Virus record (IMG/VR): IMGVR_UViG_3300047470_000203
Span: 1 to 39,593 of that record
DNA from: a virus
DNA length: 39,593 nucleotides
Strand: one strand, 5' to 3'
Shown here: positions 1 to 39,593 of the stretch, piece after piece
Layout: each line of letters begins with the position of its first letter
Numbering within the stretch: position 1 is the first letter of the stretch
Program-made: the position numbers and the translations under genes
Notes under the pieces: model-generated
Database searches by the model: none
Told to the model about the DNA's origin: nothing
What the model saw: only the letters and a program-made list of their open reading frames with translations

Positions 1-81
1 GTACCGCATCGAAGCCGGGTCGAGCGGCGGCGCGCCCTGGTCGAGCCACTTGGCGACATCGACAAAGCGCGCCAGGCCCAT
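1..81 (-). CDS. 5' part of a leftward small cysteine protein that crosses the window ends
   Basis: An ATG at 79-81 on the minus strand, two bases after the exonuclease stop codon, opens a frame that stays open for 27 codons to base 1. It begins MGLARFVDVAKWL. Read across the window ends as a circle, the next codons at 39593 and below continue in the same frame into the cysteine-containing protein ending at 39381, giving one 97-residue protein. A GGAG lies upstream, inside the end of the exonuclease gene. Function is unknown. The 5' part alone is weak evidence; the in-frame junction is what makes it convincing. Confidence 0.6.
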   Translation of the reverse strand, partial: MGLARFVDVAKWLDQGAPPLDPASMRY

Positions 82-83
82 GA

Positions 84-806
84 TTAGGCATGCTCCGACC
101 GGATTTGCTCGACCAGTTCGCCCAAAAACTTCTGCGCTGCAAGGCACTTCGTTATCATCTTCTGTTCCAGCTTGGCATCACGCTTGTAGGTGATCGTTGT
201 CACGCGCATGGACGGGTGGATATGGTCAACCTTGTGCAGATCGGTCTGCTCCCATCGCGGGATCAGGTCGTCGGGCGTGCTGACCAGGCAGAACGCAACC
301 GTATGTTCCTGCGTGTCGTACAGGTGCATGTAGGCGCGGCCCTGCCACTCGTACATGGCGTCATGGCAATCGGTACTGATGACCGGGAAGGTATCGACGT
401 TCCAGGAGGTTTTGATGTCAAGCGTGCGGATCTTCGGCACCAGCAAATCGCACTCGCCCGACAGAATGTCGTTTTTGACGCGCCCTTCGTGCTTCACGTA
501 CCGGGTCATGTGAACCGTGTTGAGCAGGTCGATGGAATCCTGTTCGCACTGGATGCCCTTGTCCATTTCCTTGCTGCTGATAACCTTGGAGTAGCCATAC
601 AGCATTTCCTTGGCATAGGTAGTCAGCGCCGTCTGCGCGCCTTTCGAGAGGCCGCGCGACCAGAATTCCTCGACCTGTGCCTTTTCCTCGTCACTGCGGT
701 TCTTCTTGCGATAGATCGCCTGTTCCGCTTCGTTGAGCAAAGCCATGTTCATTGAAACCGGGTCGGTCATCAAAGCGCCGACCGAGTGCGGGCGAAAGCG
801 CATCAT
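84..806 (-). CDS. PD-(D/E)XK recombination exonuclease (lambda Exo/YqaJ-like)
   Basis: 240 residues, about the size of lambda exonuclease (226). The nuclease core is visible: a conserved Glu at about residue 88 (GIQCEQDS), Asp at about 120 (SGECDLL), the D-I-K triad element at 130-132 (TLDIKTSW), and a downstream YEWQGRAYM element (about 152-160) matching the family's QxxxY helix. Proteins of this family degrade one strand of duplex DNA 5' to 3' and hand the single strand to an annealing protein. The gene overlaps the end of the RecT gene by four bases and follows it, so the two form a coupled Exo/RecT recombination pair. A RBS (AAGGGGCG) precedes the ATG ATG start. Family is confident; whether it is processive like lambda Exo is inferred. 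Confidence 0.88.
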   Translation of the reverse strand: MMRFRPHSVGALMTDPVSMNMALLNEAEQAIYRKKNRSDEEKAQVEEFWSRGLSKGAQTALTTYAKEMLYGYSKVISSKEMDKGIQCEQDSIDLLNTVHMTRYVKHEGRVKNDILSGECDLLVPKIRTLDIKTSWNVDTFPVISTDCHDAMYEWQGRAYMHLYDTQEHTVAFCLVSTPDDLIPRWEQTDLHKVDHIHPSMRVTTITYKRDAKLEQKMITKCLAAQKFLGELVEQIRSEHA

Positions 807-1693
807 TCTTTCGCCCCTTGCTCGGCTTCGATGGCCTTGGCGCGCTGTTCGTCGTTCAGGGTGTAGGTCTGCTCGATTTCTTCGACGGTGTACTCACCCG
901 CCAGGATTGCGCCCAGCGCGCGCTCGAACGCCTTCTGGCCCATCACGTGCTTTACCGGCTCGGCGGGTTCCGGCGGCTCGTTGATATCGACCAGCCCTTC
1001 GCCGCCGTCCGTATTCAGGTGGTGAATGGCATGGTCGAGCCGGTCGGTCTTCGGCCACAGTTTTGACGCGCGCTTTATGACGGTCTTCTTCGCCATTTCG
1101 CCCTCATCGGTGAGCCATGGGCAGGTTTTCGACTTCTTCGCCATCACCGCTTTCCATGCGTCGGATCGGTCGCGGATCGCCAGCACTTCATCGCGGGACA
1201 TTGTTTCGGTGAGGTAGTCGCCATCCAGCGTCTTGACGACGACATACACACCGATCCAGTCGCCGCGATCCTTGGCGAACGGTTGGCGTTTGTGGATTGG
1301 CGCATGGTCCACGCCGTTTTCTTCAAACAGGTCCGATTCGTACACCAGCCGCGCTTGCCCCCATCGAATCGAGCCGGACGCAATCGCCAGGTCGAGCAGG
1401 CCCATGTAGCTGATATCGAGGCAGATCGCGCCGCCGCGCGGCACCAGATAGGCTTGTTTGCGTGCCGGGTTCAGGCTGATCCCGATTGCTGCGATATTCT
1501 TGACCGCCGCCACGACAGACGCGCGGTTTTCCATAGCGATGCGCAGCGAATAGCTGTTCTTTTCCAGCACCTGAACGGCGAATTCGGCCTCGCGCTCAAA
1601 GTTGATAGAATGGTCGGACAGTACCGACTGGAATTCGTCCTTGGTGGCGTAAATGTCCTGCGTGACGATGGCGAGGGGATTTTGATTAGTCAT
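803..1693 (-). CDS. recT: RecT-family single-strand annealing protein
   Basis: 296 residues, slightly longer than E. coli Rac RecT (269). RecT family features are clear: an N-terminal segment with KNIAAIGISLNPARKQAYLV (about 65-84), the YMGLLDLAIASGSI block (about 96-109), and the late conserved segment with a Lys-rich WLTDEGEMAKKTVIKRASK (about 195-213). RecT proteins coat single-stranded DNA made by the partner exonuclease and anneal it to a homologous strand. In phages of this kind the pair supports recombination, concatemer formation and repair during replication. The gene overlaps both neighbours (1686-1693 upstream, 803-806 downstream), consistent with one leftward operon. The C-terminal 60 residues are acidic and variable, as usual in the family. 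Confidence 0.9.
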   Translation of the reverse strand: MTNQNPLAIVTQDIYATKDEFQSVLSDHSINFEREAEFAVQVLEKNSYSLRIAMENRASVVAAVKNIAAIGISLNPARKQAYLVPRGGAICLDISYMGLLDLAIASGSIRWGQARLVYESDLFEENGVDHAPIHKRQPFAKDRGDWIGVYVVVKTLDGDYLTETMSRDEVLAIRDRSDAWKAVMAKKSKTCPWLTDEGEMAKKTVIKRASKLWPKTDRLDHAIHHLNTDGGEGLVDINEPPEPAEPVKHVMGQKAFERALGAILAGEYTVEEIEQTYTLNDEQRAKAIEAEQGAKE

Positions 1694-1895
1694 CTTCTTT
1701 TTCCAGTGCTTTCATTGCGGCCCGGTGTGCGGCCATGTTGTCGGGTTTAAAAGGGTGCCCGGCGCGGTAGATCTCATCGAACTCGGTCAGGAATTCGTCG
1801 TGCTGCGCCTTGATTGCAGCGCCGAACGCCTGTTCGTAGGCATCCTGCGAAGCGTCGTCAATCCGGTCGGCCCGGCTGCTGCGGTGATTGTGCAT
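1686..1895 (-). CDS. Small unknown protein in recombination operon
   Basis: 69 residues, starting at an ATG preceded by a good RBS (GGGAGAAG). It overlaps the start of recT by eight bases. The sequence is polar and mostly helical in appearance (AFGAAIKAQHDEFLTEFDEI), with no recognised motif, signal peptide or membrane segment. Its placement, tightly coupled to recT, suggests co-translation, but a role in recombination is not shown. The first 38 bases overlap the end of the next upstream gene in another frame. Confidence 0.6.
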   Translation of the reverse strand: MHNHRSSRADRIDDASQDAYEQAFGAAIKAQHDEFLTEFDEIYRAGHPFKPDNMAAHRAAMKALEKEDD

Positions 1896-2130
1896 TCTGC
1901 TTCTCCCGGTTAATTTTCAATTCCGCCGCGTTGAGCAACGCCCTTGCCTCGGCGGTCTTTTCGGCGCACGGCATCATGTAGCTGCTGATTGCCGCAACCA
2001 CGCCGCGATGGTAGTACAGCATTTCGCGCGAATCGGCCCCGCAGGTGGGGCTCTGGATCTGGGCGATGGCGTGCCCCATGGCGGTGTCGCCGTCGCGGCG
2101 CTGCTGGTCGTACTGGCTCAAGTGGCTCAT
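1858..2130 (-). CDS. Small unknown protein, MSHLSQYDQ start
   Basis: 90 residues. The ATG at 2130 is preferred over an earlier in-frame one because AAGGAGCG sits directly upstream of it. The protein is polar, with a central segment around REMLYYHRGVVAAISSYM and a likely C-terminal helix (EARALLNAAELKINREKQ). No known domain is recognised. It overlaps the next upstream gene by four bases (stop/start overlap), so it belongs to the same leftward operon. It could be an accessory early protein; nothing more specific can be supported. Confidence 0.6.
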   Translation of the reverse strand: MSHLSQYDQQRRDGDTAMGHAIAQIQSPTCGADSREMLYYHRGVVAAISSYMMPCAEKTAEARALLNAAELKINREKQNAQSPQQPGRPD

Positions 2131-2285
2131 TTCGCGCTCCTTGCGTTGATCTTGCGCTCGGCTTCCAGGATGCGCCATCCGAGTTGCTGGCGGATATCCT
2201 CGGGCGATTCAGGAGGGCGCGGATGCGCGCGGCGCTCGGCCAGGTACACGCGGATCATTTCCTTCGGCGGATGATTGGCGGTCAT
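2127..2285 (-). CDS. Very small unknown early protein
   Basis: 52 residues beginning MTANHPPKEMIRVYLAERR. The start at 2285 overlaps the stop of the preceding gene as ATGA, and its own stop overlaps the next start, the typical signature of translational coupling in this operon. The protein is basic and probably helical (DIRQQLGWRILEAERKIN). No domain or motif is recognised. Confidence 0.55.
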   Translation of the reverse strand: MTANHPPKEMIRVYLAERRAHPRPPESPEDIRQQLGWRILEAERKINARSAK

Positions 2286-2422
2286 TGGTTCACCACGATC
2301 AGCAGCACGCCGACGATAGCCAAGGGCACCCATTGCTTGCGCTCGCACAAGTCCCACAGCCACGTGCTAAAGCGGGTGATCGGGTTGCCGGTGCGGGTCG
2401 GCAGCTTCTGGATGGGCTTCAT
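2282..2422 (-). CDS. Small single-pass membrane protein
   Basis: 46 residues starting MKPIQKLPTRTGNP. After a basic N-terminal half there is one hydrophobic stretch near the C-terminus (WVPLAIVGVLLIVVNQ, about 31-46), long enough for a membrane helix with the N-terminus in the cytoplasm by the positive-inside rule. It is coupled to the preceding gene by an ATGA overlap. Function is unknown; tiny membrane proteins of early phage operons are often host-interaction factors, but that is only a general expectation here. Confidence 0.55.
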   Translation of the reverse strand: MKPIQKLPTRTGNPITRFSTWLWDLCERKQWVPLAIVGVLLIVVNQ

Positions 2423-2721
2423 GCTGCGGCCCCGGTAGCCTTGGCGATGGCGACGAGAGCGGCGCTCTCCAGCCCCAAATTCATTGCACACTGGTTCAGC
2501 GCGACCGATCGCACGATGTCTTGCAGCGCAGCCAGCAGTTCAGGCGCGGCGGCGATCAGGCGGGCATTGGCTTGCTGGTTGGCCTTTTCGTCGTCGGCAT
2601 ACATGTATCCATGCACAGGACCACAAACGTTCATGTGGTGATCGGCGCGAAATACTTTGCGCACGACTGGATAGCATCCCTCCGTCTGCACTTCCCACGG
2701 TCCCGGTGTGTGCTTGCTCAT
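2419..2721 (-). CDS. Conserved phage protein of the HTPGPWEV / ARLIAAAPELL type
   Basis: 100 residues. The opening MSKHTPGPWEV and the central block ANARLIAAAPELLAALQDIV (about 52-71) are the two hallmarks of a very widespread small protein found in phages and prophages of Proteobacteria. Its biochemical role is not known. A strong RBS (GGGAGG) precedes the ATG, and the gene overlaps the preceding stop by four bases. It is soluble, with no membrane segment. The family assignment is recalled from the motif alone. Confidence 0.75.
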   Translation of the reverse strand: MSKHTPGPWEVQTEGCYPVVRKVFRADHHMNVCGPVHGYMYADDEKANQQANARLIAAAPELLAALQDIVRSVALNQCAMNLGLESAALVAIAKATGAAA

Positions 2722-3029
2722 TTCTTTCCTCCCAATACATTAAGCTGCGGTTTGAACGCCCCTGCTGCACCGGCTACCCCGGCAGCAACAAAGGCCGATT
2801 CCACGATGTCGCAGATCACGGTCGTGGTGGTGTTCTGCTTTGCCTGCATCAGCGCCAGGCTGCGGATTTCGCGCATGGCCTGCTCCAGCTTGTCGCGGGC
2901 GTCGATCAGGCGCACCAGTTCGCCCGCCCATTCGGGGAACACCGGCTCGCCGCCTGCTTTCAGGTCGGCGTTGTATTGGGTCATGGCGGCTTGGGCGTGC
3001 GCCGACAGGCTGGCGGTGTTCAGGGTCAT
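2718..3029 (-). CDS. Unknown early protein, helical
   Basis: 103 residues from the ATG at 3029 (MTLNTASLSAHAQAAM). An upstream in-frame ATG at 3104 lies inside the preceding gene and lacks a convincing RBS. The protein has a central charged helix (LIDARDKLEQAMREIRSLAL) and an alanine/glycine-rich C-terminal third (AFVAAGVAGAAGAF) that may be weakly membrane-associating. No domain is recognised. It overlaps its neighbours at both ends in the same operon. Confidence 0.6.
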   Translation of the reverse strand: MTLNTASLSAHAQAAMTQYNADLKAGGEPVFPEWAGELVRLIDARDKLEQAMREIRSLALMQAKQNTTTTVICDIVESAFVAAGVAGAAGAFKPQLNVLGGKK

Positions 3030-3214
3030 GCTGGCACCTTGGAGGCAAGAGCTTGGCGCGCTTCGGCAATGCGAATGGCGCGGCAATTGATAATCAGACC
3101 CCATGGCAGCATGTCGCGGGTAATGCAGCGCTCCACCGATTCTGCAAACTCTTCCAAGTTGCGCTCGGCATGGTCGATACCCTCCTTGGTCGTGTAGTCC
3201 AGTAGCTTTGCCAT
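3026..3214 (-). CDS. Unknown small early protein
   Basis: 62 residues from MAKLLDYTTKEG. Two ATGs are possible, at 3220 and 3214; GAGG lies eight bases before the second and too close to the first, so 3214 is chosen. The sequence (DHAERNLEEFAESVERCITR) looks like an amphipathic helix. No known domain. It is separated from the first gene of the arm by 63 bases containing a GC-rich hairpin. Confidence 0.55.
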   Translation of the reverse strand: MAKLLDYTTKEGIDHAERNLEEFAESVERCITRDMLPWGLIINCRAIRIAEARQALASKVPA

Positions 3215-3241
3215 CTTCATTTCCTCTGTCGTTATTGTGGG

Positions 3242-3261
3242 GCGCGGCACGATGGCCGCGC
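3242..3261 (-). other. Perfect GC-rich hairpin in leftward leader
   Basis: GCGCGGC and GCCGCGC form a perfect seven-base stem around a six-base loop, in the short gap between two genes of the leftward operon. No run of T follows in the direction of transcription, so it is not a classical intrinsic terminator. It could be an mRNA stability element, an attenuator or an antiterminator-protein site. Confidence 0.45.
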
Positions 3262-3277
3262 GATGGGGTGGATCGTC

Positions 3278-3493
3278 TTAGTGGCTAACGATCATCCAGA
3301 AATCCTTGCCCAGCTGCGATTGCGCATCCTGGATCGCGTGGATGTCGGCGGGATCGATATCGGCACGATTCAGGCCGGCCCACTCAGCGTAGTCGTCAGC
3401 GTCGAACGGCTTCTGCTGGTCAAGCGCGAAGACGGTCATGTTGGAAATTTCTGCGGCGGTGGACTGGATCACTTCATATGTCAAGCTGGTCAT
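3278..3493 (-). CDS. First gene of leftward operon, unknown
   Basis: 71 residues, acidic, starting MTSLTYEVIQSTAAEIS with RBS CCGGAGAAG. It lies about 30 bases after the predicted start of leftward transcription, so it should be among the earliest proteins made. No motif, signal or membrane segment is visible. The segment DADDYAEWAGLNRADIDPAD is strongly acidic. A position directly behind the early promoter is where host-takeover or anti-host factors are often encoded, but nothing in the sequence identifies one. Confidence 0.6.
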   Translation of the reverse strand: MTSLTYEVIQSTAAEISNMTVFALDQQKPFDADDYAEWAGLNRADIDPADIHAIQDAQSQLGKDFWMIVSH

Positions 3494-3532
3494 GGTCTTC
3501 TCCGGTGGTTGTTATGTGCTGCGATGTAGAGA

Positions 3533-3561
3533 AGCATAGCGCGGCTAATTTTGGATTGCAA
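3533..3561 (-). promoter_or_regulatory. Leftward early promoter (pL-like)
   Basis: On the minus strand TTGCAA (3561-3556) and TATGCT (3538-3533) are separated by exactly 17 bases, a good sigma70-type arrangement. Transcription would start near 3525, about 30 bases before the first leftward gene. The -35 box lies in the context CGCTTGCAA, which shares GCTTGC with other predicted promoters here. Confidence 0.65.
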
Positions 3562-3581
3562 GCGTTATTTGTACGTTTCGG

Positions 3582-3601
3582 CGCAACAGATTTATCTTGC
3601 G
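3582..3601. promoter_or_regulatory. Inverted repeat CGCAA-N10-TTGCG, candidate operator
   Basis: CGCAA at 3582-3586 and TTGCG at 3597-3601 are perfect inverted copies spaced by ten bases, between the two divergent promoters and touching the -35 box of the rightward one. Placement and symmetry fit a binding site for one of the small helix-turn-helix proteins encoded next door. A second small palindrome, TACAGTGTA, overlaps the rightward -10 box (3621-3629). Confidence 0.4.
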
Positions 3602-3626
3602 TTGTTCTTGTGCGCCGTGATACAGT
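3597..3626 (+). promoter_or_regulatory. Rightward early promoter (pR-like)
   Basis: TTGCGT (3597-3602) and TACAGT (3621-3626) are separated by 18 bases. The predicted start is about 25 bases before the first rightward gene, whose RBS AAGGAG lies at 3642-3647. It stands back to back with the leftward promoter, as pR and pL-type promoters do around a phage control region. Confidence 0.55.
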
Positions 3627-3657
3627 GTACGCACTACCGCACAAGGAGATTTAGAAA

Positions 3658-3861
3658 ATGACTATCGAAAACCCGCCCGAAACCATGCTTGCCTATGTGA
3701 TCCGAAAGCTCAATGATCCGTCCTATAACTGTTCGCGGATTGCAATGAAGCTGGGAATGCGCCGCGCCACGTTGAGCGATATCCGCACCGGCAAGATTGA
3801 AGACCCGGCGCACTCGACGGTTGAGAAGCTGCACACGTATTTCAAGTCGCTGGCAGATTGA
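3658..3861 (+). CDS. Small helix-turn-helix regulator (Cro-like)
   Basis: 67 residues. The segment RIAMKLGMRRATLSDIRTGK (about 27-46) has the spacing of a helix-turn-helix, with a Gly at the turn and a following helix ending in the R-x-G-K typical of Cro/XRE domains, then PAHSTVEKLHTYF as the supporting helix. Length and position, first gene after the rightward promoter with a divergent promoter opposite, match lambda Cro. The likely role is repression of the divergent early promoters. RBS AAGGAG is well placed. A CI-type partner is not seen. Confidence 0.72.
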   Translation: MTIENPPETMLAYVIRKLNDPSYNCSRIAMKLGMRRATLSDIRTGKIEDPAHSTVEKLHTYFKSLAD

Positions 3862-3864
3862 GTC

Positions 3865-4107
3865 ATGAAACTCACCCTCAACCAGTACCTTGACGAACTG
3901 ATCGTCGCTGCCGGCCTGAAAAACGACGCCGCCTTCTGCCGCTACTGCCGCGTGCATCCGTCCACGCTGTCGAAAATCCGCAACGGGCGGCTTCCCCTTA
4001 CCGCGCTGCTGTTCTGCCGCCTGCACGAGCGCTTGGGCGTGACCATGGCCGAGATTCGGGCGGTCGTCCATGCGCACGATTTCGCCTGCGACTTGCAGGA
4101 GGACTAG
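3865..4107 (+). CDS. Second helix-turn-helix regulator (XRE-like)
   Basis: 80 residues, starting four bases after the previous stop. DAAFCRYCRVHPSTLSKIRN (about 21-40) is a helix-turn-helix of XRE type, followed by GRLPLTALLFCRLHERLG, the usual remaining helices with the pattern seen in many small phage XRE proteins. It might act as a second early regulator. Its stop shares one base with the GTG start of the next gene. Sequence similarity to the first regulator is limited to the fold-level pattern. The exact operator is unknown; the inverted repeats at 3582-3601 are candidates. Confidence 0.68.
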   Translation: MKLTLNQYLDELIVAAGLKNDAAFCRYCRVHPSTLSKIRNGRLPLTALLFCRLHERLGVTMAEIRAVVHAHDFACDLQED

Positions 4108-4538
4108 TGGACAAGAAAACGTTCTACATGCGAACGCCGCAGGCGCGGGAATCGGCCATTGCCATGATCCGCAACCTGCCGCTGTCGGAGGACAAGCCGC
4201 TGATGGTCACGGTCGCCCCGTTCGCCAAGGTGCGCGGCCTCGACGCCAACGCCTATTACTGGCTGCGCTTGGGCGAAATTGCGGATCAAGCGTGGCTGGA
4301 AGGTCGCCAGTACAGCGCCGAAATCTGGCACGAGTACGCGCGCCGCAACATCATGCCGGAACAGGTCACGACCAAGGACGGCGAAACCCGCAGCAAGTGG
4401 GCCGAACTGCCCGACGGCACCCTGTCCGTGATTTCGACCACGCAGCTTGAAAAGCGTTCGTTTGCCGATTACGTCACCAGCGTGGAAGCGTTCGCTGCGG
4501 CTCTTGGGGTGCAATTTTCTGAAAGGCCGTACAAATGA
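4107..4538 (+). CDS. ninB: NinB/Orf-family recombination mediator
   Basis: 143 residues, close to lambda NinB (146). Typical family traits are an N-terminal RTPQARESAIAMIRNLP helix, a lysine-rich beta segment, and the RGLDANAYYWLRLGEIADQA block (about 44-63), then EIWHEYARRNIMPE. Lambda NinB (Orf) binds single-stranded DNA and helps load the annealing or recombinase protein, substituting for RecFOR. The start is GTG at 4107, preceded by AGGAGG and overlapping the previous stop. Together with RecT, the exonuclease and NinG it makes a complete lambda-like recombination set split over two operons. Confidence 0.85.
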   Translation: MDKKTFYMRTPQARESAIAMIRNLPLSEDKPLMVTVAPFAKVRGLDANAYYWLRLGEIADQAWLEGRQYSAEIWHEYARRNIMPEQVTTKDGETRSKWAELPDGTLSVISTTQLEKRSFADYVTSVEAFAAALGVQFSERPYK

Positions 4539-4786
4539 ACATTTACCGTCACCAATTCGTATGCGCCTGCCCCGCCAACAAGCAGCCGATCATCTACCAG
4601 CTTGAAGTGCGGTCGTTGAAAATGATCTACGTCGAGAAAATCGTCGTGGCTTGTCAGATGTGGCAACAGGAGTTCCACGAGAAAATCGCGGACGCTTTGG
4701 AATTACAGTTCCCCGGCACCTTGCAAGTGCTCAAGGCACACCACCATGGCGTCGATATCGAGACGCAGCGCGGTGGTGACGCATGA
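4535..4786 (+). CDS. Unknown 83-residue protein
   Basis: Starts MNIYRHQFVCACPANKQP, overlapping the ninB stop by four bases, and ends overlapping the next start the same way. It has a short N-terminal Cys pair (CAC) and a segment with IYQLEVRSLKMIYVEKIVV, probably beta-alpha. The size and coupling to ninB suggest a nucleic-acid related accessory protein, but no domain is recognised. Confidence 0.6.
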   Translation: MNIYRHQFVCACPANKQPIIYQLEVRSLKMIYVEKIVVACQMWQQEFHEKIADALELQFPGTLQVLKAHHHGVDIETQRGGDA

Positions 4787-5490
4787 CAGTGCATTACCAC
4801 GGAACCCCGATCACGCCGCGCACGGTGCTGAACGAGTTGGGCGGGCGCAACTTCTGCATTTCGTTCTGGAGGCCTGACGATGTGGAAGTGTGCCACCAGA
4901 TCGGCCAGAGCAACATGCTCGACAACGGCGCATTCAGCGCATGGATGGAAGCAATGCGGACGGGTAAAAAATTGAATCTCGATTGGAAAGCGTTTTACGC
5001 GTGGGCCGAAAAGTGGCTTGCATACCGCACCACCTGGGCGGTAATCCCTGATGTGATTATGGGGACTGCGGAGGAAAACGACGCGCTGATTGCTCAGTGG
5101 CCGCACGGCCAGCGCGGCGCGCCAGTGTGGCACATGCACGAGCCAATCGACCGGCTCAAGCGCCTGTGCGACGAATGGGAGCGGGTCTGCATCGGATCGT
5201 CGGCGCAATACAAGGTGGTCGGCGCTGACAACTGGCATCATCGCATGACCGAGGCCATGAACGCGATCTGCAAAACCGGGCGCGTACCGAACTGGCTACA
5301 CATGCTGCGCGGAATGAACGCGTCGCGCTGGGGCTACCCGTTCGCCAGCGTGGATTCGACCGACATTGCGCGCAATCACAGCAACGGCAAGCGCACCGCG
5401 CGCGAAATGGCCGACCGCTGGGACGCGATCCAGTGCTCGCCATTCTGGAAGAAGCAATATCTGCAAGCCGATTTGCTGGAGGCCGCATGA
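4783..5490 (+). CDS. TGT/DpdA-like TIM-barrel protein
   Basis: 235 residues. I do not know a named function, but several blocks look like a small TIM barrel related to tRNA-guanine transglycosylase and the phage DNA 7-deazaguanine transglycosylase DpdA: MLDNGAFSAW (46-55) resembles the DSGGF substrate-binding motif with Asp47; TTWAVIPDVIMGT (83-95) resembles the strand ending in a Pro-Asp; APVWHMHEP (113-121), VCIGSS (135-140) and WLHMLRG (171-177) look like successive barrel strands; FASVDSTDIARN (187-198) offers Asp191 as possible nucleophile. Such enzymes exchange guanine for a 7-deazaguanine base. The gene lies between the ninB group and ninG, overlapping both neighbours. No preQ0 synthesis genes are present. 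It could instead be a barrel with another role. Confidence 0.5.
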   Translation: MTVHYHGTPITPRTVLNELGGRNFCISFWRPDDVEVCHQIGQSNMLDNGAFSAWMEAMRTGKKLNLDWKAFYAWAEKWLAYRTTWAVIPDVIMGTAEENDALIAQWPHGQRGAPVWHMHEPIDRLKRLCDEWERVCIGSSAQYKVVGADNWHHRMTEAMNAICKTGRVPNWLHMLRGMNASRWGYPFASVDSTDIARNHSNGKRTAREMADRWDAIQCSPFWKKQYLQADLLEAA

Positions 5491-6110
5491 AGCGCGGCGA
5501 AATCCAGCGTACCGAGTTCGTGCGCGCCCCCTCCAAAGAGCCGAAACCCGGCAAGGGGCCGCGCAAGCGCCTCTGTGCCGTGTGCCGCGAGTCGTTCCCG
5601 AAGCAGCGCATGGGGCAGCAGGTTTGCGGCCCGCTGTGCGCCCGCAAGTTCGCGGAAGCCATCGCCGCGAAGCAGGAGCGCAAGGCCGACAAGCAGCGCA
5701 AGAAGGAATCGCTGACGTTGGCCCAACGTGCCGAGCCGGTGCGCAAGCTGGCCCAGCGTTACGCGGTGCTGCGCGATCACGCCTATGGTTGCATTTCCTG
5801 CGACAAGGGGCCGCACTGGACGGGCGGGAAGTGGCACGGCTCGCACTTCAAGAGCGTAGGAAGCAATTCCGCCCTGCAATTTAACTTGTGGAATATACAA
5901 AAAGCGTGCGAACAATGTAACTACTTCATGGCCGGGAATATCGGGCCTTACGAAACCAGGCTGCGCCAGAAGTACGGCGATGAGCGGGTGGACTGGCTCA
6001 AGTGCCACCCGCGCGAACGCGAATACCCGCAGGACTATCTCGACCGGCTGGCCGCGATCCTGCGCAAGAAAATCCGGCGCGCGGAAAAGCGCCTCGGCAT
6101 CCGTCGATAA
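5487..6110 (+). CDS. ninG: NinG/Rap recombination protein
   Basis: 207 residues, near lambda NinG (204). An N-terminal zinc-binding group (C30, C33, C47, C51), a lysine/arginine-rich helical linker (about 60-80), and a C-terminal HNH-like zinc domain (C102, C105, H118, H120, C141, C144; CEQCNYFMAGN) follow the family order. Lambda Rap is a structure-specific endonuclease that cuts branched recombination intermediates such as Holliday junctions and D-loops. The ATG at 5487 overlaps the preceding stop (ATGA) with GGAGG just upstream; an earlier ATG in frame lies inside the previous gene and is less likely. Confidence 0.88.
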   Translation: MKRGEIQRTEFVRAPSKEPKPGKGPRKRLCAVCRESFPKQRMGQQVCGPLCARKFAEAIAAKQERKADKQRKKESLTLAQRAEPVRKLAQRYAVLRDHAYGCISCDKGPHWTGGKWHGSHFKSVGSNSALQFNLWNIQKACEQCNYFMAGNIGPYETRLRQKYGDERVDWLKCHPREREYPQDYLDRLAAILRKKIRRAEKRLGIRR

Positions 6111-6130
6111 TCAACCAAGGAGCAGACAGC

Positions 6131-6316
6131 ATGAAATCCTACCGCGTCACCTACCGGGTACTTGGCGACCCCGCAGAAACGGCCATCGTGTTCCCCCTGT
6201 CGGCGCTCGACATCATTCCGCAACTGGCCGATTTGCACAGGGTCAACACGGTAGAAGTGCATGTGGTCAGCATGCATGAAATCCGGTTGCCTGGCGTGTT
6301 CAAGGTGGCGGCATGA
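6131..6316 (+). CDS. Unknown 61-residue protein
   Basis: Starts MKSYRVTYRVLGDPAET at an ATG preceded by AAGGAGC. It appears to be mostly beta strands (RVNTVEVHVVSMHEIRLPGV) in a compact alpha-beta fold. No motif is recognised. The stop overlaps the start of the next mini-gene (ATGA). It lies within the post-NinG block of small genes; lambda's corresponding region holds nin genes and the late regulator Q. Confidence 0.6.
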   Translation: MKSYRVTYRVLGDPAETAIVFPLSALDIIPQLADLHRVNTVEVHVVSMHEIRLPGVFKVAA

Positions 6317-6393
6317 CCCCGTCAGAGGCGCGCATGGCCTACCAGCTCAAGCGCCTGAATGCACCAGTCAAACCAGCGAAGGAGAAAACGTGA
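6313..6393 (+). CDS. 26-residue mini-ORF coupling two genes
   Basis: ATG at 6313 overlaps the previous stop, and its TGA at 6391-6393 overlaps the GTG start of the next gene. The peptide MTPSEARMAYQLKRLNAPVK is basic and helical. It contains the RBS of the next gene (GGAG at 6381-6384). Perfect overlaps at both ends suggest it is translated, either as a real small protein or as a coupling device. Short length keeps confidence low. Confidence 0.4.
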   Translation: MTPSEARMAYQLKRLNAPVKPAKEKT

Positions 6394-6779
6394 CACAAGA
6401 GGAAATCATGCGCGAGGCCATGCGCGGTGCCGTGCGCGCCTACATGCCCGGAACGATGGCGGAAATCAGCGCGGGAACCGGCCTGACCTACGGCGTAGTG
6501 CGTCATCGGGTGCGCGAAATGCGCTTGGCTGGACTTGCCCACGTTGGTCGCTGGGCCGATGGCAACACGCCGGTCTTTTACTACGGTCCCGGCGAAGCTG
6601 CCGCGCGCCCGAAGGCAAAGAGCAACACCGAATACTCGCAGCAGTGGGAGGCGCGCAACCGCAAGACCGAGGCAGGCGATTTACGTCGCGCCAAGGCCCG
6701 CGCGCGCTACCACCTTGACCAGCACAAGGCCAAGGCGAAAGCACGTCCCTGCGGCCCGTTTGCGGCGCTGGGGCTGTGA
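6390..6779 (+). CDS. Winged-helix-like DNA-binding protein
   Basis: 129 residues from a GTG start with GAAGGAG upstream. GTMAEISAGTGLTYGVVRHR (about 21-40) reads as a helix-turn-helix, followed by VREMRLAGLAHVGRW and a likely beta wing (NTPVFYYGPGE), the pattern of a winged helix as in small transcription or replication regulators. The C-terminal 60 residues are rich in Arg and Lys (RRAKARARYHLDQHKAKAKA), suggesting nucleic-acid binding. It is one candidate for a late-transcription regulator in the place where lambda encodes Q, but no Q similarity is seen. Confidence 0.5.
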   Translation: MTQEEIMREAMRGAVRAYMPGTMAEISAGTGLTYGVVRHRVREMRLAGLAHVGRWADGNTPVFYYGPGEAAARPKAKSNTEYSQQWEARNRKTEAGDLRRAKARARYHLDQHKAKAKARPCGPFAALGL

Positions 6780-7231
6780 TGGTACGCAACAACCACAAGA
6801 ACGCGATCAAGGGCGAAATGCAGCGCCAGCACATCTACGGCGTGCTGTCGGTCGAGCCCGCCACGGCAACGCGGGTCGGCCAGGTGCTTGCCATGAGCTA
6901 CGTGCTCGCCTACGCCCACCTGACGAAGATGCGCGTCATGGTGCCGAAAGAGGCGCATGTCTGGGGCTGGAAGAAGCAGCGCGGCCAGTGGCGCGCGGTC
7001 TATGCAGCCGGGAACTATGCCGATGTGCCGCACCCTGACGAACTGGCGGCACTGGCGCAACTGGTCGAGGTGCCGGTATTTATCCGGCGAGAAAAGCGCG
7101 GCAGGCCGGCGCAAGCGGCCATCGAAGCGGCAGAGCATGCCGAGCAGGCCGAGAACAGCGCCAAGGCGGTGCAACTGGTGGAGGCGGCAACGGCCAAGCA
7201 GAATTCATGGTTGGGCGCGCTGGGGATGTGA
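6779..7231 (+). CDS. Unknown DNA-binding-like protein
   Basis: 150 residues from the ATG at 6779, which overlaps the previous stop; a GTG three bases earlier is also possible. VEPATATRVGQVLAMSYVLA (about 22-41) followed by YAHLTKMRVMV could be a winged-helix-like region, and HVWGWKKQRGQWRAVYAAG a beta hairpin. The last third is a long alanine/glutamate helix (QAAIEAAEHAEQAENSAKAV). No domain is recognised with certainty. It is the last gene before a 233-base noncoding stretch. Confidence 0.5.
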   Translation: MVRNNHKNAIKGEMQRQHIYGVLSVEPATATRVGQVLAMSYVLAYAHLTKMRVMVPKEAHVWGWKKQRGQWRAVYAAGNYADVPHPDELAALAQLVEVPVFIRREKRGRPAQAAIEAAEHAEQAENSAKAVQLVEAATAKQNSWLGALGM

Positions 7232-7273
7232 GTGTGCGCTTTCCTCAAAACATTTGATCCGACGTAATAAAGT

Positions 7274-7305
7274 GCTTGCGGAAAATCATAAGCAAGCGGA
7301 AAATA
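7274..7305 (+). repeat. Direct and inverted repeat, candidate control site
   Basis: GCTTGC (7274-7279) and GCAAGC (7292-7297) form an inverted repeat, and GCGGAAAAT occurs twice (7278-7286, 7297-7305). The stretch AAAGTGCTTGCG at 7269-7280 recurs exactly before the promoter at 9934. A TTGCGG box is present, but the nearest -10-like sequence is poorly spaced, so this is better described as a possible operator or weak promoter region. Confidence 0.4.
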
Positions 7306-7365
7306 ATTCTGTCGCTGTTGCATAACGGCGGCGACAAAAGAGCCTTGGCGGGCTACACTACACGG

Positions 7366-7451
7366 AGCTTCTCAATACATCGTGGCCGGTCGTGTCCGGT
7401 TCCGCCAACCTGCTCGCAAGAGCAGGACGGTGTATTTGAGAAGCTTTTTTT
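7366..7451 (+). ncRNA. Three-way-junction RNA with terminator-like U tail
   Basis: AGCTTCTCAATACA (7366-7379) pairs with TGTATTTGAGAAGCT (7431-7445) with one bulged base, followed directly by seven T. Inside lie two further hairpins: GGCCGG/CCGGTT (7384-7389 with 7396-7401) and CCTGCTC-GCAA-GAGCAGG (7409-7426), a perfect seven-base stem with a GNRA tetraloop. The whole is an intrinsic terminator by outline but far more elaborate than needed. It lies in the 233 bases between 7231 and 7465 that hold no other gene. It may be a small RNA carrying its own terminator, or a terminator for the upstream early operon. Confidence 0.6.
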
Positions 7452-7464
7452 ATGGGCGGATGAA

Positions 7465-7668
7465 ATGAAAGAACAGCTTTACGTTTTGGCAGTGAATGAA
7501 GCGCGGCGCTTCTTGGAGATTGCGCAGAAGCTGGAAGATGAAGTGAGTCTTCGTGGCGAATGCCACCCAGGAATTCCCGGCTACTATCCCCCATGCAAAC
7601 AAACAGGCGCGATGCGCCGTGCCAGCATGGATTTGACGCGCGCCCTGGCTGAACTTCGCAAGGGATAG
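7465..7668 (+). CDS. Unknown 67-residue protein
   Basis: Starts MKEQLYVLAVNEARRFLEIA at ATG 7465, only 14 bases after the U tract of the structured RNA. The N-terminal half is one helix; PGYYPPCKQTGAMRRASMDL follows, then a second helix. The RBS is weak (GGGCGG). No motif is recognised. It precedes the replication genes by three bases and is likely cotranscribed with them if transcription passes or restarts at the structured RNA. Confidence 0.55.
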   Translation: MKEQLYVLAVNEARRFLEIAQKLEDEVSLRGECHPGIPGYYPPCKQTGAMRRASMDLTRALAELRKG

Positions 7669-7671
7669 GCA

Positions 7672-8349
7672 ATGGCACGCATCCGCACAATCAAACCGGA
7701 GTTCTTCACCAGCTCCGATATCCTCGCTTTGACGCCGCTGGCACGCCTCTTTTACGTGTCCCTGTGGTGTGAGGCGGACCGCGAAGGGTTGCTGAACTGG
7801 AATCCTGAAACACTCAAGTTTCGCTATTTCCCGAAAGACAAGGTTGATATCGAAAACCTGGCCGGGGAACTCGTCAAGCAGAATCTCATCGCCATCATGG
7901 AAGGCGACGACGGGCGCGAATACGCCGAGATTCCAAGCTTCACATCGCATCAAGTTATCAATAATAGGGAATCGGCAAGCATTCTGCTTTCACGCGTGAA
8001 AGGGGCGTCACCACGCGTCACAGGGGAAGGAAGGAAGGAAGGGAAGGGAAGGGAAGGGAAGTCGCCAGCGACCGCGCCGAAAGCGCGCTTCGATCCCGTC
8101 GAGGAAATGGCCCTACGTGGAGTATTGCCGCAAACGGCGGACGACTGGATGACATTGCGCAAAGCCAGACGCGCACCTGTCACTGAAACCGTTCTCAAGG
8201 AAATCATCGCGGAGGCCGACAAGTCCGGCATGTCCCTTGATCGCGCCCTTGCGTATGCGTGTCGGCAAGGCTGGCAGGGGTTCAAGGCATCATGGGTGAA
8301 GGACGACCCGGAAGCCGCCGATAAACCAAAAGCGAAGGATTGGGAATGA
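7672..8349 (+). CDS. O-like replication initiator/helicase loader
   Basis: 225 residues. The N-terminus MARIRTIKPEFFTSSDILAL followed by TPLARLFYVSLWCEADREGL is characteristic of a widespread phage replication protein with a winged-helix origin-binding domain. The middle (about 110-135) is a charged linker encoded by an unusual repetitive purine tract. The C-terminal part, with LRKARRAPVTETVLKEII and ending in GWQGFKASWV, is the helical region common to these proteins and to helicase loaders. The DnaB-like helicase follows one gene later, so this protein probably binds the origin and recruits that helicase. As with lambda O, the origin may lie inside the gene itself. Confidence 0.75.
   Translation: MARIRTIKPEFFTSSDILALTPLARLFYVSLWCEADREGLLNWNPETLKFRYFPKDKVDIENLAGELVKQNLIAIMEGDDGREYAEIPSFTSHQVINNRESASILLSRVKGASPRVTGEGRKEGKGREGKSPATAPKARFDPVEEMALRGVLPQTADDWMTLRKARRAPVTETVLKEIIAEADKSGMSLDRALAYACRQGWQGFKASWVKDDPEAADKPKAKDWE
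7987..8061 (+). repeat. Palindrome plus GGGAA repeats, candidate replication origin
   Basis: A perfect 16-base palindrome CTTTCACGCGTGAAAG (7987-8002) is followed by a second ACGCGT (8013-8018) and then a purine tract of GAAG and GGGAA units (8023-8061). Four GGG runs at 8041, 8046, 8051 and 8056, each separated by AA, fit the standard G-quadruplex pattern. The tract sits within the linker coding part of the O-like gene, the same location as the iteron origin in lambda O. Confidence 0.5.
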
Positions 8350-8783
8350 TCGCGCAAAATGCAGAAGCAATCGTTGCGGCCCGACTGAAAGGCCAGAAAC
8401 CTACCGCCATGGTCATCGTGTCGATGGTTGGCCCGGTAGTGACCGACAACCCACTGGTGTTCGCCAGGGCTGCCGAGCATTACGACTGGCGCTGGGCGCG
8501 CGGCCTGGATGTCTGCCTGTACGTTGGCGGCGATGTGGACTGGCAATCGGTGCTGTTGGAAATCGCCGTGCAACGTCCCGAACATTTGAGCCTGTGGGAT
8601 GACAGCGGCAAGTGGGGAACAGCGGTGTACCTGATCCCGCGCGAAACTGATATCGGCAAGCCGCCGAAAGCATGGAAGTTCGAACTGGACTTTCTGCCAT
8701 GGATGGACTTCCAGAACGAAGACTTCGCCGCTGGAAGAATCTATGAACGCGACCGCAACGGAGTGCCCTATGCAATTGGTTAA
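8346..8783 (+). CDS. Unknown protein between replication genes
   Basis: 145 residues from ATG 8346, which overlaps the preceding stop (ATGA). It has alternating hydrophobic and charged segments (TAMVIVSMVGPVV, GLDVCLYVGGDVDW), suggesting an alpha-beta fold, with an aromatic C-terminal half (WKFELDFLPWMDFQNEDF). No known motif is recognised. Its place between the initiator and the helicase suggests a replication accessory, by context only. Its end overlaps the start of the helicase gene by 14 bases. Confidence 0.6.
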   Translation: MIAQNAEAIVAARLKGQKPTAMVIVSMVGPVVTDNPLVFARAAEHYDWRWARGLDVCLYVGGDVDWQSVLLEIAVQRPEHLSLWDDSGKWGTAVYLIPRETDIGKPPKAWKFELDFLPWMDFQNEDFAAGRIYERDRNGVPYAIG

Positions 8784-9720
8784 GGACAATATCGACTTCG
8801 CGCAGTACATGAAGGACACCGAATCGCACAACGTCCGGTCGGCGTCGAACTGGATTGACGCTACCGTGGCGCTGTTCCACCCGAAAGGCGATGCGCCGCG
8901 CGCGCCAACGATGCTGTGGGAGAAGACCAAGGAGAAGATCGCATTCAGGCCGGGTGAAGTGACCTTGTGGGCCGGTATCAATGGCCATGGCAAATCCATG
9001 TTCACTTCGCAGGTCGCGCTCGATCTGACCTACCAGGCCGAGCGCGTAATGATCGCCAGCTTCGAAATGCAGCCGCCGCGCACCATGCACCGCATGACCC
9101 GTCAGGCGTGGGGCGCAAGACTGCCCGACGAGAACGAAATCAAGGTATTCGGCCAATGGACCGATGAGCGCCTGTGGATTTACGACCACGTTGGCGCGGT
9201 CGAATGGCGCAAGGTCATTGCCGTGATGCGCTACGCGCTGCGCGAATTCGGCGTGAAACAGTTCTTCATTGATTCGCTGATGAAATGCGTCAAGGGTGAC
9301 GACGACTACAACGGCCAGAAGGATTTTGTTGCCGAACTGTGCGCCTTTGCCCAAGCGAACGGCGCACACGTTCACCTGATCCACCATGTACGCAAGGGGG
9401 AAAGCGAACACAAAGCACCGGGGAAATTCGATGTGAAAGGCGCTGGCGCGATCACCGATCAGGTGGATAACGTCATCATCGTGTGGAAAAGCAAGGAAGC
9501 CATCGAGAAGAACAATGGCGATCCGACCTGTGTCCTGCTGGTGGAAAAGCAACGCAACGGGGAATACGAAGGCAAGCTGGGCTTCTGGTTCGATTCTGAA
9601 TCGCAGCAATACATGGAGTCATTCGGCGCGCAACCGGCCATGTACGGCATCGATACGCGACGGCCTGGAGGCACCAAGGGCTATGCGAGCAAGGTTCGTT
9701 ACGATTGGGCTGACGCATGA
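8770..9720 (+). CDS. DnaB/RecA-fold replicative helicase
   Basis: 316 residues from the ATG at 8770, chosen because GGAG precedes it. Walker A is GINGHGKS (69-76), Walker B is in QFFIDSL (164-170; Asp168), and HLIHHVRKG (202-210) with KGAGAITDQVDNVI (223-236) match helicase motifs 3 and 4 of DnaB-type SF4 proteins. Compared with host DnaB (about 470) the N-terminal primase-interaction domain is missing, so it resembles the C-terminal half only, as in some phage helicases and Twinkle-like proteins. It would unwind DNA at the phage fork, working with host primase. The upstream O-like protein is its probable loader. Confidence 0.82.
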   Translation: MQLVKDNIDFAQYMKDTESHNVRSASNWIDATVALFHPKGDAPRAPTMLWEKTKEKIAFRPGEVTLWAGINGHGKSMFTSQVALDLTYQAERVMIASFEMQPPRTMHRMTRQAWGARLPDENEIKVFGQWTDERLWIYDHVGAVEWRKVIAVMRYALREFGVKQFFIDSLMKCVKGDDDYNGQKDFVAELCAFAQANGAHVHLIHHVRKGESEHKAPGKFDVKGAGAITDQVDNVIIVWKSKEAIEKNNGDPTCVLLVEKQRNGEYEGKLGFWFDSESQQYMESFGAQPAMYGIDTRRPGGTKGYASKVRYDWADA

Positions 9721-9920
9721 TGCACGCCCGGTTCAGGGGCGCTACCTGTGCCAGCTGCTCGCGCTTTCCAATTGCTGCGCTGGAACGCAATGCACCTGGC
9801 GAGTGTGAAATCTTCGAGCAATGGACCACCCATTGCCAATCGGCCTGCGTGCTGTACGAGGCAGCACCGGACAAGGAAGCAAGGCGGGCGGTAGTGCAGA
9901 GGCTGAATGAGCAAAAATAA
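9717..9920 (+). CDS. Small cysteine-rich unknown protein
   Basis: 67 residues, with ATG ATG at 9717 overlapping the helicase stop. Five cysteines are present, two in CASC near the N-terminus, then C, C and C (ECEIFEQWTTHCQSACV), a pattern that could bind zinc or an iron-sulfur cluster. The C-terminal part is a charged helix (KEARRAVVQRLNEQ). No family is recognised. It ends the replication block; a fresh promoter follows. Confidence 0.55.
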   Translation: MMHARFRGATCASCSRFPIAALERNAPGECEIFEQWTTHCQSACVLYEAAPDKEARRAVVQRLNEQK

Positions 9921-9933
9921 TTTGCGAAAGTGC

Positions 9934-9962
9934 TTGCGTTGTATGAATTATTCTTATATAGT
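9934..9962 (+). promoter_or_regulatory. Strong sigma70-like promoter
   Basis: TTGCGT (9934-9939) and TATAGT (9957-9962) are separated by 17 bases in an AT-rich stretch that stands out from its GC-rich surroundings. Transcription would start near 9969, 26 bases before the next gene. The -35 context GCTTGCGTT recurs near other predicted promoters. Confidence 0.7.
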
Positions 9963-9994
9963 TCAGTCATACCAACCCAACCGGAGCGCCCATC

Positions 9995-10228
9995 ATGAAC
10001 AAAGCTGACGCAATCAAAGCCGCAAAAGAAGCCGGCCTCACCGTAACCAAAGAAGTTGCTTGCGGCAAAGGCACTGAATTCATGGTGGGCGAAAAGCGCA
10101 TCCACAACGAGCAGGGCTGCAAGCAGACCTGGAAAGTTGAGGGCAAAAGCGTCGGCGGCGCGACTGTAACCGACTGCATCATGTCGGTGCTCGGCGTGAA
10201 AACCTGGTGCGGTCGCCCTTGGGCCTGA
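9995..10228 (+). CDS. Unknown small protein behind own promoter
   Basis: 77 residues starting MNKADAIKAAKEAGLTVTKE, with RBS CCGGAG. N-terminal helices are followed by a beta-rich part (KGTEFMVGEKRIHNEQGCKQ) and a C-terminal Cys-Trp ending. No domain is recognised. Codons differ somewhat from the neighbours, with more AAA and GAA. Having its own strong promoter suggests high or separate expression, for example an early host-directed factor or a small nucleic-acid binding protein; this is inference. Confidence 0.6.
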   Translation: MNKADAIKAAKEAGLTVTKEVACGKGTEFMVGEKRIHNEQGCKQTWKVEGKSVGGATVTDCIMSVLGVKTWCGRPWA

Positions 10229-10491
10229 TCGGATGCGAATTCTGCGGCTACGAGTTCCCCGAGAACTCGGGCCGCTTCGGATGCCCGAACTGCGAGGGCG
10301 AACCTTTACCGGAGGCCCGCATGGGTGTCAAACGATCAAACGAAATGAAGGCCGCACTCGACCTGGTACGGCAGGGAATGTCTGCTTATGCCGCCGCCAA
10401 GGAGACTGGCATTACCTCGGGCAACCTGTACAAGAGCGCCGAATACCGCGCCATCATCGCAGCACGCAGCACCGCAAAGCCCGCGCAGTAG
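10207..10491 (+). CDS. Zinc ribbon plus helix-turn-helix protein
   Basis: 94 residues if the GTG at 10207 is used, which overlaps the previous gene by 22 bases. The first half has two CxxC knuckles (CEFCGYEF and CPNCEG, about 10-13 and 26-29), a zinc ribbon. The second half, MGVKRSNEMKAALDLVRQGM then SAYAAAKETGITSGNLYKS, is a helix-turn-helix of a type found alone in many phages. A good RBS (GGAGG at 10311-10315) precedes the internal ATG at 10321, so a shorter HTH-only product of 56 residues is possible too. Probable DNA-binding regulator. Confidence 0.55.
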   Translation: MRSPLGLIGCEFCGYEFPENSGRFGCPNCEGEPLPEARMGVKRSNEMKAALDLVRQGMSAYAAAKETGITSGNLYKSAEYRAIIAARSTAKPAQ

Positions 10492-10544
10492 CGCCCAGCC
10501 GGTCCCGCAAAGGGCGGGAATACAACACCAACGAAAGGGTAATC

Positions 10545-10658
10545 ATGGAATACGCACTTTACGCCGCTGCCTTGTTCGCTATCGGATTGCTGGTGTCGAT
10601 GGTCTTTTGCCGTGCTGCCCGGCTGGGCTGTGAGGATATGGATTGCGACCGGCTGTAG
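10545..10658 (+). CDS. 37-residue single-pass membrane peptide
   Basis: ATG 10545 to TAG 10658, with AAAGGG upstream. The N-terminal part YALYAAALFAIGLLVSMVF is one hydrophobic helix, followed by an Arg and a cysteine-rich tail (CRAARLGCEDMDCDRL). Too short for a family call. It could be a small membrane regulator of the host. It is the last gene before the noncoding/tRNA region. Confidence 0.5.
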   Translation: MEYALYAAALFAIGLLVSMVFCRAARLGCEDMDCDRL

Positions 10659-10665
10659 ATATCGG

Positions 10666-10694
10666 TTGACGCTGTTCAACAATCGAATTACATT
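10666..10694 (+). promoter_or_regulatory. Near-consensus promoter before noncoding/tRNA region
   Basis: TTGACG (10666-10671), a 17-base spacer and TACATT (10689-10694) make one of the best sigma70-type promoters in the window. Transcription would start near 10701. No protein gene follows for more than 580 bases; the first products would be the noncoding stretch and the tRNA. Confidence 0.72.
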
Positions 10695-10700
10695 ACAGGT

Positions 10701-11012
10701 GCTGGGCGGCGCGTGAATAACGACCATTCTGGCACCAAATTCGCTGCAACTGACGGTATCGGGCGCGCTGCGGCAGACCCGAGAGAACGGCAGGGCGGCA
10801 CAAGAGCATCTGCAACATGACGGAATCCGGGAGGCTAGTACCCTACCCCGTTAAATCGCGCCTGTCGCGCTAGCGTAAAGGGCCGATGTACGTAGCGGTG
10901 AACGTAGCCTTGCAGAATGACGCAGGGACCGGCGAACGCGGTCCACCAGTTTCAAGTCCTCGCAAGAGGCCGCGCAGCTTGATACCCTCGGCTGCGTGAC
11001 TGTCGATTTTAT
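10701..11012 (+). ncRNA. Candidate structured noncoding RNA upstream of tRNA
   Basis: About 310 bases between a strong promoter and tRNA-Tyr without a convincing gene. Several local hairpins are visible: GGTGC/GCACC (10698-10702 with 10731-10735, crossing the predicted start), TCGGG/CCCGA (10759-10763 with 10778-10782) enclosing a smaller stem, CCTC-GCAA-GAGG (10958-10969), and CGCAGC/GCTGCG (10973-10978 with 10991-10996). It matches no RNA family I recognise. It may be a precursor of the tRNA, a phage small RNA, or a decayed tRNA cluster. A 37-codon ATG frame at 10887 exists, but it has no good RBS. Confidence 0.4.
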
Positions 11013-11105
11013 GGGCAAAAGCCGAATATTGGTTTAAGTCGGCCCGGACTGTAAATCCGGAGTGCGCTAGACGCGGTGATGGTTCGATTCCATCTTTGCC
11101 CACCA
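11013..11105 (+). tRNA. tRNA-Tyr (GTA anticodon)
   Basis: The acceptor stem GGGCAAA (11013-11019) pairs perfectly with TTTGCCC (11095-11101), followed by discriminator A and an encoded CCA (11103-11105). The D-stem is CCGA/TCGG. The anticodon stem CCGGA/TCCGG (11044-11048, 11056-11060) encloses loop CTGTAAA with anticodon GTA at 11051-11053. A long variable arm (about 11061-11077) is typical of bacterial tRNA-Tyr. The T-arm is GATGG-TTCGATT-CCATC. All elements are intact, so the tRNA is probably functional. It is cotranscribed with the preceding noncoding RNA and ends before the terminator at 11159. Confidence 0.95.
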
Positions 11106-11158
11106 CGCTTTACCCGCAGTCGCATCATCTGTCTTTCTCCGTACCAAGCAGACTTCTG

Positions 11159-11190
11159 CCCGCCCTGCGCAAGCTCGGCGGGTATTTTTT
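11159..11190 (+). terminator. Intrinsic terminator after tRNA
   Basis: CCCGCC (11159-11164) and GGCGGG (11177-11182) form a six-base GC stem followed by TATTTTTT (11183-11190). It would stop transcription from the tRNA promoter just before the terminase genes. Confidence 0.78.
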
Positions 11191-11249
11191 CGTGTTGCGC
11201 ATGTGAAGCTTTTTGCAAGGAAAGTAATTCGCAGGGGAAAGATTCGGGA

Positions 11250-11255
11250 TATACT
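11250..11255 (+). promoter_or_regulatory. Possible late promoter (-10 box only)
   Basis: TATACT lies 29 bases before the terminase start and after the terminator. The matching -35 region (TTCGCA at 11228-11233, 16-base spacer) is poor, so it may need an activator. It is the only promoter-like element found in front of the structural block. Confidence 0.35.
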
Positions 11256-11283
11256 ACGTCCATTCCCATTGTCAACCCTTCCG

Positions 11284-11685
11284 ATGAGCCTGACCGCCAA
11301 GCAAGAAGCTTTCGCGCAAGCAGTAGCATCCGGCAAATCGCAGTCGGAGGCGTACCGCATCGCCTTCAACGTGCGCGCAACGACCAAGCCAGAGTCGGTC
11401 AATCAAGCCGCATCGAAACTCATGGCAGACCCCAACCTTTGTTCAAGGGTCGCAGAACTGCGCAAGCCCATCGTGGAAGCCGCGCAAATCACCCTCGCAA
11501 GCCACCTGGAACGCCTCAGGGCGCTCTCCGAAGCCGCCGAGGAAGGATCGCAGTACAGCGCCGCTATCAGTGCTGAAATCGCCCGTGGCAAGGCATCTGG
11601 CCTGTACATCGACAAGACCGAGCACAGCGGGCCAGGCGGTGCGCCGATTGCCATTTCGGTCAACTTCGTGAAGCCTTCCGCGTGA
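11284..11685 (+). CDS. terS: Terminase small subunit
   Basis: 133 residues from ATG 11284 (MSLTAKQEAFAQAVASGKSQ). This opening, followed by SEAYRIAF, is the helix-turn-helix DNA-recognition domain of TerS proteins; the rest is a helical oligomerisation region (about 70-105) and a short C-terminal tail. TerS rings recognise the packaging site, often inside terS itself, and activate the large subunit. The gene overlaps the terL GTG start by four bases. The RBS is weak. Family assignment rests on the N-terminal motif and the position directly before terL. Confidence 0.8.
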   Translation: MSLTAKQEAFAQAVASGKSQSEAYRIAFNVRATTKPESVNQAASKLMADPNLCSRVAELRKPIVEAAQITLASHLERLRALSEAAEEGSQYSAAISAEIARGKASGLYIDKTEHSGPGGAPIAISVNFVKPSA

Positions 11686-12947
11686 ACGTCGAGTTCCCGC
11701 ACAAGCTGGAATTCCTGTTTCGGCCAGCCCGCTACAAGGTGGCGCGCGGCGGTCGCGGCTCGGGCAAGTCGTGGAACTTCGCCCGTGCGCTGCTGTTGCG
11801 CTGCGCCGAGCGTCAAACCCGCGTGCTGTGTACACGCGAAGTGCAGAAATCCATTCAGCAGTCCGTTCACCAGCTCCTGTCCGACCAGATCGAGGCAATG
11901 GGCCTGTCCAGCCTGTTCACCATCCTGAACACCGAGATTCAGGGACCGCACGGGTCTGCAATCTATTTTGCGGGCCTGTCGGACGTGACCGCAACAACCC
12001 TGAAATCGTTCGAAGGCGTCGATATCTGCTGGTGCGAGGAAGCGCAGGCCATTTCGGAAAAGTCGTGGAAGATCCTGACGCCGACCATCCGCAAGGCCGG
12101 GTCCGAGATTTGGGTGACGTACAACCCCGAACTGGAGTCCGACGCCACGCACGCGCGCTTTGTCACCAGCCCGCCGCCCGACTGCGTGTCGGTGCTGATG
12201 AACTACAACGACAATCCATGGTTTCCACCCGTGCTGGACGAGGAACGCAAGCACGCCGAGACCACCATGCGCGCCGAAGACTACCGCCATGTGTGGTTGG
12301 GCGAGTGCAAGCCTGCTGTGGAAGGCGCGATCTACTTCGAAGCGATGAGCGCAGCGGCCAAGGCCGAGCGCATCCGAACGGTGCCGCACGATGGCGCGTT
12401 GAAGACCCACGTTGTCTTTGACCTTGGCATGGCCGACAGCATGACGCTGATTCTGGTGCAGAAGGTGGCCAGCGAAATCCGCGTGATCCACTACATCGAG
12501 GGCACGCAACGCATCCTGGCCGACTACAGCGCCGAACTGCGCGGGCTTCGCCTGGACGATCAGCCGATGAATTGGGGTTCGATCTACCTGCCGCATGATG
12601 GTTTCCACAAGCGCCACCAGACCGGCAAGGACGACGCGACCGTATTGCAGGGCTTGGGCTGGACGGTGGACAAGGTGCCGAACGTGGCGGTCAACAGCGG
12701 CATCGACCGCGCCCGCGAAGTGTTCCCGCGCATCTACTTCCACAAAGAACGCGCCGCCCGGCTGGTCGAGTGCCTGAAGCGCTACCGATGGAACATCAGC
12801 GCCAAGACCGGGCAGGGCGTGACGCCGCTGCACGACGAGTTTTCGCACGGTGCCGATGCCTTCCGCTACCTGGCGCTGGTGGCCGACGAACTATCAAATG
12901 ACGAGTGGGGCCAGAAGCTCAACTATCAATCTTTGGGGATTACCTAA
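11682..12947 (+). CDS. terL: Terminase large subunit
   Basis: 421 residues, start GTG. The ATPase has Walker A GGRGSGKS (23-30), Walker B GVDICWCEEA (112-121), and the coupling region AGSEIWVTYNPE (139-150). The nuclease half carries VVFDLGMADS (244-253; Asp247), LPHDGFHKR (303-311), and the terminal DEFSHGADAFRY where the last catalytic Asp lies. This is the PBSX/terminase-3 type architecture of motors that package by the headful mechanism, which agrees with a circularly permuted genome. It pumps DNA into the prohead through the portal and cuts it when full. The portal gene follows immediately. Confidence 0.93.
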   Translation: MNVEFPHKLEFLFRPARYKVARGGRGSGKSWNFARALLLRCAERQTRVLCTREVQKSIQQSVHQLLSDQIEAMGLSSLFTILNTEIQGPHGSAIYFAGLSDVTATTLKSFEGVDICWCEEAQAISEKSWKILTPTIRKAGSEIWVTYNPELESDATHARFVTSPPPDCVSVLMNYNDNPWFPPVLDEERKHAETTMRAEDYRHVWLGECKPAVEGAIYFEAMSAAAKAERIRTVPHDGALKTHVVFDLGMADSMTLILVQKVASEIRVIHYIEGTQRILADYSAELRGLRLDDQPMNWGSIYLPHDGFHKRHQTGKDDATVLQGLGWTVDKVPNVAVNSGIDRAREVFPRIYFHKERAARLVECLKRYRWNISAKTGQGVTPLHDEFSHGADAFRYLALVADELSNDEWGQKLNYQSLGIT

Positions 12948-15161
12948 ATGGCACGAATGAGCGAAAACGACCTGCGCATGGTCATCGAGCAGGAGGTTTC
13001 GGAATCGACCACGTGGGCCAATTCTGAGCTTACTGGCGACCGCGAGCGCAACCTGCGCTACTACCACGGAATGCCGATGGGCAACGAAGTCGTGGGCCGC
13101 TCGCAGGTGGTCTCGTGGGATGTGTTCGAAACCATCGAAAGCGCCCTGCCTTCCCTGCTTGAGCCGTTCTTTGCCGGTGACGACATTGGCGAGTTCGAAC
13201 CCGCCGAGCACTCGGACGAGGACTACGCCGAGCAGGCCACCGATTACGTCAACTGGCTCATCAAGAAGAAGAACGACGGCTTCATCACGTTCAACACGTG
13301 GCTGAAAGACGGCCTGCTGTCGAAAGTGGGCATCGTGCGCGCATGGTGGGACGCCACGCCGGTCATCAAGAAGCAGACCTATCGCGGCCTGACCGATGCG
13401 CAACTGTCGCGCTTCACCGACGACGCGAAATGCACGATCCTGACGCACGACGCCGAGCCCGATCCGGACGACGCCGCTCACCGCCAAGAGGCGCAGGCGC
13501 AGATGGCGACCCTGCCGCCCGAGCAGCAGATGCAGGTTCAAGCCATGCTGGCGCAGCCGGCGCAGGAACTGCACACGATCAGCGTTCAGTGGGACAAGGG
13601 GCCGCGCGGGGTGCGCATCGACAACGTGCCGCCCGAGTCGTTCATCCTGTCGCGCCGCGCCAAGAAGGTGGCCGACGTGTCGATCATGGGCGAACTGCGC
13701 GAATACACGCGTTCCGACCTTGTTTCCATGGGATTCGACAAGGACCGGATTGCGAACCTCAGTGATTACGAGGTGGCCGGGTCGCACCTGATGTTCGAGC
13801 GCAATCAGGCGATGGCGCAGGGCGTGGCCGACGCCGCCGACGACACCATGCAGCCGATCAGTATGTTCTTCGGCTTCGTGCGCGTGGACTATGACGGCGA
13901 CGGCATTGCCGAATGGCGGCGCGTGTTTATGGGCGGCAATGACATCCTTGAAAACGAGGAAGTCGAGGATCAGGAATACAGCCTGTGGTCGCCAATCCTG
14001 ATCCCGCACCGCATCATCGGCATGGCGCTGGCCGATTCGGTCACGTCGATTCAGGACACGAAAACGTCCCTGACGCGGCAATACCTCGATTCGCTGTACA
14101 TCGCCAACAACCCGACCAGCTACGCGCTGCCGGGAGCGAATCTCGATGACCTGCTCTCCAACCGCATCGGGCGCGTGATCCGCATGAAGAACGCGGGCGA
14201 TGCCGGGCCACTGCAAACCACGCTGGTTGCCAACGAGTCGTTGCAAGGCTTGCAACTGATGGACACCGAGCGCGAGAACCGCACCGGCATCAGCCGCCTG
14301 AACTCGGGCCTGGACGCCGACAGCCTCAACAAGACCGCGACCGGGGCCAGTATTGCCAACACGCGCGACCAGAAGCGCGAGAAGATGATCCTGCGCATCT
14401 TCGCCGAAACCGGCTGCAAAGACCTGTTCAAGCGCGTGCTTGCTCTCACCTGTCTGTATCAGGACAAGCCCGCCACGATCCGCCTGCGCAACAAGTGGGT
14501 GGAATACGACCCGCGCAACTGGTCCTCGGAAATGGATGTGTCGATCAATGTCGGCCTCGGGACTGGCGACAAGACCGAGACCATCGGTTTCCTGAACATG
14601 ATGGGCGCGTACTTCACGCAAGCCGCGCCGATGGGCATCGTGTCGCCGAAGAACGTCTACAACCTCGGCAAGCTGCTGCTCAAGGCAGGCAAGATTCAGG
14701 GCGGCGAATACAACCTGATTACCGATCCGGACACGGTGGCACCGCAAGCGCCGCAGCCAACGCCGGAGCAGACCCTCGCCAAGCTGGAAATGGACCTCGA
14801 AAAGATGCGTCAGGATGGCAAGCAGCGAGACGCCGAGTACAAGGCGCAGGACGCGGCGGCGCAACTAGCACTGAAAAAGGAAATGGGCACCATCGAACTG
14901 CAACTCGAAGAAAAGCGCGTGCGGATCGCCGAAATCGAACTCGGCCTGAAACAGATCGAACTCGACCGCAAGCACGCCGAAATGGGCAATGGCCAGGTCA
15001 CGGACGGCGCACCGAACGCGCTCCTGATGATTGCCGAACTCAAGGATGAAATCGACGCGCTCAAGCGGGCCGAAACCCATATCGTGCGCGGCCCGGACGG
15101 CAAGGCCACGCACAGCGTAAAAGTATTCCCGCCACAACAACCAATGACGCAGGAGCAATAA
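12948..15161 (+). CDS. Portal protein (P22-like large type)
   Basis: 737 residues, the size of P22-type portals (725). It begins one base after the terL stop. Features seen: an N-terminal wing region (RERNLRYYHGMPMGNEVVGR), a conserved core (DSVTSIQDTKTSLTRQYLDS at about 364-383, and NKTATGASIANTRDQKREKM at about 461-480), and a long helical C-terminal barrel of about 75 residues rich in Glu, Lys and Arg (about 606-682), as in the P22 portal. The dodecamer forms the DNA gate and docks terminase and later the tail adaptor. No frameshift or split is visible. Confidence 0.88.
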   Translation: MARMSENDLRMVIEQEVSESTTWANSELTGDRERNLRYYHGMPMGNEVVGRSQVVSWDVFETIESALPSLLEPFFAGDDIGEFEPAEHSDEDYAEQATDYVNWLIKKKNDGFITFNTWLKDGLLSKVGIVRAWWDATPVIKKQTYRGLTDAQLSRFTDDAKCTILTHDAEPDPDDAAHRQEAQAQMATLPPEQQMQVQAMLAQPAQELHTISVQWDKGPRGVRIDNVPPESFILSRRAKKVADVSIMGELREYTRSDLVSMGFDKDRIANLSDYEVAGSHLMFERNQAMAQGVADAADDTMQPISMFFGFVRVDYDGDGIAEWRRVFMGGNDILENEEVEDQEYSLWSPILIPHRIIGMALADSVTSIQDTKTSLTRQYLDSLYIANNPTSYALPGANLDDLLSNRIGRVIRMKNAGDAGPLQTTLVANESLQGLQLMDTERENRTGISRLNSGLDADSLNKTATGASIANTRDQKREKMILRIFAETGCKDLFKRVLALTCLYQDKPATIRLRNKWVEYDPRNWSSEMDVSINVGLGTGDKTETIGFLNMMGAYFTQAAPMGIVSPKNVYNLGKLLLKAGKIQGGEYNLITDPDTVAPQAPQPTPEQTLAKLEMDLEKMRQDGKQRDAEYKAQDAAAQLALKKEMGTIELQLEEKRVRIAEIELGLKQIELDRKHAEMGNGQVTDGAPNALLMIAELKDEIDALKRAETHIVRGPDGKATHSVKVFPPQQPMTQEQ

Positions 15162-15162
15162 T

Positions 15163-15564
15163 ATGGCACTCAAGTACAGCGCGACCATCATCGGCGACCG
15201 CCTGACCACGCTTAACACCGATATAGGCACCTCGGCCAAGCTGCGCATCTACAGCGGCACCCGGCCCGCCAACGTGGCTGCCGCGATCACCGGCACGCTG
15301 CTGGCCGAACTGATCTGCAATGCCTCGGCATTCGGCACGGTCGGTTCTGGCGCGCTGACTGCCGGTGCGATTTCCAACGACGTTTCTGCCGACAACACCG
15401 GCACAGCGACACACTTCCGCCTGTTCAAGTCGGACGGGACGACCGCTTGCGTGGACGGCGATGTTGGCACTTCGGGCGCTGACCTGAACCTAACCAGCGT
15501 CAGCTTTACCGCTGGGCAGACGGTCGGCGTGTCGTCGTTCGTGATTACTGGCGCTCCGGTGTAA
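15163..15564 (+). CDS. Small structural protein, beta-rich
   Basis: 133 residues starting MALKYSATIIGDRLTTLNTD, one base after the portal stop. The sequence is rich in Thr, Ala, Gly and Ser, with short alternating strands (KLRIYSGTRPANVAAAITGT, ATHFRLFKSDGTTACVDGDV), resembling a common phage structural family. It is probably a head decoration or fibre-like protein. Exact role is unknown. Confidence 0.6.
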   Translation: MALKYSATIIGDRLTTLNTDIGTSAKLRIYSGTRPANVAAAITGTLLAELICNASAFGTVGSGALTAGAISNDVSADNTGTATHFRLFKSDGTTACVDGDVGTSGADLNLTSVSFTAGQTVGVSSFVITGAPV

Positions 15565-15565
15565 C

Positions 15566-15985
15566 ATGGCCGTCCCCGTCACCGCCATCCACGTGCTGCG
15601 CATGCTGTTGCAGGCCGACCAGAACCTGAGCGGCTTGCAGGGCGACATGCGCGCCAACGCGATCACGTGGAAGGCCGCAGCGCAGGCGCAAAGCCAGCCG
15701 GTTGCTACGCTCGCCCAATGGATGAACGATGCCGCCACGGCCTACCAGACCCGGCTGGGTTGGATCGCCACCGCGCAGGCCGACGCCGTGCTGTGGCCGC
15801 TGCTGTCTTCCATGTGGGCCAAGCTGGGCGGCACCGCAGCCGACTTCAACAGCGTCACCACGCCGTTAAAAGCCGTGGCCGACCAGTTGGGGCCGGTTGC
15901 CAAGGGCAGCTATGCGCAGATCATCGCCGCGTGCGACCAGATCATTGCCGCCGTTCCGGCCCCGCTGTCGCTGTGGCCTGAGTAA
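15566..15985 (+). CDS. Unknown helical head-region protein
   Basis: 139 residues, almost entirely helical (HVLRMLLQADQNLSGLQGDM, then TWKAAAQAQSQPVATLAQWM). No motif is recognised. It lies between portal and scaffold among other virion-related genes, starting one base after the previous stop. No classical RBS precedes it, so translational coupling is likely. Minor head protein by context only. Confidence 0.6.
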   Translation: MAVPVTAIHVLRMLLQADQNLSGLQGDMRANAITWKAAAQAQSQPVATLAQWMNDAATAYQTRLGWIATAQADAVLWPLLSSMWAKLGGTAADFNSVTTPLKAVADQLGPVAKGSYAQIIAACDQIIAAVPAPLSLWPE

Positions 15986-15988
15986 GCA

Positions 15989-17296
15989 ATGGCGCTCCCG
16001 CAAGGCATAAACTTTCGCTCGACGCTGGCATATGTCAGCGACGGGACAAGCGATAGCTTCGAGAACGCAAACAACGCGACCAGTACCGGATCGTATCCAC
16101 GCACCACCGCGCAGGGCAATACGGTGGGATGGGAATCGTTCAACGGCGGCAATATCCGCGACCGTAGCACGACAGTGGACCATCGCCTGTCGGGCCTGCA
16201 TTTCATCTCTGTTCAGGCTGATTACCGTATCGACCTGCCGTCGGCAGGCAGTTACAACGTGCGCGCGGCATTTGGTGATATGTCCAGTGCATCGGATACG
16301 AAATGGTCGCTGCTGGACACCACGACCACATTGGTGACACTGGCAACGGGGACCAACAGTTCGGCGGGGTCGTTCAAGGATGCAACGGATACGCTGCGCA
16401 CAGCGGCGGCGTGGCCGAGTAGCAATGCGGCGGTGACGCAAACTTTCGGCACCACAATCTTGCGCGTGCGCGGCAGTTCGGCGGTAACGTTCAACTACAT
16501 TGCCCACGTTTATGTGGAAGCGGCCAGTGGCGGCGGCATCACCGGCACGCTTGCCAGCACCGAGGGCGGCGATACACTGTCCGCTTCGGGTAGCGTGCTG
16601 ATCGGCGGCACCCTTGCACGCACGGAAGGGGCCGATACTGCCTCTGCAGCCGGCTCCGTGCTCATTGGCGGATCGCTGGTCGCAACGGAAGGCGCTGACA
16701 CGCTCGCGGCGTCCGGCTCGGTTGCATCGGGCATCACCGGAACGATGGCGGCAACCGAGGGCAACGACACCATCGCAGCAGCGGGTTCCGCGCTGATCGG
16801 CGGGACACTGGCAAAAACCGAGGGCGCTGACACGCTGGCCGCTGCCGGGGCCGTCATCGGATCGGCTATCACCGGCACCCTTGCCGTGACCGAAGCGCCC
16901 GACACCTTGGCCGCAACCAACATCGTGGCGCAGCCTGGCGGTGGTGGCGGGGCCGGATCGGTGCGCGACGTGCGCGCCTATGCCGACCTGTTCGACAGGG
17001 CGCACAAGCCGACGAAAGCGCAGAAGAAGCGCATCAAGCGCGAGATTGCCGAGGAAGCGCTGGAACTCTTGCCCGACCTGCCGCAATCAGAAGTGATTGC
17101 CCCGGTGATCGCGCAACTGGTCTACCAGCAAACCGCGCCCGCGTTCGCCAACTGGACGCCGGTCAAGGCCATGCAGCCATTGCCGCAGGCCGCATACGAT
17201 GCGATCCACGCGCAAGTTGCTGCATTCCTGCAACAAATTGCCTTGCAAGAAGAAATTGAAGATGAGCAAGTGATCGAACTGTTGCTTTTAGGATAA
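15989..17296 (+). CDS. Structural protein with six tandem repeats
   Basis: 435 residues. The N-terminal about 175 residues look like a beta-sandwich with a late ILRVRGSSAVTFNYIAHVYV segment. Then come six degenerate repeats of about 20-25 residues (about 183-315), each with the core GTLAxTEGxDTLAAxGSV, joined by SGITG or LIGG. A glycine-rich hinge (PGGGGGAG) and a charged helical C-terminus (KAQKKRIKREIAEEALELLP) follow. The repeats probably form an extended beta spacer. The protein is likely a head or tail-associated fibre or decoration protein; position near the portal argues for a head fibre. Function is not proven. Confidence 0.62.
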   Translation: MALPQGINFRSTLAYVSDGTSDSFENANNATSTGSYPRTTAQGNTVGWESFNGGNIRDRSTTVDHRLSGLHFISVQADYRIDLPSAGSYNVRAAFGDMSSASDTKWSLLDTTTTLVTLATGTNSSAGSFKDATDTLRTAAAWPSSNAAVTQTFGTTILRVRGSSAVTFNYIAHVYVEAASGGGITGTLASTEGGDTLSASGSVLIGGTLARTEGADTASAAGSVLIGGSLVATEGADTLAASGSVASGITGTMAATEGNDTIAAAGSALIGGTLAKTEGADTLAAAGAVIGSAITGTLAVTEAPDTLAATNIVAQPGGGGGAGSVRDVRAYADLFDRAHKPTKAQKKRIKREIAEEALELLPDLPQSEVIAPVIAQLVYQQTAPAFANWTPVKAMQPLPQAAYDAIHAQVAAFLQQIALQEEIEDEQVIELLLLG

Positions 17297-17305
17297 AATA
17301 CGCTC

Positions 17306-17635
17306 ATGAGTCTACAAGACGATATCGCCGCGCGAGAAATCGCCCACCATGCAGCGGTGCAGGCCGCAGAGCGGGCATCACTCCTGCTCAACGACCCGGC
17401 CATCAAGGGGGCGCTGGAAACGATTCAGGCCACCATCAAGGATGCATGGGCCGATCTTCCCATCGAGAACACCGCGCAAGCCGAACGGCTGAAACAGTTG
17501 CTGTGGGCTGCCAAACAGTTTGAAGACATTTTCACCGTCACCATCGCGGGCGGTCATTTCGCCAAGAACGAACTGCTGGCCGACAACGCGCAGATCCGCG
17601 CCGACGCCGCAAGAGGACGACTCCATGCCGCGTAA
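17306..17635 (+). CDS. Unknown helical protein
   Basis: 109 residues starting MSLQDDIAAREIAHHAAVQA, largely helical and polar. It may be a small virion-assembly protein. No recognised domain. It starts ten bases after the repeat protein, and the next gene starts inside its last 11 bases. Confidence 0.6.
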   Translation: MSLQDDIAAREIAHHAAVQAAERASLLLNDPAIKGALETIQATIKDAWADLPIENTAQAERLKQLLWAAKQFEDIFTVTIAGGHFAKNELLADNAQIRADAARGRLHAA

Positions 17636-17834
17636 AGCTGCCGAACCACAAGAACACGAAGCCCTCGCCGACTATCTGGCGCGCATCGAGAAGGCGGCCC
17701 AGCCGCTGCCGGTGTGCCAGGTTACGCACCCCGACGCCATCGACGGCAACATTCACCAAGGCACCTACGCCGGTATCCGGCTGGTGAAAGGCGACACTGT
17801 TGCCGCCCTGCTGTCGGACGGCAGCACGATCTAA
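17625..17834 (+). CDS. Unknown small acidic protein
   Basis: 69 residues from ATG 17625, preceded by AGAGGA within the end of the previous gene. A helical first half (EHEALADYLARIEKAAQPLP) is followed by a beta-like second half (GNIHQGTYAGIRLVKGDTVA). No motif is recognised. It lies just before the scaffold gene; a 70-base gap follows. Confidence 0.55.
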   Translation: MPRKAAEPQEHEALADYLARIEKAAQPLPVCQVTHPDAIDGNIHQGTYAGIRLVKGDTVAALLSDGSTI

Positions 17835-17904
17835 CCGAATTTTAACGGCCCGTTGAGTCTAGGAACAACCGCTCTGGATTCACACCTCTACGGAGAATTA
17901 ACCC

Positions 17905-18921
17905 ATGTTCAAGATGAGTAAGTTGCTGAAAAACCTGCTGGCCTTTGCCCTGCCCATGTATGTCATGGACGGCGACGGCGGCGGGGCTGCACTGAACACC
18001 GACAATTTCGCGGAAATGCTGGGCGGTGACGACGACAACGGGCAAACCGAGCAATCGGACCCGCAAAACGCCGACGACGCACAGGAAACAGTAACGGAAA
18101 CCGATCAGGAAGGCACTGACGACGCGCAAGAAGGCGACGATAAGGCCGAGACTGATCCGGACGGACAGCCGGAAACGGACCCGAACGACGCGTTTCTGGA
18201 ACTGGAAATCAATGGCGAGAAAGTAACGGTATCGAAGGACGAGGCCAAAAACGGCTATCTGCGCCAGCAGGACTACACGCAGAAAACCCAGGCACTCGCC
18301 GCCGAGAAACAGGCAACGCAGCAGCACATCATGAAGCAGTTCGCCGAAGTGCAGCAGATGAGCCAGGAAATCGGCCAACTGACCAACATCGACGCGCAAC
18401 TGAAAGAATACGGCAATGTTGACTGGCAGACGCTGCGGAATGACGATCCCACGGCTTACGCGGTCCACCAGGCCGAGTTCAACAACCTGCGCATTGCGCG
18501 CGGGGAGGTGGTCAACGGCATCGGGGCCAAGCAGGCGCAGTTTGCGCAATTGCAGGCAGAGCAGTTCGCTGCCCAATCCGCCGAGGCCAAGGCGCACATG
18601 GAAACCATCGTTCCCGGCTTCGGCAAGGAACACATTGCGCAGATGAAGGACGCGGGCACCAAGGCGGGCTTCAGGCCCGAAGAACTGGCGCAGTTGTCCG
18701 ACAAACGCATGATGGAGGTGCTGTACAAGGCAGCGCAGTATGACGCGCTCAAGGCCAAGACGGAAAAATCCGTCAAGACCGTGGCGGCATTGCCGACCAA
18801 GGCAGCGAAAGCAGCCCCGGTGGCAAAGCCGGCGCAACAGAAGAATATCGAAACCCAATCTCGTCGTCTCGCGCAGACCGGCAGCGTCAAGGACTTCGCC
18901 GCCCTGCTCGGGATGTCATAA
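17905..18921 (+). CDS. Capsid scaffolding protein
   Basis: 338 residues. A strongly acidic, low-complexity N-terminal region (about 22-97; runs of Asp, Glu and Gln) is followed by ELEINGEKVTVSKDEAKNGY (about 98-117), then long charged helices including IMKQFAEVQQMSQEIGQL, and an Ala/Lys-rich C-terminus. This profile, and the position directly before the major capsid gene, are typical of scaffolding proteins that guide prohead assembly and then leave. RBS GGAG precedes the ATG. No protease gene is seen, so scaffold is presumably released rather than cleaved. Confidence 0.8.
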   Translation: MFKMSKLLKNLLAFALPMYVMDGDGGGAALNTDNFAEMLGGDDDNGQTEQSDPQNADDAQETVTETDQEGTDDAQEGDDKAETDPDGQPETDPNDAFLELEINGEKVTVSKDEAKNGYLRQQDYTQKTQALAAEKQATQQHIMKQFAEVQQMSQEIGQLTNIDAQLKEYGNVDWQTLRNDDPTAYAVHQAEFNNLRIARGEVVNGIGAKQAQFAQLQAEQFAAQSAEAKAHMETIVPGFGKEHIAQMKDAGTKAGFRPEELAQLSDKRMMEVLYKAAQYDALKAKTEKSVKTVAALPTKAAKAAPVAKPAQQKNIETQSRRLAQTGSVKDFAALLGMS

Positions 18922-18933
18922 AGGAGTAACACC

Positions 18934-19875
18934 ATGGCACAAGTTGCAAATACTTTCGCTTCGTTCAACAGCACCCGCAACCGTGAGCAGCTGATGAACG
19001 GCATCTGGAACGTGTCCGTGTCGGACACCCCGTTCGTCAAGCTCATCGGCAAGGAAAAAGTCGATGGCGTATTCGTGGAATGGAGCACCGACAGCTACGC
19101 CGCTGGCGCGTCGAACAAGGTCGAGCAGGGCAACACCTCGGCCATCGTCGCCGTGACCCCGACTGTTCGTCTGGGCAACCGCACGCAGATTTCCGAAAAA
19201 GTCTTCGGCGTGACCGGCACTCAGGAAGCGGTCGACAAGGCGGGCGCGAAGTCGGAGTACAACTACCAGCTCGCCAAGAAGATGGTCGAGCTGAAAAAGG
19301 ATATCGAGTTCGGCTGCTTGCAGAACACGACTTCCATCGCTGCTTCGGCAGGCGTGGCACCGCAGGCGCGCGGCCTGTTCGGTTTCATGGACAGCAACGT
19401 GTCGCTCGGCGCTGCTGGCGTAGCTGCGGCCCCGACCACCAACACCGCCGCCGTCGATGGCACGCTGCGCACCTACACCGAGGCGCTGCTCAAGACCACG
19501 CTGCAAACCATGTTCGACAACGGCGCGGATATCGACAGCACCTACATCCTGCACCCATCGGCCCTGCGCGCCACCTTCGACACCTTCCTGGCGGGCCAGA
19601 CCCGCTTCGACAAGGCCGAAGACAAGACCCTGACGGCCACACTGGAAGTGTATATCGGCCCGTTCGGTCGCGTTAAGAACGTCAACGCCCGCCACATGCG
19701 CGCCCGTGAAGTGGCGATCATCAACCCTGAGTTCCTCGCGCTCGGCACCCTGCGCGGCATGAAGGACAAGCCGCTGGCCGTCATCGGTGACACGCAGAAC
19801 GTGATGGTCAACACCGAATGGACGCTGATCAACAAGAACACCAAGGCGCACGGGGCAATTCTCGACGTCCAATGA
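18934..19875 (+). CDS. Major capsid protein (SU10-type, HK97 fold)
   Basis: 313 residues with a strong RBS (AAGGAG). The N-terminal part has FNSTRNREQLMNGIWNVSVS, then DTPFVKLIGKEKV, then VTPTVRLGNRTQISEKVFGV (about 70-89), EYNYQLAKKMVELKKDIE (about 109-126), and a C-terminal half with YIGPFGRVKNVNARHMRAR. These are the hallmarks of the DUF5309/SU10 coat family. The protein would form the icosahedral shell around the scaffold. Thr- and Ala-rich inserts occur near 155-175. Confidence 0.87.
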   Translation: MAQVANTFASFNSTRNREQLMNGIWNVSVSDTPFVKLIGKEKVDGVFVEWSTDSYAAGASNKVEQGNTSAIVAVTPTVRLGNRTQISEKVFGVTGTQEAVDKAGAKSEYNYQLAKKMVELKKDIEFGCLQNTTSIAASAGVAPQARGLFGFMDSNVSLGAAGVAAAPTTNTAAVDGTLRTYTEALLKTTLQTMFDNGADIDSTYILHPSALRATFDTFLAGQTRFDKAEDKTLTATLEVYIGPFGRVKNVNARHMRAREVAIINPEFLALGTLRGMKDKPLAVIGDTQNVMVNTEWTLINKNTKAHGAILDVQ

Positions 19876-19897
19876 TCTTGAGTAATTAGCAACGCCG

Positions 19898-19920
19898 GAG
19901 GGGCCATCCGGCCTCTCTGT
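19898..19920 (+). terminator. Weak terminator after capsid gene
   Basis: GAGGGGCC (19898-19905) and GGCCTCTC (19910-19917) form an eight-base stem, including a G-T pair, around ATCC. The following TGTTTCC is a poor T tract. It may partly stop transcription or stabilise capsid mRNA, a common arrangement behind major capsid genes. Confidence 0.5.
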
Positions 19921-19941
19921 TTCCTCACCAAATTTCCCGCC

Positions 19942-20247
19942 ATGCTTCTAGAATCCACCGCCAACAGCCGTTTGACGATGACCGAGCACGGCGACGGCAC
20001 GACCACCATTTTGCAATCGACCGATGTGTCTTCCGCGCTGCGCCGCAACGAGCAGATGCGCCGCCACGGGCTGACCAAGACCGGCGACGGCGACCATATC
20101 GCTGCCTCGATCCCGCTCGATCTGTTGCAATCGTGGGGGTTGCGCAAGTACGGCGTCGGCTGGGAAATCATCGCCGCCGACGACAAGAAACTGGACGAAT
20201 TCCTGGCCGAGCATACGGCCTGCCGCATCCACGAAGGGCGCATGTGA
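19942..20247 (+). CDS. Unknown head-completion region protein
   Basis: 101 residues starting MLLESTANSRLTMTEHGDGT. It contains TTTILQSTDVSSALRRNEQM and a helical end (DDKKLDEFLAEHTACRIHEG). The sequence type is common in phages between capsid and adaptor genes. RBS is not obvious. The stop overlaps the GTG start of the next gene by four bases. Likely a minor virion or assembly factor. Confidence 0.6.
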   Translation: MLLESTANSRLTMTEHGDGTTTILQSTDVSSALRRNEQMRRHGLTKTGDGDHIAASIPLDLLQSWGLRKYGVGWEIIAADDKKLDEFLAEHTACRIHEGRM

Positions 20248-20861
20248 ACTACGGCCAACTCAAAACCGCGATTGCCGCGCGCCTCGGGCGCAACAACCTC
20301 ACCGCCGTGATCCCCGACTTCATCACGCTGGGCGAAGGCCGCATGTACTACGGCATGAACGACCCCGACACCGGCATGCGGCTCGACCCGCTGCGCTTGC
20401 TGGCGATGCAGGCCACCGAAACGGCCTCGCTCGCATCCTTGCCGACCGGGTTCATCGAACTGCAACGGCTGACGGTTCCCGCTGGTGCGGGTACGCGCGC
20501 ATTGGCCTACGCCACGCCGGAGCAGTTTGCCGACCTGATCGACACCGCGCCGCGCTTCTACACGTTCCAGGACGGCGGCATTGCGGTGCAGGGCGGCACC
20601 CCGGCATCGTTCAAGCTGGCCTATTACAAGAAATTCACCGCACTGGCCGACGATGCCGACACCAACTGGCTGCTGACCAATCACCCTGCCGTGTACCTGT
20701 ACTCGGCGCTGATCGAAGCCTACGCCCACATCAAGGACGATGCGCGCATTGGCACGGCCGTTCGCCTGTACTCGGCGCAGCTTGCCGCGCTGATCGACAC
20801 CGACCGCGCCATGCGCCACTCCGGTTCGACCCTGACCATTCCGAGTGCCCATCCATGCTGA
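20244..20861 (+). CDS. Head-tail adaptor (connector) protein
   Basis: 205 residues from GTG 20244 (NYGQLKTAIAARLGRNNLTA). The order of helices, IPDFITLGEGRMYYGMNDPD and later FKLAYYKKFTAL and LYSALIEAYAHIKDDARIGT (about 154-173), matches the adaptor family that attaches under the portal in P22-, T7- and SU10-like phages. It sits between capsid and nozzle genes, the expected place. A longer start inside the previous gene is possible but has no RBS. Family call is moderately confident. Confidence 0.75.
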   Translation: MNYGQLKTAIAARLGRNNLTAVIPDFITLGEGRMYYGMNDPDTGMRLDPLRLLAMQATETASLASLPTGFIELQRLTVPAGAGTRALAYATPEQFADLIDTAPRFYTFQDGGIAVQGGTPASFKLAYYKKFTALADDADTNWLLTNHPAVYLYSALIEAYAHIKDDARIGTAVRLYSAQLAALIDTDRAMRHSGSTLTIPSAHPC

Positions 20862-22315
20862 TCCCGTTCATCGGCTTTGCGCCCGACGTGGACCCGGTAA
20901 CGCCGGGGGCGCTCACCGATTGCGTCAACGCGATCCCGACCCTGCGCGGCATGGCGGGGGCTCCGACGCCGCTCGATGCGGGCGTGGACGCGCTGGCCGA
21001 TGTGCCGAGGGGCGCGGCGGTGCTGAACCGGCTCGACGGCGTGCGCCGGGTGTTCGTCGGCACGCAAACGAAGCTGTACGAGCTGTCGAGCACGTCGTGG
21101 GTGGACCGCTCGCGCGTCGGCAACTATACCGGCAGCACGGAAAACCGCTGGCGCTTTGCGCAGTTCGGCAATGCAAGCCTCGCCGTGAACGAGACCGAAG
21201 CCTTGCAGGTATCGACCGCGACCGGAACGGGTTTTGCCGACGTGGCGACCGCACCGAAGGCGCGCAACATCGAAACGGCTTCGGGCTTCGTGCTGCTGTT
21301 CGGCTTGAACTCGTCCTTGGTTGGCGGCGACTTCCCCGACGCGTGGGCCTGCTCGGGCATCTACGACTACGCCACATGGACGCCCGGCCCCGGCACGCAG
21401 GCGGCCAACGGGCGCTTGCTCGACACCCCCGGCGACATCAGGGCGGCACGGCGCATCGGCAAGGACGTGGCGGTGTACAAGGAACGCTCGATGTACCTTG
21501 GGCGCTATGTCGGCCCGCCCGTCATCTGGTCGTTCGAACTGGTCGCGGCGAACGCCGGGGCCCTGTCCCATGAATCGGTGATCGACACCGGCACCGCCCA
21601 CGTGTTCATTGGCCGCGATGACTTCTGGCTGTTTGACGGCTCGCGCCCTCGTCCCATCGGTGCGCCGGTCAAGGAATGGTTCTTCGCCCACTCCGATTCG
21701 ACCTACCGTTATCGGATTCGTTCCTACTTCGACCAGTTCAAGAACCTGTGCTGGTGGTTCTATCCGACGCCGGGAAGTGGCGGGGCGCTGACGGATGCCT
21801 TGGTCTACAACCTGAACAACGACCGCTGGGGCAAGGTCTCCCTGCCACTCGACTGCGTGCTGCTGTACCAGGGCAGCGAAACCACGTTTGACGACTGGCC
21901 GCCCGGCCCCGATGTGACGTTCAACACCGTTACCGATATGCCGTTCGACTCGCTGGCGTTCGATACCGATTCGGCGGTGATGGGCATCATCGGGGCCGAC
22001 AAGAAAATCAAGATCATGGGCGGGCAGTGCGCCACTGCATCGCTGACGACCGGCGACATGGGCGACGACGCGATGTTTTCGACCTTGACGCAGGTAGCGC
22101 CCCATTTCACGATCCGCCCAAGCGCATCCTCGATGACCCACTACACGCGCGAATTCGTCGGCGACGGGCTCGATACGCGGGGCACCGAGCAACTGGTGGG
22201 CAACCGCTACGAGGCATTGGCATCGGGCCGTCAGCACCGCGTCAAGCTCGATATGTCGGGCGATTTTGAACTGGTCGGCATCAGCCCAACCTTGGTACCG
22301 GACGGCACCGAATGA
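20855..22315 (+). CDS. Tail nozzle / DNA stabilisation protein
   Basis: 486 residues, similar in size to P22 gp10 (472). It starts MLIPFIGFAPDVDPVTPGAL and overlaps the adaptor end by seven bases. Internal features include GTQTKLYELSSTSWVDRSRV, VAVYKERSMYLGRYVGPP, and TAHVFIGRDDFWLFDGSRPR, a run of short beta blades typical of the nozzle/beta-propeller proteins. The complex closes the tail channel after packaging and holds the tailspikes. The call rests on order and domain look. Confidence 0.75.
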   Translation: MLIPFIGFAPDVDPVTPGALTDCVNAIPTLRGMAGAPTPLDAGVDALADVPRGAAVLNRLDGVRRVFVGTQTKLYELSSTSWVDRSRVGNYTGSTENRWRFAQFGNASLAVNETEALQVSTATGTGFADVATAPKARNIETASGFVLLFGLNSSLVGGDFPDAWACSGIYDYATWTPGPGTQAANGRLLDTPGDIRAARRIGKDVAVYKERSMYLGRYVGPPVIWSFELVAANAGALSHESVIDTGTAHVFIGRDDFWLFDGSRPRPIGAPVKEWFFAHSDSTYRYRIRSYFDQFKNLCWWFYPTPGSGGALTDALVYNLNNDRWGKVSLPLDCVLLYQGSETTFDDWPPGPDVTFNTVTDMPFDSLAFDTDSAVMGIIGADKKIKIMGGQCATASLTTGDMGDDAMFSTLTQVAPHFTIRPSASSMTHYTREFVGDGLDTRGTEQLVGNRYEALASGRQHRVKLDMSGDFELVGISPTLVPDGTE

Positions 22316-22325
22316 AGGTGAGCGC

Positions 22326-22631
22326 ATGCGACTGAATACCGATCCACGGCTGCCGCAGAACGACGACCTGCGCGCGCTGAAAACCCGGCTGACCGAAGTG
22401 TTCCGCGATGTCGCCACGCAGGTCAACCTTGCCAGCGAAGGCGCAATCGGCGGGGCATCGAACGCAGCCACAGCAGCGCCAACCGAGGGCAAGTATGCGG
22501 TGGGCGATGTGGTGCGCAACTCGGCCCCGGCTGAACTCGGCACGGCGGGATCGAAGTATGTACTTTTTGCATGGATGTGTGTTGCCGCGCCATTGACGTT
22601 TGTGCCGCTTCGTTTCCCTACGGGCAATTGA
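22326..22631 (+). CDS. Conserved short-tail phage protein
   Basis: 101 residues from MRLNTDPRLPQNDDLRALKT. Helical N-terminus (LTEVFRDVATQVNLASEGAI) and an Ala/Thr-rich linker, then a beta-like end (AWMCVAAPLTFVPLRF). Similar small proteins are common between nozzle and ejection genes of short-tailed phages. Probably a tail-assembly factor or structural plug. It ends one base into the next gene. Confidence 0.65.
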   Translation: MRLNTDPRLPQNDDLRALKTRLTEVFRDVATQVNLASEGAIGGASNAATAAPTEGKYAVGDVVRNSAPAELGTAGSKYVLFAWMCVAAPLTFVPLRFPTGN

Positions 22632-23041
22632 TGCTGCGCGCCATCGCTCCGCAAGACATCGGCTTCGAATGGGAGCGCGTGCGCGCCGGGTTGCTGGAAG
22701 TGAAAAAGGCGACGACCGACGACTGGCTGCCCGAGGATGTGTATATGTCGCTCAGGCAGGGCGGCGCGGTGCTGTGGGTGGGCGAGGACGAGCACGGCGA
22801 CTACCTCGGCTTCGTGGTGTTGAAACTGGTTCCCACCTTCCACGGCGCGCGGCTCGATGTCTGGTGCGCCTATTCGGCCACCAATACACCGTTGCTGGCG
22901 CGCTTCTGGCCCGACATCCAGGCGATAGCGAAGAATGCGGGCGCGGGCGTGATCGGCTTCGAGTCCGACCGCCCCGAGTGGCAGCAAGTAGCAACCCGGC
23001 TTGGTTTTGTGTCCCGACCACGATACGAATTCACGATTTAA
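22631..23041 (+). CDS. GNAT-fold-like protein in tail region
   Basis: 136 residues. The pattern VLWVGEDEHGDYLGFVVLKL (about 41-60), VWCAYSATNTPLLARFWPDI (about 78-97), and GFESDRPEWQQVATRLGF (about 112-129) resembles the GNAT acetyltransferase fold, including a last RLGF element. The classical R/Q-x-x-G-x-G/A acetyl-CoA loop is not evident. Such GNAT-like proteins recur at this genomic position in short-tailed phages; an assembly role is possible. Confidence 0.55.
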   Translation: MLRAIAPQDIGFEWERVRAGLLEVKKATTDDWLPEDVYMSLRQGGAVLWVGEDEHGDYLGFVVLKLVPTFHGARLDVWCAYSATNTPLLARFWPDIQAIAKNAGAGVIGFESDRPEWQQVATRLGFVSRPRYEFTI

Positions 23042-23051
23042 GGAGAAGCAC

Positions 23052-23843
23052 ATGAGCGGCGGAGCACCCAGCGACACCACCAGCAAGACCACCACGGAGT
23101 TGCCCGCATGGGCGCAGCCGTACTCGCAATCGCTGCTGCAACGCGGCGCGGCGCTGTCGGATCAGCCGATGGCGGTCTACCAGGGCCAGCGTACGGCGAA
23201 CCTGAACGGCGCGCAGACGCAGGGAATGCAGATGATCCAGAACCGGGCACAGAACGGCTCGGCCCCGGTGCAGGCGGGCCAGCAGAACCTGATGGATACG
23301 CTGAACGGCAAGTTCATGGGCGGCAGCAATCCCTATCTCGGGCAGGCCATCGACCGCGCTTCGGAGGATGTCACGCGCAACTATCAGGGCGCGGTGGGCG
23401 GCAACGACGCCACCTTTGCCCGCTCGGGCGCGTTCGGCGGCTCGGCCTGGCAGCAGGCGCAGGAAGGCGCGCAACGCCAGCTTGCCAAGGGGCTGGGCGA
23501 TGTGGCAGGCGGCATGCGCTATCAGGACTACGGGCAGGAGCGCCAGAACCAGATCGGCGCGCAGGGCATGGCCTTGCAGTACGGCCAGAACGACTACAAC
23601 GACGCCGCGCAATTGATGGGCGCAGGGGCCACGCAGTACGGCTACGACCAGCAGAAACTGACCGATGCGCAGACCCTGTTCAACGAGCAGGCGGCGGCAC
23701 CGTACAAGTCGCTCGATGTGCTGGGCAACACGATCCGGGGTGCAGTCGGCGGCGGCGGCACCACCACCCAGACGGCACCGGGCGCGAACCCGTACGCGCA
23801 GGCGGCGGGCGCGGGCGCGGCGCTGTACGGCCTGCTCAAATAA
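23052..23843 (+). CDS. Internal/ejection protein, glutamine-rich
   Basis: 263 residues from ATG 23052 with RBS AAGGAG. It has NPYLGQAIDRASEDVTRNYQ (about 80-99) and ARSGAFGGSAWQQAQEGAQR (about 111-130), blocks I associate with virion proteins that precede the ejection proteins of such phages. Highly polar, rich in Gln, Ala and Gly, with a probable extended helical form. It likely enters the host cell with the DNA as part of the channel. No enzymatic motif is seen. Confidence 0.65.
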   Translation: MSGGAPSDTTSKTTTELPAWAQPYSQSLLQRGAALSDQPMAVYQGQRTANLNGAQTQGMQMIQNRAQNGSAPVQAGQQNLMDTLNGKFMGGSNPYLGQAIDRASEDVTRNYQGAVGGNDATFARSGAFGGSAWQQAQEGAQRQLAKGLGDVAGGMRYQDYGQERQNQIGAQGMALQYGQNDYNDAAQLMGAGATQYGYDQQKLTDAQTLFNEQAAAPYKSLDVLGNTIRGAVGGGGTTTQTAPGANPYAQAAGAGAALYGLLK

Positions 23844-23856
23844 CAAGGAGAACACG

Positions 23857-24576
23857 ATGAATAAATGGTGGAAAGCAGGATTGCTTGGCGCTGCGGCGAT
23901 TGGCGCAACGGTGATGTCTGGCGGCACGGCGGCTCCGCTGCTGGGCATGCTGGCCGGTGAAGGCGCGGCGGCTGGCGCTGCTGGCGCGGGCGCTGCTGGT
24001 GCTGCCGGGGCTGGGGCGGCGGGTGCTGCTGGCGCAACTGCTGCGGGGGCCGCTGGCGCTGCCGGGGCCGGTGCTGCGGGCGGTGCGGGCCTGCTGGCGG
24101 GCGAGACTGCCGGGGCGGGCGCTGGGCTGCTGGGCGGTGAGGCGGCGGCAGGTGCAGCAGGCACGGCGGGCGCTGGCACTGGCGCGCTGGCCTACACGAC
24201 GCCATCGGTAACGAGTGGACTCTTGGGCGGCGGCGAACTGTCGGGCAGCTTGGCCGGGACCGATGCGGCGTACGGTTCCGCGCAGGCACTGGCGGCAGCG
24301 CCGGAAGTGGGCGCGCCGACCTTCATGGAACAGGCAGGCACCTACGGCGGGCAGGCGGGGAAGGCCGCTTCGACCTACGCCAGCGTGAATTCGGCGGTGG
24401 GCGGCAATCCGCCGCCGCGCCAGGCACCGCCGCCGCAGCCGGTGTTCCAGGGTGATGCGCCGCCGATCACGCCGCAAGGACCGTCCGGCCCGATGATGGG
24501 CGCGCAGGACACGCCGTTCATGCGCCTCTTGATGGACCAGAAGATGCGCCAGCGCGGCGGCGGAATGTTGGGCTAA
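23857..24576 (+). CDS. Alanine/glycine-rich hydrophobic ejection protein
   Basis: 239 residues beginning MNKWWKAGLLGAAAIGATVM, a hydrophobic start. Residues about 30-110 are almost only Ala and Gly (many GAAGA units) with few charges, a pattern able to insert in membranes. The C-terminal third is proline- and glutamine-rich (PPPRQAPPPQPVFQG), then a helical end (LLMDQKMRQRG). RBS AAGGAG is good. Probably a membrane-channel part of the ejected complex. The DNA itself is highly repetitive (GCTGG-type units), so copy number may vary. Confidence 0.6.
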   Translation: MNKWWKAGLLGAAAIGATVMSGGTAAPLLGMLAGEGAAAGAAGAGAAGAAGAGAAGAAGATAAGAAGAAGAGAAGGAGLLAGETAGAGAGLLGGEAAAGAAGTAGAGTGALAYTTPSVTSGLLGGGELSGSLAGTDAAYGSAQALAAAPEVGAPTFMEQAGTYGGQAGKAASTYASVNSAVGGNPPPRQAPPPQPVFQGDAPPITPQGPSGPMMGAQDTPFMRLLMDQKMRQRGGGMLG

Positions 24577-24585
24577 GGAGAGATT

Positions 24586-26109
24586 ATGGGCATGTTCGAC
24601 AGTATCCCCGACTGGCTGCCGGAAGACCCGGCCAAGCACGCGGCGGCAAAGATGGGCCTGATGCAGTTCGGCGCTGCGCTGATGGGCGGGCGCGGCAGCC
24701 TCGGCCAGATTCTTGGCGGCGGCCTGCAAGCTGGCATGGGCGGCTACCAGAGCACGTTGGCGCAGCAGCAGAAGGCGGCGCTCGACGCGGCGCAAGGCCA
24801 GCATTGGGCGCTGCAAAACAAGGTGCTGCAAAACACGCTGGACGAGCCGATGCAACTGGCGCAGATCGCGCAGGGTGTCGGTCAGCCGGCGGCGGGCGGC
24901 GGCATCGCGCCTGTGTCCGCCTTGCCGCAGATCGGTGCAACGCCGCAGGCATCGGCCCCGCGTGCGCCGCAACCGCAGGGCGCAGCGCCGCAGAAGGGCT
25001 ACGAATATTACGTGAGCCTGGCGCAAGCCTACGCCAACGCGGGCAAGACCTCGGCGGCGCAGATCGCCATGAAGCTTGCCAACGACCTGAAACCGAAGCT
25101 CAAGGAAACCCGCGTGATGACGGTGGACGGCCAGCGCGTGATGGCGAATACCTACGAGGATGGCTCGGTCAAGAAGCTCGACGGTTTCGCGCCCGATCTG
25201 GAAAAGATCCATTTCCAAGATACCGGCGGCGCAATCAACGGCCTCGACCCGTTCACCGGCAAGCCTTTGATGCCCGCCATGCTCAAGAGTGTTACGCCGG
25301 GGGAAGCGCTGCAATCGTCCGACCAGGCCAAGAGCCGAGCGCAGGCAGACCGCCACTTCAAGGCCACGCAAGACGCCGCAGGGGCAAACGATCAGGCACC
25401 GATTACCGATGCCGCGATCCTGAACGCCGCCGCGCGCTACAACCTCGACGGCACCTTGCCGCCGATGGGCATGGGCAAGGCTGCTGCTGCGGGGCGTTCG
25501 GCCATTCTGAACAAAGCGGCGGAACTGGCAAGCGGCATCGACCCGACCGACCAGCGCAAGAATCAGATCGGCGCAAAGAACGAATTGGCATCACAGGGCA
25601 AGGCCGTGAAGGAATTCACTAGCGGCAAGCTGGGCAACTCGGTGCGCTCGTTTAACGTGTCGCTGTCGCACCTCGAAACGCTGGGCACCTTGGCCGACGC
25701 GCTGCACAACGGCGATGCCAAGATGGTCAACAAGGTGGGCAACTACTTTGCCGAACAGACTGGCGGCGCAGCCCCGACCAACTTCGACGCGGCCAAGAAG
25801 ATTGTCGGCGACGAGATTGTGAAAGCAATTGTCGGCTCGGGCGGTGGCGTGCATGACCGCGAAGAAGCGGCGCGCGTGATCGCTTCGGCCAACTCCCCGG
25901 CGCAGTTGAAGGGCGCAATCGACACCTACAAGGAACTGATGCGCGGCCAGTTGCACGGCTTGCGCCAGCAGTACGAGACCTCTACCGGCAAGAACGATTT
26001 TGACCGCTTTCTGTCGCCGCACGCGAAAGAGGCAGTCAAACCGGTGAAGGACTTGCCGCAAAAGCCAGCCTCGGCAGCGGGCGCAAAATTTCTCGGGTTT
26101 GAAAAATAA
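24586..26109 (+). CDS. Large ejection/internal virion protein
   Basis: 507 residues starting MGMFDSIPDWLPEDPAKHAA. An amphipathic N-terminus includes FGAALMGGRGSLGQILGGGL, then a Gln/Ala/Pro-rich linker (about 60-135), then long helices (FNVSLSHLETLGTLADALHN, and DTYKELMRGQLHGLRQQYET). The gene ends overlapping the next start by one base. Ordered after the membrane-like protein, it fits the group of internal proteins injected to build the DNA channel across the envelope. No peptidoglycan hydrolase motif is seen. Confidence 0.65.
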   Translation: MGMFDSIPDWLPEDPAKHAAAKMGLMQFGAALMGGRGSLGQILGGGLQAGMGGYQSTLAQQQKAALDAAQGQHWALQNKVLQNTLDEPMQLAQIAQGVGQPAAGGGIAPVSALPQIGATPQASAPRAPQPQGAAPQKGYEYYVSLAQAYANAGKTSAAQIAMKLANDLKPKLKETRVMTVDGQRVMANTYEDGSVKKLDGFAPDLEKIHFQDTGGAINGLDPFTGKPLMPAMLKSVTPGEALQSSDQAKSRAQADRHFKATQDAAGANDQAPITDAAILNAAARYNLDGTLPPMGMGKAAAAGRSAILNKAAELASGIDPTDQRKNQIGAKNELASQGKAVKEFTSGKLGNSVRSFNVSLSHLETLGTLADALHNGDAKMVNKVGNYFAEQTGGAAPTNFDAAKKIVGDEIVKAIVGSGGGVHDREEAARVIASANSPAQLKGAIDTYKELMRGQLHGLRQQYETSTGKNDFDRFLSPHAKEAVKPVKDLPQKPASAAGAKFLGFEK

Positions 26110-28178
26110 TGCCAATCGCACGCTTCCAGATGTCCGATGGCCGGGTTGCCCGGTTCGAAGTCCCTGACGGCACCACGCCGGATCAGGCCAATACGATGAT
26201 GCAGGCGCATTTTGCGCCCCCTGCCCAGGCTACCACCCCGGCAGGCATCCCGCTCGACCCTGGCGCGGCGGAACGAATGGCGGCGGAATCAGCGGCCAAG
26301 CCGGTGCAAGCGCCTGACGGCTGGGGCGGCAAGATCGCTGGCGCGCTGGAAGTGCCGTTGTCGATGGCGACCGGCATTGTCGGCGGGCTGGCGGGCGCAA
26401 TTCGTGGCGGGCCGCTGGCAATTCCCTTCTCCAAGGCGAAAGACGCCAAGGCGCTGGAAGAAGAAGGCGGCAAGCTGGCCGAAGCGCTGACCTATCAACC
26501 GCGCACGCAGACCGGGCAGGAACTGCTTGGCACGGTGGGCAACGCGATCAACAACAGCGGCATCATCGGCCTGCCCATCGGCCCCGAAATGATGGCGGCA
26601 ACGCGCATGGCGGCACCGGCTGCGCGCCAGGCCGGGGCAGCGGTCAAGGCGGCGACCGCGCCGGAAGTGTTCATGGCGAAGAACGCGGCCAGGAAGATTG
26701 CCAGTATTTCCATGCTGCCGAAGGTCAACCAGGAAACCGCGCAGCTTGCCAGCCGCGCGCAGCAGTTCGGCATGAAACTCACGCCCGATATGCTGTCGGG
26801 AAACAAGATCGCGCGCATTACCGGCGAAGCGGCGGCGAAAGTACCGTTCTCCGGTGCGCCCGGTGAAGCCAATCAGGTTGCGTTCAATCGCTCGCTCATC
26901 AAGATGATCGGCGGCGACGAAGCGGCGCACGCCATGACGCCCGATATATTCGGCGATGCCTTGCTGAGCAATGGCGAGAAGATCGGCGAGATTTCGGGTC
27001 GCACTCATATCCCGATGAACGACAGCTTTGCGCAAGCGCTGGCGAACCACGTTGACGAAGCGGCCAAGTTCCAGACCGAGGGCAATGCCAATATCCTCAA
27101 CAGCTACGTGCGCGAGTTGCAGAACAAGGCGGCGCAAAATGGCGGCGTGATCGATGGCACGGCATTCCGCACGCTCAATTCGAAGATCGGGCGGCAGATT
27201 CGCGGCACTACCGATGGCGACCTGAAAAACACGCTGGGCGACTTGCAGGGATCCATGTTCGACGCCCTGCAAGCGAACATTGCACACCCAGACGACCTCG
27301 CGGCGCTGATGGATGCACGCCGCAAGTATGCGATTGCCAAGACCATCGAGCCGCTGGTAGCGAAATCTCCGACCGGCGATATCAGCCCTGCCGGACTGAT
27401 GGGGCGCGTTACCGCCGATGGCTCTGGCAAGACGCGCATGGCGACCGGTAACGGCGGCGACCTGGGCGACCTCGCGCGAGTAGGACAGCGGTTCCTGAAA
27501 GAGCCGGGATCGTCCAACACCGCCGAACGCGGGCTGGCCTACACCATCATGGGCGGCGGCGCGCTGGCAAACCTGCCGGTGACGGCTGGCGTGGTAACGG
27601 GCGCAAACCTGTACAACCGTCTGTCCCCGCTGCTGGCGAACCGCATCATCGCCAAGTCGCTGCCGCCGAAGGTGCTGCCAGTGCGCTTCGCCAATGAACT
27701 CGCCTTGGCCGAGGAAAGCCCGTTCAGGCCGCGCCCCGCACCAGAACCAGCACCTTACAACGGCCTGCTGACCTTGGCCGACGAGGGCGACCTTGCCAGC
27801 CGCGCGCCGGTTCCCGACACGCAGCGCCTCGCCACGCGGCACGACCACCCGACCATCGATTTCCCGTTGCGCCAGGAAATATTGCAGCAGCCGGAAATCG
27901 CCGGGGCAGTCAACGACTTCCGCGCCGAGGCCGCGCGCCTGACCCGCATCAAGGACAACGCAATCAGTCCAAAGGTAGCGGCCAAGGCGGCGAACGACCT
28001 CGCCAAACTGCAGGCCGAATTCGCGGCAGGCATGGACCAGCTCGGCATTTCCAATGCGGCTGACGCGCATGGCCTGAACCGCCCGCTGTACCAGACCGGG
28101 GCCGGAACGCGCCTGCCGATCCAGAAAACCGGGCGCAACATCACGCCGCTCGACAAGCTGCCGCGCAAGCGCCAATAA
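26109..28178 (+). CDS. Large C-terminal ejection protein
   Basis: 689 residues starting MPIARFQMSDGRVARFEVPD, a conserved opening for large internal proteins of podovirus-like phages. A hydrophobic/glycine stretch (about 80-105) and many long helices follow (for example NMTPDIFG to the lysine-rich core). A Pro/Ala segment near 540-550 (RPRPAPEPAPYN) separates a final helical domain with VAAKAANDLAKLQAEFAAGM. It likely crosses the envelope with the DNA. No enzymatic motif is recognised. The next gene follows after ten bases. Confidence 0.7.
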   Translation: MPIARFQMSDGRVARFEVPDGTTPDQANTMMQAHFAPPAQATTPAGIPLDPGAAERMAAESAAKPVQAPDGWGGKIAGALEVPLSMATGIVGGLAGAIRGGPLAIPFSKAKDAKALEEEGGKLAEALTYQPRTQTGQELLGTVGNAINNSGIIGLPIGPEMMAATRMAAPAARQAGAAVKAATAPEVFMAKNAARKIASISMLPKVNQETAQLASRAQQFGMKLTPDMLSGNKIARITGEAAAKVPFSGAPGEANQVAFNRSLIKMIGGDEAAHAMTPDIFGDALLSNGEKIGEISGRTHIPMNDSFAQALANHVDEAAKFQTEGNANILNSYVRELQNKAAQNGGVIDGTAFRTLNSKIGRQIRGTTDGDLKNTLGDLQGSMFDALQANIAHPDDLAALMDARRKYAIAKTIEPLVAKSPTGDISPAGLMGRVTADGSGKTRMATGNGGDLGDLARVGQRFLKEPGSSNTAERGLAYTIMGGGALANLPVTAGVVTGANLYNRLSPLLANRIIAKSLPPKVLPVRFANELALAEESPFRPRPAPEPAPYNGLLTLADEGDLASRAPVPDTQRLATRHDHPTIDFPLRQEILQQPEIAGAVNDFRAEAARLTRIKDNAISPKVAAKAANDLAKLQAEFAAGMDQLGISNAADAHGLNRPLYQTGAGTRLPIQKTGRNITPLDKLPRKRQ

Positions 28179-28183
28179 GGAGC

Positions 28184-28200
28184 ATCCCATGCCAGTCCCA
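28184..28200 (+). repeat. Copy 1 of duplicated tail-gene start
   Basis: The 17 bases ATCCCATGCCAGTCCCA occur identically at 29363-29379, at the start of another tail gene. It marks the start of a larger duplication that is clearer in the encoded protein. Confidence 0.7.
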
Positions 28201-28875
28201 GCACTATTGTCCGACCTGACCAACGATCCGGCCACCAATTCGCCGCAAGGCACCGAGTCGGCCAAGGGCGTGGTCGATGACTACCTGCGCGCGCACGGCG
28301 CGTTCATCCGGCAACTGTCCGACGAACTCAAGGGCGCAACCGTGGTCCTTGCATCAAGCGCCACGGTCAACATCGGCTTTGCCAAGAGCGCCAACATCGC
28401 CGTCACCGGGTCCGTCACCATCGGCGCATTCGATGTGTGGCCGGAAGGCACGCTCCGGTTCGTCCAATTCCTCGGCGCGATGACGCTGACCCACAACGCG
28501 GCAGTACTGGCCTTGCCGGGGCAGGCCAACATCCTTACCGTGTCGGGCGATGCGGGCGTGTTCAAGAGCAACGGTGCGGGCAAGTGGACCTGCATCCTGT
28601 TCCAGCGGCAGGCCGGGTTCATCACTGCCTCACAGGTGGCCGCCGCGCTGACCGGGGCCAGCATCAACCCGGCAAACGTCACGGTGTCAAACAAACTGGT
28701 GCTGGCCGATGGTACTCTGGCAGCCCCTTCGCTGTCGTGGTCGGGCGCGGGCGATACCGATACCGGCCTGTATCACAGCGGCGACGGTGTGATTAATTTC
28801 GTCTGCAACGGCGTGTCGGTCGGGCGCTTCACCGCGACCGGCTTCGAGGCTATCAAAGTGACGCAGACCGCATGA
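28189..28875 (+). CDS. Tail fibre-like protein
   Basis: 228 residues. The first about 47 residues (MPVPALLSDLTNDPATNSPQ onward, including GTESAKGVVDDYLRAHGAFI) are a paralogue of the N-terminus of the tailspike at 29368, an anchor module for the tail. The middle has a beta-rich region (VNIGFAKSANIAVTGSVTIG), and the end carries APSLSWSGAGDTDTGLYHSG, the repeat type of phage tail fibres. It could be an accessory fibre or a short adaptor between baseplate and spike. Confidence 0.72.
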   Translation: MPVPALLSDLTNDPATNSPQGTESAKGVVDDYLRAHGAFIRQLSDELKGATVVLASSATVNIGFAKSANIAVTGSVTIGAFDVWPEGTLRFVQFLGAMTLTHNAAVLALPGQANILTVSGDAGVFKSNGAGKWTCILFQRQAGFITASQVAAALTGASINPANVTVSNKLVLADGTLAAPSLSWSGAGDTDTGLYHSGDGVINFVCNGVSVGRFTATGFEAIKVTQTA

Positions 28876-29357
28876 CGATCACCGCCACCGCTCCTGTTTC
28901 GCTTGCCGACGTGCTGGCCGAACTGCGCGTCGTCAACCCTGGCCGTTCCCTGCCGATCAGCCTGGGCGATGCCGATGTGCGCAACCTCGCGGGGATCGCC
29001 TCGGGGCCGATTGCGCTGGGCGACCTCAAGGGCAAGACCTCCTACATCGCCATGAGCGGCAGCATGGACGATGTGGATATGTCGGCCATCGCCAATCCGC
29101 CGGTCAATATCAATGTCGATCATGCGGTGTCGATCACCATCGCGGGCGGGCTGGCCCCGTTCACCTATGCATGGTCGCACGTGTCCGGCCCCGGCACGGT
29201 CGATGCCGTCAATGCCGCGTCGTCCGTCGCCCACATGCCGGTGGCGCACGGGTCAAGCCCAGGCGCGGTGTCGGTGCAGACCGTGCAATGCACCGTCACC
29301 GATGCGATGGCGAACATCTTCACCCGTCAATGCAGCGTCACCCTGACGCTCGAATAA
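28872..29357 (+). CDS. Ig-like tail-associated protein
   Basis: 161 residues. N-terminal ADVLAELRVVNPGRSLPISL with DVRNLAGIASGPIALGDLKG is a conserved phage tail-associated start. The rest looks like an Ig-like beta sandwich (SITIAGGLAPFTYAWSHVSG, and VQTVQCTVTDAMANIFTRQC). Likely a structural fibre component. It overlaps the previous gene by four bases. Confidence 0.65.
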   Translation: MTITATAPVSLADVLAELRVVNPGRSLPISLGDADVRNLAGIASGPIALGDLKGKTSYIAMSGSMDDVDMSAIANPPVNINVDHAVSITIAGGLAPFTYAWSHVSGPGTVDAVNAASSVAHMPVAHGSSPGAVSVQTVQCTVTDAMANIFTRQCSVTLTLE

Positions 29358-29362
29358 AAGGA

Positions 29363-29379
29363 ATCCCATGCCAGTCCCA
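29363..29379 (+). repeat. Copy 2 of duplicated tail-gene start
   Basis: Identical to 28184-28200 (ATCCCATGCCAGTCCCA) around the start codon of the tailspike gene. Confidence 0.7.
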
Positions 29380-31098
29380 TCCAGTATTGACGACCTGAAC
29401 GTTGTTGAATCGTCCAACTCGCCGCAGGGCACGGAAACGGCCAAGGGGGTAATCGACAACTACTTCCGGCGTCATGCATCGTTCATCGCCGTGCTGCGCG
29501 ATGCACTGACGGGCAAGGCGGCGCTGTCCGATCTTGCCGCCAGCGCGGGCGCATCGCTGATCGGCTTCCTGCAAGCCGGAACGGGCGCGGTGCTGCGCAG
29601 TGTGCAGGATAAGTTCCGCGACCACTACGACGCCAAGGATTTCGGCGCTGTGTGCGATGGCGTCACCGACGACACGGCGGCGATTGTCAAGCTGATAGCG
29701 CATTGCAAGACCAACAGCAAGCGCGCTGAACTGAGCGGGACAATTGCAGCGAAGACCATCGCCATTACCGATGCGATATACAACTTCACGCTGCACGGCA
29801 ACAACGTGACGCTGTATTCCATCGACACGGCAGCGCAGGAGGGGTTTATCACCCTCACCAACTGCGTCGATTTTCGCATGACCGGCGCATGGCATATCTA
29901 CGGTCAGGATGCAACAAACTATGCGTCAATGGTGCGCATCAAGGCAGTTGCCGGCACCAGTCAGGCGGCCACCCGCATCAGCGTGGAAGGCGTCACGGTA
30001 CGCCGTGCCGCCAATGCGGCTTTCTGGATCGGCACTGACAACAACGATTACCAGTGCTCGGAAATCACGCTAACGAACTGTCACGCTTTTCAGACCAATG
30101 TGTTTGTGCGCGGCGAAGGTTCGCAGGCTGGCGCAACCTTTGTCGGCTGCACGCTGGTGGCCGAGCAGAATCCGGCACTTGGCACACGTCCGTTGCAAAC
30201 CTGTCTGTTCAAGGGCGGGTTCTGGTACATCGTCGGTGGCGAACTGGTGCAGACCTCGGCGGCGGCGGGCGATGTGGCGCTGGAATGTCGCCCCTGCAAC
30301 AGCGCGCCCTACCATAACCCCTACCCCATCGTGAAGGTCGCAAACTGCCACGTTGAAAGTTCCGGCGTGCTTCTGTATATCAACAATATCGACGGGCGCA
30401 CCACGCCGCGCTCGGACTGTTCTTCGATGGCATTTTCCAACTGCGGAGGCTATGTCGCATCGGGCGGGCCGCATGTAATCGACAGCACCGGCGACAACAC
30501 TTATGCGGGAAAAATCGCGCTTCTCAACGGCTGCGACTTCTACGGCGATTTTGGGGTAAACCGCACGGCGGCGCATATCGTGCTGGGCACCAATACCCGT
30601 CTCGACATTGACGGAACGCCGTTCGGCCAGTCGTTCAAGCCGGGGCTGTCGGGCATTGACTCGGCCTATTCCGGCAAGCCACGCCTACGCGGGGAAACCA
30701 TCCTCGCCATGTACGGGGCGACGACTTCAATTGCCGCGACAGGCGGCACGGTCGTGAATTTCCCCTCGATTACCGTGACACCGGACAGTGGCTATGGCCT
30801 GACTACCTATTCGGCGGGAAGCTTTCCGGCCCCGCAGTCGTTGAAGGACGTTCAGATTTCATTCCAGTTGTCGTTCGCCACCGCTGCCGCCAATGCCGAT
30901 GTGTGGGTCGCCGTCAACGGAACGGCGGTGTATTACGCGCCGCGCGTCAGCGACACATTGCGCAGCGGCTGCTGCATTATCCCGGCGCTGGCATCTGGCG
31001 ATATTGTCACCGTCCGCGCCAATACCAACACCGGGGCGGCGATTGCACTGACGGGAGGCCAGGAAAATTTTCTGCGCATCGCGGCGCGCACCAACTAG
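29368..31098 (+). CDS. Tailspike with beta-helix domain
   Basis: 576 residues. An N-terminal anchor (1-48) shared with the fibre gene is followed by LRSVQDKFRDHYDAKDFGAV (about 76-95) and CDGVTDDTAAIVKLI, the classic entry to a right-handed beta-helix of pectate-lyase/tailspike type. A long run of short beta turns (about 100-420) follows, then a compact C-terminal domain (from about 445, VVNFPSITVTPDSGYGLTTY onward) which may trimerise or bind sugar. Such proteins bind and often cut host surface polysaccharide. Whether it is an active depolymerase cannot be read from motifs. Confidence 0.85.
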   Translation: MPVPSSIDDLNVVESSNSPQGTETAKGVIDNYFRRHASFIAVLRDALTGKAALSDLAASAGASLIGFLQAGTGAVLRSVQDKFRDHYDAKDFGAVCDGVTDDTAAIVKLIAHCKTNSKRAELSGTIAAKTIAITDAIYNFTLHGNNVTLYSIDTAAQEGFITLTNCVDFRMTGAWHIYGQDATNYASMVRIKAVAGTSQAATRISVEGVTVRRAANAAFWIGTDNNDYQCSEITLTNCHAFQTNVFVRGEGSQAGATFVGCTLVAEQNPALGTRPLQTCLFKGGFWYIVGGELVQTSAAAGDVALECRPCNSAPYHNPYPIVKVANCHVESSGVLLYINNIDGRTTPRSDCSSMAFSNCGGYVASGGPHVIDSTGDNTYAGKIALLNGCDFYGDFGVNRTAAHIVLGTNTRLDIDGTPFGQSFKPGLSGIDSAYSGKPRLRGETILAMYGATTSIAATGGTVVNFPSITVTPDSGYGLTTYSAGSFPAPQSLKDVQISFQLSFATAAANADVWVAVNGTAVYYAPRVSDTLRSGCCIIPALASGDIVTVRANTNTGAAIALTGGQENFLRIAARTN

Positions 31099-31227
31099 CT
31101 AGTTGCAGATTTTGAACAAATAGCACGAACGGGAAATATTTCTTCAAAGAACGCGGTAAAATTGCCCCATTGAATTAAAACCATCACCCGCATGACTGCG
31201 GGGTTAGACCCGAAAGCCGCCATCCCC

Positions 31228-31467
31228 ATGACGGACCAAAACAACGCAGTCAGCATCGCACGGCTGGAAACCGAGGTGTCCTACCTCAAGACCAGCCTGA
31301 CCGATTTGAAAGCCACCAACGCGCAGCAGAGCGCGAAACTCGATTCCATCATTGCCACTATGGCAGAAGCGCGCGGCGGCTGGCGCACGTTACTGCTGAT
31401 CGGCGGTGCAGCGGGCGCGATAGGTGGCCTGCTCGGTAAATTTCTCCCACACTTCGGCGGGGCATAG
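31228..31467 (+). CDS. Small coiled-coil membrane protein, holin/XhlA-like
   Basis: 79 residues from MTDQNNAVSIARLETEVSYL (ATG 31228). A longer start at 31192 gives 91 residues but neither start has a clear RBS; the internal one matches the usual opening of this protein type. A coiled-coil (about 9-45) is followed by WRTLLLIGGAAGAIGGLLGK, one membrane helix, and a short tail. This layout matches XhlA-like lysis-associated proteins. It precedes the endolysin by two bases. It may be a holin, antiholin or lysis regulator. Confidence 0.6.
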   Translation: MTDQNNAVSIARLETEVSYLKTSLTDLKATNAQQSAKLDSIIATMAEARGGWRTLLLIGGAAGAIGGLLGKFLPHFGGA

Positions 31468-31469
31468 CC

Positions 31470-32015
31470 ATGAGCATCGAATCCATCATCGAAGGCGTCA
31501 TCGAGCGGGAAAAGGGCTACGCCAACAACCCCAACGATACTGGCGGGGAGACCATGTGGGGCATCACCCGCGCCACCGCCACCCGCAACGGCTATGACGG
31601 CCTGATGCGCGATCTGCGGCGCGACCAGGCATCCCTAATCTACCTGCGCGAGTACGTCACCGCTCCCGGTTTCAACAAGGTAGCCGCAATCAATGCCGCG
31701 ATTGCCGAAGAGCTGGTCGATTCGGGCGTGAACTGCGGCCCCGGCCTGCCCGGTCCGTGGCTGCAACGCACCCTGAACCTGCTGAACCGGCAAGCCAAGC
31801 TGTTCCCGGATCTTACCATCGACGGGCAGATCGGCCCCGCCACCTTGACCGCGCTGCAATCGCTGCTGACCTATCGCGGCAAGGACGGCGAAACCGTGAT
31901 CCTGCGCTGCCTGAACTGCCTGCAAGGGGCGCGCTACATCGAAATTACCGAAAACCGCGCCGCCAATGAAGAATTCTTCTTCGGCTGGATGCTTAACCGT
32001 GTGGGGGTGGCATGA
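31470..32015 (+). CDS. Endolysin, GH108-type muramidase
   Basis: 181 residues. The N-terminus EREKGYANNPNDTGGETMWG (12-31) followed by ITRATA is the catalytic hallmark of glycoside hydrolase 108 N-acetylmuramidases; Glu14 is the likely catalytic acid, with the D-T-G-G motif at 23-26. The C-terminal part (DGQIGPATLTALQSLLT, about 114-130) is the peptidoglycan-binding-type helical region found in the same family. It cuts the glycan chain between MurNAc and GlcNAc to lyse the cell. No signal peptide is visible, so a holin is needed for export. Confidence 0.9.
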   Translation: MSIESIIEGVIEREKGYANNPNDTGGETMWGITRATATRNGYDGLMRDLRRDQASLIYLREYVTAPGFNKVAAINAAIAEELVDSGVNCGPGLPGPWLQRTLNLLNRQAKLFPDLTIDGQIGPATLTALQSLLTYRGKDGETVILRCLNCLQGARYIEITENRAANEEFFFGWMLNRVGVA

Positions 32016-32113
32016 ACTTTCTTATCTTCGGCGCTGGCATGGTCGCTGGCGCTGCGGCGTTGGCCGGGGGCTATTTCTGGCTGCTGCGCAAACGCGGCGT
32101 GAACGTCGGATGA
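32012..32113 (+). CDS. 33-residue membrane peptide in lysis cassette
   Basis: MNFLIFGAGMVAGAAALAGG then YFWLLRKRGVNVG: one hydrophobic helix and a basic tail. The start overlaps the endolysin stop, and the stop overlaps the next start, both as ATGA. Translation by coupling is likely. Could be an antiholin or spanin-like accessory, though no lipobox is seen. Confidence 0.5.
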   Translation: MNFLIFGAGMVAGAAALAGGYFWLLRKRGVNVG

Positions 32114-32232
32114 GCGCGACCGACTGGTATCTGTACGGCTTCGCCTCGGGCGCGGGCTTCGCCCTGATTTGCGTGGTCTTCTGCATCGTGGCCGCATGGC
32201 CTGACCTCAAGCGCTACCGGCGCATAGGATAA
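32110..32232 (+). CDS. 40-residue membrane peptide in lysis cassette
   Basis: Starts MSATDWYLYGFASGAGFALI and continues with CVVFCIVAAWPDLKRYRRIG: one membrane helix with a basic cytoplasmic-type tail. ATGA overlap with the previous gene. It may assist lysis control. No recognised family. Confidence 0.5.
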   Translation: MSATDWYLYGFASGAGFALICVVFCIVAAWPDLKRYRRIG

Positions 32233-32236
32233 TCTC

Positions 32237-32761
32237 ATGGACTGGAAAACGCTCGTAGGGACGGTCGCGCCGTGGATTGGCACCGCACTAGGCGGGCCGC
32301 TCGGCGGGGCCGCTGTGGGGGCTGTGGCGGACGCCTTGGGCCTGTCCGACAAGACCGAGGCCAGCATTAAGGCGGCGCTGTCGGGCGTGACTCCGGAACA
32401 GATGCTCGCGATGAAAACCGCCGACCAGATGTTCGCGGTCAAGATGCAGGAACTTGGCTATGCCGACCTTGAACGGCTGGCCGCGCTTGCCGCCGACAAC
32501 ACCAAGGATGCGCGCGCCATGCAGACGGCCACGCGCAGCCAGATCCCCGCCGTGCTTGCGGTGCTGATTACCTTCGGATTCTTCGGCATCCTGATCGGCA
32601 TGCTGCGCGGCGACCTGACTGCCACCGATAACCAGGCGCTCTTAATCATGCTGGGAGCGCTGGGTGCCGCATGGGGCGCGGTAGTCAACTTCTTCTTTGG
32701 CAGTACGGCAGAGAGCGGGCGCAAGACTGAACTGCTGGCACAGGCACCGGCCAAGTCATGA
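32237..32761 (+). CDS. Holin of three-transmembrane GTA-type
   Basis: 174 residues. N-terminal WKTLVGTVAPWIGTALGGPL with GGAAVGAVADALGL is a glycine-rich hydrophobic helix; two more membrane segments lie at about 101-121 (IPAVLAVLITFGFFGILIGM) and about 130-151 (ALLIMLGALGAAWGAVVNFF). The order fits the GTA_holin_3TM family. It would open the inner membrane to let the endolysin reach the cell wall. A charged middle (TKDARAMQTATRSQ) lies on one side of the membrane. Confidence 0.8.
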   Translation: MDWKTLVGTVAPWIGTALGGPLGGAAVGAVADALGLSDKTEASIKAALSGVTPEQMLAMKTADQMFAVKMQELGYADLERLAALAADNTKDARAMQTATRSQIPAVLAVLITFGFFGILIGMLRGDLTATDNQALLIMLGALGAAWGAVVNFFFGSTAESGRKTELLAQAPAKS

Positions 32762-32949
32762 CCTACCGCGCCAAGCCTCCGCACGAAATCGCCGGAGCGC
32801 GGCGCGAAGCCATCGCCTCCGGTGCCAAGCTGATCCCGGTCGGCCATTGCCATTGCTGCTTCTGGCAAGTGCCGAAGGGCGCGCTGTGGTGCTCAACCTC
32901 GTGCGCGCAAGATTACGAGAAAGAGCGTGCGGAATTTGCCAATGGATGA
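32758..32949 (+). CDS. Small zinc-ribbon-like protein
   Basis: 63 residues. Cysteines and histidines in HCHCCFWQVPKGALWCSTSC (about 30-49) suggest a zinc-binding loop. The start overlaps the holin stop. A basic N-terminus may bind nucleic acid. No family known to me. It lies at the end of the lysis block and may be translationally coupled to it. Confidence 0.6.
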   Translation: MTYRAKPPHEIAGARREAIASGAKLIPVGHCHCCFWQVPKGALWCSTSCAQDYEKERAEFANG

Positions 32950-33148
32950 GGTGCGCGAGGTCACGTTCTCGATCCTCACCACCCATTCCACCGGGGCCGC
33001 TGACGGCTCGCCATTGCGATACGTTACCGAGGATCAGCTAGAGCGCTATGAGGCCGCCCAGCGCGAACTGGACGACCTGAAAGCCACCGATGCAGTACGA
33101 TTGGTGATCCGGCTGCGACGGTGGCTGGCTTGGCTGCTGGTTATTTAA
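32942..33148 (+). CDS. Last rightward gene, membrane tail
   Basis: 68 residues from ATG 32942. A polar helix (DQLERYEAAQRELDDLKATD) is followed by VRLVIRLRRWLAWLLVI, a C-terminal hydrophobic, Arg-containing stretch that may sit at the membrane. It overlaps the previous gene by eight bases, and its stop overlaps that of the convergent leftward gene. Could be a further lysis-related small protein; unknown. Confidence 0.5.
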   Translation: MDEVREVTFSILTTHSTGAADGSPLRYVTEDQLERYEAAQRELDDLKATDAVRLVIRLRRWLAWLLVI

Positions 33149-33533
33149 ACCGCAGCTTCGGCGCTGCCGCTGCGAATGCCGGGGCGAGCAATTCAATTGC
33201 GATGCGTTCTGAAATTGCTGTCAGCATTGTTGTTGCAATCTTCTCTTGATCGGCGCTAAACAGGTCGAAATCGCGCTGTACCTCAAGCCGCTTTCCATTG
33301 ACCATGACCGCCGCCATGACCATGCATTTTGCTTGGGCATAATCTTGACCAACATGGATCACGCAATCGACCGGCGTATTTTCCAAACGGATCGACTGGA
33401 TCACCTTGGCGCGTGCTGCCGCCTCCATTTCTACTAGGAGGCGAACGGATTCGTCAGTAGGCGCACGCTTCTCTGTGCTGGTCACGGTGATATGCTGCGG
33501 GTACGGGTCGCGCTGGTAGTATCGGTCGAACAT
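33141..33533 (-). CDS. Last leftward gene, unknown conserved phage protein
   Basis: 130 residues, start MFDRYYQRDPYPQHITVTST with AAGGAG upstream. It has a helix LLVEMEAAARAKVIQSIRLE then beta strands (TPVDCVIHVGQDYAQAKCMV) in a likely alpha-beta fold, and an Ala-rich end. It lies at the far end of the leftward arm. Its 3' end overlaps the convergent rightward gene by eight bases. No domain is recognised. Confidence 0.65.
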   Translation of the reverse strand: MFDRYYQRDPYPQHITVTSTEKRAPTDESVRLLVEMEAAARAKVIQSIRLENTPVDCVIHVGQDYAQAKCMVMAAVMVNGKRLEVQRDFDLFSADQEKIATTMLTAISERIAIELLAPAFAAAAPKLRFK

Positions 33534-33575
33534 TATTCTTCTCCTTGGCCTGCCGGATCGTGGGCAGGCAGCACG

Positions 33576-33821
33576 TTAATCGGTAATTTCCAGCGCCGAT
33601 CCCAGCCGCTCCTGCGTTCTGGTCGCAGGTACAGGATGCGCGGGTTGTACATCCTTCTTGTCGGCAACAGTCGCAATTGCATCGGGGCCATGATAATCCT
33701 TCGGTAGTGGTGGCGGCACGTAGCGCGGTTTGATCTTGGGCTGGCCGAACGCCAGCGCGTGGCGTTCGGCAAACACCTCGGGCGTGACTTCGAACGGGCG
33801 CGAAGTTGATCCCTTACCCAT
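33576..33821 (-). CDS. Small proline-rich unknown protein
   Basis: 81 residues with RBS AGGAG. It starts MGKGSTSRPFEVTPEVFAER and includes KPRYVPPPLPKDYHGPDAIA, a proline-rich flexible part. No known domain. It overlaps the preceding gene by eight bases. Confidence 0.55.
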   Translation of the reverse strand: MGKGSTSRPFEVTPEVFAERHALAFGQPKIKPRYVPPPLPKDYHGPDAIATVADKKDVQPAHPVPATRTQERLGSALEITD

Positions 33822-34590
33822 TGGCTTTCTCCTGTGCGCCTGACTTCAAGGCGCGAATAGCGCGGGCTGCCTCCCACACGTTCCCGTGAACCTGCGATTC
33901 CTGGCGAGCATTCGGCCACATCATCATGCGCTCGCACTCGGTAGCCGCTTCTTCCAGTGCCGCATCCCTTGCGACAGGCGCTCCGACAGGCTCTTGGGGC
34001 GGTAGCCGGGCAGCAAGGCCAGTCACATCCCGAATAAAATCATCGCGCTTAGTCCATTCTTCGATGTAGCGCCCCTCCGCCAGCATCAGAACCTTGACGC
34101 CAGGACGCGACGACGACCAGAATTCGTACACACGGTACGGAAGGTCGGTAGGCGCTTGCCGAGCAGCACTGACAGCCTTCGCCAGCATGCCCGCCATGTA
34201 TTCAAATTCGCCCGGTTCGACCGGCTCGTAATCCAGCGCGAAGGTCTGCACGCCGACTGTAAAGGTCATCTTCGGCCCATTCATGCCGAAGGTCAGCGGT
34301 TCTTTCGGCGTTGCGGTAGGCGCTTGTCGAGCAGCGGCGCGCACTGCGATGCGGCGTTGCTTTTCGCCCCATGTGTCGATGAACGAATACAGCGCCGACA
34401 GCGCGAGAACGCAGTTAGGGTTTCGCATCACATCGGCAACCACTCGCGGCAAGCCGTCAGCGTCAACGATGGTCGGGCTTTGCGAACTCGGCGGCAGTTC
34501 CGGTGCCGCTTGTTCTGCTGGCAGAGGTGCGGCGTCCCAATCTTGATCGAGTTTGGCCGGGACGTATTCGCCAATCAGTTCTTCGCTCAT
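33814..34590 (-). CDS. Unknown multi-module accessory protein
   Basis: 258 residues. The first about 45 residues are acidic and proline-rich. A central part (RIAVRAAARQAPTATPKEPL; EPGEFEYMAGMLAKAVSAAR) alternates alpha and beta, with VLMLAEGRYIEEWTKRDDFI near 170-189 and a late helix EEAATECERMMMW. The repeated string AARQAPT (about 86-92 and about 142-148) flanks a middle module. Resembles the variable accessory proteins of lambdoid phages in which short modules are shuffled. No catalytic motif is seen. Confidence 0.55.
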   Translation of the reverse strand: MSEELIGEYVPAKLDQDWDAAPLPAEQAAPELPPSSQSPTIVDADGLPRVVADVMRNPNCVLALSALYSFIDTWGEKQRRIAVRAAARQAPTATPKEPLTFGMNGPKMTFTVGVQTFALDYEPVEPGEFEYMAGMLAKAVSAARQAPTDLPYRVYEFWSSSRPGVKVLMLAEGRYIEEWTKRDDFIRDVTGLAARLPPQEPVGAPVARDAALEEAATECERMMMWPNARQESQVHGNVWEAARAIRALKSGAQEKANG

Positions 34591-35225
34591 TTCGGTTCCT
34601 TGGTTTGGTTAAGAAGGCGCTCGACATCGGCAAAGCGCACAAGTTCGCCAACTGTCTTTTCCACTATGCAACCCATAATGAGGTCGAGCCGCCGCAAGCT
34701 CGCCAGATCGGGCCGCGCCTCGCCAGCATTTGCAGGGATGGTGCCGTAATTGATTACGGTACCTTTTTGTTCTCCGACGCTCACCGCGCCGGAAGTGGTC
34801 TGATCGTATGCAGCCAGTGCTGCACGAAGCTGTTTAACACACCATAGGCTATCGGCCATTGGCGGGTTTTTATCGAGGTAGGCGATCACGTTGCGACACG
34901 CTGTCACCACACCGGACTCATCGTGTTGCCCAGCGGGTGCCGACTGCAAGGCGGAATTACAACCAGACCACGGAGCCGGACCTTCCGCGCCAATGTTGCG
35001 GAGAATCACCGCCTGTATCGGTGCTGGCTGTGCTGGTACTGCTGCACGACGGCACCACATTGCGACTGGCGACAACACATCAGTCCCGGCGCATTCGGTA
35101 TATTTCCCAGCGCAAGTGGCTTGAGTGGTCCCGTTGTATTGCAATGTCTTTGCTGGGCCGCCGCAAAAAGGACATGCTGGTAGGCCATCGCTCAGGCCAT
35201 CAGCGCCAGGTATGGGGAGGGACAT
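34587..35225 (-). CDS. Lar-like zinc-ribbon protein with extra C-terminal domain
   Basis: 212 residues. GLPACPFCGGPAKTLQYNGT (about 14-33), with further cysteines at about 38 and 45 and a VAMWCRR element (about 54-60), matches the Lar restriction-alleviation family, small proteins that modulate type I restriction of unmodified phage DNA. Lar proteins are usually 60-90 residues; here about 150 extra residues follow, including ESGVVTACRNVIAYLDKNPP and LRAALAAYDQTTSGAVSVGE and a late helix (DLASLRRLDLIMG). The extra part may belong to the modular accessory proteins of this arm. Confidence 0.6.
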   Translation of the reverse strand: MSLPIPGADGLSDGLPACPFCGGPAKTLQYNGTTQATCAGKYTECAGTDVLSPVAMWCRRAAVPAQPAPIQAVILRNIGAEGPAPWSGCNSALQSAPAGQHDESGVVTACRNVIAYLDKNPPMADSLWCVKQLRAALAAYDQTTSGAVSVGEQKGTVINYGTIPANAGEARPDLASLRRLDLIMGCIVEKTVGELVRFADVERLLNQTKEPK

Positions 35226-35237
35226 AATTTCGCTTCC

Positions 35238-35384
35238 TTAGATAATTTCGAGGCACTTGCCACACTTGCCGCAATGGCGCGCTTTACCCATGCCGTAGTT
35301 AATCATGTGCCACTTACCACTGTCGTGTTCGCAGCGGCGCGTTTCGATGAACCACCACTTCAGCCAAGCGAAGAAGGATTTCAT
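35238..35384 (-). CDS. 48-residue Trp/Cys-rich protein
   Basis: From ATG 35384 with AAGGGCGAG upstream. It begins MKSFFAWLKWWFIETRRCEH, an amphipathic aromatic start, and ends HCGKCGKCLEII, a double CGKC-like pair; with the earlier Cys and His it may form one zinc site. It overlaps the preceding gene by four bases. Similar short Trp/Cys proteins occur in phage accessory regions. No function is known. Confidence 0.6.
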   Translation of the reverse strand: MKSFFAWLKWWFIETRRCEHDSGKWHMINYGMGKARHCGKCGKCLEII

Positions 35385-36703
35385 TGCTCGCCCTTGGTCT
35401 GGTTGGATTGCCCGGTAGGGGTGGCGAGATACGAGCGGATGCGCGAAATGATGCTGGTGCGCTCTGGCTCGTCCAAGTACTCATCGAGCAGCGCGATTGC
35501 CACGCCTATCTGCCCCTCGCTCACCGCTACTGGTGCAACTGGTTGCGCGATAACGAGGGCGGCGCGGATTCGGGTTATGACGTTCGCCAATGCCGGACCT
35601 GATGCCAAGCCGTCATCAGCGCGCTCGTCGCCATATTGCGTGATCGCATGGATAATGTCAGTCGGCACTTGTGGCGGCATGCTCGACTGTTCGGCGGTCG
35701 CTGGCGGGGTGGCAGACTCTAACGCGAATTCCGCCGTCAGCGCGCGGCGCTTCCAGACCGCCAATTCTTCACGCGCATCAACGTAGTACGCCTGCAAGTC
35801 CTTGCGTTTCAAGTTGACAACCGCGCTGGTTGCATCGCGAGCCATATCCTCGTGCATCCACAAGTCTTCAATCGGGGTAGCATTGCGGTCTGCTGCTGGT
35901 ACTGCACCGACCGACTCGATGATGGACAGGTCGATGTGCCCCATGCTCGGCTTGTCGAAGTCGGGATTGGCATGATCCGTCCAGCAAATCGGCAGCGACA
36001 CGGCAAAGCGCCCGTTCGGCTTTGCTTCCCACTGATACGCGCCATCACGAGTGATCCCACATGCGGCAACGGCGATGGCATGCGCAAGCGTGTCTTTGTC
36101 GGCAGCGTCTTCGCGCCACTGCATCGCCATCAGGTCGAAGTCGCGGCGGGTCGAGCCATGTAGGCCGATAGCGTAGCCGTGCTCTCTCGCCGCCTCTCGG
36201 ATGGCTGGCAGGCGCGACAGGTAAAACGCCTCCATTTCTTCGATTGTGCGAGCATCGAACCACGTGCCCGGCACATACGGCGAGGCGGATACATGCTCCT
36301 GCTGCGGTTCCAGACTTGCCCCTGCTGCAAGAACGGCGCGCGCAAAGCCAATTTGCGCATCATATTCTTCCTGCTCAGGCCGGGTCATTGGCTGGCCTTC
36401 ATCAGCCCGATACTTCGCCGCCTGGAATGCCTGCAATTCAAAGGGCAAGCCGATTTCCGCGATCCGCTCGTCCGTCAGGATCGTTACTGGCAGGACGGGG
36501 GATGCCTGACTCTTTTCGGCGGTGCGGTAGCCGTCCAGCCATGCGCGGAATGCCATTTCGATTGACTGCACCTGAAAGCTTCCGTCAGGGTTTTTCAGGA
36601 TCAAGCCACGAACAAATTGCTGATCGTACTGCGGCGTCATCTGCTCGACAAACAGCGCGCGCAGGTCGGTTTGGGGTGCTGCTGGGGATTCTTTGGCGGT
36701 CAT
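35381..36703 (-). CDS. Large accessory protein with nucleotidyltransferase-like motif
   Basis: 440 residues. The N-terminal half includes DGSFQVQSIEMAFRAWLDGY (about 40-59). A central module EEMEAFYLSRLPAIREAARE (about 155-174), followed by HGYAIGLHGSTRRDFDLMAM (175-194), shows the G-S-x-x-R-D-x-D pattern typical of minimal nucleotidyltransferases, with Asp188 and Asp190 placed like metal ligands. A C-terminal part holds AVSEGQIGVAIALLDEYLDE, then RTSIISRIRSYLATPTGQ. Probably a multi-module accessory protein; whether it transfers nucleotides is unknown. Its RBS is CAGGAG. Confidence 0.55.
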   Translation of the reverse strand: MTAKESPAAPQTDLRALFVEQMTPQYDQQFVRGLILKNPDGSFQVQSIEMAFRAWLDGYRTAEKSQASPVLPVTILTDERIAEIGLPFELQAFQAAKYRADEGQPMTRPEQEEYDAQIGFARAVLAAGASLEPQQEHVSASPYVPGTWFDARTIEEMEAFYLSRLPAIREAAREHGYAIGLHGSTRRDFDLMAMQWREDAADKDTLAHAIAVAACGITRDGAYQWEAKPNGRFAVSLPICWTDHANPDFDKPSMGHIDLSIIESVGAVPAADRNATPIEDLWMHEDMARDATSAVVNLKRKDLQAYYVDAREELAVWKRRALTAEFALESATPPATAEQSSMPPQVPTDIIHAITQYGDERADDGLASGPALANVITRIRAALVIAQPVAPVAVSEGQIGVAIALLDEYLDEPERTSIISRIRSYLATPTGQSNQTKGEQ

Positions 36704-36715
36704 GCTGGCTCCTGG

Positions 36716-37561
36716 TTAATCGCCGCAGAAGCAGGCGATGGATTCATCTTCGTCGGCGAACAGGTCTTGTTGCGCCAGTGCGTAGTTCAACATCTGCTGG
36801 TAGCTGGGCCGGTCGTTGCGGAATGACCCGCCATTCTCGATTTTGGCGTTCGTGATGCTGCCTTCCTGCCCGATCCACCAGGCCGCACGCGGCGGCTCGG
36901 CCTTGATCGAGGTGAGAACGATGTTCGCGCCCTTGAGGAAGCAAAGGTCGCAGTTGCCTTCCATCGTCACGCCGTTGACGGCGCGCAGGCCGAGGTCGAA
37001 CGGCTGCGACTTCCAGAAGGCTCCAACGTGCTTCTTGGTGACCCCGGCATCTGCCAGCGGCACGGCGCGTTCCGGTCCGGCATGACCGCCGCTCGGGTTG
37101 GCGCGGATTTTAGCGACCCGGCGCGGCTCGTCGGCGCGAATGCCAACCATGTCATCCCAGTCGGTCCAACCAATCGAGCGCAGGTATTCGCGCTGCGGCA
37201 TGATTTTCAGTTCGACCGTGCAGAACCGGGCCATCGGATTCGGCAGGTAGTTGCGCTTTTTAATGATGGCGGCGAATGGCTCGCCGTCGCGGCTGGCCGT
37301 GTCAAAATCGACCAGTGCAAAACCCGCCTCGTCATTGCGGTACTCGATCCAGCGGATCGGCACGCCCCAGCGCTGGCTGCAATCGCGTACGAATTCAAGC
37401 GTTTCCTCGCGCTCCTTACCTGTGTTGGCAAAGCACACCTCGACACCTTCCGGCAACTTGCCGCCATGTGCTTGCAGCACGCGCCAGAGCATATAGGCCG
37501 AGGTGCGCCCGCCAGAGAAGCTGATCGCGGTTGGGCCGTCAATCTTGAACGGGTCAGTCAC
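36716..37561 (-). CDS. PP-loop ATPase / PAPS-reductase-like protein
   Basis: 281 residues, GTG start overlapping the preceding stop. SFSGGRTSAYML (14-25) is the PP-loop of the adenine nucleotide alpha-hydrolase superfamily. Later elements are FANTGKEREETLEFV (44-58), RFCTVELK (112-119), DDMVGIRADEPRR (136-148), NCDLCFLK (203-210), and a terminal CFCGD (277-281). Cysteines 114, 204, 207 and 277/279 could hold an iron-sulfur cluster. Family members activate a substrate with ATP for sulfur transfer or amidation; many phages encode relatives annotated as PAPS reductases. The true substrate is unknown, with a nucleic acid or base precursor possible. Confidence 0.75.
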   Translation of the reverse strand: MTDPFKIDGPTAISFSGGRTSAYMLWRVLQAHGGKLPEGVEVCFANTGKEREETLEFVRDCSQRWGVPIRWIEYRNDEAGFALVDFDTASRDGEPFAAIIKKRNYLPNPMARFCTVELKIMPQREYLRSIGWTDWDDMVGIRADEPRRVAKIRANPSGGHAGPERAVPLADAGVTKKHVGAFWKSQPFDLGLRAVNGVTMEGNCDLCFLKGANIVLTSIKAEPPRAAWWIGQEGSITNAKIENGGSFRNDRPSYQQMLNYALAQQDLFADEDESIACFCGD

Positions 37562-38799
37562 GCTTGCCCCTCTTTCGCATCCCCTGTAGCAGACTCCGCG
37601 CCGGTCGCGGTGGAAGGGGTGGAAGGGGTGGGGCTGACTGGAGCGGCGTCGATGTTGCGATAAAGCACGGGGCGCGAAGGGTATGCGTCGCCGTCATCCA
37701 AGACCAGCCAATGCCCCGAAGGCCACTCGCCGCTATAAATGCAGCGATGAACGCCAGTGCTGCCCGCTTCGATGACTTCAAACTCGCGACCATCCTTGGG
37801 GCAGTAGATGGCCTCTGTCCAGCCCAACTCCTTCAAGCGCAGCCACGCATCGAAGTAGATGCTGCGCGCGGTGGCTTCATCCGGCATCAGTTCAGCGCGG
37901 GCGCGTTCTCTGGCCTTGACCTGCGCCATGATCGCGGCAGCCTCGCCGCGCCGGAGCGGCTCGTGACGGAATCCGCCGCCTTCAACGGAGAACGTTTTGT
38001 GGCCGACAATCTCGTCTGCTCCAGCCACGCCGCCCGCATCCTGTTGGCTCGCCGGTTCCGCGACCGATACCGCAGCAGATGGAAGGGGAGCATCCGGGAC
38101 TTCCGTCCCGGAACTGGCCTGATCGATAGCCAGCAATTCTTTCAGCGCCGCCAGTTCGTCCTCAGCCTTGGCAGCGCGTTCCAGCATCGAGCCGTAGTAC
38201 TTGCGCGCCTCGGGGTATTCCATGCCTTCATATCCCGCCGCGTCAAGCGCCGCCACCAGCGGATAAACATGCTCCGACCAGTTGACGGTTTGCAGGGCGA
38301 TGATGCTATTTCGGATGTCGTTGATCGCCAGCAAAGCCCGTGCGTTCGCATCACGCTGGCTGGCCGGTTCCGCGCGCGAGGGCGGAAATAAAAGACCATC
38401 CTGCACGGCAAGCCGATAGCCGTTCCAAGCGTGCTGCGTGCCTGGGCTGACATACGAGACTGAGGTATCGCCAGCGCGCACCGCCACACGACCCAATGGG
38501 AACAGCGGATACTTGGCGCGCATCGCAGCCTCAAACGCTTCCGGCTGCGCCTCTTTTGCTGCTCGGCTTCCAGCCAGGAGGCTGTCAAGGTAGGCGGCAA
38601 AATGATAAACGATGCCATCCACTGTCAGGCTATTTTCTTCGTGAATCAGATCGTGGATGAACTCGTTGAATTTTTCATCGTCTGCAATGCTTCCCCCTAC
38701 GGCATTAGCCGGGGAGGCGGTGTGCGCGGCCATGGCCTTTTTGTAGTCGTCCATCGTGGCAAACATGCTCAGCGATGGGCGCGGTTTCTCGTTCTGCAT
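37558..38799 (-). CDS. Large modular accessory protein
   Basis: 413 residues, start MQNEKPRPSLSMFATMDDYK with AAGGAGAG upstream. Part 1 (about 50-130) is helical with IVYHFAAYLDSLLAGSRAAK. A linker with EPASQRDA (about 143-150) and EPASQQDA (about 244-251) suggests duplicated hinges. A later part (about 320-390) reads LKELGWTEAIYCPKDGREFE then GVHRCIYSGEWPSGHWLVLD, a compact beta domain found in many phage accessory proteins. The tail is Ser/Thr/Pro-rich. Resembles Ead/Ea22-type lambdoid accessory proteins in modularity; no function is known. Confidence 0.6.
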   Translation of the reverse strand: MQNEKPRPSLSMFATMDDYKKAMAAHTASPANAVGGSIADDEKFNEFIHDLIHEENSLTVDGIVYHFAAYLDSLLAGSRAAKEAQPEAFEAAMRAKYPLFPLGRVAVRAGDTSVSYVSPGTQHAWNGYRLAVQDGLLFPPSRAEPASQRDANARALLAINDIRNSIIALQTVNWSEHVYPLVAALDAAGYEGMEYPEARKYYGSMLERAAKAEDELAALKELLAIDQASSGTEVPDAPLPSAAVSVAEPASQQDAGGVAGADEIVGHKTFSVEGGGFRHEPLRRGEAAAIMAQVKARERARAELMPDEATARSIYFDAWLRLKELGWTEAIYCPKDGREFEVIEAGSTGVHRCIYSGEWPSGHWLVLDDGDAYPSRPVLYRNIDAAPVSPTPSTPSTATGAESATGDAKEGQA

Positions 38800-38826
38800 C
38801 TGTTCTCTCCTTGTTATTGTGGGGGC

Positions 38827-39009
38827 TTACAAGCTGGCCGGGGTTTCCGGAATGACTTCGACCGTGTAGCCGAGCGCCTTGATGTGCTCGATCACGGCGC
38901 GGGTCAGCGTCGTGGTGCCAGCGATTTCGGCGAACAGATGCGCGGCAGGGTCGCACGGGTAAATCAGCTCTTTGCCGTATTTGCTGGCGATTTTTACTTG
39001 AATCTTCAT
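38827..39009 (-). CDS. Conserved small phage protein
   Basis: 60 residues, start MKIQVKIASKYGKELIYPCD with CCGGAG upstream. The sequence HLFAEIAGTTTLTRAVIEHI then KALGYTVEVIPETP is widespread in phages of Proteobacteria. Compact alpha-beta protein without enzymatic motif. It is the first gene behind the promoter at 39045-39073, so it is probably expressed early. Confidence 0.72.
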   Translation of the reverse strand: MKIQVKIASKYGKELIYPCDPAAHLFAEIAGTTTLTRAVIEHIKALGYTVEVIPETPASL

Positions 39010-39044
39010 TGGGCGGCTCCGGTTAATTAAGGACTAGAGCACTC

Positions 39045-39073
39045 AATATACCGCGCAAGTCCAATTGGCGCAA
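39045..39073 (-). promoter_or_regulatory. Second leftward promoter with direct repeats
   Basis: On the minus strand TTGCGC (39073-39068) and TATATT (39050-39045) are 17 bases apart. ACTTGCGC occurs twice with a 15-base period, once over the -35 box and once inside the spacer, suggesting an operator. It would drive the genes from 39009 down to 33141. Confidence 0.68.
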
Positions 39074-39082
39074 GTGATATTT

Positions 39083-39409
39083 TTACGCCGCTTCCTTGAT
39101 GCGCGGTTTCAGCCCGACAGTCTTCTTTGGCGGCACCAGCGTGGCCGCGCCGTCGAACGGCATTCCGGCCAGTTCGCGGATGTATTTGATTGTCCAGCCG
39201 GTATGGTCTGAAATGGCGACCATCAAGTTGCTGCTGACGGGGCGTTGGCGCTTGTAGATCCGGCCAAGCTGCGAGCCGTGAATCCCGATCACGAACGACA
39301 GGCAAAACAGGTTCGCGCAGCCAAGATGACGCGCAGTGGTGTTGATGAGCCTGGACGGGGTATAGGTGCGGCTGGCTAAGTCAAAGTCGCCGGGGTAATT
39401 CGTACGCAT
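39083..39409 (-). CDS. XRE-like helix-turn-helix protein
   Basis: 108 residues with RBS AAGGAG. It starts MRTNYPGDFDLASRTYTPSR, an opening common to a family of phage XRE-like proteins. The likely helix-turn-helix is in FVIGIHGSQLGRIYKRQRPV (about 39-58), followed by a helix MVAISDHTGWTIKYIRELAG. It may regulate the promoter next to its 3' end (39045-39073) or the divergent control region. It overlaps the previous gene by 29 bases. The helix-turn-helix is slightly unusual in composition, so confidence is moderate. Confidence 0.6.
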   Translation of the reverse strand: MRTNYPGDFDLASRTYTPSRLINTTARHLGCANLFCLSFVIGIHGSQLGRIYKRQRPVSSNLMVAISDHTGWTIKYIRELAGMPFDGAATLVPPKKTVGLKPRIKEAA

Positions 39410-39593
39410 CGCTTTGCTCCTTGAGGAAACTCAGTTGGCGGGAATCTTGACGGACTAAAATGTAAATATGGGTGCGGTTGGTCTCGGGGTCGCGGTCGTC
39501 GCAATCAGCCGAATTTGCACGCAGCGCCAGTTCGGCAGCGCGTAGGCACACGCGCCAGTGCTGGCCCTTGAACACGCACCCCGCGCAGTCGCG
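39381..39593 (-). CDS. 3' part of the small cysteine protein crossing the window ends
   Basis: The minus-strand frame is open from the last base of the window to the stop at 39381, 70 codons, beginning RDCAGCVFKGQHWRVCLRAA. A CxxC pair plus a third Cys and a later CDDRDPETN suggest zinc or metal binding. A GTG lies at 39575, but the upstream CxxC is in frame and conserved-looking, so the real start lies outside. Joined to base 1 it continues exactly in phase from the ATG at 79-81, producing a 97-residue protein. Function unknown. Confidence 0.7.
   Translation of the reverse strand, partial: RDCAGCVFKGQHWRVCLRAAELALRANSADCDDRDPETNRTHIYILVRQDSRQLSFLKEQSDAYELPRRL

Follow-up and report, generated by a model that had tools for sequence, protein, structure and literature searches.

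The unit at positions 10666–11194 of the window (the whole 39,593-nucleotide stretch of viral DNA analyzed here) is, on balance of the sequence comparison, best interpreted as a cassette that encodes only RNA and precedes the packaging operon. It is composed of a lineage-specific noncoding RNA, a tRNA-Tyr and a terminator module, held in a slot with apparently swappable contents. A single transcript would start at a sigma70 promoter and run through a leader of ~312 nt, the tRNA-Tyr and a CU-rich double-hairpin module, which would stop transcription. RNase P would presumably cut at 11012/11013, which would yield the mature tRNA-Tyr and set free a leader RNA of ~312 nt. The slot between promoter and module would be the site of exchange, where relatives carry other tRNAs or noncoding RNAs. 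The original prediction of a dedicated RNA transcript at 10666–11190 is well supported by the layout in relatives, the conserved module and the promoters upstream of it. Its parts and the RNA unit stand, but the hairpins as a signal and the word "consensus" for the promoter do not.

Promoter and genomic context

The replication genes of the phage end at ~9.7 kb. They are followed by a few small genes, the promoter, the leader, the tRNA-Tyr, the terminator and the terminase genes, and all parts of the unit are on the plus strand. The next gene downstream is terS (11284–11685, plus strand; phrog_51, E 4.7e-12, searched from residue 2), followed by terL (11682–12947, plus strand; Terminase_3, E 9.7e-36).

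The promoter scan places TTGACG at 10666–10671 and TACATT at 10689–10694 with a spacer of 17 bases. This sigma70-type site (10666–10694) matches nine of the 12 consensus bases, and TACATT matches four of six. Taken alone it is weak evidence, because a simple scan finds three sites scoring as well in 2.4 kb with 0.6 expected. The related phage L002 has TTGACC-17-TACATT at 3888, identical in −10 hexamer and length of the spacer. Of 14 cassettes (window included), 7 have a site of the form TTGACN-16/18-YANNNT in the 700 nt before the module, compared with ~0.8 expected from background; this enrichment is rough and indicative, since several of these loci are closely related. A second promoter-like site, TTCGCA-16-TATACT (11228–11255, plus strand; consensus match only), is located between the terminator and terS.

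Shortly upstream of the promoter, positions 10207–10491 encode a 94-residue protein with a zinc-ribbon-like CEFC..CPNC pair and a helix-turn-helix-like C-terminus, a candidate regulator by sequence. Relatives of this gene do not carry the leader. The uncharacterized family phrog_5086 is present just upstream of the cassette in L001 (268–633), L002 (3463–3891) and L003 (3382–3795); no member was found in the window.

The slot in related phages

With TerL as query, 80 viral relatives were collected, and further ones were obtained via TerS. At the same place upstream of terL the relatives show a promoter, an RNA cargo and the shared 3' module. In L001, the nearest relative by TerL, a promoter is followed by tRNA-Tyr, a structured RNA of ~230 nt and the terminator module. 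A noncoding RNA precedes the module in L002–L008, L010, L018 and L082, several of them with a CACCACA...UGUGGUG stem. The cargo of L009 is two tRNA-Ser, that of L091 is tRNA-Trp with a stem-closed noncoding RNA, and L016 and L020 have the module alone. An Rfam scan of 14 relatives returned tRNA matches only, with neither GOLLD nor ROOL.

The noncoding RNA of L001 is unrelated to the leader of the window. It lies 3' of its tRNA-Tyr, whereas the leader lies 5' of the tRNA. Parts of the cassette have thus been exchanged, because the tRNA-Tyr of L001 is homologous (86% identical) and its RNA is not.

In several cargo RNAs (L001 815–990, L010 165–370, and L002–L007 upstream of the module) a GUGGUG strand has two potential pairing partners, CACCACA upstream and CACC(AC) downstream. 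Two mutually exclusive, switch-like GUGGUG stems are therefore possible. The cargo RNA of L004 (4210–4305) includes a tRNA-like element, TTCACAGC...GGCTGGTTCGAATCCAGC...GCTGTGAA, that is not called by ARAGORN.

The terminator module

The strong terminator that had been predicted after the tRNA is confirmed by reading the sequence by eye. An intrinsic terminator at 11159–11190 has the stem CCCGCC (11159–11164) and GGCGGG (11177–11182), followed by TA and six T (11185–11190). A simple terminator scan missed it because the loop exceeds eight bases.

This terminator forms the end of a CU-rich double-hairpin module (11133–11194, plus strand). Alignment A2 shows the layout in relatives as CTCC, a hairpin, a TTYGCCCG-like stretch and the intrinsic terminator. 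A pattern written after the window and its relatives had been seen has 12 matches in 2.3 Mb (both strands), and 12 of 12 are upstream of terL on the terL strand. The covariance model R2, built from 13 relatives with the window left out, finds 11133–11194 at a score of 20.2 bits. With filters off and after a short calibration, E is 0.0025 over 39.6 kb; the next match has 7.0 bits.

The module resembles the Rfam families RF02278 and anti-hemB (RF02837), both CU-rich double hairpins with a terminal terminator. RF02278 is a betaproteobacterial "toxic small RNA" of which several copies are expressed in Burkholderia. It aligns to window positions 11134–11191 with 21 bits and to L001 995–1056 with 29.7 bits, both below the gathering score of 50. 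The RF02278 layout of a CU-rich stretch and two hairpins, the second being the terminator, is present in the window with a weak first hairpin and is matched by R2. In the cassettes, in contrast, the module would form the 3' end of a longer transcript carrying tRNA or noncoding RNA cargo. Of 56 genomes of the probable host class, 11 contain RF02278-like sequences below the cut-off, which makes it plausible that the module came from a host.

The leader

The leader (10701–11012, plus strand) is a noncoding, orphan sequence of ~312 nt. Its longest sense open reading frames have 35 and 37 codons. Leader-wide mean codon scores are negative in all six frames, and the best 96-base window reaches +0.16, whereas most of the phage's known genes, read in their own frame, score between +0.17 and +0.56. 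A translated search against relatives gave nothing beyond one match of 24 residues (E 0.03). The claim that these ~310 bases hold no plausible gene is thus upheld, and a decayed protein gene is unlikely, given the absent codon signal and the lack of a convincing translated match.

The hairpins are a different matter. The folding energy of the leader is −114.2 kcal/mol compared with −116.0 ± 4.6 for shuffled sequences (z +0.38), and sub-windows of 60, 100 and 150 nt scatter around z 0. The several hairpins that had been taken as a signal are uninformative, because any sequence of this length with 60% GC yields such hairpins. A possible 5'-terminal hairpin, GGUGCUGGG...UUCUGGCACC (10698–10736, plus strand), is located at the predicted transcript start in the minimum free energy fold of the whole transcript; its z-score is not significant. 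The RNAs of L003, L006, L007 and L015 also have z near 0, and that of L001 has −3.7 to −4.25. A functional leader RNA therefore remains compatible with z ~0.

No match to the leader, GOLLD and ROOL included, reaches the gathering score in Rfam 15. At E ≤ 10 the only noteworthy matches in the window are the tRNA and the terminator module, and nothing falls inside the leader, in agreement with the first impression that it belongs to no recognized RNA family. The search proposed there for a decayed tRNA or a known structured RNA found neither: ARAGORN with relaxed thresholds calls no tRNA on the sense strand of the leader, and Rfam gives no tRNA match in it. Homologues are absent from phage and plasmid records, from the fetched loci (searched with blastn or nhmmer), from the complete records of 30 related viruses, and from 2.9 million viral contigs searched with three oligonucleotide patterns; records very close to the window may be missing from these sets. 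The probable host class, covered by 369 genomes, gave one 28-base match in G340, which was judged to be chance.

Since there is neither excess folding stability nor a homologue, selection on the sequence or fold of the leader is without support. A structured or folded functional RNA is likewise not supported at the sequence level (no homologues, covariation or excess folding energy). Most likely the leader would act as a separate RNA, as its position suggests.

A phage RNA family, motif C

The RNA of L001 contains a motif, here called motif C, that reads GUGGUGAAYGCGCAGGCUGAUGCGC, a highly variable insert and GCCGGAGAUCAGCACCGGCCACCAC. Its core can also be written as GGUGAAYGCGCAGGCUGAUGCGC...GCCGGAGAUCAGCACCGGCCACC; the closing stem covaries and the insert is hypervariable. 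Motif C loci include L001 885–995, L010 232–374, L012, L015, L047, L178–L295 and phage HK620 (L297) 2501–2594. The exact 23-mer is found in at least 120 viral stretches, at least 109 of them distinct by core. A blastn search with the L001 unit returned 147 phage records at E ≤ 0.1, mostly via motif C.

In alignment A1 (32 sequences), 41 cells of the motif C structure are changed on both sides compared with 16.0 ± 3.0 after shuffling, all of them in the closing stem; 94% of the cells pair compared with 25–54% in slid controls. The hairpin loops AGGCUGAU and AGAUCAGCA are complementary and able to pair with each other. This loop-loop pairing is unproven because the columns hardly vary. No family of Rfam 15 reaches its cut-off for motif C. 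It thus appears from sequence to be an RNA family that is widespread among phages and missing from Rfam 15, possibly described before in catalogues of candidate phage RNAs.

In HK620 and HK633 motif C is part of the late leader, downstream of Q/pR' and ahead of the lysis genes, and in swi2 it adjoins tRNA-Met. A tRNA within ~400 nt on the same strand is present at eight of the 97 motif C loci with enough flank; ~1.5 would be expected from tRNA density. The HK620 form occurs in 108 of 5,426 E. coli genomes and is mostly unannotated among the matches listed. A search of 114 host genomes gave no motif C and, run without a positive control, is uninformative.

The leader of the window is ruled out as a member of motif C by the score of the motif C model, R1. 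Its best match in the window has 6.5 bits and is outside the leader; matches overlapping the leader or tRNA have 2.5–2.8 bits, and complete motif C matches in relatives have 67–83 bits. The leader does contain GGUGAACG (10897), the hairpins CCUUGC[AGAAUGAC]GCAGGG and GGACCG[GCGAACG]CGGUCC, and CACC. This is the order of the elements in motif C; R1 gives no score there. The arrangement is a weak pointer to a motif C-like RNA.

Other elements were observed near motif C. In the late leader of HK620 (2286–2318), GCAAACGAAGAAATGTATCTGGCCGTAGCTTAA reads ANEEMYLAVA*, similar to a tmRNA tag, and is overlapped by weak tmRNA and permuted-tmRNA Rfam matches below cut-off. A tRNA-like D-arm/T-arm in the variable insert, or a T-arm-like element just before motif C, is seen in L238 (3949 onward), L181, L192, L200, L210 and L216.

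The tRNA-Tyr

The intact tRNA-Tyr of the original prediction is recovered by ARAGORN as a cloverleaf at 11013–11105 (plus strand) with anticodon GTA. The 3' end is ACCA, and therefore CCA is encoded. Its homologue in L001 is at 698–790. Among the relatives, only L001 shares a tRNA-Tyr in the slot, and a tRNA-Tyr pattern matched one viral relative, the contig of L001.

Positions 4783–5490 of the window encode a queuine tRNA-ribosyltransferase-like protein (phrog_887, E 2.7e-52; no Pfam match) in the same phage as the tRNA-Tyr(GUA), and tRNA-Tyr(GUA) is a natural substrate for queuosine. A phosphoadenosine phosphosulfate reductase-like gene is located at 36716–37561 (phrog_424, E 4.4e-51).

Besides the replacement of damaged host tRNA, codon supply is the other standard role of phage tRNAs. 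The counted late genes have 85 TAC and 32 TAT among 5575 codons, which does not decide the role of this tRNA. Most likely it would supply tyrosine tRNA late in infection or, by analogy, replace host tRNA-Tyr destroyed by defense nucleases. A phage tRNA-Tyr expressed from a strong promoter rescues phage from retron-Eco7, whose PtuAB degrades host tRNA-Tyr (PMC11555353), and Septu is reported to cleave tRNA-Tyr (PMC13096335).

Discussion

The proposed cassette shares features with several known phage RNAs. GOLLD and ROOL are noncoding RNAs of phages and prophages that are often found near tRNAs; in GOLLD the 3' region is conserved and the 5' region variable, and the linker sometimes contains tRNAs (PMC12286853). 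Both have Rfam models, which match neither the window nor its relatives, and both are much larger, with many GOLLD above 800 nt; any fold of the leader, in contrast, is putative. The put RNA of HK022 is likewise a structured nascent RNA of phage leader regions; it measures ~70 nt, has two stem-loops and lies downstream of early promoters (PMC9378689). The leader of the window is longer, and its folding is putative.

More narrowly, the leader could be a structured phage RNA of a new kind that does what the motif C RNA of L001 does; it would then be one among several unrelated RNAs swapped via the promoter-cargo-terminator slot beside tRNAs. This is tentative and we give it a limited chance.

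The main rival to the cassette is late-leader antitermination, because several relatives and HK620 have terminators before and behind the cargo. The unit would then correspond to the lambda arrangement of pR', 6S RNA and tR'. A late promoter would produce a short, terminated leader with the tRNA, and an antiterminator would allow readthrough into terS and the late genes. As in lambda, a promoter, a noncoding leader and a terminator precede the late genes directly, and HK620 has a structured RNA in its late leader: a motif C-family RNA between the annotated pR'/qut and the terminator tQ, ahead of holin S. Terminators flank the cargo on both sides in L002, L003–L006, L009, L018 and L082, with a promoter-like site in several. 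The window, however, has neither an early terminator nor an identified antiterminator, and the upstream genes searched give no Q-like PHROG or Pfam match, although a weak or novel antiterminator may be present. The Q-like reading frames of L002 and L005 belong to an uncharacterized PHROG and have no convincing match in the window. Additionally, the promoter-like site at 11228 follows the terminator. This arrangement is thus unlikely for the window.

Less likely still is a leader without any function of its own, a filler or decayed gene separating promoter and tRNA. The lack of homologues and of excess folding would fit such a sequence, but no translated match to relatives exceeds the single one described above, phage genomes are compact, and apparently functional RNAs are kept in the slot of the relatives. 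A DNA packaging site (cos or pac) recognized by TerS is very improbable: such sites lie just upstream of terS in some phages, and the region adjoins terS and has small direct repeats (e.g. CGATGTACGTAG/CGGTGAACGTAG at 10884–10907), but the repeats are few and short, the record has no exact terminal repeats, and, although the terminator module is kept, the sequence here differs wholly among relatives whose TerL is related.

To our knowledge, the roles of phage tRNAs and large noncoding RNAs are mostly unknown. The function of motif C is testable in isolated enteric phages that carry it, HK620 among them. For the RNA cassette, the slot offers a clean deletion test. Furthermore, a fixed 3' module with exchangeable cargo before the packaging genes would provide a defined place for a systematic search of phage RNAs.
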